Below, piece after piece: positions 1 to 64,000 of a stretch of DNA of 64,000 bases. The position numbers and the translations under genes are program-made. Each line of letters begins with the position of its first letter. Within the stretch, counting starts at the first letter, position 1. The DNA is from an uncultured Pelagibacteraceae bacterium (GTDB taxonomy: Bacteria > Pseudomonadota > Alphaproteobacteria > Pelagibacterales > Pelagibacteraceae): NCBI GenBank assembly GCA_902572515.1, contig CACGGJ010000001.1, positions 62,001 through 126,000 on the forward strand. The letters are read 5' to 3'. The notes under the pieces were generated by a model. That model worked only from the letters and a program-made list of their open reading frames with translations, was not told where the DNA came from and did not search any database.

Positions 1-11
1 TCCGACCATCT
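1..11 (+). tRNA. possible 3' terminal fragment of a tRNA truncated by the window edge
   Basis: Window opens with TCCGACCA, which looks like an acceptor strand plus CCA; rest of the gene is outside the window. Confidence 0.25.
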
Positions 12-14
12 TTT

Positions 15-296
15 ATGAAAAAAGCTATTATATACAATCCAAATAAAAATCCTATGCAATCTGGTTTAGCAAAAAGTGATAAATGGATTTTAGAATTTAA
101 AACAAAAAATCCAACAAAAAATCCTTTAATGGGTTGGGAGAGCTCATCTGACACCTATACAGAATTAAAATTAGAATTTTCTTCAAAGGAATTAGCAATT
201 AATTATGCAAAAAAAAAGAAAATAGATTTTGAATTAATTGAACCACGTAAAAGAAAAACTGTAAAAAAATCTTATGCTGATAATTTTTTAAAGTAA
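15..296 (+). CDS. NDUFS4-family (ETC complex I subunit) protein
   Basis: MKKAIIYNPNKNPMQSGLAKSDKWILEF...MGWESSSDT matches the short alphaproteobacterial NDUFS4-like family. Confidence 0.8.
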   Translation: MKKAIIYNPNKNPMQSGLAKSDKWILEFKTKNPTKNPLMGWESSSDTYTELKLEFSSKELAINYAKKKKIDFELIEPRKRKTVKKSYADNFLK

Positions 297-299
297 ATA

Positions 300-1292
300 A
301 TGTTTAGATTTTTTACACAACGAAATTGGTTTCTCTGGTCATGGTTTGGATCAGCAATTATTTTATCATCACTTTGGATACAGGTTAAAATTGATGTTAA
401 AATAAACGAGTGGTTTGGTGAATTTTACGACATGATACAAAAAGCATTAGGTGCACCAAATTCAATTACTATAGAAGAGTATTGGGCAAGCTTATTATCA
501 TTTATTACATTGGCTGCCATGTATGTAGGAGTTGCTGTAGTAGTCAGTTTTTTTACTTCACACTATTTGTTTAGATGGAGAACAGCAATGGTTGAGTGGT
601 ACCACAGTGTATATGACAAAGCTCGAAAAATAGAAGGAGCCGCACAAAGAGTACAAGAAGATACAATCAAATTTTCAAGAATAATGGAGTCGTTAGGCAC
701 AAGTTTAATTGAAGCATTAATGATCTTGATCGAGTTTATGCCTATATTATTTGGTCTAAGCATTGGAATACCTATTTTCTTTTTTGGCGATTGGGATTAT
801 GGCTTAATTGTTGGTGCATTGATCTGGTCTGTAGGAGGAACAATTTTTTTAATAGTGCTTGGGCTTATCCTGAGATTAGTTGGTGTTGAATACGATCTAC
901 AAAAAAAAGAAGCTGCCTATAGAAAAATTCTTGTAATAGCCGAAGATGATGGAACTGTAAGACCAAAAACTATTGAAGAATTATTTGATGGGGTAAGAAA
1001 TATTCATTTTTTAAGTTATATAAGGTACTTATATTTTAATATTGGGAGAATTGCCTATTTACAAGCTAATGTTTTATCAGCATATGTATTTTTAGCACCT
1101 GCAATTGTTGCTGGAGCTGTTACACTTGGTGTAATGCAACAAATAATAAGAGCATTTGGAAGAGTAGAGGGATCAATGCAGTATATTTTAAAAGCATGGC
1201 CTACAATCATAGAGCTTGCTAGTGTGTATAAACGTTTAAGAGAATTTGAGTCAAAGATCAATAATCCAGAGTCAATTGAAGAAAAAATTTAA
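300..1292 (+). CDS. SbmA/BacA-like inner-membrane peptide transporter
   Basis: MFRFFTQRNWFLWSWFGSAIIL...WINEWFGEFYD-type N-terminus, multi-TM, SbmA/BacA-like. Confidence 0.8.
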   Translation: MFRFFTQRNWFLWSWFGSAIILSSLWIQVKIDVKINEWFGEFYDMIQKALGAPNSITIEEYWASLLSFITLAAMYVGVAVVVSFFTSHYLFRWRTAMVEWYHSVYDKARKIEGAAQRVQEDTIKFSRIMESLGTSLIEALMILIEFMPILFGLSIGIPIFFFGDWDYGLIVGALIWSVGGTIFLIVLGLILRLVGVEYDLQKKEAAYRKILVIAEDDGTVRPKTIEELFDGVRNIHFLSYIRYLYFNIGRIAYLQANVLSAYVFLAPAIVAGAVTLGVMQQIIRAFGRVEGSMQYILKAWPTIIELASVYKRLREFESKINNPESIEEKI

Positions 1293-2233
1293 TGACCATT
1301 GACAAAAGTTTTATAGATCAATTTATAAATGTATCTTCAAAAGCAGCATTATCTTCTTCATATTTAGTTGGTAAAAAAGATAAAATTGCAGCTGATAAAG
1401 CTGCGGTCGATTCCATGAGATCTGAGTTAAATAAAATGAACATTCGGGGAGAAATAGTTATAGGTGAAGGCGAATTAGATGAAGCGCCTATGCTTTATAT
1501 TGGAGAGAAGGTTGGCAATAAAAATGGACCTGAACTAGATATTGCTGTTGATCCTTTGGAAGGAACAAATTTTGTTGCAAATAATCTTCCAGGTGCACTA
1601 TCAGTAATTGCTATTTCAGAAAAAAATAATTTATTAAATGCACCCGAAACGTATATGGAGAAAATTTCAACTAGAGTAACAGAAAAAAATGTAATTGATT
1701 TAGATTTCTCAGTTAAAAAAAATATTAGTAATTTAAGTGACTATTTAAATAAAAATCCTGAGAATGTTACCGCATGTATTCTCGATCGGCCTAGACATAC
1801 TAAAATAATTGATGAACTAAAACAATTAAAAGTTAAACTAAAATTAATTTCAGATGGTGATGTATCTGGAGCTTTATTAGTTACAGATAAAAGTCACAAA
1901 GTTGATATATTTTTGGGAATTGGAGGGGGGCCAGAAGGTGTATTAGCTGCTTCGGCTTTAGATTCTTTTGGCTGTAGTTTTCAAGGAAGATTTTTATTTG
2001 AAACTGATGAAGATAAATCTAGAGCAAAAAAAATGGGTATAAATGACCTAAAAAAAAAATATGAATTGAATGAAATAGTTTCTGGTGATTCTATTTTCTG
2101 TGCAACTGGTATTACTCCAGGTGATCTGGTTTCAGGAATAGAAATTCAGGGTAACGAATTTATTTCTGAGACTTTAGTCACACATAAATCATCTGGGCTA
2201 AAAAAAGTCATAAAACAGAAACAAAATATATAA
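1292..2233 (+). CDS. glpX: class II fructose-1,6-bisphosphatase
   Basis: GEIVIGEGELDEAPMLYIGEKVG, DPLEGTNFVA, GIGGGPEGVLAA motifs. Confidence 0.92.
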   Translation: MTIDKSFIDQFINVSSKAALSSSYLVGKKDKIAADKAAVDSMRSELNKMNIRGEIVIGEGELDEAPMLYIGEKVGNKNGPELDIAVDPLEGTNFVANNLPGALSVIAISEKNNLLNAPETYMEKISTRVTEKNVIDLDFSVKKNISNLSDYLNKNPENVTACILDRPRHTKIIDELKQLKVKLKLISDGDVSGALLVTDKSHKVDIFLGIGGGPEGVLAASALDSFGCSFQGRFLFETDEDKSRAKKMGINDLKKKYELNEIVSGDSIFCATGITPGDLVSGIEIQGNEFISETLVTHKSSGLKKVIKQKQNI

Positions 2234-2280
2234 TGATAAGCTTGATTAATTATTGATTTTACAATAAAAAGCAGCAATTC

Positions 2281-2355
2281 GGTCCCTTCGTCTATCGGTT
2301 AGGACACGTGGTTTTCATCCTCGAAAGAGGGGTTCGATTCCCCTAGGGACCGCCA
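2281..2355 (+). tRNA. tRNA-Glu (anticodon TTC)
   Basis: Cloverleaf: GGTCCCT...AGGGACC acceptor, GGTTCGATTCC T-arm, TTC anticodon in GTTTTCATCC, encoded GCCA end. Confidence 0.95.
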
Positions 2356-2360
2356 AAAAA

Positions 2361-2621
2361 ATGTACCATTATGTATATATTCTCAAAACTTTAGATGGAT
2401 ATTTAAATAAAACATATGTTGGTTATTCAATAGACGTTAATTCAAGATTAAAAAAACACAATTCATCAAAAGGAGCAAAGGCTACCAGAGGCTATAAATG
2501 GAAAATAATTTATAAAAAAAGGTTTTTGTCTAAATCTGAAGCTCTATCCTTTGAATATTTGCTTAAAAAGGATAGAAAAAAAAGATCATCCATATTAAAA
2601 AGAATAAAAAGTAGTATATGA
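2361..2621 (+). CDS. GIY-YIG nuclease domain protein
   Basis: YHYVYILKTLDGYLNKTYVGYSIDVNSRLKKHN: GIY-YIG (UPF0213-like) signature. Confidence 0.85.
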   Translation: MYHYVYILKTLDGYLNKTYVGYSIDVNSRLKKHNSSKGAKATRGYKWKIIYKKRFLSKSEALSFEYLLKKDRKKRSSILKRIKSSI

Positions 2622-4723
2622 AAATAGCAACAATACTTCCGTACAAAGAAAATTATACTTTATCTAAAGCACAAGCAGCTGCTATATGGGTCTGTGATTT
2701 TTTTAAGTTTTCAAAATACCAAGATACAAATTATATATTTGGTAATACAAATACAAAAGATTATTTAACAAAAAATTATACAAATATTAATATAAGCAAT
2801 CTTAAGTCTAAACTATCAAGTACAACTAAAGAATATTGTAAAAATATAATAGCTAAAATTAAAGATGAAAATTTTGATATTATCGAAATCCATAATAGAC
2901 CATTAATCTTTAATTATTTAAAAAAAGAAATTAATTCAAAATATATTTTATATTTCCATAACGATCCATTATCAATGAACGGATCAAAGACGTCAAATGA
3001 GAGGTTAAATTTACTTATAGGTTTAGATAAAATAGTATTTGTAAGTAAATGGGTCCAAGATAGATTTTTTATAGATTTAGATAAAAAACTTTCAGACAAA
3101 ACTGAAATTGTTTACCCGAGTATCCATAAAATAAATAAACTAAATAAAAAAGATAAAAAAATTACATTTGTTGGCAAGCTAAACACATCAAAAGGTTATG
3201 ACATTTATAAAGATGCAATAACTAAAGTACTAGATGAGTATAAAGAATGGAAAGCTTATTCTATTGGAGACGAGGACAGAAAAAGACCTGTTATCAATCA
3301 CCAAAATCATAAAGAATTAGGTTTTCTTAAACATAAAGAAGTTTTGAAATTCTTAAATAAATCAGAAATTGCGGTTGTACCATCAAGATGGGAAGAGCCT
3401 TTTGGTAGAACTGCTCTAGAATCATCATCAAGGGCATGTGCAACTATTATATCTAATAGAGGTGGTTTGCCTGAAACTACAGACCACTGTATTATTTTGA
3501 AAAAATTAAATTCAAAAGAACTATATAAAGAAATTAAAAAATTAATTTTAAATCCAAAATTAAGAAAAAAAATACAAAATAGCGGTTTTAGGAATATTAA
3601 ACATCTTGTTAAAAATAATTCTGAATTTATAGATAGAATCAGAGACAGTTTAATTCAAAATTTTAGCCTTAATTACATAAGAAATAAATTAAGAATTATA
3701 AACATATACAATACTGGACAAAAAAATTTTCATAGACTTTACAATATTTCATTAGGGAAGAAATTTACAAATGGTTTCATTAGGAACGGACATGATGTTC
3801 TAGAAATTAGTGATCGCGATTACATTAGACAAAATAGAAATATATTCCAAGCTAAAAACATTGATAAATTTCAAGATTATTTAGTTAACACATCAAAAAA
3901 TTATAATCCTGACTTAATTTTTTTTGGTCATACACAAAATATATCAACTGAAACCATTAAAGAATTCAAAAACCTAAATGAGAACTTAATAATTTCTCAA
4001 TGGAACGAAGATCCAGTTATGAAAAGTTTAAATTATTCTAAAAAAAATATAGAAAATATAAATAAATATTCAGAAATAGTAGATCATAATTTTGTAACAA
4101 CACACCCAAGTGTTATAAAAAAACAAAAAATTAATATAAAAAATCTTCATTTTTTATTTATTCCGGTAGATAAAAATATTGAATGTTTTGATGTTTCAAA
4201 AAAAAATCCGATTAAAGACTTATTTTATGCAATGAGTCATGGTGTTAATAGAGCAACATTAAAAAAAGGTAAAAATGACTCAAGAATACATTTTCTAAAT
4301 AATCTAATAAAAAAATTAGAAAACATTGATTATGATTTTTATGGTTTCCAGAACAAAGAACCTATATGGGGTAACGATTTTTATAAAGCATTAATTAATT
4401 CAAAAATGGGATTAAATTTAAGTAGAGGTCTTCCAACAAAACATTACTCAAGTAACAGAATTGCATCTTTAATGGGCAATGGACTACTAACATTTGTTGA
4501 TAGAAAAACTGAACTAGATGATATGTTTAATAAGAACGAAATAGTGATTTACGAAAGCATAAATGATTTAACAAATAAGATTAATTTTTACAAAAAAAAT
4601 GATAATTTAAGACGTAAGATAGGATCAGCTGGTCGAAAAAAATATTTTAAATTATTTAATGAACTAAAAACTACAAAATATATTATAGATAAATCTTTAG
4701 GTAAGGACGTTAATCTTTATTGA
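2618..4723 (+). CDS. two-domain glycosyltransferase (GT4-like N-half, CgeB-like C-half)
   Basis: N-half: FVGKLNTSKGYDIY, VPSRWEEPFGRTALESSSRACATIISNRGGLPE (GT4-like). C-half: second GT-B-like region with LNLSRGLPTKHYSSNRIASLMGNGLLTFVDRKTELDDMF (CgeB/Glyco_trans_1_2-like). Confidence 0.8.
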   Translation: MKIATILPYKENYTLSKAQAAAIWVCDFFKFSKYQDTNYIFGNTNTKDYLTKNYTNINISNLKSKLSSTTKEYCKNIIAKIKDENFDIIEIHNRPLIFNYLKKEINSKYILYFHNDPLSMNGSKTSNERLNLLIGLDKIVFVSKWVQDRFFIDLDKKLSDKTEIVYPSIHKINKLNKKDKKITFVGKLNTSKGYDIYKDAITKVLDEYKEWKAYSIGDEDRKRPVINHQNHKELGFLKHKEVLKFLNKSEIAVVPSRWEEPFGRTALESSSRACATIISNRGGLPETTDHCIILKKLNSKELYKEIKKLILNPKLRKKIQNSGFRNIKHLVKNNSEFIDRIRDSLIQNFSLNYIRNKLRIINIYNTGQKNFHRLYNISLGKKFTNGFIRNGHDVLEISDRDYIRQNRNIFQAKNIDKFQDYLVNTSKNYNPDLIFFGHTQNISTETIKEFKNLNENLIISQWNEDPVMKSLNYSKKNIENINKYSEIVDHNFVTTHPSVIKKQKINIKNLHFLFIPVDKNIECFDVSKKNPIKDLFYAMSHGVNRATLKKGKNDSRIHFLNNLIKKLENIDYDFYGFQNKEPIWGNDFYKALINSKMGLNLSRGLPTKHYSSNRIASLMGNGLLTFVDRKTELDDMFNKNEIVIYESINDLTNKINFYKKNDNLRRKIGSAGRKKYFKLFNELKTTKYIIDKSLGKDVNLY

Positions 4724-5568
4724 TGAAAATCTCTATTATAGTTCCTACTTTTAATAATTTAAATTATCTTAATTTTTTTTTATCATCGTTAAAAAAAAAT
4801 TCATTATATGAACATCAAATAATACTACATATTAATGACGGTTCAGATGGTACTCTGAATTTTGCAAAAGAGAATAAATTATTATATACGCACAGCACAA
4901 ATAATATTGGTTTATGCAGCTCTTTAAATAAAGCTGCTAAGTTGGCCAATTCAAATTATATTCTTTATGCTCATGATGATATGTTTTTTTGTAAAAATTG
5001 GGATCTATATTTAGAAAATGAAATTAACAAATTTCCAGATAATTTATTTTATTTAACTGGCACAAATGTATCAGTTAATAACGGACTCATAAACTTTGAT
5101 TGTGGATCAACTCCAGAGAAGTTTGATGAAAAAAAATTTGATGAATTCTGTAAAAATGATTTAAGTAAAGATTTGCAAGGATCTCATTGGGCACCTCATT
5201 TAATTCATAAAGATTTATGGAAAAGGATAGGGGGATTTAGTGAGGAATTTAATCCAGGAGATGGTTCAGATCCTGATTTTTGTATGAAGTTATGGAACAA
5301 AAATGTTAGGGTTTTTAAAACAATTTCAAAATTCAAAGTATATCATTTTAGTTCTGTAACAACTCGAAAAGGGATGATTAAATTGAATAATGGGACCAAA
5401 AGATTCACACTTAAATATGGGTTTAATCCAAGATATTTTCGAAAATATTATTTAAAAGGTGATGGTTCTAATGCTTACAATGGTCCATTAAATAATCCAA
5501 AGATGAATTTTGAAATGTTTATAGATTACTTAATTAATAAACTTAAATTTATTTACTATAAGATTTAA
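4720..5568 (+). CDS. glycosyltransferase family 2 protein
   Basis: ISIIVPTFNNLNYLNFFLSSL...NDGSDG...YILYAHDDMFF...WKRIGGFSEEFNPGDGSDPDFCMKL. Confidence 0.88.
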   Translation: MMKISIIVPTFNNLNYLNFFLSSLKKNSLYEHQIILHINDGSDGTLNFAKENKLLYTHSTNNIGLCSSLNKAAKLANSNYILYAHDDMFFCKNWDLYLENEINKFPDNLFYLTGTNVSVNNGLINFDCGSTPEKFDEKKFDEFCKNDLSKDLQGSHWAPHLIHKDLWKRIGGFSEEFNPGDGSDPDFCMKLWNKNVRVFKTISKFKVYHFSSVTTRKGMIKLNNGTKRFTLKYGFNPRYFRKYYLKGDGSNAYNGPLNNPKMNFEMFIDYLINKLKFIYYKI

Positions 5569-5572
5569 AATA

Positions 5573-6472
5573 ATGGACAGAATTATAATTGCAAAAATCT
5601 CTGAAGGATTAGGAAATCAATTATTTATGTATGCAAATGCTTATACAATTTCAAGAAAATTTGATCTCAATTTATGTTTAGATCCATACAGTGGATACTA
5701 TAAAAATAATATTAGATCATATATGCTTAATAATTTTAATATATCATCTAAAATAGCAACGTCTGAGTGGATATTTTCTAACAATTATAGGAATTTAATA
5801 AAAAAAATTAAAATTAAATGCGATTTTTTTAAAAAAAAAAAATCTTTTTTATTTGAATCAAAAAATAAAAATAAATTTACAAAATTTAGTTCTATTAAAT
5901 TAGATAATTTTAATGATCAAATTTATATTGATGGCAACTTTGAGTCAGAAAAATATTTCTCAGATTATAGAAATGATCTTTTAAATGAATTCTCATTTAA
6001 AAAAGATATGAGTAATAATAAATACCTAGATATTATTAGGAAGCATAATGTTGTCTCGATAAGTATTAGACAAAATCGATACTCTGAAAGAATGAACAAT
6101 AAGTTTGACCAACATTCAATTAGTAAATCTCAAGATTTTGTTGCTAAAACTGTAGATTATATTTATCAAGCAATTAAGTTAATTTCATCTAAAGTAAATA
6201 ATCCAAAATTTCTTTTATGGAGTAATGATTTTACAGGTCTTGAACAATATTTTCCAACTAATGAATTTTTATATGTAATTAATCCAGAAGATAAAATTTT
6301 AAATGATTTTTATTTATTAACACAGTGTAAATATTTCATTGTTGGTCCGTCGACATTTAGTTGGTGGGGAGCTTGGTTATCTAATAATGAAAGTAAAATA
6401 TGTATTAGACCTAAAAATATTAATCCTTCAAATAATATTGATTTTTGGCCTGAGTCTTGGATATCAATTTAA
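5573..6472 (+). CDS. GT11-like (alpha-1,2-fucosyltransferase family) glycosyltransferase
   Basis: IIAKISEGLGNQLFMYANAYTISRKF N-terminus and GPSTFSWWGAWLS C-terminal motif. Confidence 0.8.
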   Translation: MDRIIIAKISEGLGNQLFMYANAYTISRKFDLNLCLDPYSGYYKNNIRSYMLNNFNISSKIATSEWIFSNNYRNLIKKIKIKCDFFKKKKSFLFESKNKNKFTKFSSIKLDNFNDQIYIDGNFESEKYFSDYRNDLLNEFSFKKDMSNNKYLDIIRKHNVVSISIRQNRYSERMNNKFDQHSISKSQDFVAKTVDYIYQAIKLISSKVNNPKFLLWSNDFTGLEQYFPTNEFLYVINPEDKILNDFYLLTQCKYFIVGPSTFSWWGAWLSNNESKICIRPKNINPSNNIDFWPESWISI

Positions 6473-6490
6473 TTTTTTTTTAAATTAAAT
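6467..6490. terminator. AT-only inverted repeat between convergent genes (candidate bidirectional terminator)
   Basis: ATTTAATTT-TTTTTT-AAATTAAAT, perfect 9-bp arms between the GT11 and integrase stop codons; AT-only, so weak. Confidence 0.35.
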
Positions 6491-7438
6491 CTTTATTTTG
6501 TTTAATGCATTATTTTTAAATATATTTGCCTCTTTAATATATCTCCTAACCATTTGTGTTGATTTATGACCTGTCATGGCCATTATACTTCGCTCATCAG
6601 CACCAGAGTCTGCGGCAACTGTAGCAAAACCTGACCTTAAACTATGACCAGCGAAATTTTTATTTTCAATACCTGCTATATTTAAATATTTTTTCATTAA
6701 TAAAACTACTGATTGGTCAGTTAATCTTTTATCTGTTAAGGATAAACCTTTCGAAAATCTTCTAAAAATCGGTCCAGTTTTAATATTCGATATCTTTAAC
6801 CATTTTTGTAATGTTTTAACAGGACAAAAAATTTCATTATAGAAATAGGGTAGTCCTTTAATCATTCCTTCACCATACTGATCAGTTTTAGATCTTTTAA
6901 TAGAGATTTTAAGACCCTCAGGAACAAATTCTAAATCCTCATGGTCAATTGAAATAAGTTCAGTTCTTCGAAATCCACCTCCAAACCCAATCAAAATTAT
7001 TGATTTGTCTCTCAACTTCTTAATATCATCAATTTTTTGTTGATTTATTACATTAATTATGGATTTTAAATGATTGATTAATAATGGTTTTTTACCTTTT
7101 TGAATGCTACCTTTTACCCTTCTAATTCCCATTAAATTTTCAACAATGATAGGATGTTTTGTATCTAAATAATGGCCTTTTAGCTTATGAACCATACTTA
7201 TAGACACGAGTCTTCTTCGTAATGTGCTTATTTTTGAATTTTTAGAGAGGTGGGTTAAATACAATGAAACAATTTTTGGTTCCGTTGGTAATGAATTTAA
7301 GCCGTGTTTTGAACAAAATAAACCAAAATCTTTAAAGTCAGACTTATAAGCTTTTAAAGTATTATTTGCCTTAGAGTTTTTTAAGTTATTTAAAGTTGCC
7401 TCATGAAGCAATTTTAAGTCTGTTGTTAGCTCATTCAT
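6485..7438 (-). CDS. tyrosine recombinase / integrase
   Basis: Catalytic set present: R in GGGFRRTELISI, K in ISIKRSKTDQ, HSLRSG, GHKS, Tyr in MVRRYIKEA; N-terminal SAM-like DNA-binding region. Confidence 0.92.
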   Translation of the reverse strand: MNELTTDLKLLHEATLNNLKNSKANNTLKAYKSDFKDFGLFCSKHGLNSLPTEPKIVSLYLTHLSKNSKISTLRRRLVSISMVHKLKGHYLDTKHPIIVENLMGIRRVKGSIQKGKKPLLINHLKSIINVINQQKIDDIKKLRDKSIILIGFGGGFRRTELISIDHEDLEFVPEGLKISIKRSKTDQYGEGMIKGLPYFYNEIFCPVKTLQKWLKISNIKTGPIFRRFSKGLSLTDKRLTDQSVVLLMKKYLNIAGIENKNFAGHSLRSGFATVAADSGADERSIMAMTGHKSTQMVRRYIKEANIFKNNALNKIKI

Positions 7439-7440
7439 AT

Positions 7441-7477
7441 TATTACTATCGATAACAATTAATTATCGTTAGTAATA
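7441..7477. repeat. near-perfect inverted repeat abutting integrase start codon (candidate recombinase or operator site)
   Basis: T-ATTACTATCGATAA | CAATTAA | TTATCGTTAGTAAT-A: 15-bp arms, one mismatch, 7-bp spacer. Confidence 0.7.
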
Positions 7478-7555
7478 TATCAAGTGTTTTATAATGTCAA
7501 ATAAAATAATTTATTAATTTAAAAGACAATTAATGACATTGCGAGAACAGCAAGT

Positions 7556-7744
7556 ATGAAATATTATTTAAAGATGGGCATAGACGGAGTAATTGAACCG
7601 ATATATTTCTTAATAACATCAATTGGTTTTGCGTTATTAAGCTTTATTAATTATAAAAAATCTGGAAAAACTTTGGAAACTATTTATCTTTCCATTTTAA
7701 CTATTTTTTTTATAGTTTGCTTTATTATTTTAAATTTTTATTAA
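7556..7744 (+). CDS. small hypothetical membrane protein (62 aa)
   Basis: ORF with two hydrophobic segments (VIEPIYFLITSIGFALLSFI; TIYLSILTIFFIVCFIILNF). Confidence 0.45.
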   Translation: MKYYLKMGIDGVIEPIYFLITSIGFALLSFINYKKSGKTLETIYLSILTIFFIVCFIILNFY

Positions 7745-8013
7745 TGAAAGGCACTAAATTTCAATTAAAAGTCTGGAAATATCTTGAAACTATACCAAAA
7801 GGTACTGTCAAAACCTATAAGCAGGTAGCAATTGCAATAAAAAGACCTAAATCAGCCCGTGCTGTAGCTAATGCATGTGGAAAAAACCCTTATCCGCCCA
7901 AAATACCGTGTCATAGAGTAATTCGGTCCGATGGAGGCCTTGGTGGATACTCAGGCAGAGGTGGAATTAAGACAAAACTGCGTTTATTGAGATCTGAAAA
8001 AGTTGATATTTAG
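7744..8013 (+). CDS. minimal methylated-DNA--protein-cysteine methyltransferase-domain protein
   Basis: KGTKFQLKVWKYLETIPKGTVKTYKQVA...ARAVANACGKNP...IPCHRVIRSDGGLGGYSGG-type; PCHR Cys retained. Start moved from 7717 to the ATG at 7744. Confidence 0.85.
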   Translation: MKGTKFQLKVWKYLETIPKGTVKTYKQVAIAIKRPKSARAVANACGKNPYPPKIPCHRVIRSDGGLGGYSGRGGIKTKLRLLRSEKVDI

Positions 8014-8068
8014 TGGCTTTTTTGGCCTATTTTATGGTCAAAAACACTAAAAAAATCAACGTTTTTTC
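7996..8068 (+). terminator. extended nested hairpin at the 3' end of the MGMT-domain gene
   Basis: Outer GAAAAAGTTGAT (7996-8007) / ATCAACGTTTTTTC (8055-8068); inner AGTGGCTTTTTTGGCC (8012-8027) / GGTCAAAAACACT (8036-8048). Confidence 0.5.
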
Positions 8069-8548
8069 AATATTTAAGGATATTTTAGAATGAATAGTGT
8101 TATGCACCCTTCAGTTGTGCTATATATCGAGATTTAACAAAATAAAGCACCTCTATGGCCGTTTAAAACACATATTCTATAACTGCATTGCTCTACTTTT
8201 TAATGATAACAAAGCTTATTTTAGCGTCTAATTTCAAATAAATTTTTATGAATTTTTGTTCCCCTACCCACTTTGTTTAATAAGAATTTTGAATTTTGTG
8301 TATAATTAGCTTAAAAAACCATTGGTATTAAACACTTTTAAGCATTGTACTTTATTTTCTCTTTCAAGCTTACCATTTTTGACTTAGTTTATTTAAAAGA
8401 GTATCTATTATTTTTAATTTTCTTGTATAAACTCAATGATTTATTTTAATTTTTGTTTATTATTATAATTAATTTATATAATAATTACAATAGTTTAATT
8501 ATATATATTAAAGTATTACATTATATATTAGTAAATATTTATTTACTA

Positions 8549-9400
8549 TTATTTAGAACGAGTAAGCAAATATTCTCTTCTAGAAATATATAAACCACTG
8601 AGAACAATAATAAACAAACCTAAATAAGTCCAATTATCAGGTAACTCATGAAAGAAATAGTAACTAATCAGTATATTTGTAATAATCTCTGTATAGCCCA
8701 AAGGAGCTAATTTAGAAGCATCAGCGTATTTGAGTGATAATATGAGGAAAAGGTGCGCTACAGAGGCTATTAGGCCGATTAGAGCCATCAAAATCCACTG
8801 ATTTGACGTAGGATTAACCCAAACTGAGGGCATAAATAGACTAATTATTATAGTTCCTATCAAACCAGATAGTAAAAGAGTTAAAAGAGGATTATCAGAG
8901 GTGCTGAGCTTCCTAGTGATTATAAGATAAAATCCATAGCAAATTCCATTACCTAAAGCAGCCATAGTAGCCAAGTTAAGCTCAATAAAACCAGGTCTAA
9001 TTACAATTAAAGTTCCAATAAAACCTAATGATACAGCAGTCCACCTTTTCATCCCTACTTTCTCATTTAAAAAAAATGGAGATAAGGCTGTAACACAAAT
9101 TGGAGCAACAAAAGCTAAGGTTAAGGCTTTAGGAAGTGAAATTTCCGATATTGCATAAAAGAACAAATAAGTAGAAAAAACAAAAATTAATCCTCTAATT
9201 AATTGAAGGGCTGGTTTTTTCGTCCAAACTAATGAATGCCTATAAAAGATAAGCATTAGGGATAATGTAAAAACTACAGTAAAAAAATATCTTGCCCACG
9301 TTATCTGTAAAACATCCATAGATGAGCTTAAATATTTAGCAAAAGCATCCATTACAGGAACAATCATCCAAGCAGATGCATTTAAAATTATAGCCTTCAC
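8549..9400 (-). CDS. EamA/DMT-family transporter
   Basis: Ten-TM EamA-like: WARYFFTVVFTLSL, ALTLAFVAPICVTALSPFFLNEKVG, KLAPLGYTEIITNILISYYFFHELP. Confidence 0.88.
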   Translation of the reverse strand: MKAIILNASAWMIVPVMDAFAKYLSSSMDVLQITWARYFFTVVFTLSLMLIFYRHSLVWTKKPALQLIRGLIFVFSTYLFFYAISEISLPKALTLAFVAPICVTALSPFFLNEKVGMKRWTAVSLGFIGTLIVIRPGFIELNLATMAALGNGICYGFYLIITRKLSTSDNPLLTLLLSGLIGTIIISLFMPSVWVNPTSNQWILMALIGLIASVAHLFLILSLKYADASKLAPLGYTEIITNILISYYFFHELPDNWTYLGLFIIVLSGLYISRREYLLTRSK

Positions 9401-9416
9401 AAAATAAGGATATATC

Positions 9417-10316
9417 TTAATAGAAGTATTTTAAAGCAAAGAATAATGTAGTCGGAATAGTGAATAAGGACATGATTGTAGATACTACAATTGTGCTAGA
9501 AATATTATCTACAATTTCTTTAGGAGAATACATGTGCGCAATCAAATAACACAAAATTGCACTAGGCATACAAGACTGAATTAACAGAACACCAGCTGGT
9601 ATACCAGATAAATTAAAAAATTTTATAACAGCAAATCCTATAATAGGACCTAATATTACTCTTCCAAAAGAAGTTATTAATGCATCTTTAAAAGAAAATA
9701 CTTTCATTTGTGTAAGAGCCACACCTAATGACATAAGGATCATTACAATCATTCCATAAGCTAAAAGCATTACAGTATTTAATACAAATTGAGGAAATGG
9801 AATTTCAAAATACAAAAAGAGTACTGTTATTAAAATTGCATAAAATGATGGACTCTTTAATATTGTTTTAAAATCAAAGGCTCGTTTTGCTAAAAAAATA
9901 TTAAGAGTAAAGTGGAGTAAAACAATTAAAGATGAAATTGCAGCTGCTATACCCATTCCTAAATCACCATAGGCAAATAAACAAATTGGAATACCCATAT
10001 TTCCAGTATTTGGTAAGATAAAAGTTGGTAATTCACGAATATAATCTTTCTTCATAAGAATAAGAAAAATTAAACCTACAATCCCAAATAATGTTAATAA
10101 GATGATTGCGTAACCAAAATATTCACTAAATAACTCAAAAGTTACTCCACCAGCTGTAATAGCAAAAATAACGAGAGCAGGAGTTCCAAAATTACCAGCG
10201 TATGTAGTTATAAATGATGTATCAAAATCAGGATTTTTTTTACCCAAATGATATCCAAGACCTACTATTAGGAATACTGGAAATAAAACTTCAAAAAGTT
10301 TTAAATAAATTTCCAT
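9417..10316 (-). CDS. AEC-family (auxin efflux carrier-like) transporter
   Basis: VFLIVGLGYHLGK, LPNTGNMGIPICLFAYG, QSCMPSAILCYLIAHMY motifs. Confidence 0.87.
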   Translation of the reverse strand: MEIYLKLFEVLFPVFLIVGLGYHLGKKNPDFDTSFITTYAGNFGTPALVIFAITAGGVTFELFSEYFGYAIILLTLFGIVGLIFLILMKKDYIRELPTFILPNTGNMGIPICLFAYGDLGMGIAAAISSLIVLLHFTLNIFLAKRAFDFKTILKSPSFYAILITVLFLYFEIPFPQFVLNTVMLLAYGMIVMILMSLGVALTQMKVFSFKDALITSFGRVILGPIIGFAVIKFFNLSGIPAGVLLIQSCMPSAILCYLIAHMYSPKEIVDNISSTIVVSTIMSLFTIPTTLFFALKYFY

Positions 10317-11608
10317 TAACCAAGCAATCTAATTAAAGTAGGTGTTTTTAAAATATTTTTATTTTTCTTAAAAATAGACAGACAGTTATTGCAATTAATT
10401 TCAGATGTTTTGTGTGTAATTATAACAATTGTTGCCTTATTATTTTTCTTATCAGGTGTCTGAATTAGCCTTTTAACTGAAATTTTATAATTAGCTAAAC
10501 GATTAGTTATTTGAGATAATACACCGGGTTTATCTTTTACTTCAAACCTTAAATATAATGAATTAACATAATTATTTACATTATACGGTTTTAAAGATTT
10601 AAGCTTAGAAACACTAACACCAAAAGGTTTTTTGATATTTCCACGCAAAATAGATAATAAATCAGAAAGTAATGATGAAGAAGTAGGACCTGGTCCAGCT
10701 CCCTCCCCTTGCAATACACTTTCACCAACTGGTTTACCTTCAAGGATAACAGCATTCATTACACCATTAACGTTACCAATATATGATTTTTTACTGACTA
10801 AACATGGATGAACTGTTTCAAAAAGTTGATTATTTTTTAACTCAGAAATACCAAGAAGCTTAATTCTCAAATCTAATTGATCTGCAATTTTAATATCTTT
10901 TAATTCAATTTTTTCTATTCCTTCCATTAAGCATTTATTTTTTGAAATTTTACTATTAAAGGCTAAAGCAGACAATATTCTTACTTTGGCGAATGCATCA
11001 AAACCATTTAAATCTAATTTAGGATTGCCAGGTTCAGCATAACCAAGCATCTGTGCTTTTTTTAAAACATCTATAAAATTTTCATTTAAATTTTCCATTT
11101 CAGATAAAATGTAATTTGAAGTCCCGTTAAGAATTCCATAAACTTTTGATATTTTGTTTGTTGCTAATCCTTCTTTAATTGATCTTAATATTGGAATACC
11201 TCCAGCAACTGATGCTTCAAATTCTAAATTAACATTATTTTTTTCTGCTAGTTTTGCTAATTCATTACCATGTTTTGAAATTAAAGCTTTATTAGGTGTA
11301 ATAACATGGATTTTATTTTTCAAAGCAGTTTCAACAACTTTTTTTGAAATACCATCTGATAAACCTATAGCTTCAAAAAGTACATCAATTTTATTTTTCT
11401 TAAAAATTTCTAAAGGATTTTTATAAAATATTTTTTTATCAACTTTAAATTTTCTTTTTTTATTAATATTTCTAGCGGAAACAGCTACTACTCTAATTCT
11501 CTTGGACGTTTTAAGCTCTATATCTTTTTTTTTAGTATTTAACTCATTTAATAAATAATTACCTACTTGGCCGAGTCCAACAACTGCTATATTAATTAAA
11601 TTATTCAT
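10316..11608 (-). CDS. hom: homoserine dehydrogenase
   Basis: IAVVGLGQVGNYLL, ITPNKALISKHG, FEASVAGGIPILRSIKEGL, GILNGTSNYIL, C-terminal ACT domain. Confidence 0.93.
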   Translation of the reverse strand: MNNLINIAVVGLGQVGNYLLNELNTKKKDIELKTSKRIRVVAVSARNINKKRKFKVDKKIFYKNPLEIFKKNKIDVLFEAIGLSDGISKKVVETALKNKIHVITPNKALISKHGNELAKLAEKNNVNLEFEASVAGGIPILRSIKEGLATNKISKVYGILNGTSNYILSEMENLNENFIDVLKKAQMLGYAEPGNPKLDLNGFDAFAKVRILSALAFNSKISKNKCLMEGIEKIELKDIKIADQLDLRIKLLGISELKNNQLFETVHPCLVSKKSYIGNVNGVMNAVILEGKPVGESVLQGEGAGPGPTSSSLLSDLLSILRGNIKKPFGVSVSKLKSLKPYNVNNYVNSLYLRFEVKDKPGVLSQITNRLANYKISVKRLIQTPDKKNNKATIVIITHKTSEINCNNCLSIFKKNKNILKTPTLIRLLG

Positions 11609-11623
11609 ATTAAAATATTATCA

Positions 11624-12643
11624 TTATAGTGCAGTTTTTTCTGGAAAATTGAATTTTATATTTAAATTTTGCACAGCTTGACCCGCACCACCTTTTATTA
11701 GGTTATCTATTGCAGACAAAATGATTACCTTATTTTTATACTTTGATTTGCATATTGAAATATAGCAATTGTTAGTATTTATTACATTGTTTGTACTAAC
11801 TAGCGAATCTCTTTTTAATACTTTTACAAATTTTTTATTTTCATAAAATTTACTCAATTCGTTATAAATTGTATATGGAGTAATTTTATTCTCAAGATCC
11901 AAATAAATAGTACTTAATATACCTCTGAACATTGGTGATAAGTGAGGAGTAAAACTAAATTGAAATTTTTTCTTAGTAAATTTTCTTAACATTTGATCTA
12001 TTTCTGAATTATGGCGATGAAAACCAACTCCATATGCACTCAAAGACTCATATAGATTTTTATCTTTATATTTTTTGTGAACACCTCTACCAGCACCGGA
12101 ATATCCAGATTTAGAGTCAATTATTATGCTGTTAAATTTAATTAGATTTTTCTTAAATAATGGAATAAGTGGCAAAAGAATAGAAGTTGGATAACAACCA
12201 GGACATGAGATAATATTATACTTTTTAATCTCTTTTCTGTTTATTTCAGGAAGTAAATAAATACTTTTCTTTATCAACTTAGGTGCACGATGTTTTTGTT
12301 TGTACCACTTTAAATAATCAGAGGCTTTGTTTAATCTAAAATCTGCAGCAAGATCAATTAAAGTATGATTTTTACTCAAATGTTTTGATAAATCTTGAGC
12401 TTCCCCATTTGGAAGTGCTGTAAAAACAATCTGAACATCATTTAATAGTTTTTTATTAAATTTTACAATTTTTGGTAATTTATATCTCGACAAAGATTTA
12501 TCGTAAAATTTAATATTTTTACCAACAGAGGAATTACCACAAAGGAATTTAATATTAATATATTTATGTTTAACTAATAATTTAATTAATTGAACACCGA
12601 TGTATCCAGTTGATCCAGCGACTAATGCATTTAGCTTAAGCAT
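11624..12643 (-). CDS. argC: N-acetyl-gamma-glutamyl-phosphate reductase
   Basis: VAGSTGYIGVQLIKLL, IISCPGCYPTSILLPL, DSKSGYSGAGRG. Confidence 0.93.
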   Translation of the reverse strand: MLKLNALVAGSTGYIGVQLIKLLVKHKYINIKFLCGNSSVGKNIKFYDKSLSRYKLPKIVKFNKKLLNDVQIVFTALPNGEAQDLSKHLSKNHTLIDLAADFRLNKASDYLKWYKQKHRAPKLIKKSIYLLPEINRKEIKKYNIISCPGCYPTSILLPLIPLFKKNLIKFNSIIIDSKSGYSGAGRGVHKKYKDKNLYESLSAYGVGFHRHNSEIDQMLRKFTKKKFQFSFTPHLSPMFRGILSTIYLDLENKITPYTIYNELSKFYENKKFVKVLKRDSLVSTNNVINTNNCYISICKSKYKNKVIILSAIDNLIKGGAGQAVQNLNIKFNFPEKTAL

Positions 12644-12676
12644 TTTTTATTATAACAGTTAAAAATTAAAAAAAAA

Positions 12677-13114
12677 TTATCTTTTAGAGAATTGGAAGCT
12701 TCTTCTAGCTTTTCTTCTACCAGGTTTTTTTCTTTCAACTGCTCTTGAGTCTCTGGTAGTAAGTTTCTCTGTTTTTAAGGTAGCTTTTAGATTTTCATCA
12801 AATAATACTAAAGCTTTTGAAATACCGTGAACCATAGCCCCTGCTTGGCCTGTAGGTCCTCCTCCTTTTACACTACATCTAACATCGTAATCTGTAGCTT
12901 GATTAATAATTTCAAAAGGTCTTGTAATTTGCATTTTATGTGTTTCATCTGCGAAATATTCATTGAACAATTTACCGTTTACATAAATTTTACCAGAACC
13001 TTTTTTTAACCAAACTTTAGCTATTGATGTTTTTCTTCTTCCTGTAGCATATTTACTATCTTTAAAATCTAATTTTAATTTAGGAGATTTTGATGCTGAT
13101 TGAGTATTTTCCAT
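12677..13114 (-). CDS. rpsI: 30S ribosomal protein S9
   Basis: YATGRRKTSIAKVWLKKGSGKIYVNGK...RDSRAVERKKPGRRKARRSFQFSKR. Confidence 0.97.
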   Translation of the reverse strand: MENTQSASKSPKLKLDFKDSKYATGRRKTSIAKVWLKKGSGKIYVNGKLFNEYFADETHKMQITRPFEIINQATDYDVRCSVKGGGPTGQAGAMVHGISKALVLFDENLKATLKTEKLTTRDSRAVERKKPGRRKARRSFQFSKR

Positions 13115-13115
13115 A

Positions 13116-13574
13116 TTAGTTTCTAGCTATATTTTTACTATTTAATTTATCTAACTCAATAACTGTAGGATTTTGTGCTGAATGTGGATGGTCATTACCA
13201 GCATAAATTTTTAATTTTGTTAATTGTTTTCTACCTAATACACCACCTGGTAACATTCTTTTAACTGCCATTTTTAAAGTTTCACCTGGTTTTTTTTCAT
13301 GAAGTTTCTCCGGTGTAGTAACTTTAATCCCTCCAGGGTGACCAGTGTGTCTGTAATATTTTTTATCTTGAAATTTTTTTCCAGTAAATTTTGCTTGTTC
13401 AATATTTTTAACAACTACAAAGTCGCCATCATCCATATGAGGAGTGTATGTAGTTTTATTCTTGCCTCTTATAATATTAGAAACAACAGTTGCTAATCTT
13501 CCAACAACTGCATTCTTAGCGTCTATTTCATACCAAGATGATGTTAATTGGTCTTTTTTAGTGAATTTTGTCAT
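13116..13574 (-). CDS. rplM: 50S ribosomal protein L13
   Basis: WYEIDAKNAVVGRLATVVSNIIRGKNKTTYTPHMDDGDFVVV. Confidence 0.97.
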   Translation of the reverse strand: MTKFTKKDQLTSSWYEIDAKNAVVGRLATVVSNIIRGKNKTTYTPHMDDGDFVVVKNIEQAKFTGKKFQDKKYYRHTGHPGGIKVTTPEKLHEKKPGETLKMAVKRMLPGGVLGRKQLTKLKIYAGNDHPHSAQNPTVIELDKLNSKNIARN

Positions 13575-13655
13575 TGTGCGAGGATTAATACTATTAATAA
13601 TTACAAAGTCAAATTTATATTTAGCTTGAATTATATAGCTTATATGCTAGAAAGT

Positions 13656-13703
13656 ACTTGCCGATTTGATCCTATTGCGGGCTTATAACTGCTAAAAAGG
13701 AAA
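13656..13703 (+). promoter_or_regulatory. SAM-II riboswitch aptamer
   Basis: GCCGATTTGATCCTATTGCGGGCTTATAACTGCTAAAAAGGA aligns with the SAM-II core GATTTAACCGTATTGC...GC...GCTAAAAAGG. Confidence 0.75.
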
Positions 13704-13720
13704 TTTCATAAAATTGATAT

Positions 13721-13785
13721 AATCGGTAGGCATTTGAACTGTATTGTGCGCCTAACATAATGTTGAAGCACTAAAAAAGGAGTAA
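13721..13785 (+). promoter_or_regulatory. SAM-V riboswitch aptamer overlapping the metY Shine-Dalgarno
   Basis: TAGGC-ATTTGAACTGTATTGTGC-GCCTA P1 plus GAAGCACTAAAAAAGGAG pseudoknot strand (GTGC 13746-13749 / GCAC 13768-13771); SD AAGGAG lies in the pseudoknot strand. Confidence 0.85.
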
Positions 13786-13786
13786 A

Positions 13787-15115
13787 ATGACTAAAAAAAG
13801 AAACAACCCTGAAACTATAGCTATACATGGTGGTGACTATAGAAGTGATCCAGCAACTAATGCTGTAGCTGTGCCAATTTATAGAACAACATCATACCAA
13901 TTTAACAACACAGAGCACGCTGCTAACCTATTCGCTCTAAAAGAGTTTGGTAATATTTATACGCGTATAATGAATCCAACAAATGACGTACTGGAAAAAA
14001 GAGTAGCTGCACTTGAAGGAGGTCTTGCGTGTTTAACTGTATCCTCAGGACAAACCGCATCAACATTTGCTATACTTAATGTTGCTCAAGCAGGCGATAA
14101 TATAGTTAGTTCTACTGATCTTTATGGTGGAACTGTATCTTTATTTACACATACTCTTAGTAAACTTGGTATAGAAATAAGATATGCAGATCCAAGTAAT
14201 CCTGAAAATTTTGAGAAGTTAATAGATGACAAAACTCGGGCCTTTTACGGAGAAACTTTACCAAATCCATATTTAAGAGTGTTTCCAATAAAGGAAGTTT
14301 CTGACATTGGAAGAAAATATAATATACCATTAATCATGGACAACACTGCATCACCTGTCATTTGTAAACCAATAGAGCATGGTGCTGCTGTAGTAATACA
14401 TTCACTCACAAAATATATAGGTGGGCATGGAACAGCAGTAGCAGGAAGTATCGTTGATAGTGGTAACTTTGATTGGACCGCAGATCCCAAAAGACAACCT
14501 TTGTTTAATGAACCTGATGCTAGTTATGGCGGTGTAATTTGGGGTAAAGCTGTTCCAGAATTAACAGGCGCTAATGTACCTTTCGCGGTTAGAGCAAGAG
14601 TTTGTTTATTGAGAGACTTAGGATCAGCATTGGCTCCAGATAATGCTTTTGCAATAATTCAAGGGCTTGAAACGGTTGCTCTAAGAATGAGACAACATTG
14701 TGCTAATGCTGAATATGTAGTTGAATTTCTTAAAAAGCATAAAGAAGTTACAAAAGTTATTTATTCTACTGAACACGATAAACCAATTGCTGATAGAGCA
14801 AAAAAATATCTTAAAGGTGGAAATGGACCAATGATCGGCATCGAGCTTAAAGGTGGAATTGAGGCTGGCAAAAAATTTATCGAGTCTTTAAAGATGTTTT
14901 ATCACGTTGCTAATATTGGAGATGCTAGAAGTTTAGCAATTCACCCAGCGAGCACAACTCATAGTCAATTAAATGAGAAAGAACTAGCTGCATCGGGTGT
15001 TACGCAAAGTTATGTAAGACTTTGTATTGGGATTGAACACATTGATGATATTATTGAGGATTTAGATCAAGCATTGAACAAATCTTCTAAAGGCAATTTA
15101 AAAGCTGTAAGCTAA
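13787..15115 (+). CDS. metY: O-acetylhomoserine sulfhydrylase (Cys/Met metabolism PLP enzyme)
   Basis: TIAIHGGDYRSDPATNAVAVPIYRTTSYQF, YTRIMNPTNDVLEKRVAALEGG, HSLTKYIGGHG. Confidence 0.92.
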   Translation: MTKKRNNPETIAIHGGDYRSDPATNAVAVPIYRTTSYQFNNTEHAANLFALKEFGNIYTRIMNPTNDVLEKRVAALEGGLACLTVSSGQTASTFAILNVAQAGDNIVSSTDLYGGTVSLFTHTLSKLGIEIRYADPSNPENFEKLIDDKTRAFYGETLPNPYLRVFPIKEVSDIGRKYNIPLIMDNTASPVICKPIEHGAAVVIHSLTKYIGGHGTAVAGSIVDSGNFDWTADPKRQPLFNEPDASYGGVIWGKAVPELTGANVPFAVRARVCLLRDLGSALAPDNAFAIIQGLETVALRMRQHCANAEYVVEFLKKHKEVTKVIYSTEHDKPIADRAKKYLKGGNGPMIGIELKGGIEAGKKFIESLKMFYHVANIGDARSLAIHPASTTHSQLNEKELAASGVTQSYVRLCIGIEHIDDIIEDLDQALNKSSKGNLKAVS

Positions 15116-15144
15116 TTAGAGGTTTTAATGTCAACAAATAGAAA

Positions 15145-16170
15145 CTAATAAATAACCTCTTTATATTTTGTAATATAAAGAAAATACAATGTTGAAAGTA
15201 TTATTAAAATAGAATTTATCTGGTGTAGAGACGCATAAAGCATTTTTACTCCAGATAAAAGTGTAAGAATTCCCAAAAAAATTTGAGACAATAAAGCAAT
15301 TCCAATAACAAAAATTGGAGTTATTAAATTTATATTTCCATTTTTTAAAACTAAGTAAAGTATGTATAAATATATTATAAAAATTAAATACGCTAAATTC
15401 CTATGGATAAATTGAACTAGTGATTGATCATCAAATACTGTGATATTAAAAAGATCTGCTATCATACTATCATCAGGAAAGAATGAAGAGCCCATTAATG
15501 GCCAAGTATTATAAATTTTTCCCGCATCCATGCCGGAAACAAATGCTCCAATTATTATCTGTAAAAATAACAATACAAAAAATAATTTAATTGAGTTTAA
15601 TTTAATATTAATTTGATTTATTTTTACATCAGTTAGATTTAAATATTTCCAAAAAACTATAGATAAAATGATAAAAGCTGTAACTAAATGCAGTGATAAT
15701 CTATAGTGACTAACATCAACTCTATCAACTAAACCACTAGAAACCATATACCATCCGATAAATCCTTGAAAACACACTAAGAAAAAAATTATTGAATATT
15801 CTTTTAAAATCCAAACACCATTTTTGATTGTAAAATAGATTAAAGGTAAAAGGACAGTTAAACCAATTAATCTTCCCAACTGACGATGAGCCCATTCCCA
15901 CCAAAAAATTACCTTAAATTCATTCAAAGTCATATTAAAATTTTGCTCTTTATATTCAGGTATTGTTTTATAAAGATCAAAATATTCTATCCATTTATAA
16001 CTTGTTAAAGGAGGCAATGTACCCACAAAAAGCTCCCAGCTAATAATTGATAGGCCAGAGTCAGTTAGTCTAGTTAGGCCCCCTACTAAAATTATAATCA
16101 CGATCATCAATAATAAAGTGATCATCCATATTTTTAATTGAGAATTTAAAGAATAATTCTGACTGTACAT
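15145..16170 (-). CDS. ctaA: heme A synthase (COX15/CtaA)
   Basis: IILVGGLTRLTDSGLSIISWELFVGTLPPL, WWEWAHRQLGRLIGL, FIHRNLAYLIF. Confidence 0.92.
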   Translation of the reverse strand: MYSQNYSLNSQLKIWMITLLLMIVIIILVGGLTRLTDSGLSIISWELFVGTLPPLTSYKWIEYFDLYKTIPEYKEQNFNMTLNEFKVIFWWEWAHRQLGRLIGLTVLLPLIYFTIKNGVWILKEYSIIFFLVCFQGFIGWYMVSSGLVDRVDVSHYRLSLHLVTAFIILSIVFWKYLNLTDVKINQINIKLNSIKLFFVLLFLQIIIGAFVSGMDAGKIYNTWPLMGSSFFPDDSMIADLFNITVFDDQSLVQFIHRNLAYLIFIIYLYILYLVLKNGNINLITPIFVIGIALLSQIFLGILTLLSGVKMLYASLHQINSILIILSTLYFLYITKYKEVIY

Positions 16171-16213
16171 GAATAGATAAATATAATAATTATTAATTAA
16201 ACCAATAAATTAA

Positions 16214-16504
16214 ATGTCGCCAAAAAACAAAAAAAAATTAGAAATAATAAGGTCTAAATTAGATAAATTAGATAATAAGTTGTTATCCTTAATTAAATAT
16301 AGAACAAATCTTGTTAAAGAAGTTTTAAAACTTAAAGAGTTTAAAAAAGAAATAGTAGATAAAAAGCGTATCAATTTTATACTTAAAAAAATTCACTCAA
16401 AATCTAAAAAACTAAAGATTGATCCTAAAATTACTAATCGGATATGGAAAAATATGATTTTATCTTATATCGATTTCGAAAGAAGAAACTTTAAAAAAAA
16501 ATAA
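16214..16504 (+). CDS. chorismate mutase (AroQ-type) domain protein
   Basis: IRSKLDKLDNKLLSLIKYRTNLVKEVLKLKEFKKEIVDKKR...IWKNMILSYIDFER. Confidence 0.75.
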   Translation: MSPKNKKKLEIIRSKLDKLDNKLLSLIKYRTNLVKEVLKLKEFKKEIVDKKRINFILKKIHSKSKKLKIDPKITNRIWKNMILSYIDFERRNFKKK

Positions 16505-16696
16505 CTACTTACTATGCGGTGGAAGTTTCTTTTCCACAAACATTTCATGTTTTCTTGTATCTGGATTGTATTTTTTTGCTGAAAGTTTAACTTTAGCTTT
16601 CTCTCCTCCAGCAGGTTTTTTAACATAATAGAAGTAAGGACTATCAGGTTTGGCTTCGGGAACCATTCTTACTTTAACGTGAGTTTTTTTTGCCAT
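16505..16696 (-). CDS. rpmG: 50S ribosomal protein L33
   Basis: MAKKTHVKVRMVPEA...FYYVKKP...KLSAKKYNPDTRKHEMFVEKKLP. Confidence 0.85.
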   Translation of the reverse strand: MAKKTHVKVRMVPEAKPDSPYFYYVKKPAGGEKAKVKLSAKKYNPDTRKHEMFVEKKLPPHSK

Positions 16697-17057
16697 CTTT
16701 TAATTCTTTTAGTTTACTTGAAATTTTTAATAACTTATTTCTTAAATTTTCAGTTCTTATAGATTTATCTGCAATTTCGTCAAGCTTTAAAGAGTCTGTA
16801 TTATTTAATATTTTTTTTACACCTTTTATTGTCATGCCCTGATCTTTAAGTAAAAATTTAACTTTTTTAAGGAGATTTATTGTTTTCTCATCATAATATC
16901 TTCTATTTGAGTTTAATATCTTTGGTTTAATTTGCTTAAATTGGGTCTCCCAAAATCTAATGACATGTGTCGGTAAATCACCTTTAACATTAGATTTAAG
17001 ATTTAATATTTTAGCAACTTCACCAATAGTTTTATAAGCACTATCTGATTTATCCAT
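16674..17057 (-). CDS. MerR-family transcriptional regulator
   Basis: YKTIGEVAKILNLKS...THVIRFWETQFKQIKPKILNSNRRYYDEKTINLLKKVKFLLKDQGMTIKGVKKIL. Confidence 0.88.
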   Translation of the reverse strand: MDKSDSAYKTIGEVAKILNLKSNVKGDLPTHVIRFWETQFKQIKPKILNSNRRYYDEKTINLLKKVKFLLKDQGMTIKGVKKILNNTDSLKLDEIADKSIRTENLRNKLLKISSKLKELKDGKKNSR

Positions 17058-17349
17058 TATCTTTCAAATTAATAAATTCTTTAAATTCCTTTGATGGTTT
17101 AAATAACACAACATCTCTACTTGAAATTACTTTTGTTTCTTTAGTTTTAGGATTTCTTCCAATTCTAGATTTTTTTTGTCTGATAGAAAAAGTACCAAAT
17201 TTAGATAATTTTAATTTTTTTTCATTTTTAATGTTAGATACTATTATCGATAAAAAATCTTCAATTAAATTTTCTGCTATTTGTTTTGAAAAACCAAGCT
17301 GCATATAAACTAAATTAACTAAGTCTTTTTTAGTTAAATTAATTCTCAT
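17050..17349 (-). CDS. ihfA: integration host factor alpha subunit (HU/IHF family)
   Basis: LTKKDLVNLVYMQLGFSK...LSKFGTFSIRQKKSRIGRNPKTKE. Confidence 0.87.
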   Translation of the reverse strand: MRINLTKKDLVNLVYMQLGFSKQIAENLIEDFLSIIVSNIKNEKKLKLSKFGTFSIRQKKSRIGRNPKTKETKVISSRDVVLFKPSKEFKEFINLKDNG

Positions 17350-17352
17350 TTT

Positions 17353-18354
17353 TTAAATATTTTGCTTAATCTTTTCTATCAAATTACCTTTTACAATTCT
17401 ATGACAAACATCTAAAGAATTTGAAAATCCTATATGGTCAGTTCCTCCATGACTTTTTACAACCGGTGAGTCTAACCCAATAAAGATAGCTCCGTTATAT
17501 AATCTTGGATCTAGTCTTTTCTTAAATTTCCTTAAATTAGATATATTTAATAAAGATGAAATTTTACCCATAAATGTCCCCGTCATAGCAATTTTTAATT
17601 CACTAGTTATAAAATTAGCCGTACCTTCTGCAGTTTTTAATGCAACATTTCCCGTAAAACCATCTGATACAATTACATTAACCTCTCCGTCCATAAGATG
17701 ATTGCCTTCGATATATCCTGCAAAATTATAAGTATCTGATTTTTTTTCATTTAATAATTGGTAGGTTTCTTTTATTGTTTCATTACCTTTTAATTCTTCT
17801 GAACCAATGTTTAATAAAGCAACATTAGGTTTATCATTAGGATATAGTGAAGTGTACAAAGAAGCTCCCATTATTGAAAAATCTAACAAATTTTTTGAAC
17901 TGCATTCAATATTTGCACCTAAGTCTAATACGACACTCATTCCTTTTTTATTTGGCCATAATGCTGATAAAGCAGGTTTGTCAATGCTCTCGATCATTTT
18001 TAAATTTAATTTTGATACAACTAATAATGCACCTGTATTCCCGGCTGATATAACTATATCGGCTTCTTTTTCTTTAACACTTTGAATAGCAAGCCACATG
18101 CTGGTATTCTTGCCTCTTTTAGCTCCCTCTAATGGGCTGTCTGTACTTTCTATTTTATTTTCAGTATGAATTATTTCAAAAAATTCTTCAGGAATTTTTT
18201 TATCAATTATTGGATGTATTTTATTTTTATCACCAAAGATTTTAAAAAAATTTTTTTTATTTAATTTATGGTTTAAAACAATTCCATCAATGATTTTTTT
18301 TGGCGAACCATCGCCACCCATTGCATCCACTGCAATTTTTATCAAATCTGACAT
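17353..18354 (-). CDS. plsX: phosphate acyltransferase PlsX
   Basis: KIAVDAMGGDGSPKKIIDGI, SAGNTGALLV, VSDGFTGNVALKTAEGTA. Confidence 0.94.
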   Translation of the reverse strand: MSDLIKIAVDAMGGDGSPKKIIDGIVLNHKLNKKNFFKIFGDKNKIHPIIDKKIPEEFFEIIHTENKIESTDSPLEGAKRGKNTSMWLAIQSVKEKEADIVISAGNTGALLVVSKLNLKMIESIDKPALSALWPNKKGMSVVLDLGANIECSSKNLLDFSIMGASLYTSLYPNDKPNVALLNIGSEELKGNETIKETYQLLNEKKSDTYNFAGYIEGNHLMDGEVNVIVSDGFTGNVALKTAEGTANFITSELKIAMTGTFMGKISSLLNISNLRKFKKRLDPRLYNGAIFIGLDSPVVKSHGGTDHIGFSNSLDVCHRIVKGNLIEKIKQNI

Positions 18355-18373
18355 TATAAGAGTTTATTATATA

Positions 18374-18556
18374 CTATTCTTTTGGGTCTAAAACTTGTCT
18401 TCCCTTATACATGCCTGTTTTTAGGTCAAGATGATGAGAAAGCCTATATTCACCAGATTTTTTATCCTCAACTATATTTTTAGTTGAAAACTTCATAGTT
18501 TGAGCTCTTCTCATTCCAGTTCTGGAAGGGGTTTGTTTTCGTTTTGGTACAGCCAT
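18374..18556 (-). CDS. rpmF: 50S ribosomal protein L32
   Basis: [19 protein letters not shown]. Confidence 0.95.
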
Positions 18557-18558
18557 AA

Positions 18559-19026
18559 TTAATTGTTACTTACACTTTTTAGAAAAGAATTCAAAGTTTT
18601 TTTTGATAAATTTTCGTTAAATTTTTCAAAATATTCAAGCAAATATTCAATATTATTGAAATCTATCAAAAATAATGAAATTTTTTTTAATTTTTGATCT
18701 TTTGATAATTTGTCCCAAAAATGGACTTCAGAAACCATTGAATGAAATAAATTAATATAATCTTTCATTTTTTTATTTATTGTTTGGTCACCATAGCCAA
18801 TTTCCCTAATAGATAACTCTAGTTGACGAAAATTATAGTCATAAATATCTTGTAAAATGACTGTATTATTTTTGTTTTTAAAATTTTTTAAAATAAATGA
18901 AAAATGTAATAAAAAAATTACTAATCTATCAGAAAAGTTATCTTGTCTATTAAAATCTCTATATAGATCTTTATTTGTAGATAATTTAATAAGATTATTA
19001 TAAAAGTTTAAGTAATTATTTTTCAT
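18559..19026 (-). CDS. ubiquinol-cytochrome c chaperone-like (CBP3 family) protein
   Basis: [38 protein letters not shown]...[24 protein letters not shown]. Confidence 0.7.
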
Positions 19027-19489
19027 GAAAAAATTATATTTATTAATTCTTTTTATACTTATATCAAATTGTTCGTTAAAAAAAATAGTCCAACATCATG
19101 GAGTTCATAATCTTGAAAAAAAACAAGCAAAACTTAAAGTAAATCAATCAAATAAAAATGATATAATTAATATTATTGGTCCTCCATCTACAAAAAGTAA
19201 GTTTGACAATGATGTGTATATTTATATTGAAAGAAAAACAAGTTCATCAAAATTAAGAAAGTTAGGAAAAAAAGTTTTGATAGAAAATAATGTTTTAATC
19301 TTAGATATTGACAACAGGGGAATTTTAGTTGCTAAACAATTTTATAATAAAGATGATATGAATAAAATAATATTCGATAAAAATCTCACGACATCAAACT
19401 ATTCAAAACAATCATTTATTTATAATTTCTTTAGCACCCTAAGACAGCGTATTGACGATCCTAGGGGTGTGAAAAGAAACAAAAATTAG
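19025..19489 (+). CDS. bamE: BamE/SmpA-OmlA-family outer-membrane assembly lipoprotein
   Basis: Lipobox [56 protein letters not shown]. Confidence 0.83.
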
Positions 19490-21591
19490 CCTGCTATTAC
19501 AGCTAAAAGTAATAGTGCAACAATATTTGTAATCTTAATCATTGGATTTACTGCTGGCCCTGCTGTATCTTTATAAGGATCTCCAACAGTATCACCGGTA
19601 ACAGCTGCTTTATGAGCCTCAGAACCTTTTCCACCATGATTGCCGTCTTCAATATATTTTTTTGCATTGTCCCACGCTCCACCACCAGCGGTCATTGAAA
19701 CAGCTACAAATAATCCTGTTATAATTACTCCAAGAAGCATTGCACCAACTGATGCCAAAGCAGCTACTTGTCCACCGATAGATAAAATAATAAAATAAAG
19801 TACAACTGGTGATAATACTGGTAGCAATGAAGGTATAATCATTTCTTTAATTGCAGCCACAGTTAGTAAATCTACTAACTTAGCATAATCAGGTTTTTGT
19901 TTTCTTTTCATTATACCTGGGAATTTTTTAAATTGTCTTCTTACTTCAACAACAACGGCTCCCCCTGCTCTTCCTACAGCTTGCATTCCCATTGAGCCAA
20001 AAAGATAAGGCAACATTCCACCAATTAATAAACCAACAACTACATAAGGGTTAGATAAATCAAAAGTTACAACAATACCTTCTAATGCAGATCCAGCTTC
20101 TTTTGAAAAATGCTTAATGTCCTCAGTATAAGCTGCAAATAAAACTAAAGCACCCAAACCAGCAGAACCAATTGCATAACCTTTTGTAACAGCTTTAGTT
20201 GTGTTGCCTACTGCGTCTAAAGCATCAGTCGTTTTTCTAACTTTTTTATCAAGATTAGACATTTCAGCAATACCACCAGCATTGTCAGTAACTGGTCCGT
20301 ATGCGTCCAAAGCAACAACCATACCAGCTAATGCAAGCATAGTAGTTACAGCAATTGCAATACCAAAAAGTCCAGCAATAGAATTTGTGATGAGAATACC
20401 TGCAACAATTATTAAAGCTGGAATAGCAGTTGCTTCCATAGAAACTGCCAAACCTTGAATAACATTTGTTCCGTGACCTGTTGTAGATGATAAAGCAACA
20501 GATTTAACTGGTCTATAACTTGTCCCTGTATAGTATTCAGTTATCCAGATTAATAATCCAGTAATAACTAACCCTATAACACCACAATAATATAAATCCA
20601 TTCCATTAAATGTTTTATCATTTACTGTATATTCATTTGTAAAACCAATTACGTGATCTGTAACAGGCCATAATATTATTAAGGAAGCTACTGCAGAAAC
20701 AACAAATCCTTTATACAAAGCATTCATAACGTTATTACTTTTTCCAAGTTTAACGAAAAATGTTCCAATAATAGATGTTAATATACATGCTGCACCAATA
20801 GATAAAGGGTAGATCATCATATTAAGATCACCAACAAAGAAAATTGAAGATAATACCATTGTTGCAACAATTGTAACTGCATAAGTTTCAAACAAATCAG
20901 CAGCCATACCAGCACAATCTCCTACGTTATCACCAACGTTATCTGCAATTACAGCAGGGTTTCTAGGATCATCTTCTGGAATTCCAGCCTCAACTTTTCC
21001 AACTAAATCAGCACCAACATCTGCACCTTTTGTAAAAATTCCACCACCTAATCTTGCAAATATAGAAATTAGGGAAGCACCAAAACCTAATGCAACTAAA
21101 GCATTTACAATTTCTCTTTCATCAACATTAGATTTTAATAATATATAATAATATACAGCTATAGATAATAGCGCCAAACCAGCAACCAACATTCCAGTTA
21201 CAGCACCAGATTTAAATGCAACGGATAGACCTTGAGCTAAGCCTTTTCTAGATGCTTCTGCTGTTCGCACGTTAGCTTCTACAGAAACTAACATTCCAAC
21301 GTACCCTGCAATACCTGATAGAGCAGCACCAATTAAATAACCAAGACCTACTAGTGGACTAAATGCAATACTCACAATCACTAAAACTACAGCACCAACA
21401 ATAGCAATAGTTTTGTATTGTCTTGCTAAATATGCTTTTGCACCAATTTGAATTGCAGATGCAATATCTTGCATTTTTGCATTTCCTGCACTTGAATTAA
21501 GAATATTTTTACCAGTTAAAAATCCATAAACGATAGATAATAAACCAGCTCCAATTGTGTATAATAGTATTGTTTCGACTGTTCCGCTCAT
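19486..21591 (-). CDS. hppA: membrane-bound proton-translocating pyrophosphatase
   Basis: [53 protein letters not shown]. Confidence 0.96.
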
Positions 21592-21631
21592 ATTAACCTT
21601 AAGTTGTTGGTTGTTAAATTTTTAAGCCCGC

Positions 21632-21659
21632 ACAATACAAAAAAAGATAGAAAAGACAA
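21632..21659 (-). promoter_or_regulatory. candidate hppA promoter
   Basis: Minus strand TTGTCT (-35) - 16 nt - TATTGT (-10), about 40 nt upstream of hppA. Confidence 0.3.
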
Positions 21660-21669
21660 CGATTAACTT

Positions 21670-22629
21670 CTAAAACTGATGAATATAACCTTTGGATTTA
21701 GCTCGTATTTGCTTGCCTTTTTCATCGAATATCAAAGATCTATCTTTACCAGATACAATTTTACCAATTTTAGTTATTTTAATTCCAGTTGTTTTAGAAG
21801 CTTTTTGAATGATTCTAGCGTTCTTAATATCTGCAGTAAATAATACCTGATAATCATCTCCATTAGAAATTAAATTAATTTTATTCAATCTTTGTTTTTT
21901 AATTAAATTACTCAATTTATTGGAAACAGGTATTTTATTTTCAAATAAGTGAAATGATAAACTTTGTCTATTAATCATTTTTGATAAATCATCAATTAAT
22001 CCATCTGATACATCAATAGAGCTGTTTGCAAATTTCAATAAATATTTTGTCAAATTAAAAGGTAACTCTGGTTTGTAATATTTATCTACAAAGAATAATT
22101 TGTCTTTATTTTTAAATTTAACTTTATTACTTAATGCTTTAAGTCCTAAATAACTATCTCCCAAATTTCCGGTCACATAAATGTCATCATTTGATTTAGC
22201 TTTATTACGATAAATTATTTTATTTGAATATCCCAATGAGGTGATTGTAAAACTTAGTCTGGTTGAAAAGGTTGTATCTCCTCCACATAAATCTATTTTA
22301 AATTTATTTTGTTCTGATTTAAGTGAATTTGAAATTTTATATAAATTATTTTTTGTAAATGTTTTTTTATTACCTGAACCAGAAATAAAATAAAACTTTG
22401 GTTTTACTCCTTTACAAATTAAATCAGAAATTGATGACCTTAATATTTTTTTAATTACTAAATCCGGGGATTTAAAATCATAAAAATGCGTACCAATATT
22501 GTATGTATCAACAGATATAACAACACCTCTTTTTTTATCAAAAAAAACATCGTCGTTTAGATTAAGAGCAGATTTATTTTTTTTAGCTATTTTAAAAAAA
22601 TAATTATTTATTAGATCAAATTCATGCAT
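21670..22629 (-). CDS. thiL: thiamine-monophosphate kinase
   Basis: VVISVDTYNIGTHFYDF, DLCGGDTTFS, NSSIDVSDGLIDDLSKM. Confidence 0.85.
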   Translation of the reverse strand: MHEFDLINNYFFKIAKKNKSALNLNDDVFFDKKRGVVISVDTYNIGTHFYDFKSPDLVIKKILRSSISDLICKGVKPKFYFISGSGNKKTFTKNNLYKISNSLKSEQNKFKIDLCGGDTTFSTRLSFTITSLGYSNKIIYRNKAKSNDDIYVTGNLGDSYLGLKALSNKVKFKNKDKLFFVDKYYKPELPFNLTKYLLKFANSSIDVSDGLIDDLSKMINRQSLSFHLFENKIPVSNKLSNLIKKQRLNKINLISNGDDYQVLFTADIKNARIIQKASKTTGIKITKIGKIVSGKDRSLIFDEKGKQIRAKSKGYIHQF

Positions 22630-23026
22630 TGTTAGATCTTAATTTTTTTCCAACGTTGTCTAATAAAGCATTAAGATACTTTGTTTGTGAATCTTCAAGA
22701 AAAAAATTAGATGAATTTAAATATTCTTTAATAATTATATTAATAGATAAATTTGGCTTATACATTAATTCATAAGTTGCTGCTTTTAAAATTGTTTGAA
22801 AAACTTTGTCTAATTTTTCAAATACAAATTCATCACCTAATTTATTATTTAATTCATCTAAAATAAGATCGTTTCTTTCTATCGTTCCTAAAACAATATC
22901 TTTAATAAACTTTTTAAATCTGTGTTTTGGAAAATCTAAAACATCATCTTCATTATAAAATTTACCATATAATTTCTGAATAATTATAACTCTAGGGTTA
23001 TTTTTTGGATTAAAATGAATTCTCAT
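22622..23026 (-). CDS. nusB: NusB transcription antitermination factor
   Basis: Position between thiL and ribH plus ILKAATYELMYKPNLSINIIIKEYLNSSNFF...FLNALLDNVGKKLR-type NusB C-terminus. Confidence 0.82.
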   Translation of the reverse strand: MRIHFNPKNNPRVIIIQKLYGKFYNEDDVLDFPKHRFKKFIKDIVLGTIERNDLILDELNNKLGDEFVFEKLDKVFQTILKAATYELMYKPNLSINIIIKEYLNSSNFFLEDSQTKYLNALLDNVGKKLRSNNA

Positions 23027-23415
23027 TTTTGAGACAAAACTGAAATCACAGCTTCTGCAGCTTCAGCACCCTTTTTTCTTCTTTCTCTTGCTTGAGCCAT
23101 ATTAAGACAGGTAATTATTCCATTTCCAATTGGTTTTTTACTATCTATAGATAATTTCATTATGGCATCTGTTGAAGTTTGAGAAATAAAATCAAAGTGT
23201 GGTGTTTGACCTTTAATTACACATCCTAAAGCTAAAAAACCATCATATTTTTTTAAATTTTTAGAGATTGTAACAGGAATTTCAAAAGCACCGGGTACTT
23301 TAATAATTTTTATTATATTTTTTTTTGGAATTATTTTTAAAGCACTGCTTATTAAACCATTAGCAATATCTTTATAATAATCTGCTACAACAATTAAATA
23401 TTTTTTTTTCATCAA
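23023..23415 (-). CDS. ribH: 6,7-dimethyl-8-ribityllumazine synthase
   Basis: VPGAFEIPVTISKNLKKYDGFLALGCVIKGQTPHFDFIS. Confidence 0.95.
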   Translation of the reverse strand: MMKKKYLIVVADYYKDIANGLISSALKIIPKKNIIKIIKVPGAFEIPVTISKNLKKYDGFLALGCVIKGQTPHFDFISQTSTDAIMKLSIDSKKPIGNGIITCLNMAQARERRKKGAEAAEAVISVLSQK

Positions 23416-24512
23416 ATTAATTCCTGTTTTATAATTTTTATACCATAACCATCAAGACCAATAACTTTTTTTGGTGATTTGGTGATTAATATCATGTTTT
23501 TAATTTTTAAGTCTTTAATAATTTGAGCTCCAATACCATAATTTCTTATTAACTTGTCATTTCCCTTTTTATAAAAGTCTTTGTTTTTATAATCTTTTAA
23601 AGTTTGAGTTACTGATTTTAAATTTGAGTCTTTGATAAATACTAAAACACAATTTTGATATTTTCTAAAATAGTTTAAGGTCTTGTTAAATGAATTTGGT
23701 AATGATTGATTTATTAGATAGTTTTGGACGACATTAGATGAAATTACTCTTACTCTTGGATTAATACCTTTTTTTATTTTACCTTTTATTAATGCAAAAT
23801 GTTCTGAGCCATCTAAAAGATTCTCATAAATTCTAATATTGTATTTTTGATTTTTTACATCAATCTTACTTTGCTTTTTAAGTTTAATAAGCTTTTCTTT
23901 TTTAAGTCTATATGCGATCAGATCTTCTATCTTTCCAATTTTTAATTTATGTTTTTTTGCAAAATTGAATAAATCTTGACCTTTAGCCATTGTTCCATCT
24001 TCATTCATAATTTCACAAATTACAGCAGAGTTATTTTTTTTTGCTAATTTAGATATATCAACTGAAGCTTCAGTGTGTCCTGCTCTAACAAGCACTCCAC
24101 CATCTTTTGCTATTATTGGAAACACGTGACCAGGTGAAACAATCTCATTTTTATTTGCATTTTTTTTTGAAGCAATTTTGATTGTTTTCGCTCTATCTTT
24201 AGCGGATATACCTGTTGTTATTCCTTTTTTTGCCTCAATAGAAATTGTAAATGCTGTCTTGTTTCTTGATTGATTTACTGGAGACATTAAAGATAAATTT
24301 AATTTTTTTGCTTGAAGTGAATCAAGAGCTAAACAAATTAAACCTCGACCGTATTTTGCCATGAAGTTAATGTTCTTTGCATTTGAATCTGATGTAGAAA
24401 TAACTAAATCTCCCTCATTTTCTCTTTTTTCATCATCTACTAAAATAAACATACCACCTTTTTTGGCTACGCTTATAATTGACTCTATTGAGGTAAAGTT
24501 ATTTTTTTCCAT
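23412..24512 (-). CDS. ribB: 3,4-dihydroxy-2-butanone-4-phosphate synthase with degenerate GTP cyclohydrolase II domain
   Basis: MFILVDDEKRENEGDLVIS, KYGRGLICLAL, SPGHVFPIIAKDGGVLVRAGHTEASVD; C-half has RNYGIGAQIIKDLKIKNMILIT but no GCHII cysteine cluster. Confidence 0.92.
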   Translation of the reverse strand: MEKNNFTSIESIISVAKKGGMFILVDDEKRENEGDLVISTSDSNAKNINFMAKYGRGLICLALDSLQAKKLNLSLMSPVNQSRNKTAFTISIEAKKGITTGISAKDRAKTIKIASKKNANKNEIVSPGHVFPIIAKDGGVLVRAGHTEASVDISKLAKKNNSAVICEIMNEDGTMAKGQDLFNFAKKHKLKIGKIEDLIAYRLKKEKLIKLKKQSKIDVKNQKYNIRIYENLLDGSEHFALIKGKIKKGINPRVRVISSNVVQNYLINQSLPNSFNKTLNYFRKYQNCVLVFIKDSNLKSVTQTLKDYKNKDFYKKGNDKLIRNYGIGAQIIKDLKIKNMILITKSPKKVIGLDGYGIKIIKQELI

Positions 24513-25092
24513 TAAAATAGTTCCTAACGTATTTAGACAAGATATCTATCTCTATGTTGACTAAACTAGATTTTTTTAAAGTTGATAAATTTGTTTCTTT
24601 GTAAGTGTGAGGGATAATCCAAATTTGGAAACCTTTTTTAGTCACTTTTGAAATTGTAAGAGAAATACCATTCACACAGATTGACGCTTTTTCTATTAAG
24701 TGTTTTCTTTCCTTTTTAGGTAAATCAAAGTCAAAAAGAAATGATTTATCTATTTTTTTAATACTTAATACTTTACCAACAGTATCAACATGTCCTTGAC
24801 AAATATGTCCTGAAATTTTTGTCCCATATTTTAAAGGTAATTCTAAGTTTATTTTATCTTTTATTTTTAAAAATTTGAATTTTGATCGAATTATCGTTTC
24901 TTTCGAAAGATAAAATTCCATAATTTTGGATTTATATGAAATTAAAGTTAGACAAACACCATCACAGGCAACAGACAAACCCATGTCTTTATTGGATACT
25001 TTAACATTACTTTTAACAAAAATATTAAGACCTTTAGGTCTTTTAATAATTTTAGTAATAGTACCTTGGTTATAAATTATTCCGTTAAACAT
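24499..25092 (-). CDS. ribE: riboflavin synthase alpha chain
   Basis: MFNGIIYNQGTI, ACDGVCLTL, GHICQGHVDTVGKV, ICVNGISLTI. Confidence 0.94.
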   Translation of the reverse strand: MFNGIIYNQGTITKIIKRPKGLNIFVKSNVKVSNKDMGLSVACDGVCLTLISYKSKIMEFYLSKETIIRSKFKFLKIKDKINLELPLKYGTKISGHICQGHVDTVGKVLSIKKIDKSFLFDFDLPKKERKHLIEKASICVNGISLTISKVTKKGFQIWIIPHTYKETNLSTLKKSSLVNIEIDILSKYVRNYFNGKK

Positions 25093-25097
25093 TTTTT

Positions 25098-26201
25098 TTA
25101 ACTATATAGTGTTATTCTGTCTTTTCGTAAATTGAGATTTAGATTAATTTTTGTTTTATATTTTTGATTTAATATATTTTGACTACTAAATTTCAAATAT
25201 TCGAAGTTTTTAGATAGGTTTTTTGGACTTTTATACAAATAAAATTTATTAAAAATTTTATTCTTAATCAGTGAATTTGTTAATTTATCTCCCCCTTCAA
25301 TTAACAAATTTCTGCATCCATAATTATGTAATTTTTTCAAAATTAATTTAATGTCAAATCTGTTATTTCTATCAATTTTAGATTTAATTAGATGAATTCC
25401 TTTTCTTTTAAATTTTGTAATTTTTGATTTATCAGCTTTATTATAAAAAATTAAAGTATTTTTGTTTTTAGAAGATTTAATTATATAACTGTTTGTTTTA
25501 GAATTTAGCTTGTTGTCTAAAATAATTCTTTTTGGAGAAAATTTTTCAAAACCCTTCAAACGACAATTTAATTTTGGATTATCTTTATTAAGTGTTTTGT
25601 GAGTAATCATCAAACTATCATTTTGATATCTCAACATATGTGTAAATTGATCTGAATAAGAATTTGTAATCTTTTTCTGGTTCTTGCTGTATATAATATT
25701 GTTTTTTGAAATAGCTATTTTGCCAGTAACAAAGGGTAATTTTTTCTTTCTGTTAAAAAAATAAGGCAAATAAAAACTTTCAATTTTGCTTTTTAATAAA
25801 CCTTTTTTTACAATTATTTTTTTTGACTTTAAAATTTTAAAACTTTTATTTCTTACTCTTTTATCTATGTCGGTAATTGCATATATAACCTCTGAAATTC
25901 TAGATTTTATTATCGCGTCAGTACATGGTGGTGTTAATCCATGATGACAGCATGGCTCTAAAGTAACATACATTTTTGAGCCTTCTAATTTTTCAAAACT
26001 ATTTTTAATCGCATTTAATTCAGCGTGTGGTCTTCCATTAAATGAGGTTTGTCCTATGGAAATAATTTTATCATTTTTGACAATAACACAGCCTACAGAA
26101 GGATTTAATCCGGTCTGTCCATGACGAGATTTAGCCAAGTCCAAGGCTAATTCCATGTAAAATTTATCTTTTGATGAAAATTTATCTTTTTTTGTAGACA
26201 T
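25098..26201 (-). CDS. ribD: bifunctional diaminohydroxyphosphoribosylaminopyrimidine deaminase / reductase
   Basis: LALDLAKSRHGQTGLNPSVGCVIV, GRPHAELNAI, YVTLEPCCHHGLTPPC; likely start MSTKKDKF at 26201, downstream of the longest-ORF start at 26264. Confidence 0.92.
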   Translation of the reverse strand: MSTKKDKFSSKDKFYMELALDLAKSRHGQTGLNPSVGCVIVKNDKIISIGQTSFNGRPHAELNAIKNSFEKLEGSKMYVTLEPCCHHGLTPPCTDAIIKSRISEVIYAITDIDKRVRNKSFKILKSKKIIVKKGLLKSKIESFYLPYFFNRKKKLPFVTGKIAISKNNIIYSKNQKKITNSYSDQFTHMLRYQNDSLMITHKTLNKDNPKLNCRLKGFEKFSPKRIILDNKLNSKTNSYIIKSSKNKNTLIFYNKADKSKITKFKRKGIHLIKSKIDRNNRFDIKLILKKLHNYGCRNLLIEGGDKLTNSLIKNKIFNKFYLYKSPKNLSKNFEYLKFSSQNILNQKYKTKINLNLNLRKDRITLYS

Positions 26202-26640
26202 CAAGCTTGTCCACGAATTGTACGAAATCTTTTTCTTCTCTAAAATTTCTATATACTGATGCAAATCTTACATATCCAACTGGGTCTAAATCTTTTAATC
26301 CATCCATAACCATTGTCCCAATTGTATTTGTTGATATCTCTCCTTGTCCTAGTTCTTCAAGAGATCTTGAAATGTTACTGATGAATTTTTCTATTGTGGC
26401 CGTATCTATTGGTCTTTTTTTTAAAGCTATGTAGATAGATTTAGATAATTTATCACGATCAAATGATGATTTTCTTCCATTTTTTTTAACTACCATCAAT
26501 TCTCTAAATTGAATTCTCTCAAATGTAGTAAATCTTTCACCACATATACACAATCTTCTTCTTCTTATTGCGGTACCATCTTCAGTTGGACGTGAGTCTA
26601 CAACAGATGTATCACCTTTTTTTTCGCAAGGACAAATCAT
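26182..26640 (-). CDS. nrdR: transcriptional repressor NrdR
   Basis: MICPCEKKGDTSVVDSRPTEDGTAIRRRRLCICGERFTTFER. Confidence 0.96.
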   Translation of the reverse strand: MICPCEKKGDTSVVDSRPTEDGTAIRRRRLCICGERFTTFERIQFRELMVVKKNGRKSSFDRDKLSKSIYIALKKRPIDTATIEKFISNISRSLEELGQGEISTNTIGTMVMDGLKDLDPVGYVRFASVYRNFREEKDFVQFVDKLDVYKKR

Positions 26641-26643
26641 TTA

Positions 26644-27951
26644 CTAAAGGTTCTTATATATCGGAAATGAAGAAGTTAAAGAAATAACTTCATTTTTTAC
26701 TTCGTTTTCTATTTTACTGTTATCTGTTGGGTTTTCAGATAAACCTTTCAGAGTTTTTGTTATTAATTCACCTACTGTTTTAAACTCATTTAATCCAAAT
26801 CCACGAGTTGTAGCCGCTTGAGTTCCTAATCTTATTCCAGATGTAATCATGGGTTTTTCTGTATCAAATGGAATACCATTTTTATTACATGTAATGTTTG
26901 CTCTAGATAAACTTTCTGCAGCGAGATTTCCTTTTACATTATAAGGTCTCAAATCAACCAACATCAAATGTGTATCTGTTCCATCTGAATAAATTTTAAA
27001 TCCATTATTTTTTAAAGTTTCGGCCAAAATTTTTGCGTTTGCTAAAACAGATTTAATATAATCTTGAAATTCTGGTTGTAGCGCTTCAAGAAAGCCAGCT
27101 GCTTTTGCGGCAATAATATGCATTAAAGGTCCACCTTGGTAACCAGGAAAAACAGCTGTGTTAAATTTTTTAGCAAGTTCTTCGTGATTAGTTAAAATTA
27201 TTCCTCCTCTTGCACTTCTAAAAACCTTATGAGTTGTTGAAGTAACCACATGAGCATAGTCACAAGGATTTGGATAACCTTTACCTGCAACTAATCCTGA
27301 AAAATGAGCCATATCAACCATTAAGTATGCCCCAACTTTATCTGCAATCTCTCTAAATCTTTTAAAGTCAATTACTCTTGAGTAAGCACTTCCACCCGCA
27401 ATGATTAGTTTAGGCTTATGTTCTAATGCAAGTTTTTCAACATTATCATAATCTATCAGCTCGGATTCTTTATCTACATCATAGCCCACAGCATTAAACC
27501 ACTTACCGGACATTGAAATTTTTAATCCATGAGTAATATGACCACCTGAATTTAAACTCATGCCCATAAATGTGTCACCAGGGCTTAACAAAGCTAAAAA
27601 TACAGCTCCATTAGCTTGTGCTCCTGAGTGTGGTTGAGCATTTGCAAATTTACAATTAAATAATTTTTTTAATCTTTCAATGGCAAGGTTTTCTGCTATA
27701 TCAACATGCTCGCATCCATTATAATATCTTTTACCAGGATAACCTTCGGCATATTTATTAGTTAAAACCGATCCTTGTGCTTCTAATACTGCTTGAGATA
27801 CTATATTTTCAGACGCAATTAGCTCAATATGTTGTTGCTGTCTGATTAATTCATCTTTAATAGCTTTATAAAGCTCAGGATCTTTTAGAGATAAACTATC
27901 CTCAAAAAAACTTTTATAACTATCATTTAAATAATTTTTTTCACTCGACAT
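26644..27951 (-). CDS. glyA: serine hydroxymethyltransferase
   Basis: [54 protein letters not shown]. Confidence 0.97.
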
Positions 27952-27953
27952 AA

Positions 27954-28379
27954 TTATATTTTCTTAACCCTTCTTGAGTGTCTTCCACCCTCAAATTTTG
28001 TATTTAAAAAAACACTTACAAATTTCAAAGCATTTTTTTTGGTTATCAACCTTGACCCTAATGTAATGATGTTTGCATCGTTATGCAATCTGGATAATTT
28101 CGTTGATTTTAGATTAAAACATTGTGCTGCGCGAATATTTTTATGCTTATTTGCCGCAATATTCATGCCAGTCCCAGATCCACACACTAAAATGCCAACA
28201 TGAGTCTTATTAAGTTTTACTCTTTTAGCAACTTTATGAGCATAGTCGGGATAATCAACACTGCTATCATCTTTAGGACCAAGATCTTCAAATTTTATTT
28301 TTTTATTTGTTAAGTAATCTTTGATTTGTTCTTTTAATTTAAATCCAGCGTGATCTGACGAAATAAATATTTTTCTCAA
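27954..28379 (-). CDS. rpiB: ribose-5-phosphate isomerase B
   Basis: [35 protein letters not shown]. Confidence 0.95.
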
Positions 28380-28380
28380 A

Positions 28381-29022
28381 TTAATTAAATTTGTAATCTA
28401 AAACACAAGCAACTAAATGTATTCTATTCTCTTCTCCACCATTAAATGCATTGTGATACTTAGTATTGTTTGTAACCCAAACTGAACCATCAGCAGGCAT
28501 ATGTTTTGCAACATTATCAATTACCATTATACAACCCGGATTTGTTATTATGGGTATGTGTAATCTTGGTTCAGGATCTCTATGCCAACTTAAAGTTGAT
28601 CTTGGCTCTTTTAAAAGAATTCTCACTCTTCCAAGTTTATATTTTTGTGAAAGAACATCATAAACCTCTTTAAAATATGTGTTGTCATAGTCTTTAATAA
28701 ATTCTGAGTAAGATGCTTCATCAATCATTTCGTCTCTAGAAACTTCTTTTCCTGATTTGTCAGGTTTAGTCCAGTACACTCCACGAGCTTTATTTCCTTT
28801 GATTGAATCTGGATCACCCGGTATTTGGGTTAATGATATAGCTCCAAAGTGAGTAACACCTGCATCTTCAAATTTTTTAATCTTAACTATTTGGTGATAT
28901 GCTTCTTGTAATTTCTCTATATCAAACTTAATTTCTTGTTTCTGGAAATCACTAAAGTCTAAAATTCTATCTTCCTTTTTGACATTTAAGTCTACAACTT
29001 TTGAATTTTCTGTCGCCATCAA
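28381..29022 (-). CDS. aspartyl/asparaginyl beta-hydroxylase-like 2OG-Fe(II) dioxygenase
   Basis: LSWHRDPEPRLHIPIITNPGCIMVID...GSVWVTNNTKYHNAFNGGEENRIHLVACVLD: HxD, distal His and RIH. Confidence 0.75.
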   Translation of the reverse strand: MMATENSKVVDLNVKKEDRILDFSDFQKQEIKFDIEKLQEAYHQIVKIKKFEDAGVTHFGAISLTQIPGDPDSIKGNKARGVYWTKPDKSGKEVSRDEMIDEASYSEFIKDYDNTYFKEVYDVLSQKYKLGRVRILLKEPRSTLSWHRDPEPRLHIPIITNPGCIMVIDNVAKHMPADGSVWVTNNTKYHNAFNGGEENRIHLVACVLDYKFN

Positions 29023-29092
29023 GATTGCTTTGTACCTTTTTTATTGTATATGTGTATATTACATTTGTCGCAATTTGAAAGTAAATTAAAAC

Positions 29093-30082
29093 ATGATTAT
29101 TGGAAAATACCCCAGTCTTAGACTTAGAAGAGGAAGAAAACAATCATGGTCTAGAAGGTTGATTCAGGAAAATTCCTTAAGTCCAAATGACTTTATACTC
29201 CCTATTTTTTTAATTGAAGGTTCAAATAAACGGCAAGAGATTTCATCTATGCCTGGCGTTTACAGATATACAATTAACAGATTAAGCCAAATAGTTGATC
29301 GAGCTATAAAATTAGGAATACCAATGATAGCTCTTTTCCCAAAGACACAAAACTCAAAAAAAGATGAATTAGGAACAGAATCACTGAATGAAAATAATTT
29401 AGTCTGTAAAGCGATACAAGAAGTCAAAAAAAGATACAAAAACCAAATCGGTATAATGTGTGATGTTGCTTTAGATCCTTATACATCACATGGTCATGAT
29501 GGTTTGATCAAATCTAACACTATATTAAATGACGAAACAATTGAGGTTTTGATCAATCAGTCATTACTACAAGCTGAGATGGGTTGTGATGTACTAGCTC
29601 CTTCAGACATGATGGATGGCAGAATAGGAAAAATAAGAAAAGCTTTAGATAAAAATAAATTCCAAAACGTTCAAATATTATCGTACGCTGCAAAATATGC
29701 TTCAAGCTTTTATGGACCTTTTAGAGATGCAGTTGGATCTAAAGCTTCGTTAAAAGGAGACAAAAAAACTTATCAGATGGATTATAGAAATTCTGATGAA
29801 GCATTAAGAGAAGTCGCATTAGATATTAAAGAAGGTGCTGATATGGTAATGGTTAAACCAGGTATGCCCTACTTAGACATAATAAAAACAATTAAAGAAA
29901 AATTTAAATTACCTGTATTTGCCTATCAAGTATCAGGAGAATACAGCTTAATTGAAACAGCTATAACAAAAAAATTAATTAATAAAGATGCTATATATGA
30001 AAGCTTAGTTGCTTTTAAGAGAGCTGGTGCCAATGCAATAGTAAGTTATTACGCTGATAGAATTGATAAAATAATAAAATAA
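29093..30082 (+). CDS. hemB: delta-aminolevulinic acid dehydratase
   Basis: LRLRRGRKQSWSRRLIQENSL, CDVALDPYTSHGHDG, DVLAPSDMMDGRIG, ADMVMVKPGMPYLDII. Confidence 0.96.
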   Translation: MIIGKYPSLRLRRGRKQSWSRRLIQENSLSPNDFILPIFLIEGSNKRQEISSMPGVYRYTINRLSQIVDRAIKLGIPMIALFPKTQNSKKDELGTESLNENNLVCKAIQEVKKRYKNQIGIMCDVALDPYTSHGHDGLIKSNTILNDETIEVLINQSLLQAEMGCDVLAPSDMMDGRIGKIRKALDKNKFQNVQILSYAAKYASSFYGPFRDAVGSKASLKGDKKTYQMDYRNSDEALREVALDIKEGADMVMVKPGMPYLDIIKTIKEKFKLPVFAYQVSGEYSLIETAITKKLINKDAIYESLVAFKRAGANAIVSYYADRIDKIIK

Positions 30083-30763
30083 TTATTTTAACGTATTTAA
30101 GAATAATAACCTGCTATTTGGATAATTTAAATTATTTGGTCTTAATATAGTTTTATCCAAATAATCGCCTACTAATTTCAAACCGTTCAATAAAGTCTCA
30201 AGATCATTAACTTCTATATCTTTTTCAATCAAAAAATTAGGTACATATTTTTTTTCATTTAAAGAACTTGCATAATATACAGTTTTGTTACCTTCTAAAT
30301 CTTTTTCAACTAAATTTTCAATGGCTAAGTCATATCCTAATATTTTAAGCAACTCCAATTCCCAAAATATATATTTTTTTATCCAATCTTTTTCTTTTAA
30401 AATTAAAAATAAATTTTGAATTATAAAATAAACTTTATTGTTAGATTGAGACTCTGCTGTTAATATTTTGATCAAATTCATAGCGGATGTAATACAGGAT
30501 AACTTTTGCTTATGATCAAAATATAATGGGGTGTAGGCATTTAAAATTTCAATTTTAAAATAACCTATTCTGTTTTCATTTTTAGAATTGTAATTAACAT
30601 GGAGTTTATTACCAAGTTGAAGATAATTTTTAATTTTTTTTGAAGTACCGCCAAATATAATTCCGGATATCTTTCCTTTATCTTTTGTAAATAATTCAGC
30701 AATTAATGAATTTTCATTATATCTATTTTTACTTATTAAAAATCCTTCGTCTGACCAATTCAT
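30083..30763 (-). CDS. recO: DNA repair protein RecO
   Basis: NWSDEGFLISKNRYNENSLIAELFTKDKGKISGIIFGG. Confidence 0.88.
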   Translation of the reverse strand: MNWSDEGFLISKNRYNENSLIAELFTKDKGKISGIIFGGTSKKIKNYLQLGNKLHVNYNSKNENRIGYFKIEILNAYTPLYFDHKQKLSCITSAMNLIKILTAESQSNNKVYFIIQNLFLILKEKDWIKKYIFWELELLKILGYDLAIENLVEKDLEGNKTVYYASSLNEKKYVPNFLIEKDIEVNDLETLLNGLKLVGDYLDKTILRPNNLNYPNSRLLFLNTLK

Positions 30764-31428
30764 TTTTTATTTGTATTTTTTAAACATTCTATAGCAGCAT
30801 TTTGTTCAGCTTCTTTCTTTGACTTTCCAGTCGCTATAAAATATTTTGTATTGGGCAATTTTACTCCAACTTTAAATATGGGTTTATGTCTTGGACCTGT
30901 ATTTGAAATTAATTTATAAGTAGGTAATTTTTTAAAGTTTTTTAAAGTTAATTCCTGTAACTTTGTTTTTGCATCTATTTCTGTAACTACACTTTTTTCA
31001 ATATGATCTTGCCACAAGTTTAAAATTGTTTTTTCAACTATTGTAAAACCCTTATCAAGATAAATAGCACCAATTAATGCTTCACAGCTATCAGATATAA
31101 TTTTGTCCTCAATTTTTATTTTTTTATTGTTGGGGTTAAATGTTTTAACATAACTATCTAAATTGATTTTTTTTGCTATATCCAGACAAGTTTTTTTATT
31201 AACTAAAGATGCAAATTTTTTATCAAGAATACCCTCTTTTTCTCCTGGATAAATTTCTAAAAGTTTTTTTGCTATAACTAAACCAAGAACTCTATCACCC
31301 AGAAACTCTATCTTTTCATTATTTTCATTTGGATTAAAGCTTTTATGTGTGAGGGCTTGAACAAGTAGATCTTTATTTTTAAATTTTAAATCAATTTTTT
31401 TTTCTAAACTTTGATAGTTAATTTTCAT
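30760..31428 (-). CDS. rnc: ribonuclease III
   Basis: LTHKSFNPNENNEKIEFLGDRVLGLVIA, C-terminal dsRNA-binding domain. Confidence 0.95.
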   Translation of the reverse strand: MKINYQSLEKKIDLKFKNKDLLVQALTHKSFNPNENNEKIEFLGDRVLGLVIAKKLLEIYPGEKEGILDKKFASLVNKKTCLDIAKKINLDSYVKTFNPNNKKIKIEDKIISDSCEALIGAIYLDKGFTIVEKTILNLWQDHIEKSVVTEIDAKTKLQELTLKNFKKLPTYKLISNTGPRHKPIFKVGVKLPNTKYFIATGKSKKEAEQNAAIECLKNTNKK

Positions 31429-32165
31429 TAATTAATTTTATTAAAGGTTCTATTAAATCTTATTGACTTATGCCATTTCCAAAATTCAATAAAACTTCCT
31501 ATTCTTTTATCTGAAGAAAAAAATATAAATTGAGCTTTTCCTACTAAGTTATCTTTATGTACATATCCAACGCTTGTTAAGTACCTGCTATCTTTAGAAC
31601 AGTCTCTGTTATCCCCTAAAAAGAAATAATGATCTTTCGGTACAGTAAATACATCAGAATTTTGATAGGTATAATCTTTTAGATAAACTGTATGAAACTT
31701 TTTTCCATTTGAAAGCTTTTCCTCAAACCTATACACATCAATACTTTTGTCTCCACAAAAAATAGTAGTTTTGTTATTAATTTTAGATTTAAGAATTTCA
31801 GAATTATTTAAATATAAATTAGAGTCTATAAACTGAATTTTATCACCAGGTAAACCAATTAATCTTTTAATGTAATCTGTTCGATTATCTGCTGGTGTTT
31901 TAAATACAATTACATCACCTCTTTCAGGACTACTAAACATAATTCTTTTGTTTAATATTGGAGGACTAAAAGGAAATGAGTGTTTGCTATATCCATAGGT
32001 ATATTTTGTTACAAACAACCTATCACCTACTAATAAAGTAGGTTCCATGGATGAGGATGGGATATAAAATGGTTGTACTAAAAACGATCTAATTATAACT
32101 GCAATTATTAATGCATAAATTAAAGTTTTTATATTTTCTGAAAAAAAATTTTTATCTAATTTCAT
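31428..32165 (-). CDS. lepB: signal peptidase I
   Basis: FYIPSSSMEPTLLVGDRLFVTKYTYG, ERGDVIVFKTP, YIKRLIGLPGD, FFLGDNRDCSKDSR. Confidence 0.96.
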   Translation of the reverse strand: MKLDKNFFSENIKTLIYALIIAVIIRSFLVQPFYIPSSSMEPTLLVGDRLFVTKYTYGYSKHSFPFSPPILNKRIMFSSPERGDVIVFKTPADNRTDYIKRLIGLPGDKIQFIDSNLYLNNSEILKSKINNKTTIFCGDKSIDVYRFEEKLSNGKKFHTVYLKDYTYQNSDVFTVPKDHYFFLGDNRDCSKDSRYLTSVGYVHKDNLVGKAQFIFFSSDKRIGSFIEFWKWHKSIRFNRTFNKIN

Positions 32166-32548
32166 GATGTTTGAATAATTGCAAATGCAGTTGAGTATTT
32201 TTTTTCATCCGAAATCGAAAGAAAACATTTAAAATTTTTGATTTTAAAATTTTTTTGTATAATTTTTGTAATTTTTTTATTTTTAACATAATAAGGCTTT
32301 CCCATTTTATCATTAACAACTTCTATATCTTTAAAATTTAAATTCATACGAAAACCTGTGCCAAGAGCTTTAGAAAATGCTTCTTTTGCAGCAAATCTCT
32401 TCGAAAAATAAGCTACTTTATTGTTTGCTGCATTAGATTTTTTCAATTCTTTAGATGAGTAAATTCTTTTTTTAAATAATGGATTTTTAATCGATTTTTG
32501 AATTCTTTTATTTTCAACAATATCAACTCCAATACCTAGAATTTTCAT
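32162..32548 (-). CDS. acpS: holo-[acyl-carrier-protein] synthase
   Basis: ILGIGVDIVENKRI, FAAKEAFSKALGTG. Confidence 0.94.
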   Translation of the reverse strand: MKILGIGVDIVENKRIQKSIKNPLFKKRIYSSKELKKSNAANNKVAYFSKRFAAKEAFSKALGTGFRMNLNFKDIEVVNDKMGKPYYVKNKKITKIIQKNFKIKNFKCFLSISDEKKYSTAFAIIQTS

Positions 32549-33268
32549 TTATTTTTTTATAATTTTTTTAAAGTTTTTAATTACTTTTGAAAGTCCATCG
32601 AATATTGACTCTCCAATTATAAAATGTCCAATATTATACTCTTCAATTTCTTTTATTTTTGTTAACATTTTGGTTGTTTTATAGTCTAAACCATGACCAG
32701 CATGAACTTCTATATTTAAACTTGATGCTAATTTTGCACTTTTTTTAATTCTGTTTAATTCACTAGAATAATTTTTTTTTGATTTAACTAGATTTGCTAG
32801 TTTTCCAGTATGTATTTCAATACAATCAGCATTTAATTTTTTAGCAAGTCTAATGTCAATTGGGGAAGGGTTAATGAATAGACTTGTTCTTATCTTTGCC
32901 TTTTTAAATTTTTTAATTATTTTCTCTAATTTATTAAGATTTTTTTTTATATTTAAACCTCCCTCGGTAGTAATTTCTTTCCTATTTTCTGGAACTAAAC
33001 ATATAAAATTTGGTTTTATCTTAAGTGCTTTATTAACAATTTCTTTATTCATAGCAATTTCAAGGTTTACAGGTACATTTCTTAAACCACAGATTTTTTT
33101 TGCATCAATATCATTTATATGTCTTCTATCTTCTCTTAAATGAATTGTTACAGAATCGGCTCCATAACTAATACCTTTTTTAGCTGCGTATATTGGATCT
33201 GGATGTTTCTCTCCACGAGCGTTTCGTAAAGTTGCAATATGATCTATATTTACACCTAACCTTTTCAC
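32549..33268 (-). CDS. pdxJ: pyridoxine 5'-phosphate synthase
   Basis: RLGVNIDHIATLRNARGEKHPDPIYAA, GADSVTIHLREDRRHI, VHAGHGLDY. Confidence 0.96.
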   Translation of the reverse strand: MKRLGVNIDHIATLRNARGEKHPDPIYAAKKGISYGADSVTIHLREDRRHINDIDAKKICGLRNVPVNLEIAMNKEIVNKALKIKPNFICLVPENRKEITTEGGLNIKKNLNKLEKIIKKFKKAKIRTSLFINPSPIDIRLAKKLNADCIEIHTGKLANLVKSKKNYSSELNRIKKSAKLASSLNIEVHAGHGLDYKTTKMLTKIKEIEEYNIGHFIIGESIFDGLSKVIKNFKKIIKK

Positions 33269-33852
33269 TTAATAAATCTGCTTCCTGGGGTTGTTATTGG
33301 TATAGATTTAAGTTCTAGTGGTAATTTATTTGCTTTGTAAGTTGGAACATCAATTTTTAAATGAGAAGTTATTCCAGTTTTTATTTTTAAAGATTGTTTG
33401 GTTGATCGATCAATAATAGATGCGAATCCAATTAATTTTGCTTTTGATTTTTTAATCAATTTAACACACTCCAAACTTGATTTTCCTGTAGTGATTACGT
33501 CTTCTATAATTAATACTCTTGCACCTTTTTTAATATTGAAACCTCTTCTGAGGGTAAATTTACCATTTACCCTTTCGCAAAAAATTGTTTCTTTTTTAAG
33601 TAATTTTCCTATTTCATATCCAATAATTACTCCTCCCATTGCAGGAGCTAATATTAAATCAATTTTTTTAAATTTTTTTTTAATTTTATTTGCTAAGGAT
33701 TTACAAATTTTATCAGCTAAATTAGGGTAACTTAAAAGTTTTGCACATTGAATATATTTTGAAGAATGTAGACCTGAGGAAAGAACAAAGTGACCTTCTA
33801 ATAATGCATTAGTTTTTTTTAAAATATTTAAGGATTTTTTGAGTGAAAGCAT
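33265..33852 (-). CDS. pyrE: orotate phosphoribosyltransferase
   Basis: GHFVLSSGLHSSKYIQ, LAPAMGGVIIGYE, RVLIIEDVITTGKSSLE. Confidence 0.94.
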   Translation of the reverse strand: MLSLKKSLNILKKTNALLEGHFVLSSGLHSSKYIQCAKLLSYPNLADKICKSLANKIKKKFKKIDLILAPAMGGVIIGYEIGKLLKKETIFCERVNGKFTLRRGFNIKKGARVLIIEDVITTGKSSLECVKLIKKSKAKLIGFASIIDRSTKQSLKIKTGITSHLKIDVPTYKANKLPLELKSIPITTPGSRFIK

Positions 33853-35554
33853 TTCTTTTTTCTTCGTGTCTAATTATCTTAAATTTTATACTCTTTTGTT
33901 TTAGCTCTGCAATAAAATTAGTAAAATTTTTAAGGTTTCTGATAATTAATTTAAATTTAAAATTAATATAATTGGGATTTTTACCAACCATTTCTAAGCT
34001 AGATATATTTAATTTATGACTTCCAATCAGTGAGCTTATATCTCCTAATTGACCTGGCTTATCAGGTAATGACATCCATAGAGTGGTGTTGTATTTTTTT
34101 GTTTTTTCCTCTTTTTGCTCTCCTTTATCATGCCAATATCTTCTTATTGCAGCTCTAGCTTTACCTGTTTTAGTTGTTGGTATCCAATGAAGTGACGGTG
34201 AATTATTTTTAGATGTTATAATATTTACACGATCACCATTTCTTAAAATGGTTTGTAGTTCGTTTTTGTTTCCATTAATTTCACAACCAACTGCTGAATT
34301 ACCAATTTTAGTATGAACAGCATATGCAAAATCTATAGCGGTTGCGTCTTTAGGTAATTTAATTACAGAACCTTTTGGTGTGAAACAAAATACGTTTTCT
34401 TGAAACATTTGTAGTTTTGTGTACTCATATGAGTCTTCAGGGTTTTCATTTTTTTCTATAATCTCAACAAGATCTTTTAACCAATCATACTCTTTCCAAC
34501 TTAAAGAATTAAATTTTTCAGAAGATTTATACTGCCAATGAGATGCAACACCTCTCTCTGCAAATTCGTGCATTTCATGTGTTCTAATTTGAATTTCTAT
34601 TGGTTTTTTATTTGAACCAATTACAGAAGTATGAATAGATTTATAACCATTGATTTTTGGAGATGAAATATAATCTTTAAATTTTCCTGGTATACAATTC
34701 CATTTTTTATGAAAAATACCAAGAGTTTTGTAACAATCGTCTACGTTTTTTAAAATTATCCTAAATCCAATAATGTCTGTTATTTGCTCAAGGGAAACTC
34801 TTTTTTTTTGGACTTTTCTCCAAATTGAAAAAGGTGTTTTTTCTCTTCCATGAATCTCTGCATTAATCTCATTATCGTTCAATATTTCACTTAACTCAAA
34901 AGATTGTTCCTCAAATAAATCTTTTCTATCCAATTTTATTTCATCAAGTCTTTTTTTTATTAATTTTCTTGCATCATTGTTTAAAATTTCAAAAGACAAA
35001 TCCTCAAGTTCGTCTCTTATTCTATGCATTCCCATTCTATCAGCTAATGGAGCATAAATTTCCATAGTTTCTTGAGCTATCCTTTTTCTTTTGTCCTCTT
35101 TTGTAATTGCTTTAATAGTCCTCATATTATGTAGTCGATCAGCAATTTTCACTAACAGAACTCTGATGTCTTTTGATGTTGCTAAAATTAATTTTCTAAA
35201 ATTCTCAACTTTAGAATTAGCTCCGGCTGAATTTTCAAAAGCTGAAATTTTAGTTACACCATCTACTAAATCAGCAACCTCATCTCCAAATTCTTGTTTG
35301 ATAGTTTCGTAAGTTGCAAAAGTATCTTCTATAGTGTCGTGCAATAGACCTGTTGTAATTGTAGCGCTATCTAATTTTAATTCAGTTAAAATATTTGCAA
35401 CCTCAATTGGGTGAACAGAATAAGGATCACCCGATGCTCTTTTTTGACTCTCATGTGCTTTAACAGCAAAATTATATGCTTTATCCAATTTTTCAGGATT
35501 AAGAAATTTATTATAATTCTTAACTTTATTTATAAGTTCATTTGAATTAAGCAT
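33809..35554 (-). CDS. RelA/SpoT bifunctional (p)ppGpp synthetase/hydrolase homolog
   Basis: HD domain (DPYSVHPIEVANIL...TGLLHDTIEDT), synthetase region (NGYKSIHTSVIGSNKKPIEIQIRT), TGS and ACT regions. Confidence 0.93.
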   Translation of the reverse strand: MLNSNELINKVKNYNKFLNPEKLDKAYNFAVKAHESQKRASGDPYSVHPIEVANILTELKLDSATITTGLLHDTIEDTFATYETIKQEFGDEVADLVDGVTKISAFENSAGANSKVENFRKLILATSKDIRVLLVKIADRLHNMRTIKAITKEDKRKRIAQETMEIYAPLADRMGMHRIRDELEDLSFEILNNDARKLIKKRLDEIKLDRKDLFEEQSFELSEILNDNEINAEIHGREKTPFSIWRKVQKKRVSLEQITDIIGFRIILKNVDDCYKTLGIFHKKWNCIPGKFKDYISSPKINGYKSIHTSVIGSNKKPIEIQIRTHEMHEFAERGVASHWQYKSSEKFNSLSWKEYDWLKDLVEIIEKNENPEDSYEYTKLQMFQENVFCFTPKGSVIKLPKDATAIDFAYAVHTKIGNSAVGCEINGNKNELQTILRNGDRVNIITSKNNSPSLHWIPTTKTGKARAAIRRYWHDKGEQKEEKTKKYNTTLWMSLPDKPGQLGDISSLIGSHKLNISSLEMVGKNPNYINFKFKLIIRNLKNFTNFIAELKQKSIKFKIIRHEEKRNAFTQKILKYFKKN

Positions 35555-35575
35555 AATTGATATTATACCACTAAA

Positions 35576-36094
35576 TCAAATTTGTTTAATAGATCTAATG
35601 TCTCTATCAGGAAGTAGAGAAATCAAGGTTTTAACATCAATTTGTTTATCAGGATGGATCCAATTCTTTTGAATCTCAAATAATGGAAATAATACAAAGT
35701 TTCTTTTGTGCATCATTTTGTGAGGTAAATTAATTTTAGAATTTTTTTTTGATACCAATTTATTAAAGTCGATTATATCTAAATCACATGTGCGAGGGGC
35801 ATTTTTTTTTGCTTTTTTTCTCCCTAATTGATTTTCTATAGATTTACATATTTTTAATAGTTCTTGAGCACTGTAATAACATTTTAATTTTAAAATTATA
35901 TTTAAGAACTTAGGTTTTCGTGGATCAGGCCAGGAAGGAGTTTCGTAATAACTAGATGCAGAGAGAAAATCTAAGTTATGTTCTGTTAATAAAAATTTTG
36001 CTTTTTCTATATTTGTTTTTCTTAGACCTAAATTTGAACCAATTCCTAAAAAAACAATTTTAGCTTGATTTTCTAATATACCTTGCTTTTTCAC
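35576..36094 (-). CDS. folK: 2-amino-4-hydroxy-6-hydroxymethyldihydropteridine pyrophosphokinase
   Basis: [50 protein letters not shown] at 36094 preferred over the longest-ORF ATG at 36154, which overlaps smpB by ~95 nt. Confidence 0.87.
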
Positions 36095-36530
36095 GGTTCC
36101 AATCTCTACTTTTTTTTGTTGCTCTTTTATCATATTGCTTTTTTCCTTTAGCAACAGCTAATTCTATTTTGGCCTTTCCTTTTTTAAAATACATTTTTGT
36201 TGGAACTAATGTGAATCCATCTCTTTGCATTTTACCTATTAATTTATTTATTTCTTTTTTATTAAGAAGTAATTTTCTATCATCCGTTGGATTATGATTA
36301 GAATAACTGGCTTGCTTGTATGGAGATATATGTGAATTAATTAAAACAATTTCACCTCCCTTTTCAACAGCATAAGACTCAGCGATATTCACCTTGCCCT
36401 CTCTTACTGATTTAATCTCTGATCCCTTTAAAACAATTCCAGCTTCAAAAAGATCTTCAAAAAAATAGTTAAAACTTGCTTTTCTATTTAAACAAATGAT
36501 TTTCAAACCAGGATTGGTTTTTTTGTTCAT
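36060..36530 (-). CDS. smpB: SsrA-binding protein SmpB
   Basis: [60 protein letters not shown]. Confidence 0.96.
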
Positions 36531-37411
36531 TAAATTAAATTAGCAAACTGAAGAGCTTTTTTTACAATTTCTTTTGTTGTGTCTGTTACTTTAACAAGTG
36601 GTAGTCTTACATTGTCTTCACAAAGTCCTAAAAGTTTTGCAGCATATTTTACAGGACTAGGATTGCTCTCAACAAACATTGAGTGATGAACTGGTTGTAA
36701 TATTTTATCTAATCTTTCTGCTTCTTTTATTTCATTATCAGTATCTGATTTTGAAAATCTCTGAAAATCAGAACAAAGTTTAGGCGCAATATTTGCTGTT
36801 ACACTGATAGTACCTACTCCACCACGTTTATTAAATTCAAAAGCATTGTCATCATTGCCTGTTAATTGAATAAAATCTGTCCCCATTTTTTCAAGTGTCT
36901 GATTAACTCTATCTAAATCACCTGTTGCATCTTTAACACCTACTATATTTTTTAATTCATACAGTCTAGCCATTGTGTCCACTGACATATCAATCACAGA
37001 TCTACCAGGAATATTATAAATTATAATTGGAATGCCACACTTGTCATTAATTGCTTTATAATGTTGATACAAGCCTTCTTGAGTTGGCTTATTATAATAA
37101 GGTGTAACTATCAAAGCACCGTTAGCTCCTGCTTTTTCTGCATGTGTGGTTAAAGAAATAGCCTCCTCTGTTGAGTTGGAACCCGTACCAGCAATAACTG
37201 GAATTTTTCCATTACTTTCTTTTATACATAAATCTATTACTCTTTGATGCTCATCATGACTTAATGTGGGAGATTCACCTGTTGTACCAGCCGGCACAAG
37301 TCCATTGGTACCATTATCGATGTGGAAATGGATTAATTTTATATATGCTTCCTCATCTAGACCATTATTTTTAAATGGTGTAATTAAAGCAACATTTGAT
37401 CCTTTGAACAT
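36530..37411 (-). CDS. dapA: 4-hydroxy-tetrahydrodipicolinate synthase
   Basis: [56 protein letters not shown]. Confidence 0.96.
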
Positions 37412-37454
37412 AAATACTTATAACATAGTTTAAAGATTCATATACTAAAAGATT

Positions 37455-39674
37455 ATGCTCAAAAAAATATTATTTTTAGGTTACATCGTATCAATATTAA
37501 TATTTTCAAATAATCTCTTTGCTGAAATCAATTCAGTTGTACCTTTAAAAAAACCTGTTTTAAGTAAAGAAGAAATTCAAAAGAAAATATCTATAAATAT
37601 CCTTAAACCATTAAAGAAGCCCACGAAAACCAAAGAAATCGAAGAAGTGATTGTTAAAAAAGAGTTGGTTTTAAAAGAAAAAAAATTAAGTTTTAAAATA
37701 CCGAAGAAAAAACCAACTATAGCTGGCACTAGCACAGCTAAGAATATTAAGATTTCAAGATATTATAGTAAAAAAGACTTTGGGTTAGCTAAAAAAGCCA
37801 TTTCAGAAATGCAAAAAAGCAAATGGTCATCTGCACTTAAAATAGCAAAAAAAGCAAAAGATAACTCTATTTATAATTTTATACAATGGAGACATCTTTT
37901 AACGTCAGGTAACCAGGCGTCCTTTTACGATTATCAAGTTTTTTTAAATAAAAATTCAGATTATCCTAGAATAAGCAGAGTTAAATATCTTGCTGAGCAT
38001 AAACTATCCACAGAAAGTGTTTCACCTAAAAAAATAATAAAATGGTTTGGTGAAAATGATCCATTAAGCGGTTATGGAAAAATGATACTTGGAGAAAGTC
38101 ATATTTTAATTGGAGAGAAAAATAAAGGTACAAAACTTATTAAAGAAGGTTGGGTCACAGCAGATTTATCCAAAAATGAATTAAAATATTTTAGAAAAAA
38201 ATATAAAAAATATTTAAATGCAGATGACTATATTAAACGAGCCGATTATTTAGCTTGGAACGGGGATCGTTGGGATTTACGAAGATTAATAAGGTATTTG
38301 CCAAAAGATTATGAACTTTTATATAATGCAAGACATCTTTTAATGAGTAAAGGTTATGGGGTTGACCAAGCTATAGCAAATGTTCCTCAAAAATTTAAGA
38401 ATGATGCTGGTTTAAACTATGACCGATTAAAATGGAGAAGAAAAAAAGGACGTGTAGATTCTTCAACAGAAATCTTATTGAAAATAAAAAATGATAAAGA
38501 GTATTTAGTTAGGCCTGACAAATGGTGGAAAGAAAGAGAAATTATCTCAAGAGCATTGCTTTATAAAAAGAAATATGAAATTTCATATAAAATTTCAAGT
38601 AATCATGGAATGACTGAAGGGGCTGAATATGCAGCTGCTGAATGGATGAGTGGATGGATAGCTTTAAGTTTTTTAAATGATCCAATAACTGCTAAAGATC
38701 ATTTTAGAAATTTTTATGAAAATGTTAGTTATCCAATAAGCTTGTCTAGAGGTGCCTATTGGCTTGGAAGAGCATATGAGAAAATAGGCGAAAGAGAGCA
38801 ATCAAATAATTGGTACAGAGAAGCCACAAAATATCTTACTACTTACTATGGTCAGCTAGCTTTTTTAAAATTAAATCCAAATGGAAAATTTGAGTTAGAA
38901 AAAGATATGGAAATTGATCCAAAATATAGAATTCAATTTTTTAATAAAGAGCTTGTAAAAATTTCTTATCTTCTAGATGAATTAAAGAAAGACAAATATA
39001 CAAAACATATTTTAAGGCATTTAGCTAACGACAATATAGCTAAGGGCAGTGAAGTTTTGGCTGCAGAATTAGCTACAAGCATAAACAGATATGACTTTGC
39101 TATTCAGGTTTCAAAAATTGCGTCTTATCAAAAAAGATTTCATAATAAATACAATTATCCAATAATTAGTACTCCTAAATATATTAATAAAAGAAAAATT
39201 CCAGAAAGTGCTTTGATCTTATCTATAATTAGACAAGAAAGTGAATTTGATTTGGAAGCTAATAGTCATGCTGGTGCAAAAGGATTAATGCAATTGATGC
39301 CCTACACAGCAAAATTAGTTTCAAAACAAGCCAAACTTCCTTATTCAAAATCAAGATTAACCACTGATCCAGAATATAATATTAATTTAGGCTCACACTA
39401 TATTGCAGGTTTAATTCTACAATACGATGGCGCATATCCTTTTGCAGTTGCTGCTTATAATGCTGGACCCAACAGAGTTAAATATTGGAAAAAAATAAAT
39501 AAAGATCCACAAAAAAAACAAGTTGATTATGTTGATTGGGTTGAATTAATTAAATTTAGAGAAACAAGAAATTACGTACAACGTGTTATGGAAAATTATA
39601 ATGTATATAGATATATTTTAGAACAACGGCCTGTACCTATGAAAAACTTTTTTAAAGATCAGCCTCTATTTTAG
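37455..39674 (+). CDS. slt: soluble lytic murein transglycosylase
   Basis: ALILSIIRQESEFDLEANSHAGAKGLMQLMPYTAK...YNINLGSHYIAGLILQYDGAYPFAVAAYNAGPNRVKYW. Confidence 0.9.
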   Translation: MLKKILFLGYIVSILIFSNNLFAEINSVVPLKKPVLSKEEIQKKISINILKPLKKPTKTKEIEEVIVKKELVLKEKKLSFKIPKKKPTIAGTSTAKNIKISRYYSKKDFGLAKKAISEMQKSKWSSALKIAKKAKDNSIYNFIQWRHLLTSGNQASFYDYQVFLNKNSDYPRISRVKYLAEHKLSTESVSPKKIIKWFGENDPLSGYGKMILGESHILIGEKNKGTKLIKEGWVTADLSKNELKYFRKKYKKYLNADDYIKRADYLAWNGDRWDLRRLIRYLPKDYELLYNARHLLMSKGYGVDQAIANVPQKFKNDAGLNYDRLKWRRKKGRVDSSTEILLKIKNDKEYLVRPDKWWKEREIISRALLYKKKYEISYKISSNHGMTEGAEYAAAEWMSGWIALSFLNDPITAKDHFRNFYENVSYPISLSRGAYWLGRAYEKIGEREQSNNWYREATKYLTTYYGQLAFLKLNPNGKFELEKDMEIDPKYRIQFFNKELVKISYLLDELKKDKYTKHILRHLANDNIAKGSEVLAAELATSINRYDFAIQVSKIASYQKRFHNKYNYPIISTPKYINKRKIPESALILSIIRQESEFDLEANSHAGAKGLMQLMPYTAKLVSKQAKLPYSKSRLTTDPEYNINLGSHYIAGLILQYDGAYPFAVAAYNAGPNRVKYWKKINKDPQKKQVDYVDWVELIKFRETRNYVQRVMENYNVYRYILEQRPVPMKNFFKDQPLF

Positions 39675-39766
39675 TGGCGGAAGAGGAGGGATTCGAACCC
39701 TCGGTACAAGTTTCCTCGCACGGTCATTTAGCAAACGACTGGTTTCAGCCTCTCACCCACTCTTCC
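39675..39766 (-). tRNA. tRNA-Ser (anticodon GCT)
   Basis: Minus strand GGAAGAGTGGGTGAGAGGCTGAAACCAGTCGTTTGCTAAATGACCG...GGTTCGAATCCCTCCTCTTCCGCCA; long variable arm; GCT anticodon. Confidence 0.95.
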
Positions 39767-39833
39767 ATATGACATTGTGTATTAAGCGATTGTATTGAAA
39801 ATTCAATATATATAAAGTAATTATTCAATTATT

Positions 39834-41087
39834 ATGAGAAATAAGTACTCAGTATTTTCGTTAATTAAAAATGCTCTTTCATATCATGAAAATTGGCAAA
39901 GAGCATGGAAAGACCCTAAGCCTAAAAAAGAGTACGATGCAGTTATTGTTGGTGGTGGTGGCCATGGGTTAGCAACAGCCTACTATTTGGCAAAAAAACA
40001 CCAGATGAATAATATTGCTGTAGTAGAAAAAGGTTGGATTGGTGGAGGAAATACTGGACGGAATACTACCATTATTAGATCAAATTATTTATGGGACGCC
40101 AGTGCTGGTTTATATGATCATGCGTTAAAAATTTGGGAAGGTTTATCTCAAGAATTAAACTACAATGTAATGTTTAGTCAAAGAGGTGTAATGAACCTAG
40201 CGCATAATTTACAAGATGTTAGAGATTTAAAAAGACGAACACATGCAAATAGACTAAATGGAATTGATGCGGTTTATTTAAGTACCGAAGAGGTAAAAAA
40301 GTTTTGTCCAATTATAAATACATCACCAGATATTAGATATCCTGTTTTGGGAGGAACTTTACAACGAAGAGCTGGTACAGCAAGACATGATGCTGTTGCT
40401 TGGGGATATGCTAGAGGAGCCGACGAAATGGGTGTTGATATAATTCAAAATTGTGAAGTTAAAGGAATAAAAAGAAATGGAGATAGTGTTGAAGGAATAG
40501 AAACAACTAAAGGATTTATTAAAACTAAGAAAATTGGTGTAGTTGCAGCTGGTCATTCTAGCGTAATAGCTAATATGGCTGGTCTAAGACTTCCACTTGA
40601 AAGTAAACCTTTACAGGCTTTAGTTTCTGAACCAGTAAAACCAATTATTGATACAGTTGTAATGTCTAACGCAGTGCATGCTTATGTTAGTCAATCTGAC
40701 AAAGGAGAATTAGTCATTGGTGCTGGAACGGATGATTATGTTTCTTATACTCAAAAAGGTAGTCATCAAATAGTTGAAGGAACATTAAATGCTATTTTAG
40801 AATTATATCCAATTTTCAGTAGAATGAGAATGTTAAGACAATGGGGAGGAATAGTAGATATTTGTCCTGACGCTAGTCCAATTTTAAGTAAAACTTCAAT
40901 TAAAGGATTATACTTTAATTGTGGTTGGGGTACTGGAGGATTTAAAGCAACTCCTGGATCTGGAGATTTATTTGCTCATACTATTGCAAACGATGAACCT
41001 CACAAACTTAATGCTGCATTTAATTTAAATAGATTTGTAAGCGGTGACCTTGTTGATGAACATGGTGCTGCAGCGGTTGCTCATTAA
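39834..41087 (+). CDS. soxB: sarcosine oxidase subunit beta
   Basis: [53 protein letters not shown]. Confidence 0.94.
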
Positions 41088-41362
41088 TGTTTTTAATAAA
41101 CTGTCCATACTGTGGAGAAAGAGATCAGCAAGAATTTAAGGCTGGTGGTGAAGCTCATATAGAAAGACCTAAGCAACCAACAGAATTAAGCGATGATGAA
41201 TGGGCAGAATATTTATTTATGAGAAAAAATATTAAAGGTGTTCAATTTGAAAGATGGAACCATACACATGGTTGTCGTAAGTGGTTTAATATGGTTAGAG
41301 ATACATCTAACGATGAAATAAAAGCAATTTACAAAATGGGTGAAAAACCACCTTCTCAATAA
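41087..41362 (+). CDS. soxD: sarcosine oxidase subunit delta
   Basis: [28 protein letters not shown]...RWNHTHGCRKWFNMVRDT. Confidence 0.95.
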   Translation: MFLINCPYCGERDQQEFKAGGEAHIERPKQPTELSDDEWAEYLFMRKNIKGVQFERWNHTHGCRKWFNMVRDTSNDEIKAIYKMGEKPPSQ

Positions 41363-41363
41363 A

Positions 41364-44300
41364 ATGACTAAAAACTTAAGAGTAAAATCAAGCGAGTATA
41401 TTGATGAAACTAATAGAATTTCTTTTAAATTTAATGGCAAAACTTATCATGGCTTTAAAGGTGATACATTAGCTTCAGCATTACTTGCAAATAATGTTCA
41501 TTTGGTAGGAAGAAGTTTTAAATATCATAGACCAAGAGGAATTATGACATCTGGTTCTGAAGAACCAAATGCTATAGTTCAAGTAAATCCTGGTACAAAC
41601 ATAACAGAACCTAATGTTAGAGCAACAGAAGTCGAGATTTACGAGGGTTTAGAGGCATCCAGTCAAAATTGTTGGCCAAGTGTAGAATTTGATATTGGTG
41701 GAATAAACAATTTTCTCTCCCCTTTTTTTCCAGCAGGTTTTTATTACAAAACATTTATGTGGCCTGCTAGTTTCTGGGAGAAATATGAATTTTTCATAAG
41801 ACACTCTGCAGGTTTAGGGAAATCACCAACATCAAGTGACCCTGACATTTATGACCATCGAAATATTCACTGTGATGTATTGGTTGTAGGTGCAGGTATA
41901 TCTGGAATATTAGCAGCAAAAAATGCAGCTAAAAATAATTTTAAAACGTTGATAGTTGATGAAAAAAATGAACTTGGTGGCTCAACTATTTTTGAAAATA
42001 ACGAATTTAACAAAATTGATAATAAAACTCCTTCTGAATGGTTAAAAAAAGAAATAAAGGAACTTAAAAATATTAAAAATCTTGAAATAAAAACTAGAAC
42101 AAGTGTAGCTGCTTATCATCAATATAATTATCTTTTGGCTAGAGAAAATCTAACTGATCATTTAGAGGCAAAAGATAAAACAAATAAAATCAGACAAAGA
42201 CTTCTGAAAATTAGAGCTAAGAAAGTTATTTTGGCCACAGGTGCTTTAGAAAGACCCTTGATATTTAATAATAATGATAGACCAGGAATAATGCTTTCAT
42301 CTGCTATTAAAAAATACAGTGAATTTTATGGAGTTGCTTGTGGTAGTAAAAATATATTTTTTACTAATAATGATAGTGCTTACGAAAGTGCTTTGTCACT
42401 ATATAACAAAGGTATAAATGTTAAGGCAATTATTGATATAAGAGAACAATCTGAAAGTAAAATTGTTAAAAAAGTAAAAGAAGCAGGTATTAAAGTTTAC
42501 TGGTCACATACGATTGTTGATACAGCTGGATACAAAAGATTAAATGGTATTTCAATCATGAAACTATCTAATGATGGTACTTCAGTCACTGGAAGTAAAA
42601 TTTCTATTTCATGTGATTGCTTGGGAGTTGCTGGTGGTTGGACACCTGCTGTACATTTATATACACAATCAGGCAGTAAACTAAAGTTTGATGAGGAAAA
42701 ACAAATTTTCTTACCAAATCAGAATACATCCAAACAAATAAGTGTAGGATCTTGTGGTGGAGATTTTAAAATTGATGAAATCATTAAAAATTTAAATCAA
42801 AAGCTTAAAGATAATCTAAATATTAAAGAAACAGATTTAGATAATATTAAAGTTGAGATCGATCAGGAAAATTCAAAAAGAAATATTTGGTTACTTCCTT
42901 CTGATAAACCTTTAGGTAAAACTAAACCATTTGTAGATTATCAAAACGATGCAACAGCTAAAGATATCAAATTAGCATTAAGAGAAGGTTTTAGATCTAT
43001 TGAGCATGTAAAAAGATACACGACTACTGGAATGGGTACTGATCAAGGTAAACTAGGAAATATGCATGCATTAGGAATAATTGCAGATACTGCCGGCGTT
43101 AAAATGGGAGAATTAGGAACTACTACATTTAGACCTCCTTACACACCATTAACATTTGGAACTATTGTAGGTAGAAATGTTGGAAAGTTTTTTGATATTT
43201 TTAGAAGAACCCCAATGAATGATTGGCATGTTGAAAATAAAGCTGAATTTGAAAATGTCGGTCAATGGAAGAGAGCTTGGTACTACCCTATTAATGGAGA
43301 GACAATGCATCAAGCAGTTCAAAGAGAAAGTAAAGCTGCAAGAGAAAGTGCTGGTATACTAGATGCCTCTACTCTTGGTAAAATTGATATTCAAGGAAGT
43401 GATGCTTCTGAATTCTTAAATAGAGTCTATACAAATGCTTGGTCAAAATTAGCTATAGGCAAATGTAGATATGGGCTAATGCTAAATGAAGATGGTATGG
43501 TTTATGATGATGGAGTTACAACAAGATTAGGTGAAAATCATTACATTATGACCACAACAACTGGTGGAGCAGCAAATGTTTTAGGTAAACTTGAAGACTA
43601 TCTTCAAACAGAATGGCCTGAACTTGATGTTTACTTAACCTCTGTAACAGATCATTACGCTACAGCGAGTTTATGTGGACCTAATAGTAAAAAAATTCTT
43701 AAAAAAATAATTCCCGATTTAGATTTATCAGATGAAAATTTTCCTCATATGTCATTCAAAGAGGCTCATATCGGTAATATCCAATGCAGAATAATGAGAA
43801 TTAGTTTTACTGGAGAACACAGCTACGAAATAAATGTTCAAGCAAGTTATGGAAAAGATTTATGGGAAAAATGTATGGAGGCAGGTCAAGAGTTTAACAT
43901 TACACCTTATGGAACTGAAACAATGCACTTATTAAGGGCAGAAAAAGGTTTTATTATTGTTGGTCAAGATACAGATGGAACAATGACCCCTATCGACCTT
44001 CAAATGGATTGGATAGTAAGCAAGAAGAAATACGATTTCATAGGTAAAAGATCTCTTTATAGATCTGATACAATGAGAGAAGATAGAAAACAATTAGTTG
44101 GTTTATTAACAGAGGATCCAAATGAAGTTTTAGAAGAAGGAGCACAAATAGTTTCTGAGTTAAATAAAAGTCCAGTAGAAATGCTTGGACATGTAACTTC
44201 AAGTTATTTCAGTCCAAACCTAAAGAAATCAATAGCACTTGCAGTAGTTAGAGGTGGAAAAGATATGATGGGAAAAAAACTTTTTGTGCCGATGGAAAAT

Positions 44301-44369
44301 AAAAATATTAATGTCACTGTTGCGAATCCAGTATTTTACGATGAGAAAAATGAGAGGTTAAATGCTTAA
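41364..44369 (+). CDS. soxA: sarcosine oxidase subunit alpha
   Basis: SFKYHRPRGIMTSGSEEPNAIVQV, CDVLVVGAGISGILAAKNA, C-terminal GcvT-like domain; start MTKNLRVKSSEY at 41364 preferred over 41340. Confidence 0.95.
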   Translation: MTKNLRVKSSEYIDETNRISFKFNGKTYHGFKGDTLASALLANNVHLVGRSFKYHRPRGIMTSGSEEPNAIVQVNPGTNITEPNVRATEVEIYEGLEASSQNCWPSVEFDIGGINNFLSPFFPAGFYYKTFMWPASFWEKYEFFIRHSAGLGKSPTSSDPDIYDHRNIHCDVLVVGAGISGILAAKNAAKNNFKTLIVDEKNELGGSTIFENNEFNKIDNKTPSEWLKKEIKELKNIKNLEIKTRTSVAAYHQYNYLLARENLTDHLEAKDKTNKIRQRLLKIRAKKVILATGALERPLIFNNNDRPGIMLSSAIKKYSEFYGVACGSKNIFFTNNDSAYESALSLYNKGINVKAIIDIREQSESKIVKKVKEAGIKVYWSHTIVDTAGYKRLNGISIMKLSNDGTSVTGSKISISCDCLGVAGGWTPAVHLYTQSGSKLKFDEEKQIFLPNQNTSKQISVGSCGGDFKIDEIIKNLNQKLKDNLNIKETDLDNIKVEIDQENSKRNIWLLPSDKPLGKTKPFVDYQNDATAKDIKLALREGFRSIEHVKRYTTTGMGTDQGKLGNMHALGIIADTAGVKMGELGTTTFRPPYTPLTFGTIVGRNVGKFFDIFRRTPMNDWHVENKAEFENVGQWKRAWYYPINGETMHQAVQRESKAARESAGILDASTLGKIDIQGSDASEFLNRVYTNAWSKLAIGKCRYGLMLNEDGMVYDDGVTTRLGENHYIMTTTTGGAANVLGKLEDYLQTEWPELDVYLTSVTDHYATASLCGPNSKKILKKIIPDLDLSDENFPHMSFKEAHIGNIQCRIMRISFTGEHSYEINVQASYGKDLWEKCMEAGQEFNITPYGTETMHLLRAEKGFIIVGQDTDGTMTPIDLQMDWIVSKKKYDFIGKRSLYRSDTMREDRKQLVGLLTEDPNEVLEEGAQIVSELNKSPVEMLGHVTSSYFSPNLKKSIALAVVRGGKDMMGKKLFVPMENKNINVTVANPVFYDEKNERLNA

Positions 44370-44925
44370 CTATAATTCAGTTATTAAAAATGAAATTAAG
44401 CAAGAAAGTATTTCTGTAAAGGAAATCTCTCCAGTAATAAAAATTAATTTGAGAGGTAAAAAAAGAGACTTTTTAACAAATGTTGGTAAAAATCTTAATA
44501 TGATCTTACCTACAGAAGCAAACACTTCAACAACGCGTGATAAATTAACAGCAATATGGCTAAGTCCAGACGAATGGATGATAATCTCAAATGAATTGGC
44601 AAGTAAAGACACTAACAAATCCGATCTATATGAAATGTTATTTGATAGTATTTCAAAAAAAAATTTAGGTGCAGTTATCGATGTAACAGATCAATTTGTT
44701 CAATTAGAACTTAAAGGTGAAAATGTCTATGAAATCTTTTCAGCAGGATCTCCCTTTAATTTTAATGAATTTAAAGAAAAGAAAGGATCAACAACTCAGA
44801 CAGTTTTAAATCATGTAGATGTGATTCTGCACCATAAAGATGAAAATATTTTAAATCTGTTTGTTAGAAGATCTTTTGCTGAACATCTTTGTTCTTGGAT
44901 TGAAGACTGTGCTTCAAGATTATAA
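44362..44925 (+). CDS. soxG: sarcosine oxidase subunit gamma
   Basis: IWLSPDEWMIISNE...AVIDVTDQFVQLELKG...VRRSFAEHLCSWIEDCA; follows soxA. Confidence 0.88.
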   Translation: MLNYNSVIKNEIKQESISVKEISPVIKINLRGKKRDFLTNVGKNLNMILPTEANTSTTRDKLTAIWLSPDEWMIISNELASKDTNKSDLYEMLFDSISKKNLGAVIDVTDQFVQLELKGENVYEIFSAGSPFNFNEFKEKKGSTTQTVLNHVDVILHHKDENILNLFVRRSFAEHLCSWIEDCASRL

Positions 44926-44927
44926 AC

Positions 44928-45455
44928 TTATTTTTTTCTTCTATAGTCCCATGGCATTTCAAATTTACCTTGCCAAAGGCCTTTTTTTTCATTTTTAGCA
45001 TTAATTTCGTTTGATATATATTTTTTTGAGTATTTTCTATAAGCTACTGCATAACCGTTTGAAACTAGCCAAGAATTCAGATTTAAATTTCTTTTATAGC
45101 ACTCTCCAATTAATCTTTTATATCTGTCAATATCCAAAATTTTACAAGTTATTACTTTGTTATTTATTTTTTTTTGTAATTTTTGAGTTGAAATTTTTCC
45201 ACATGGATAATCTTTAGTAAAAGTAAAAAAAATTATTGTTAGATATGGTTTTTTACACATTTGCTTGAATTCAGGCGCATCAATTCCATGCAATCTTATC
45301 TTTTTTGAATTTATTTTTATTGTATCACCATCAATAATTTGAGCATTTCCAGAAATTTCTTTAATCTCTTCAGACCTTACATCGTTATATGTGAGAATAA
45401 AAAAAATCGAACAAATTATAATTAAAATTATGGCTTTTCTTTTTGTAAAAAACAT
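44928..45455 (-). CDS. thermonuclease (SNase) family protein with N-terminal hydrophobic signal
   Basis: AQIIDGDTIKINSKKIRLHGIDAPEFKQMC...WLVSNGYAVAYRKYSKKYISNEINAKNEKKGLW. Confidence 0.9.
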   Translation of the reverse strand: MFFTKRKAIILIIICSIFFILTYNDVRSEEIKEISGNAQIIDGDTIKINSKKIRLHGIDAPEFKQMCKKPYLTIIFFTFTKDYPCGKISTQKLQKKINNKVITCKILDIDRYKRLIGECYKRNLNLNSWLVSNGYAVAYRKYSKKYISNEINAKNEKKGLWQGKFEMPWDYRRKK

Positions 45456-45467
45456 ATTTAAAAAATA

Positions 45468-46805
45468 TTAAATATTAGCTAATTTATGTTTAATATAATA
45501 TTTGACATAAAATAGTAACATCAATGATATCAACCATTGAAAGATAGCCCATATATAAAAAAAAGTTTTAAAATCTGCATTTAAATACTTTGCAATGTAA
45601 AAGGATAAAACTGGTACTATAACATTTCTGGCAATATTATTAACCATGGCTTTTTCAGATTTTTTTAAAGCCATAAAAAATCCATTTGATAAGAAAAATA
45701 TTGGATAAGCAGGTAAAATAAATGCAGAAATCTTAAGGTACATCGAGCCATGCAAAATTACCTCTGGATTTGAAGAAAAGAATTTAGGAACAATGTCAGC
45801 ACTTATAAAAATAACTACACCAGCGATTAACATTATAAATAGACCGTATTTTATTGAGGTAAAATAGGATTGCTCCACTCTATCGTAATATTTTGCACCA
45901 ATATTTTGCGCTATTATAGAAATTATTGCTGTATTAATTCCTAATATTGGTAACAAAACTACTTGCTCAATTCTTGTGGCAGATCCATACCCTGCTACAG
46001 CATATTCACCAAATAACCCAACATATGTAAAAACAATTGTTGCAGCAATAGAATACCCTAATATTGCAATTGTGATTGGCATTGATTGAAAAAAAATATT
46101 TTTTAAGAAAAAAAATTTAGCTTTGAAATGGTCTAAAGTTATTTGTTTAATTCTTTGGTTATTTAATATTTTTATCAAAATAACCAACAAAGATACAAAT
46201 TGAGCAATTAAAGTTGCTATCCCAATACCAGTTATTCCTAATGGTGGTATAAATAAAAAACCAAATATAAAAATTGGATTTAAAATAATGTTTAAGAAAA
46301 AAGAGAATATTAGAACATTTCTATAAGTTTTAGTATCTCCTTCTGCGTGTAAGAATGAATTTAATGCTACTACTAAAATAAATAATATCGTGCCTAAAAA
46401 AATTACATTTATATATTCGAGTCCAAGAATTGTTACTTCTTGAGAGGAATTCATTAATAGGAATATCTTTTCACCAAAAGCAAATCCTAAAATAGATACA
46501 AATATCGAGATTATAATAGAATAAATGATTACATTTCCAAAATAACTTAAAACATTTTTTTCGTTTTTTTCTCCGATACTGCTGCCAATCAAAGATGTTC
46601 CCGCTACGGTAACTCCAATGGATGTCGCAATAATCAAAAAATATATCGGAAAAGACTTGCTCAAAGCAGATAAGGCTTCTGGCGATATTTTTCCTGCATA
46701 AAAAGTATCTACGATTGTATAAAGTGTTTGGAATAAGGTTCCTACACTTGCTGGTACAGCAAGTTTTCTTACTAACAACGAAACTTCATCTTTTAATAAA
46801 TTCAT
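45468..46805 (-). CDS. MATE-family efflux transporter
   Basis: LAVPASVGTLFQTLYTIVDTFYAGKISPEALSALS, multi-TM MATE architecture. Confidence 0.92.
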   Translation of the reverse strand: MNLLKDEVSLLVRKLAVPASVGTLFQTLYTIVDTFYAGKISPEALSALSKSFPIYFLIIATSIGVTVAGTSLIGSSIGEKNEKNVLSYFGNVIIYSIIISIFVSILGFAFGEKIFLLMNSSQEVTILGLEYINVIFLGTILFILVVALNSFLHAEGDTKTYRNVLIFSFFLNIILNPIFIFGFLFIPPLGITGIGIATLIAQFVSLLVILIKILNNQRIKQITLDHFKAKFFFLKNIFFQSMPITIAILGYSIAATIVFTYVGLFGEYAVAGYGSATRIEQVVLLPILGINTAIISIIAQNIGAKYYDRVEQSYFTSIKYGLFIMLIAGVVIFISADIVPKFFSSNPEVILHGSMYLKISAFILPAYPIFFLSNGFFMALKKSEKAMVNNIARNVIVPVLSFYIAKYLNADFKTFFYIWAIFQWLISLMLLFYVKYYIKHKLANI

Positions 46806-46819
46806 TAATTTAAGATTTG

Positions 46820-47725
46820 TTAATACTCTTTCTGGAAGATATGTCTTTTTCCTGCTTCTTTAGCAAGATTAATTTGTTTTTGTCTCATCCTAAATCTTGA
46901 TTTTTGATGATCTGTTAAATTGTCGTGACAATTTGGACATGAAACACCCTCTTCATATTTTTTTGATTTTTTATCCTTACGAGATACAGGCTTCCTACAA
47001 CCGCTACACATTGAGTAAGAACCAACTTTTAGACCATGTTTTAAACTAATCCTGTTATCAAAAACAAAGCATTCACCTTTCCATAAACTTTTTTTCTTAT
47101 TTATTTTTTTAAGATAATTTAAAATTCCACCATTTAACTGATAAATGTTATTAAACCCTTTATTCTCCAAATATACAGATGCCTTTTCACAACGAATTCC
47201 ACCAGTACAAAACATAGCTATAGGTTGATTTTTTTTTAATTTTTTTAGATATTTTGGAAAATCTCTAAAGTTATCAACATCAGGATTGATTGCTCCCTTA
47301 AATGTTCCAACATCATACTCAAATGGTTTTCTTGCATCTATAAGAACAGTATCCTGTTCTTTAATCAGCTTATTCCATTTGATTGGATCTACATGGCTAT
47401 CCTTTTTCTTTATTCTTTTGTTTAAAATTAAATTCATAGGAACAACCTCGTTTTTGATTTTCACTTTAGGTTTATGAAATGGTTGGAATAAGCTTTTAGA
47501 CTTATTGCTGCTGTTAAATTCTTTAAATTTAAAAGCTCTTTTTAAATTGTTAATTGTGAATTTAATGTCTGCAGCTTTACCAGAGATAGTTCCATTTACC
47601 CCTTCATTAGATATAATTATCGTACCTCTAATGTTTTTCTTTTTTAAAGTTTCTAATAAAACTTTTTGACTTTTCTTTAGATAAGAAATTTTGACAAATT
47701 TATAAAAACCAACTACTTCAAACAT
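46820..47725 (-). CDS. trhO: rhodanese-domain tRNA uridine hydroxylase (TrhO/YceA family)
   Basis: TIIISNEGVNGTISG, DARKPFEYDVGTFKGAINP, MFCTGGIRCEKASVYLENKGF, C-terminal Cys-rich region. Confidence 0.88.
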   Translation of the reverse strand: MFEVVGFYKFVKISYLKKSQKVLLETLKKKNIRGTIIISNEGVNGTISGKAADIKFTINNLKRAFKFKEFNSSNKSKSLFQPFHKPKVKIKNEVVPMNLILNKRIKKKDSHVDPIKWNKLIKEQDTVLIDARKPFEYDVGTFKGAINPDVDNFRDFPKYLKKLKKNQPIAMFCTGGIRCEKASVYLENKGFNNIYQLNGGILNYLKKINKKKSLWKGECFVFDNRISLKHGLKVGSYSMCSGCRKPVSRKDKKSKKYEEGVSCPNCHDNLTDHQKSRFRMRQKQINLAKEAGKRHIFQKEY

Positions 47726-48375
47726 TATAATTTTCTACAAACAGTCATTCCATCACCAAGAGGAATTATTAACTTTTCAACCCTTGTATCCTTTGAGATA
47801 TGACTATTAAACTCTTTAATATTTTTAGTAAATTTATCATTATTGTTTTCATTCACAACTTCTCCATACCATAAAACATTATCAATGATTATTAGACCAT
47901 TTTTGTTCAATAATTGTAAAGAACGTTCATAGTATTCGATATAATTCATTTTATCAGCATCAATAAAAACTAAATCAAACTTTTCATTTTTAATTTCATT
48001 TAAACTTTCTAAAGCAGGTTTAATTAATGTTTTTATTTTATGATCTTGATTAGCTTTTTTAAAAAAATCTATTGCAACTTTATTTGTTTCTTCATTTTTA
48101 TCTAAAGCAATTATTTTGCCGTCATCTGATAATGCCAAAGCCATAGATAACGTACTTAATCCTGTAAATGTACCTATCTCTAAAATTTTTTTGATATTTG
48201 AAATTTTTATAATTAAATGCAGAAATTGACTTTGTGAAATTGAAATTTGCATTCTTTTGATATCACCAAGAGAAGTGTTGTAATCAATTATTTCTTTTTG
48301 GACTGGATGTAAATTAAATCCATGACTTAAAATATACTCTTGGAGATCTTTAGTTATATTTAGGTCTGAACCCAT
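47725..48375 (-). CDS. O-methyltransferase (CCoAOMT-like)
   Basis: ILEIGTFTGLSTLSMALALSDDGKIIALD, FDLVFIDADKMNYIEYYERSLQLL, LIIIDNVLWYGEV. Confidence 0.9.
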   Translation of the reverse strand: MGSDLNITKDLQEYILSHGFNLHPVQKEIIDYNTSLGDIKRMQISISQSQFLHLIIKISNIKKILEIGTFTGLSTLSMALALSDDGKIIALDKNEETNKVAIDFFKKANQDHKIKTLIKPALESLNEIKNEKFDLVFIDADKMNYIEYYERSLQLLNKNGLIIIDNVLWYGEVVNENNNDKFTKNIKEFNSHISKDTRVEKLIIPLGDGMTVCRKL

Positions 48376-48380
48376 AAATT

Positions 48381-49844
48381 CTAAAGTTTTTTCTTTAAAA
48401 TCTCATTAACTAATTGAGGATTTGCTTTTCCACCAGAAACTTTCATTACTTGACCTACAAAGAAACCAAATAATTTAACTTTACCTGATTTATATTCGGT
48501 AGCTTTGTCTCTGTTATCATCAATAACCTTATCTATCAGTGCCTCAAGTGCTTTTGGATCACTCTCTTGTTTTAAACCTTTTTCTTCAACAATTTTCTGA
48601 GGATCTTTGTCGCCTTCCATCATTTGTTCAAAAACTGTTTTTGCAATTTTTCCAGAAATTGTTCCGTCTTTAATTAAATTAATTAATTTTGATAAGTTGC
48701 CTGCGCTTATTGGGCTTTCAGTTATTTCTAAATTTTTTTCATTTAACGCTGCAAATAATTCACCAATTATCCAATTTGTTGCAAGTTTTACATCAGACTT
48801 CTTAATTACATTTTCAAAGTAATTTGATGTTTCAATATCAGAAACTAAAATGTTTGCTTCATAGGGAGATAACTTGAATTTTTCTATAAATCTTTTTTTC
48901 TTTTCATCTGGTAACTCTGGAATTTCTGATTTTAAGTTTTCAATAAAATCATCTGAAACTTCTAATGGCAATAAATCTGGATCTGGAAAATATCTATAAT
49001 CATGAGCATCTTCTTTTGATCTCATTGATCTAGTTTCATTCTTTTTGGTATCAAAAAGTCTTGTTTCTTGATCAATCGTTTGACCATCCTCAATTAAATC
49101 AACTTGTCTATTAGCTTCGTATTCAATTGCCATCTGCATGAACTTTATTGAGTTAACATTTTTGATCTCACATCGGGTTCCAAACTCTTTTGAACCTTTT
49201 TTTCTAACAGATACATTTACATCGGCTCTTAAAGATCCTTCCTGCATGTTTCCATCACAGGTGCCTAAATATCTCATTATAGATCTTAATTTTTTAATAT
49301 ATGCATTTACTTCATCTGGGGACCTTAGGTCAGGTTTACTTACAATTTCCATTAAAGCCACACCTGATCTATTTAAATCTACAAAAGTATTTTTAGGATC
49401 TAAATCATGAATGCTTTTACCTGCATCTTGCTCCAAGTGTAATCTTTCTATACCTACTTCTTTTTGACCATCTGGCATATCAAGTATTACTTTACCCTCA
49501 CCTACAATTGGATCTTTGAATTGTGAGATTTGATATCCCTGAGGTAAGTCTGCATAAAAATAATTTTTTCTATCAAAGATAGATCTCTTATTGATTTTAG
49601 CTTTTAAACCAATTCCTGTTTTGATAGCTTGTTTTACGCAATACTCGTTTATTACCGGCAACATTCCTGGAAATGCTGCATCAACTAAACTTACTTGAGT
49701 ATTTGGCTCAGCTCCAAATTTGGTTGCCGATGTTGAAAATAATTTTGACTCAGATGTAACTTGTGCATGAACTTCTAAACCAATCACAACTTCATATTGA
49801 TTATCATGTCTATTAATTAGATATTCAGATTTGTTCTTACTCAC
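48381..49844 (-). CDS. gatB: Asp-tRNA(Asn)/Glu-tRNA(Gln) amidotransferase subunit B
   Basis: [53 protein letters not shown]. Confidence 0.97.
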
Positions 49845-51298
49845 TTAATCCACCAATCATTAATATTGTTTTTAAAATTAATTTTTTCTTCCATAGCATA
49901 TGCAATGTTTAAAATATTTTGTTCATCAAAAGCTTTACCGATTATCTGTAATCCTAATGGATATCCTTTGGCATCATGGCCTGCGGGTATAGAAATTCCA
50001 GGTAAACCTGCTAAATTTACAGGAACAGTAAAAATATCATTTAAATACATTGAAACCGGATCATTTGTTTTTTCACCAATTTTAAACGCAGAACTTGGAG
50101 TAGATGGGGTTAGAATTACATCAACTTTTTTATAAGCATCATCAAAATCATTTTTAATAAGTTTTCTTACCTTTTGTGCTTTAAGATAATAAGCATCATA
50201 ATATCCTGAAGATAAAACATAAGTTCCAATCATTATTCTTCTTTGAACTTCAGCACCAAATCCTTCAGATCTAGTTTTTTCATACATATCAATAAGATTT
50301 TCTCCTTCAGCTCTAAAACCGTATTTAACACCGTCGTATCTAGCCAAATTAGATGAGGCCTCTGCTGGTGCTACTATGTAATAAGTTGGTAGTGCATAAT
50401 TAGTATGAGGTAGAGATATATCTATAATCTCAGCACCACAATCTTTTGCGTATTCAATACCTTTTTTCCATAGCTCTTCTATTTCTTTAGGCATGCCATC
50501 TACTCTATATTCTTTGGGTATTCCTATTTTTTTACCTTTGATATCTTTTGTTAATTCTTTGCTGTAATCTTTTCTTTTAAAATCTATTGAAGTAGAATCT
50601 TTTTCATCATAAGTGCTAATAACTTCCTGTAACAATGCACAATCTTTAACATTTTGTGCCATTGGACCAGCTTGATCTAGGGATGATGCAAATGCTACAA
50701 TTCCATATCTAGAGCAACTACCATAAGTAGGTTTTAATCCGACCGTTCCAGTAAATGAAGCAGGCTGTCTTATAGATCCACCTGTATCTGTTCCAATAGT
50801 TATTGGTGTTAATTGTGCTGCTACAGCAGAAGACGATCCACCTGAAGAACCTCCCGGAACTAAATTCTTATCAATTGGGTTTTGTACATTACCAAAAAAA
50901 CTAGTTTCATTAGATGAACCCATCGCAAATTCATCACAATTTAATTTACCCATTAGGATAGCTCCTTCATTCCAAATATTTTGTGTGACAGTTGACTCGT
51001 AAGTTGGAACGAAGTTATTTAAAATCTTACTACCAGCTGTAGTTCTTAAATCTTTTGTGCAAAATAAATCTTTTACAGCCATTGGAATACCAGGCAGTTT
51101 TAAATCCAGATTAGGTTTTTCATCAAACTTCTTTGCTTTATTAAAAGCATTTGCATAATCTTCAGTTATATATGCATTTAATTCTTTTGATTTTTCTGAT
51201 CTTTCCACAAATGCTTTAGTAACTTCACTTGAGGAAAGTTTTTTACTTTTTATATTTTCTACTAACTCAGATAATGATTGTTTAGTTATATCTGACAT
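49841..51298 (-). CDS. gatA: Asp-tRNA(Asn)/Glu-tRNA(Gln) amidotransferase subunit A
   Basis: [57 protein letters not shown]. Confidence 0.97.
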
Positions 51299-51585
51299 TA
51301 TTCAATTACCTTTGGTACTACAAAATAATCTTCATTTTCCTTAGGAGAATTTTTTATTACTTGATCTCTTAAGTTTTTACTTTTTACTTTATCTGATCTT
51401 AGTTTTAGAGTTGTTTCAGCAACAGAAGTTAATGGTTCAACATTGTCAGTTTTTAATTCGTTAAGTTTTTCAATAAAATCGAAAATTGAATTTAAATCTC
51501 CTGCAAGTTTCTCTGCTTTTTTCTCATCTACAGAAATTCTTGATAGTTTAGATATGTGTTTTATTGTTTTAAGATCGATGCTCAT
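51298..51585 (-). CDS. gatC: Asp-tRNA(Asn)/Glu-tRNA(Gln) amidotransferase subunit C
   Basis: [41 protein letters not shown]; start at 51585 preferred over 51615. Confidence 0.93.
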
Positions 51586-51635
51586 ATGGTATTTAAATAT
51601 GTCGCAAACTATCACTTAAGTTTAAAATATACAAT

Positions 51636-52091
51636 ATGATCACTATTGAAGAATTCAAAAAAAAACAGTCTGAAACCTCTAGATTGATTGGTTTAGATCT
51701 TGGTTCAAAAAGAATCGGTGTATCAATTTGTGATGAAAAACAGTCAATAGCCACACCTTTTAAAACAATCAATAAAACCAATAATGATGATCTAATCAAC
51801 GAATTGAAAAAAATAATAGAGGAAAACAATATTAAAGGAATTATAATTGGATATCCAATTAACATGGATGGTTCATTAGGTCCCTCTGCTCAATCAGTAA
51901 GTGATGTGTCTAAAAATATAGACAAAAATGTAGATGTAGATGTTTGCTTATGGGATGAAAGACTTTCAACTGTTGGGGCATTTAATCTATCTAGTCAGCT
52001 TGATGTTAATGTTTCTAAGCGTGAAAAAAACATAGATCAAAATGCAGCTGCATTTATTCTTCAAGGAGCTATAGATTATTTAAATAATTAA
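51636..52091 (+). CDS. ruvX: Holliday junction resolvase-like pre-16S rRNA nuclease (YqgF/RuvX)
   Basis: RLIGLDLGSKRIGVSICDEKQSIATPF, GYPINMDGSLGPSAQ, WDERLST. Confidence 0.93.
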   Translation: MITIEEFKKKQSETSRLIGLDLGSKRIGVSICDEKQSIATPFKTINKTNNDDLINELKKIIEENNIKGIIIGYPINMDGSLGPSAQSVSDVSKNIDKNVDVDVCLWDERLSTVGAFNLSSQLDVNVSKREKNIDQNAAAFILQGAIDYLNN

Positions 52092-52133
52092 TCCTTGCCA
52101 TTTAGGGGCTTTATAGCTATAGAGTTAATTTTA

Positions 52134-53075
52134 ATGGCAATTAAAACCAATAAAGCTATTAAAATCTCACAAAAACATCTGTTAGGTATCCAAGATTTAT
52201 CAGTTAATGATATTAATTATATCCTGGATGAGTCAGAAGCTTTTATAAAATTAAATCAAAGTAAAAATAAAAAAATTGATGTGTTAAGAGGCAAAACACA
52301 AATAAACCTATTCTTTGAGCCATCAACTAGAACACAAAGCTCATTTGAACTTGCTGGAAAAAGACTTGGTGCAGATGTTATGTCAATGAATATGGGTAAC
52401 TCAGCCATTAAAAAAGGTGAAACTTTAATTGATACGGCCATGACCTTAAATGCAATGCATCCTGATATAATTGTAATCAGACATCAAGACTCGGGTGCTT
52501 GTAATCTATTATCTCAAAAAGTTAATTGTGTTGTATTAAATGCTGGTGATGGTAGACGTGAGCACCCTACTCAAGCATTATTAGATGCATTAACAATTAG
52601 AAATCGAAAAAAAAAAATTCAAGGATTAAAAATAGCTATATGTGGAGACATACTTCATTCGAGAGTGGCTAGATCAAATATTTATCTTCTGACAATGTTA
52701 GGAGCAGAAGTTAATATAGTTGCACCATCGAATCTTATGCCAAAAGAAATTGAAAAGTTTGGTGTAAACACTTTTACTGATATGAAAAAGGGTCTTAAAG
52801 ATTGTGATATTGTAATGATGCTTAGATTGCAAAATGAAAGGATGACCAGTTCTTATCTTTCATCAAATAGAGAATATTATGAATATTATGGGTTAACGCC
52901 AGATAAACTTGATCATGCAAAATCAGATGCTCTGATTATGCATCCTGGTCCAATGAATAGAGGAATTGAAATTGATACAAGATTAGCTGACGACATAAAC
53001 AAGAGTGTAATTAAAGAACAAGTTGAACTAGGTGTTGCTGTAAGGATGGCATGTTTAAAAATATTTTGTGAATAA
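52134..53075 (+). CDS. pyrB: aspartate carbamoyltransferase catalytic subunit
   Basis: [55 protein letters not shown]; start [10 protein letters not shown] at 52134 preferred over 52095. Confidence 0.96.
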
Positions 53076-54362
53076 ATGAAAAAACAATACTTTATAAATG
53101 CAAACATTATAGATCCTCATAATTCCATAAACGAAAATGGTGGATTAATAATTGGAGAAGACGGGAAGATAGAAGCAATAGGAAAAAAGGTAAATACAAA
53201 CAATTTACCAACTAGAGAAAAACCTACTGACTTAAAGGGTAAATATATATTTCCTGGTATAGTGGATATGAGAGTTTTTGTAGGCGAACCAGGATATGAA
53301 TATAAAGAAAATTTTAGGACTTTAAGTAATGCAGCTTTATCTGGAGGAGTAACTTCTGTCGTAACCATGCCTAATACAGATCCAATTATAGATAATGTGT
53401 CAATTGTAGATTTTTTAAAAAGAAGAGGACGTGATAAATCTAAAATAAATATTTTTCCTTGTGCTTCATTAACTCAAAACACTGATGGCACCAATATGAC
53501 TGAATTTGGGTTACTAGCTAAAAAAGGAATTATTGCTTTTACTGACGGAGTAAAAACAATTCAAAATACTAGACTTATGTCTAGAATTATGAATTCAGCT
53601 AAAGATTTAGGATGTCTTATAATGCAACATGCTGAAGATTACGATTTAGCTAAAAATGGGATGATTAATTCTGGTATTATTGCAACAAAACTTGGCTTAT
53701 CAAGCATACCAGATATTGCTGAAAGAATTATAATAGAAAGAGATCTTACTCTCTTAGAAAAAACTAAATGTCGATATCATATATCTCAACTTTCAGCGGG
53801 AAAATCTGTAGATATTATTAAACAACGCAAACAAAATGTTAAATTTACTTGTGGTGTATCAATAAATAATCTCTCATTAAATGAAAATGATATTGGAGAT
53901 TTTAGAACATTTTTAAAATTATCACCTCCACTAAGAAGAGAAGAAGATCGAGAAGCTTTGGTTCAAGGATTAAAAGATAAAACCATTGATGTAATTGTTT
54001 CTGACCATAAACCTGAAGATGAAGAATCTAAAAGATTAACTTTTGCACAAGCTGCAACTGGTGCATCTGGTATTGAAACATTGTTATCCTTAAGTTTAGA
54101 ATTATTTCATAATGGATCTGTAAAACTTGAAACTATAATTCAAGCTTTAACCTCTAACCCAGCAAAAATATTAAATATAAATAAAGGAAACCTGTCTATT
54201 GGTAATGATGCGGATTTTTGTATAGTAGATATCAATAAACCATGGATTGTAAAAAAAGAAAATTTAATCTCTAAATCTAAAAATACTTCAATTGAAGATA
54301 AGAAACTTCAAGGAAAAGTAACCAATACATTTGTAAAAGGTATAGAATTATTTAAAATATAA
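53076..54362 (+). CDS. pyrC: dihydroorotase
   Basis: YIFPGIVDMRVFVGEPGYEYKENF, SGGVTSVVTMPNTDP, DVIVSDHKPEDEESK. Confidence 0.93.
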   Translation: MKKQYFINANIIDPHNSINENGGLIIGEDGKIEAIGKKVNTNNLPTREKPTDLKGKYIFPGIVDMRVFVGEPGYEYKENFRTLSNAALSGGVTSVVTMPNTDPIIDNVSIVDFLKRRGRDKSKINIFPCASLTQNTDGTNMTEFGLLAKKGIIAFTDGVKTIQNTRLMSRIMNSAKDLGCLIMQHAEDYDLAKNGMINSGIIATKLGLSSIPDIAERIIIERDLTLLEKTKCRYHISQLSAGKSVDIIKQRKQNVKFTCGVSINNLSLNENDIGDFRTFLKLSPPLRREEDREALVQGLKDKTIDVIVSDHKPEDEESKRLTFAQAATGASGIETLLSLSLELFHNGSVKLETIIQALTSNPAKILNINKGNLSIGNDADFCIVDINKPWIVKKENLISKSKNTSIEDKKLQGKVTNTFVKGIELFKI

Positions 54363-54364
54363 AA

Positions 54365-54943
54365 ATGGAACTTTTTATAATAGGTATAATCTCATACCTA
54401 ATGGGATCAATTCCTTTTGGATTAATTTTAACTAAAGTATTTTTAAAAAAAGATATTAGAGAAATCGGTTCTGGTAATATTGGCGCAACAAATGCTTTAA
54501 GAACTGGTAACAAGTTAATTGGTTATTCAACACTAATACTTGATGTGTTAAAGGCAGTAATACCTGTTTTATACGTTAAAATTAATTTTCCTGATGCAGT
54601 ATATATATCAGCTTTATGCGCTTTTGTAGGTCATGTGTTCCCTGTATGGTTAAAATTTAAAGGTGGCAAAGGTGTAGCAACATATGTTGGGATACTTTTT
54701 TCCTTAAATATTATTTTTGGTTTAGTGTTTGGTGTTAGTTGGTTAATAATTTTTTTTATTTCTAAATATTCATCCTTAGCTTCCTTGACAGGATCACTTT
54801 CTACACCTGTATATATTTTAATTTTTGAGGGTTCAGAAAATGTATTTTTTTACGTAATAATGATTATTTTAATATTTTTTACCCACAGAGAAAATATTAA
54901 ACGCTTGAAAAATAAAGAAGAAACTAAGACAAAAATTTATTAA
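54365..54943 (+). CDS. plsY: glycerol-3-phosphate acyltransferase PlsY
   Basis: IISYLMGSIPFGLILTKVF, REIGSGNIGATNALRTG, GHVFPVWLKFKGGKGVAT. Confidence 0.95.
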   Translation: MELFIIGIISYLMGSIPFGLILTKVFLKKDIREIGSGNIGATNALRTGNKLIGYSTLILDVLKAVIPVLYVKINFPDAVYISALCAFVGHVFPVWLKFKGGKGVATYVGILFSLNIIFGLVFGVSWLIIFFISKYSSLASLTGSLSTPVYILIFEGSENVFFYVIMIILIFFTHRENIKRLKNKEETKTKIY

Positions 54944-54952
54944 TTTGACTAT

Positions 54953-54973
54953 CAAACTCTTTTGAGTAGTTTG
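54953..54973 (+). terminator. weak hairpin plus T-rich tail between plsY and topA
   Basis: CAAACT-CTTTTGAGT-AGTTTG followed by TTATTTT. Confidence 0.3.
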
Positions 54974-54980
54974 TTATTTT

Positions 54981-57563
54981 ATGAATCTAGTCATAGTTGA
55001 AAGCCCTGCTAAAGCGAAAACAATTAATAAATATTTAGGTGATAACTATACCGTTTTAGCTAGCTATGGTCATATTAGAGATCTTCCTTCAAAAAATGGA
55101 TCTGTTGATCCTGATCAAAATTTTAAAATGGAATGGGAAGTTGATAGCTTTTCAAAAAAATATCTTAAAGAAATTACAGATGCTGCAAAAGATTCTTCGA
55201 AAATAATTCTTGCCACTGACCCAGATCGTGAGGGAGAGGCTATAGCTTGGCATGTAAAAGAATATTTAGATGAAAAAAAACTTTTAAAGGATAAAGAAAT
55301 TGAACGTGTTGTATTTAACGAAATAACAAAAAAAGCTGTCACACATGGTATTGAAAATCCAAGACAGATAGAGCCCTTATTAGTAGATGCATATATGGCT
55401 AGAAGAGCACTAGATTATTTGGTGGGATTTAATATATCACCAATACTTTGGACTAAACTACCTGGTTCAAAATCTGCCGGTAGAGTTCAATCTGTAGCGC
55501 TAAAATTGATCACTGAAAGAGAGCATGAAATTGAATTATTCAAGCCAGAAGAATTTTGGACTTTAAGTATTAATTTTCAGGATAAAAATAAAAGCAATAT
55601 TACAGCAAGTATTTCTCAACTTGATGGAGAAAAAATTGAAAAATTTTCATTTAAAAAAAAAGAAGAAATTGAAAAGGCAATTGATAATATTAAGAACAAA
55701 AAATTTAACATAACTGATATTTCCTCAAAAGTTGTTAGCAGAAATCCCTCGGGACCCTTTACTACTTCAACACTTCAGCAAGTTGCTTCTAGTAGATTGG
55801 GTTTTGGTGCATCAAGAACAATGCAAATGGCACAAAAACTTTATCAAGGAATAGAAATTGAGGGAGATACAGTCGGGCTAATTACTTATATGAGAACGGA
55901 TGGAACTAATTTGTCAGCTGATGCTGTCACTGATTTTAGAAATTTTATTAAAAAAGAATATGGTAAAGAATACTTGCCAGAAAATCCAAATAATTACTCA
56001 GGAAAAAAAGCAAAAAACGCTCAGGAAGCTCATGAAGCAATAAGACCAACTGATATTAATAGAAATCCAGACTCTATTAAAAAGTATTTAAGTTCTGACC
56101 AGCAAAAATTATATTCTTTAATTTGGTCTAGAGCTCTATCGTCTCAAATGGAAACAGCAAAATTTGATAGAAATACAATAACGATTGAATCTGAAGACGG
56201 TAAAACTATATGTAAATCAAGCGGATCGGTTTTGAAATTTGATGGATTTTTAAAAGTTTATTCAAATCAAGGCAAAGATGATGATGAGCAAATTTTACCT
56301 GAGATGTCAAAAGGACCAATTAATATAGAAGCTCTTATTGATGAACAACATTTTACCCAACCTCCCCCACGTTACTCTGAGGCGAGTTTGGTTAAAAAAT
56401 TAGAAGAGTTAGGAATTGGAAGACCTTCAACTTATGCAAGTATAATTTCAACAATAGCGAATAGAGGTTATGCAGAAATAGTTAATAAAAGATTTTTCCC
56501 CACTGACAGAGGTAAATTAATTTCTGCGTTTTTAGAAAAACTATTTTCAAAGTATGTAGATTATAACTTTACAGCTGGATTAGAGGATCAACTAGATGAA
56601 ATAACTTCTGGAAAAGAAAGTTGGTTAAAAGTTCTAGAAATGTTTTGGAAAGATTTTAATAGTAATGTTTCAGAGGTAAAAGAAAAAAGAACTAGAGAGG
56701 TTTTAGATCTCTTAAATGAAAGTTTGGGAGCATTGATATTTGACACTGATAAAGAAGGAAAGATAGTTAGAAAATGTCAGTTATGTGATACAGGTTCCCT
56801 TAGTTTAAAAAACAGTTTTAGAGGAGGTGCGTTTATTGGATGTTCAAACTATCCAGAATGTAAATTTACAAGACCACTATCAAAAGCTAAAGCGGCTGCT
56901 CAATCACAACTTGCTGAACCAAAATTTCTTGGAAAACATGAAAATGGAAATGATATTTTTTTAAAAAATGGAAGATTTGGTCCATATCTTCAGTATGAGA
57001 AAGTTCTTGAAGAGAATATTAAAGAAGAAAAACCAAAAAAAAGAAAAAAAACTAAGAAAAAGAAACCTGAGGTAAACGAACTATTAAAAAATGTATCAAT
57101 TCCAAAAGGAATTGAATTAGAAAGTATAGATTTAGAAAAAGCTAAATTTTTATGCTCACTTCCTAAATCACTGGGTATTAATCCAGAGAATCAAAAAGAA
57201 ATCACTTTATATACAGGGAGATTTGGTCCTTATTTGAAATGCGAGAATAAATCGGCAAGAATAGAAAACGTCGATGAAATTTTTTCTATAGGATTAAACA
57301 GAGCTATTACACTTATAGCTGAAGCAAAACCAGGAAGAATGTCATCATCAATTATTAAAGACTTGGGTGAACACCCTGAAGATAAGAAGCCAGTGAGAAT
57401 AATGAAAGGACAATACGGACCTTATATAAAATACAAATCTTTAAATGCAACAATACCTGAGGAAAAAGACCCAACTGAAATCACGATGGAAGAGGCTCTA
57501 ATTCTTATTGAGAAAAGAAGAGAATACGATAAGAATAAAAAGCAAAAAAAAAGAAAAAGCTAA
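54981..57563 (+). CDS. topA: DNA topoisomerase I
   Basis: MNLVIVESPAKAKTINKYLGDNYTVLASYGHIRDLP, TDPDREGEAIAWH, GLITYMRTDGTNLS, C-terminal Zn-ribbon. Confidence 0.97.
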   Translation: MNLVIVESPAKAKTINKYLGDNYTVLASYGHIRDLPSKNGSVDPDQNFKMEWEVDSFSKKYLKEITDAAKDSSKIILATDPDREGEAIAWHVKEYLDEKKLLKDKEIERVVFNEITKKAVTHGIENPRQIEPLLVDAYMARRALDYLVGFNISPILWTKLPGSKSAGRVQSVALKLITEREHEIELFKPEEFWTLSINFQDKNKSNITASISQLDGEKIEKFSFKKKEEIEKAIDNIKNKKFNITDISSKVVSRNPSGPFTTSTLQQVASSRLGFGASRTMQMAQKLYQGIEIEGDTVGLITYMRTDGTNLSADAVTDFRNFIKKEYGKEYLPENPNNYSGKKAKNAQEAHEAIRPTDINRNPDSIKKYLSSDQQKLYSLIWSRALSSQMETAKFDRNTITIESEDGKTICKSSGSVLKFDGFLKVYSNQGKDDDEQILPEMSKGPINIEALIDEQHFTQPPPRYSEASLVKKLEELGIGRPSTYASIISTIANRGYAEIVNKRFFPTDRGKLISAFLEKLFSKYVDYNFTAGLEDQLDEITSGKESWLKVLEMFWKDFNSNVSEVKEKRTREVLDLLNESLGALIFDTDKEGKIVRKCQLCDTGSLSLKNSFRGGAFIGCSNYPECKFTRPLSKAKAAAQSQLAEPKFLGKHENGNDIFLKNGRFGPYLQYEKVLEENIKEEKPKKRKKTKKKKPEVNELLKNVSIPKGIELESIDLEKAKFLCSLPKSLGINPENQKEITLYTGRFGPYLKCENKSARIENVDEIFSIGLNRAITLIAEAKPGRMSSSIIKDLGEHPEDKKPVRIMKGQYGPYIKYKSLNATIPEEKDPTEITMEEALILIEKRREYDKNKKQKKRKS

Positions 57564-57779
57564 ATGAAAAAAATATTCTTCCTAATAATCCTATCTTTTT
57601 TTATAAATAATTATTCTCTAGGAAATGAAAATTGTTCTTCATATAAAAAATTATCTAAAGAGTATTTAAAATGCTTAGGTGGAAAAGTTAAAAAGAAAAC
57701 ATCAGGTTTCGGTCTTGATACTAATAATATTAAAGAAAAAAAATATTTAACTGATTGGTTTAAGAAAAAAGAAAAATGA
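57564..57779 (+). CDS. small secreted/periplasmic hypothetical protein
   Basis: Signal-peptide-like N-terminus MKKIFFLIILSFFINNYSLGNENCSSY; in operon-like spacing between topA and a RidA gene. Confidence 0.65.
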   Translation: MKKIFFLIILSFFINNYSLGNENCSSYKKLSKEYLKCLGGKVKKKTSGFGLDTNNIKEKKYLTDWFKKKEK

Positions 57780-58237
57780 ATTTTGAAGAGAGTCTAATTA
57801 AAAATAATATAAAACTTCCAGAGCCAAAAGCTCCAGTTGGTTCATACTTAGCAACGAAAATAGCAGGGAAACTATTATACATTTCAGGTCAAATTTCAAT
57901 TTCGGAAAATGGAGAATTAATTAAAGGTAAGTTAGGTAAAGAATTATCTACTGAGGATGGATATAAGGCTGCTGAAAGATGTGCTTTAAGTATAGTATCA
58001 CAGGCCAAAAGTGCGTGTAATGGAGATTTAAATAAAATAAAATCATGTATTAAATTAACTGGATTTGTAAATTCTACTGACGATTTTACTGATCAGCCAA
58101 AAGTTATAAATGGAGCGTCTGATCTGATTGCTTTAATCTTTGGTGAGGATGGTATGCATACTAGAGCTGCTGTGAGCACTAATAGTTTACCCTTAGGTGT
58201 ATCAGTTGAAGTTGATGCAATTTTTGAATTAAATTAA
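57776..58237 (+). CDS. RidA/YjgF-family protein
   Basis: APVGSYLATKIAGKLLYISGQIS...AERCALSIVSQAKSACNGDLNKIKSCIKLTGFVNS. Confidence 0.9.
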   Translation: MNFEESLIKNNIKLPEPKAPVGSYLATKIAGKLLYISGQISISENGELIKGKLGKELSTEDGYKAAERCALSIVSQAKSACNGDLNKIKSCIKLTGFVNSTDDFTDQPKVINGASDLIALIFGEDGMHTRAAVSTNSLPLGVSVEVDAIFELN

Positions 58238-58239
58238 TA

Positions 58240-59538
58240 CTATCTTCCAATTCCAAAATATTTAAAACCCATTTTCTTAATCTTATCAGGAGAAAAAATA
58301 TTTCTCATATCATAAATAATGAGATTTTTATTTTTAGAAAATTTTCTAAAATTTATTGATTTGAAATCATTCCATTCAGTATGAATTATAATTAAATCAG
58401 ATCCTTTAATTGAATCTTGTATAGATTGTGAGAATTGAACATTTTTTAATTTACTAAATTCCTTTTTAAAGCCAGTAGGATCATAGTATTTAATTTGAGC
58501 ACCTCTTCTTGATAAATAAGGAATTAATTTTAAGCTTGATGAATCTCTCATATCATCTGTGTTAGCTTTAAATGTTACCCCCAAAAAAGATATTTTTTTA
58601 TTTTTAACTTTATTTTTTAATATTAAATTAACTCTTTTTTGCAATATATCTGACCTAATTTCATTGGATTTAATTACACTTTTTATTACGGATAAATTAG
58701 TTTTAAATTTATCCGCTGTAGAAACAATTGCTTTGGTATCTTTTGGAAAACAAGATCCGCCATAAGCTGGCCCTGCTCTTAAAAACCTACCTCCAATTCT
58801 TTTATCAAGACCTATACCTATTGAAATATCCTCAACATCAATCCCAGTTTTTTCACATAAATTTGCTATTTCATTAATAAATGTAATTTTAGTTGCTAAA
58901 AAAGCATTCGATGCATATTTAATTAATTCTGCAGCTCGTCTATTTGTGGATAGAAACTTTGCGCCTTTAGATATTAATGGAGAATATAGGTTTTTTAATA
59001 TTTTTTTAGATTTTTCATCATTAGAACCAATAACAACTCTATCAGGATAAATAAAATCACGTATTGCCTCTCCTTCTCTTAAAAATTCAGGATTTGAAAC
59101 AACAGAGAAATACTTTCTACTTACCTTTTTGGCAATAATCTTCTCTACTTCATCTCCTGTAGTTACAGGAACTGTAGATTTATTGATTATAATTTTGAAT
59201 TTATTTATAGATTTAGAGATTTCTTTTGCTACAGAATAAACCTGGCTAAGATCTGCGCTATTACTATTTCTTCTAGTAGGAGTTCCTACACATACAAAAA
59301 CAATATCAGATTTCTTTATAGATTCTTTTAACTTTGTTGAAAAATTTAGTCTTTTATTTTTATAATTTTTTAAAACTAATTCTTCTAAACCAGGCTCATA
59401 AATAGGTATGATGCCTTTTTTTAAATTATTAATTTTGTTATTATCTTTATCTACACATATAACATCATTACCTAGGTCAGCAAAACAAACACCGCTTACT
59501 AAACCAACATAGCCAGTACCAATCATACATAATTTCAT
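58240..59538 (-). CDS. ugd: UDP-glucose 6-dehydrogenase
   Basis: MKLCMIGTGYVGLVSGVCFADLGNDV, STVPVTTGDEVE, NPEFLREGEAIRDF, GPAYGGSCFPKDTKA. Confidence 0.95.
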   Translation of the reverse strand: MKLCMIGTGYVGLVSGVCFADLGNDVICVDKDNNKINNLKKGIIPIYEPGLEELVLKNYKNKRLNFSTKLKESIKKSDIVFVCVGTPTRRNSNSADLSQVYSVAKEISKSINKFKIIINKSTVPVTTGDEVEKIIAKKVSRKYFSVVSNPEFLREGEAIRDFIYPDRVVIGSNDEKSKKILKNLYSPLISKGAKFLSTNRRAAELIKYASNAFLATKITFINEIANLCEKTGIDVEDISIGIGLDKRIGGRFLRAGPAYGGSCFPKDTKAIVSTADKFKTNLSVIKSVIKSNEIRSDILQKRVNLILKNKVKNKKISFLGVTFKANTDDMRDSSSLKLIPYLSRRGAQIKYYDPTGFKKEFSKLKNVQFSQSIQDSIKGSDLIIIHTEWNDFKSINFRKFSKNKNLIIYDMRNIFSPDKIKKMGFKYFGIGR

Positions 59539-60350
59539 AATTTACCTATTATTTTTGAAGAGTTGATGTAACCTTTCATTGTTCCACAATCAAGATATTT
59601 ACCTTCAAAATTATGTGCAACAAATTTCTCTTTGTCATTTATTAACTCTTGAATTGCATCGGTTATATGGATTTCATTTCCTTTACTTGGTTTTAATGAT
59701 TTAAGTTTCTTAAAAATTGTTCTTGGCAATATGTATCTACCTATAACAGCATTATTTGACGGTGCATTTTTAATAGATGGTTTTTCTACAACACCATCAA
59801 TCAAATAATCTGTTTTATTTAATTTTTTATTTAATTTATAAATACCCCATCTTGAAACAGTTTTTTTATTCACCTTCATAGAAGCCATAACCGAAGAACT
59901 GTATTTACTATGAACTCTTATCATAGCTTTTGAGCAATTTTTTTTAATTATTAGATCATCAGGTAACAACATTAAAAAATATTTATTTTTAATGAATTTT
60001 TGTGTTTTAAGTACTGCATCACCAGTACCTTTGGGATTATTTTGATATACAAATTTTATTTTTTTTTTATATTTTAGTATTTTTTTATACTCATTAATTA
60101 TTCTTTGATCTTTCTTTTTTTTAATAATACTTTGATAAAAATTATCACTGTAAAAGTATTTTTTAATCATTTGTTTCTTGGTAGATATTATAAAAACTAT
60201 TTCTTTAATTCCGGCATCAATACATTCATCAAGGATATACTCAATTCCAGGCTTACCGTTTATAGGTAGAAGCTCTTTAGCAAATACACTAGTTAAAGGC
60301 AGCAGCCTGGTACCTAAACCAGCCAAAGGAATAATTGCTTGTTTAATCAT
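59535..60350 (-). CDS. galU: UTP--glucose-1-phosphate uridylyltransferase
   Basis: IKQAIIPLAGLGTRLLPLTSVFAKELLPINGKPGIEYILDECIDAGI. Confidence 0.94.
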   Translation of the reverse strand: MIKQAIIPLAGLGTRLLPLTSVFAKELLPINGKPGIEYILDECIDAGIKEIVFIISTKKQMIKKYFYSDNFYQSIIKKKKDQRIINEYKKILKYKKKIKFVYQNNPKGTGDAVLKTQKFIKNKYFLMLLPDDLIIKKNCSKAMIRVHSKYSSSVMASMKVNKKTVSRWGIYKLNKKLNKTDYLIDGVVEKPSIKNAPSNNAVIGRYILPRTIFKKLKSLKPSKGNEIHITDAIQELINDKEKFVAHNFEGKYLDCGTMKGYINSSKIIGKL

Positions 60351-60384
60351 TTAAATGTTTTACTTATTAAATATTTTAATACAA

Positions 60385-61200
60385 ATGAAAATTTTATTAA
60401 ACAATACGTCATTATTTGAATCATTAAGGCCATTTAATGACCTTGGTTTTGTTCCTACTATGGGCGGAATACATAAAGGTCATTTGTCACTAATAGATAA
60501 ATCAAAAAAACTTTGTAAAAAAACAATTGTAAGTATTTTTGTAAATCCAAAACAATTTAATAACAAAAAAGATTTAAGATCCTATCCAAGAAATATCAAA
60601 AAGGATTTAAAAATTCTTAAAAAAAGCAAAAAAGTTGATTTTGTTTATCTTCCTAAATTCAAAGATATATACAAAGATAAAAAAAAACCACAAATTACAT
60701 TACTTAAAAAAGATAAAATTTTGTGTGCAAAGTTTAGAAAAGGTCATTTTGAAGGTGTTTTAGATGTAATGAATAAACTAACTAAAATTATAAATCCCCA
60801 AAAAATATTTATGGGAGAAAAAGATTTTCAACAATTATATTTGGTAAAAAAACAATTAGAAAGAACATATAAAACCAAGGTCATTCCTTGTAAAACAATT
60901 CGCGATAGCAATAATGTGGCACTTTCATCAAGAAACCTTCTTTTAAATAAATCTAGTATAGTCATTGCAGCAAAAATTTATAAAAAACTAGTGTGTATTA
61001 AAAAAAATATTAAAAATAAGAAAAAAATTTCGAGCTTTTTAAATCTTAAAAAAAAAGAATTAAAAAATAATTATAAAATAAAAATTGATTATTTAGAGCT
61101 AAGAAATATAAATAATTTGAAAATTTCAAGCACAAAACAAAATTCAAGATTATTTATCGCTTATTATTTAAACAATATCAGATTAATAGATAACCTGTAA
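60385..61200 (+). CDS. panC: pantothenate synthetase
   Basis: LGFVPTMGGIHKGHLSLIDKSKKLCKKTIVSIFVNPKQFN, FMGEKDFQQLYLV, ALSSRNLLL; start at 60385 (MKILLNN) preferred over 60355. Confidence 0.93.
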   Translation: MKILLNNTSLFESLRPFNDLGFVPTMGGIHKGHLSLIDKSKKLCKKTIVSIFVNPKQFNNKKDLRSYPRNIKKDLKILKKSKKVDFVYLPKFKDIYKDKKKPQITLLKKDKILCAKFRKGHFEGVLDVMNKLTKIINPQKIFMGEKDFQQLYLVKKQLERTYKTKVIPCKTIRDSNNVALSSRNLLLNKSSIVIAAKIYKKLVCIKKNIKNKKKISSFLNLKKKELKNNYKIKIDYLELRNINNLKISSTKQNSRLFIAYYLNNIRLIDNL

Positions 61201-61202
61201 TT

Positions 61203-62576
61203 TTATAAAAAGTAAGCTCCAACTCCCAAGAAAGAAACAAAACCGATTACATCTGTAATTGTTGTCACAAAAACACTTGAAGCAATCGCTGGATCTATAT
61301 TCATTTTTTTTAGGGTAAAAGGAACTAAAATGCCAAATAATCCAGCTATGATCATTGTTAGTACCATTGATATTGCTATAATCAATGAAAGGATACTGTC
61401 TTGAAACCATATCTGTACAATTAAAGCACTTATTGCTGCAAATATAATTCCATTTAAAATACCAATAGAAAATTCTTTAAATACATTAGATGAGAAATTA
61501 TTTTGAGTTAAATCATTTGTAGCTATAGTTCTTACTGTAACTGCAAGTGTTTGCATTCCAGCATTTCCTCCCATTGAAGCTACAATAGGCATCAAGAAAG
61601 CTAATACTACCATTTGTTCGATTGTTGCTCCAAATAAACTAATGCACCATGTGGCTAGAAAGGCAGTAAATAAATTAAGCAAAAGCCAATTGAATCTTCT
61701 TTTTGTCTTTTTTACAACTCCATCTGTAATTTCTTCATCTCCTACCCCTGCTAATCTTAAAGCATCCTCCTCAGCTTCTTCTTTCAAGACTGTTAAAACG
61801 TCATCGTTCATAATCATACCAACTAATTTATTATTTTTGTCTACAACGGCGGCTGAATTTAAGTTGTAATTTTCAAATAAGTTAGCAACTTCCTCTTTAT
61901 CCATTTCAACAGGAATTAATAATTGAGATTCTGACATAATTGTTGCCATTTTAGTATCTCGAGGAGTTGTTAAAACTCTAGATGAAGGAACGGTACCTAT
62001 TGGTTTAAAATCCTCATTAACAATAAAAATTTCTAAAAACTCCTCTGGTAAATCTTTGTTTTCTCTTAAATAATCAATTGTTTGACCTACAGACCAGTTA
62101 CTTGGTATAGCTGTAAATTCACGCTGCATAAGTCTAGCAGCAGTATCTTCTGGATAGCTCAAACTTTCTAAAAGAGCAAATCTATCTTTAGGGGGTAAAG
62201 AGCTAAGGATTGCATTTTTATCCTCTTCAGGAACATTTTCTAATATAGATATAGCATCGTCTGACTCTAAACCTTTTAGAATACTTACTATAGATTCTGA
62301 AGATAAATAGGTAATAATTTCTGATTGAATAGACTCATTTAATTCAACAAAAACCTCCGGATCAATATTGAAATTATTTAGTTTAATTAAACTTTCTCTA
62401 TCTCCTTCGCTAAGATGTTCGATGATATCTGCAGCATCAGCAGGGTGCATTTCATTAAATGAATTGGTAATAAATTGAGCATCATTGTTAGCTATTTTGC
62501 TAGTAACAACTCTTATATATTCTTTATTAAACTCAAAATTTACTTTTTTATCTTTAGTTTTTTTAGTTAAAGACAT
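61203..62576 (-). CDS. mgtE: MgtE-family magnesium transporter
   Basis: MgtE N-domain (NEMHPADAADIIEHLSEGDRESLIKL), CBS domains, MPIVASMGGNAGMQTLAVTVRTIA. Confidence 0.94.
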   Translation of the reverse strand: MSLTKKTKDKKVNFEFNKEYIRVVTSKIANNDAQFITNSFNEMHPADAADIIEHLSEGDRESLIKLNNFNIDPEVFVELNESIQSEIITYLSSESIVSILKGLESDDAISILENVPEEDKNAILSSLPPKDRFALLESLSYPEDTAARLMQREFTAIPSNWSVGQTIDYLRENKDLPEEFLEIFIVNEDFKPIGTVPSSRVLTTPRDTKMATIMSESQLLIPVEMDKEEVANLFENYNLNSAAVVDKNNKLVGMIMNDDVLTVLKEEAEEDALRLAGVGDEEITDGVVKKTKRRFNWLLLNLFTAFLATWCISLFGATIEQMVVLAFLMPIVASMGGNAGMQTLAVTVRTIATNDLTQNNFSSNVFKEFSIGILNGIIFAAISALIVQIWFQDSILSLIIAISMVLTMIIAGLFGILVPFTLKKMNIDPAIASSVFVTTITDVIGFVSFLGVGAYFL

Positions 62577-62637
62577 AAATCTACCTATAATTTAGATTTG
62601 CACTATTAATACATAATAAAGATAATACAAATTATAA

Positions 62638-63255
62638 ATGAACATTGAGATCAAAAAGTCAATAAAACCAGTAAATTATTTTGATGCTATTAATATACTA
62701 GAGTCAAGATTAAAGGATTTGTATGAAAATAATGAGCAAGAATTAATTTGGACTTTGGAGCATAATGAAGTTTTTACAGGAGGAACTTCTTATAAAGAGA
62801 ATGAGATTATTGATAAATCCATTAATATATTAGAAACGAATAGAGGTGGTAAAATTACTTACCATGGGCCAGGCCAATTAATTTGTTATTTTGTTTTAGA
62901 TTTAAGAAAAAAAAAGGATATCAGAAAATTTATAACAATAATTGAAAAAACAATAATTCAAACTTTAAAATTTTATAAAATAGAAACTTTTCCAGATAAA
63001 GATAATATTGGAATATGGCATAAATCTAATAATGAAGTTAAAAAAATTGCTGCAATAGGTATCAGAGTTAGCAAATGGATTGCCTATCATGGTTTTGCAA
63101 TAAATATAAATAATGATCTAGAAAATTATAAAAAAATTATACCATGTGGTATTTCAGATAAAGGAGTAACTAATTTGAAAAATATTTTAGATCAGGATTA
63201 CTCAAATCTAAATGATATATTAATTAAAAATTTTATTTCAAATTTAAAAATCTAA
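62638..63255 (+). CDS. lipB: octanoyltransferase LipB
   Basis: [61 protein letters not shown]. Confidence 0.95.
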
Positions 63256-64000
63256 GTCTTTTAGATTTTAAAAGTTTTTGAAAATAATCAGGTAACAATG
63301 CTGAATAAGTATGTTTTATGTCGTTAATTTTAAATTTAATTTGGTATGAATGTAACATTAAATTTTTATTAATTCCTTTATTAGAATTTGATAATTTATA
63401 TTTTGTATCTCCAAATATAGGGTTTCCAATTGCATATAATTGTTTTCTTAACTGATGTTTTCGCCCTGTAATAGGTTTTAATTCTAATAAACTTGCTTCA
63501 GAATTTTTATCAATGACTTTAAAAATTGTTTTTGCTTTTTCAATTATTTTTTTATCACCATCATACCTAATTAAATCATCATCCCAAACACCGGATTTTT
63601 TACTAATTTCACCTTGGCAGATAGCTAAATATGTTTTGTGTACTTTTCTTAATCTAAATAAAGAAGTAAGCAATTGAGCGCTTTCTCTGTTTTTGGCCAT
63701 AATAAAAACTCCAGAAGTATCTTTATCTAATCTATGAACAGAATATGGTTTTGTTCCCTCGAAAATTTCACTTTTAGCAAAAATATCAACTAGATTTTTT
63801 TTTGATTTAGTTCCACCTTGCACTGATATGCCTGATGCTTTGTTTAAAACAACAAAATTGTCATTGTTGTCAATAATTTGATCTTCATTTGATTTTATAA
63901 TTTCTTTTGATGGTAAAAACTTAATTTTTTTTTGTTGAATTATTTCTTTAAATTTAATGTTGAATATATTTATTTCATCTTTCGTTTTTACTTTAGAAGA
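63233..64000 (-). CDS. RluA/RluC-family pseudouridine synthase (5' end beyond the window)
   Basis: [40 protein letters not shown]; frame stays open upstream of the called GTG start (...[23 protein letters not shown]...) to the window end. Confidence 0.9.

Follow-up and report, generated by a model that had tools for sequence, protein, structure and literature searches.

A probable dif site and its adjacent single tyrosine recombinase in Pelagibacteraceae (SAR11)

The window analysed here, a 64,000-nucleotide stretch from the genome of an uncultured Pelagibacteraceae (SAR11) bacterium, contains a tyrosine recombinase gene whose ATG is separated by 2 nt (7439-7440) from a 37-bp inverted repeat. 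The closest relatives among GTDB genomes are likewise assigned to Pelagibacteraceae. The features of the recombinase locus are the following.

6485-7438, minus strand: single tyrosine recombinase of 317 aa, an open reading frame with a Phage_integrase domain match (PF00589).
7441-7477, no strand assigned: proposed dif site of two inverted 15-bp arms around a 7-bp spacer, from the repeat scan, ortholog conservation and shuffles.
7441-7455, plus strand: first arm, TATTACTATCGATAA, with the half-site common to the plasmid homologs (ACNNNYGATAA) and the pelagiphages (ATTACTANYGATAA).
7456-7462, plus strand: spacer CAATTAA, the proposed strand-exchange region, with 99% per-base conservation over 108 distinct sites.
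7463-7477, plus strand: second arm, TTATCGTTAGTAATA, from the repeat scan and ortholog conservation.
7451-7467, no strand assigned: 17-bp core, GATAACAATTAATTATC, directly upstream of the recombinase in four genera.
7495-7500, minus strand: TTGACA, a -35-like element 17 bp before the outer arm (TATTAC), with 94-100% per-base conservation in the orthologs.

Elsewhere in the window, at 2281-2621, a GIY-YIG domain protein is encoded after a tRNA-Glu gene and directly downstream of a gene that we take to be glpX-like; such a tRNA-Glu/GIY-YIG spot is a typical place for small mobile genes.

The full site reads TATTACTATCGATAA-CAATTAA-TTATCGTTAGTAATA, and its arms (7441-7455 and 7463-7477) are complementary at 14 of 15 positions, so that the first-pass annotation was right to describe 15-bp arms with one mismatch, a 7-bp spacer and a position adjoining the start codon of the integrase (the 6485-7438 reading frame). 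It also held that the repeat is not the trivial self-complementarity of AT-rich DNA. The genome is indeed AT-rich and long weak inverted repeats are frequent in the region, as a functionless chance palindrome would have it. However, 7441-7477 is the only inverted repeat of the window with 15-bp arms, at most one mismatch and a spacer of 3-12 nt, where first-order shuffles predict 0.37 such repeats, or 0.03 with at least three G/C per arm, and the arm pattern occurs once in the window and in none of 100 shuffles. Allowing up to three mismatches, the site is single-copy in the whole 1.17-Mb genome.

Conservation rules out a chance palindrome, whose probability we regard as negligible. Over 140 orthologous loci with 108 distinct upstream sequences, the site is found at the start codon, usually 2 nt off, and its arms are conserved at 96% and its spacer at 99%, compared with 67% for the 60 nt upstream. 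The repeat is therefore present upstream of the orthologous integrases, whose lack of it would have spoken against a recombination site. With up to three mismatches allowed, the site was detected in 63 of 200 related genomes, all from one genus and all with the recombinase gene; it is absent from those of the 200 that lack the gene. At greater distance, in four genera with 54-69% protein identity, 18/18 divergent genomes have the 17-bp core GATAACMATTAATTATC with its asymmetric spacer immediately before the gene, exact in 17 and with one mismatch in the remaining one. The outer arms differ there, and the spacer reads CCATTAA in more distant orthologs.

The gene itself occurs in 13 of the 14 genera of the family and in 111/127 genomes that are at least 90% complete. 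The 16 genomes without it are about twice as many as incompleteness predicts and may reflect loss, replacement or assembly gaps at the terminus. Near-complete Pelagibacteraceae without a copy include G039, G056, G211, G218, G227, G369 and G391; an unrelated integrase is present where the copy is missing in G039, G056 and G475.

Could the repeat be an operator and nothing else? It abuts the ATG just downstream of the conserved TTGACA, a position in which symmetric operators are common, and the first-pass annotation gave an autoregulatory operator equal standing with a core site for a tyrosine recombinase. The consensus promoter scan does not list the element at 7495-7500; the arrangement suggests that promoter and site overlap. 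Because the site sits on the promoter of the recombinase gene, binding there may also repress that gene, with autoregulation as an added role. The reading in which the repeat is only an autoregulatory operator, or the site of another regulator, with no part in recombination, does not account for the spacer: an operator has no need of an asymmetric spacer with this degree of conservation.

All six catalytic residues of the recombinase are present (R157, K184, H265, R268, H291 and Y300). The protein scores far below every curated Xer cut-off tested (XerC, XerD, XerA and XerS), with 70.6 bits against a cut-off of 329.6 for XerD, 62.2 against 335 for XerC and 43 against 267 for the NCBIfam XerS model. 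No XerH model is among its NCBIfam matches, and the best match to the solved XerH 5jjv is weak (E = 0.0053), as is the sequence match to Cre (E = 7e-5). Its tail has no RQ-QQ motif, which a review gives for the contact between XerD and FtsK; XerS is likewise without it.

Exactly one PF00589 tyrosine recombinase is encoded in this genome and in most of its relatives. Eight of 11 single-contig genomes have just this one, and three carry a single additional integrase that is unrelated. In the sister family there are two canonical Xer genes (XerC/XerD) and a classical dif that recurs, as AATTCGTATAATATATATTATGTAAAAT in several genomes. A search of Pelagibacteraceae for a classical 28-bp dif gave no consistent candidate, only scattered matches with 1-2 mismatches. 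Of 25 genomes with a completeness of at least 90%, 24 retain FtsK with an intact gamma domain, which in the present genome lies at C11:22809-22988.

The position of the site relative to the replication terminus was assessed by GC skew in one nearly complete genome, one sampled complete genome and four contigs. In G012 (complete, 1,343,202 bp, of which 1,285,000 were read) the cumulative GC skew peaks at 615,774, 1826 bp from the site at 617,600. The corresponding distance is 1055 bp in G082 (complete; sampled outside the terminus region, which was covered in full), 1051 bp in the contig of the present genome, 1208 bp in G046 and 776 bp in G008. Site and maximum are thus 0.8-1.8 kb apart in five genomes, including two complete ones; the distances are not independent because the genomes are related. 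In G004, represented by 80 kb of sequence, the skew is flat and a local maximum lies about 11 kb from the site. Of four sets of 7- and 8-nt motifs chosen more than 100 kb away in G012, three change polarity at distances of 2.0, 2.4 and 2.7 kb from the site and the fourth at 8 kb. A pure operator would have no need to sit at a GC-skew maximum.

Outside SAR11, the nearest homologs of the recombinase are “site-specific integrases” of plasmids, with up to 44% identity. In the tree, the SAR11 recombinases form one clade among the plasmid proteins, and a branch with 100/100 support separates the Xer proteins of the sister family. We compared 22 plasmid loci from Bacillota, Chlamydiota, Bacteroidota, Rhodothermota, Pseudomonadota and Actinomycetota. 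An ATAA-N6/7-TTAT inverted repeat with matching arms lies upstream of the gene or operon in 15 of them, where shuffles predict 0.08; the remaining seven have no such repeat within the stretch read, and none of the 22 has one in the gene or the stretch downstream. The repeats are of the type ACNNN(C/T)GATAA-N6/7-TTATC. Their arms align with those of the SAR11 sites, and the spacers, of 6-7 bp, differ in sequence; in ACTAACGATAA-TATATAG-TTATCAATAGT, from a Mesobacillus plasmid, the SAR11 arms surround another spacer. In tyrosine-recombinase sites, arms are conserved while spacers are free in sequence and nearly fixed in length when only identity with the partner site matters. Both by kinship apart from XerC/D and by its half-site, the SAR11 recombinase belongs with the plasmid group that has GATAA-N6/7-TTATC sites. 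That the plasmid repeats sometimes lie 0.3-1.2 kb upstream, some of them ahead of another gene in the operon, also argues against an operator. The gene-site pairing recurs in viruses: of 69 viral contigs with related TTCCGATAA arms, nine encode a recombinase homolog within 400 bp, and these contigs are an independent replicate of the pairing.

Across the plasmid loci (L283-L304) we see a cross-phylum recombinase family with GATAA-N6/7-TTATC repeats upstream. The repeat precedes an AbrB-led gene pair in the recombinase operon in L283 and L292, and parA is near the recombinase in L293, L295 and L296. In L289, from a Mesobacillus foraminis plasmid, a proline aligns at the first catalytic arginine (R157) and the site is intact; the proline may indicate an inactive enzyme, a sequence error or a misalignment.

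The plasmid kinship raises the question whether the site is the att or res of a resident mobile element, that is, an integrase with its att/res and not a housekeeping system. The border of variable glycosyltransferase genes on one side (window 2618-6472, with a glycosyltransferase-11 gene in 8/57 related loci) fits such an element. The conserved side (7744-10316) does not, with ogt and EamA neighbours in 57/57 loci. Moreover, the gene is spread over nearly all genera of the family as a single SAR11 clade, and no XerC/XerD is present to do the housekeeping job. A resident-element integration site was rejected for want of a second att copy in the genome, and we consider it very improbable.

The reading that we favour, and hold to be very probable from comparative sequence evidence, is that SAR11 (Pelagibacteraceae) uses the 37-bp repeat as its dif site for chromosome dimer resolution, with the product of the neighbouring gene as the only cognate Xer-type tyrosine recombinase. 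One recombinase, a single-copy site, a terminus position, adjacency of gene and site and an FtsK gamma domain are found together, as in single-recombinase dif/Xer systems, whose sites measure about 30 bp with inverted arms around a centre of 6-11 bp and, for XerS and XerH, adjoin the gene. A classical XerC/XerD-dif system does not fit, with a single gene under both cut-offs and no consistently placed 28-bp dif; XerS does not fit by score and by the 7-bp spacer, and close similarity to XerH is lacking. Taken together, this argues strongly for an independently recruited single-recombinase variant of dif/Xer. A tyrosine-recombinase core site, which had been likened to lox, is now strongly favoured and can be narrowed to a chromosomal dif because of its place at the terminus, its single copy, its association with the only tyrosine recombinase, the arms shared with plasmids around different spacers and the copies in SAR11 phages. 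What falls away is the equal standing of the operator, which may persist as a second function.

By analogy with XerS, XerH and XerL, binding, cleavage, activation by FtsK and dimer resolution would proceed as follows. Two recombinase monomers would occupy the two arms of each site. Once sister chromosomes have become fused through homologous recombination, FtsK would bring the two terminus copies of dif together at the septum. Four monomers would then form a synapse, in which Y300 would cut and strands would be exchanged across the 7-bp spacer to give two chromosome monomers. The module of gene and adjacent site probably derives from a plasmid cassette for multimer resolution that took the place of the ancestral XerC/XerD-dif. 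Replacement and not simple loss appears the parsimonious reading, given that XerC/XerD and a classical dif persist in the sister family, while SAR11 has one recombinase and the FtsK gamma domain; its direction and timing are inferred.

Copies of the site are also carried by pelagiphages. The full SAR11-arm repeat occurs in 69 viral contigs, compared with 0 for a reversed-arm control; the strict 27-base form of the site has no viral match. The 17-bp core is found in 29 IMG/VR contigs, many with extra symmetry such as TTCCGATAACAATTAATTATCGGAA, and in 13 of these a half-site, ATTACTANNGATAA, lies within 90 bp of the core, where 1.3 are expected. By our estimate, a collection of this size could yield the 29 core matches by chance, and we therefore rely on the symmetry of the arms, the nearby half-sites and the 69-versus-0 scan. 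No recombinase homolog is encoded in the contigs of either the 17-bp-core or the full-SAR11-arm scan. Phages that carry the repeat and have no recombinase gene are not what a pure operator predicts. Such an operator, which would leave terminus position, plasmid pairing and phage copies unexplained, was rejected on these three grounds and seems to us unlikely.

Many of the full-repeat contigs carry a terminase large subunit of the HTVC010P or HTVC106P type (58-80% identity), and the repeat is mostly 310-600 bp upstream of terL. The isolate HTVC035P (MW273923.1:35826-35888) has two adjacent repeats upstream of terL; HTVC106P and HTVC034P have a repeat or half-site there, and HTVC010P a weaker one. 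Throughout the viral loci L306-L332 and L338-L404 (for example L332:4200-4320), one or two adjacent dif-like repeats lie in the gap before terL. No phage terminase, and hence no prophage next to dif, was seen in the host loci examined. Lysogeny of HTVC010P-type phages and of PNP1 is reportedly the subject of work by Du et al. 2021 and Morris et al. 2020. A 2024 paper (PMC11094077) says of the most abundant pelagiphages that their genomes encode no known means of integrating into the chromosome. Could they make use of the host recombinase? For phages whose second repeat bears the host spacer CAATTAA, entry into the chromosome at dif may be one use. Many phage repeats have private spacers, for which circularisation or concatemer resolution would fit better than integration at dif; we offer these uses of the phage sites as a lead. 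A wider picture, in which we place somewhat less than even confidence, is that SAR11 lost XerC/XerD-dif and uses a captured plasmid cassette, and that tandem dif-like sites before terL let HTVC010P/HTVC106P-type phages exploit the host recombinase, be it for entry at dif or for circularising or resolving their own genomes. If true, it would provide a lysogeny or genome-processing route for phages with no known integration mechanism.

The proposed system can be compared with several known ones. XerS/difSL of streptococci and lactococci likewise has a single recombinase with the site immediately adjoining its gene as one module (PMC5357621, PMC2731167); difSL is 31 bp with an 11-bp central region and XerS has 356 aa, as opposed to the 7-bp spacer, near-perfect arms and 317 aa in SAR11. 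XerH/difH of Helicobacter and Campylobacter shares the single recombinase and a site near the gene, but XerH has 354-362 aa and a different site sequence, and the SAR11 recombinase is only weakly similar to it. XerL/dif of Legionellales, again a single-recombinase system in a lineage reported to be without dif/Xer, has a site with perfectly symmetric arms that lies near the GC-skew maximum and is hijacked by a mobile element (PMC9765430). XerL is set apart by size and site description: its catalytic tyrosine is residue 387, so the protein is longer, and the 10-bp arms are unlike any known Xer motif (PMC9765430). Classical XerC/XerD-dif resembles the SAR11 system in proposed function, terminus position, ATAA...TTAT inner arms and the presence of FtsK, but it relies on a pair of recombinases and its 28-bp site has a 6-bp centre, whereas SAR11 has one recombinase, a 7-bp centre and longer symmetric arms. 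Closest are the plasmid recombinases (Alicyclobacillus, Mesobacillus, Niallia, Protochlamydia, Salinibacter, Runella and others), which have the same site design upstream of the gene and differ in being plasmid-borne and in their spacers; the papers searched hold no experimental description of this family. Cre/loxP, too, consists of one recombinase and two inverted arms around a short spacer, but Cre, a phage P1 protein, is not closely related. The arms of loxP are 13 bp long and its spacer is 8 bp.

Few bacterial groups on Earth are as abundant as SAR11. In a 2009 survey, Carnoy and Roten stated that P. ubique “does not possess a dif/Xer system”, and treated it as a free-living organism that had given up dif/Xer in its small genome (PMC2731167). 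The same survey denied dif/Xer to Legionellales, in which a single-recombinase system was later demonstrated (PMC9765430). In the papers searched, a set that leaves out two relevant phage papers, we found no description of a dif/Xer system in SAR11. A working system would overturn the conclusion on P. ubique, join XerS, XerH, XerA and XerL as a further single-recombinase Xer system of independent recruitment, and be a case in which a core function of the chromosome passed to a plasmid stability cassette. The analysis supplies a defined pair of site and recombinase, a marker that places the terminus of SAR11 genomes precisely and, for plasmid recombinases of a widespread family, the half-site rule ACNNNYGATAA.... 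It also offers a testable account of the way in which pelagiphages that lack an integrase may interact with the host chromosome.
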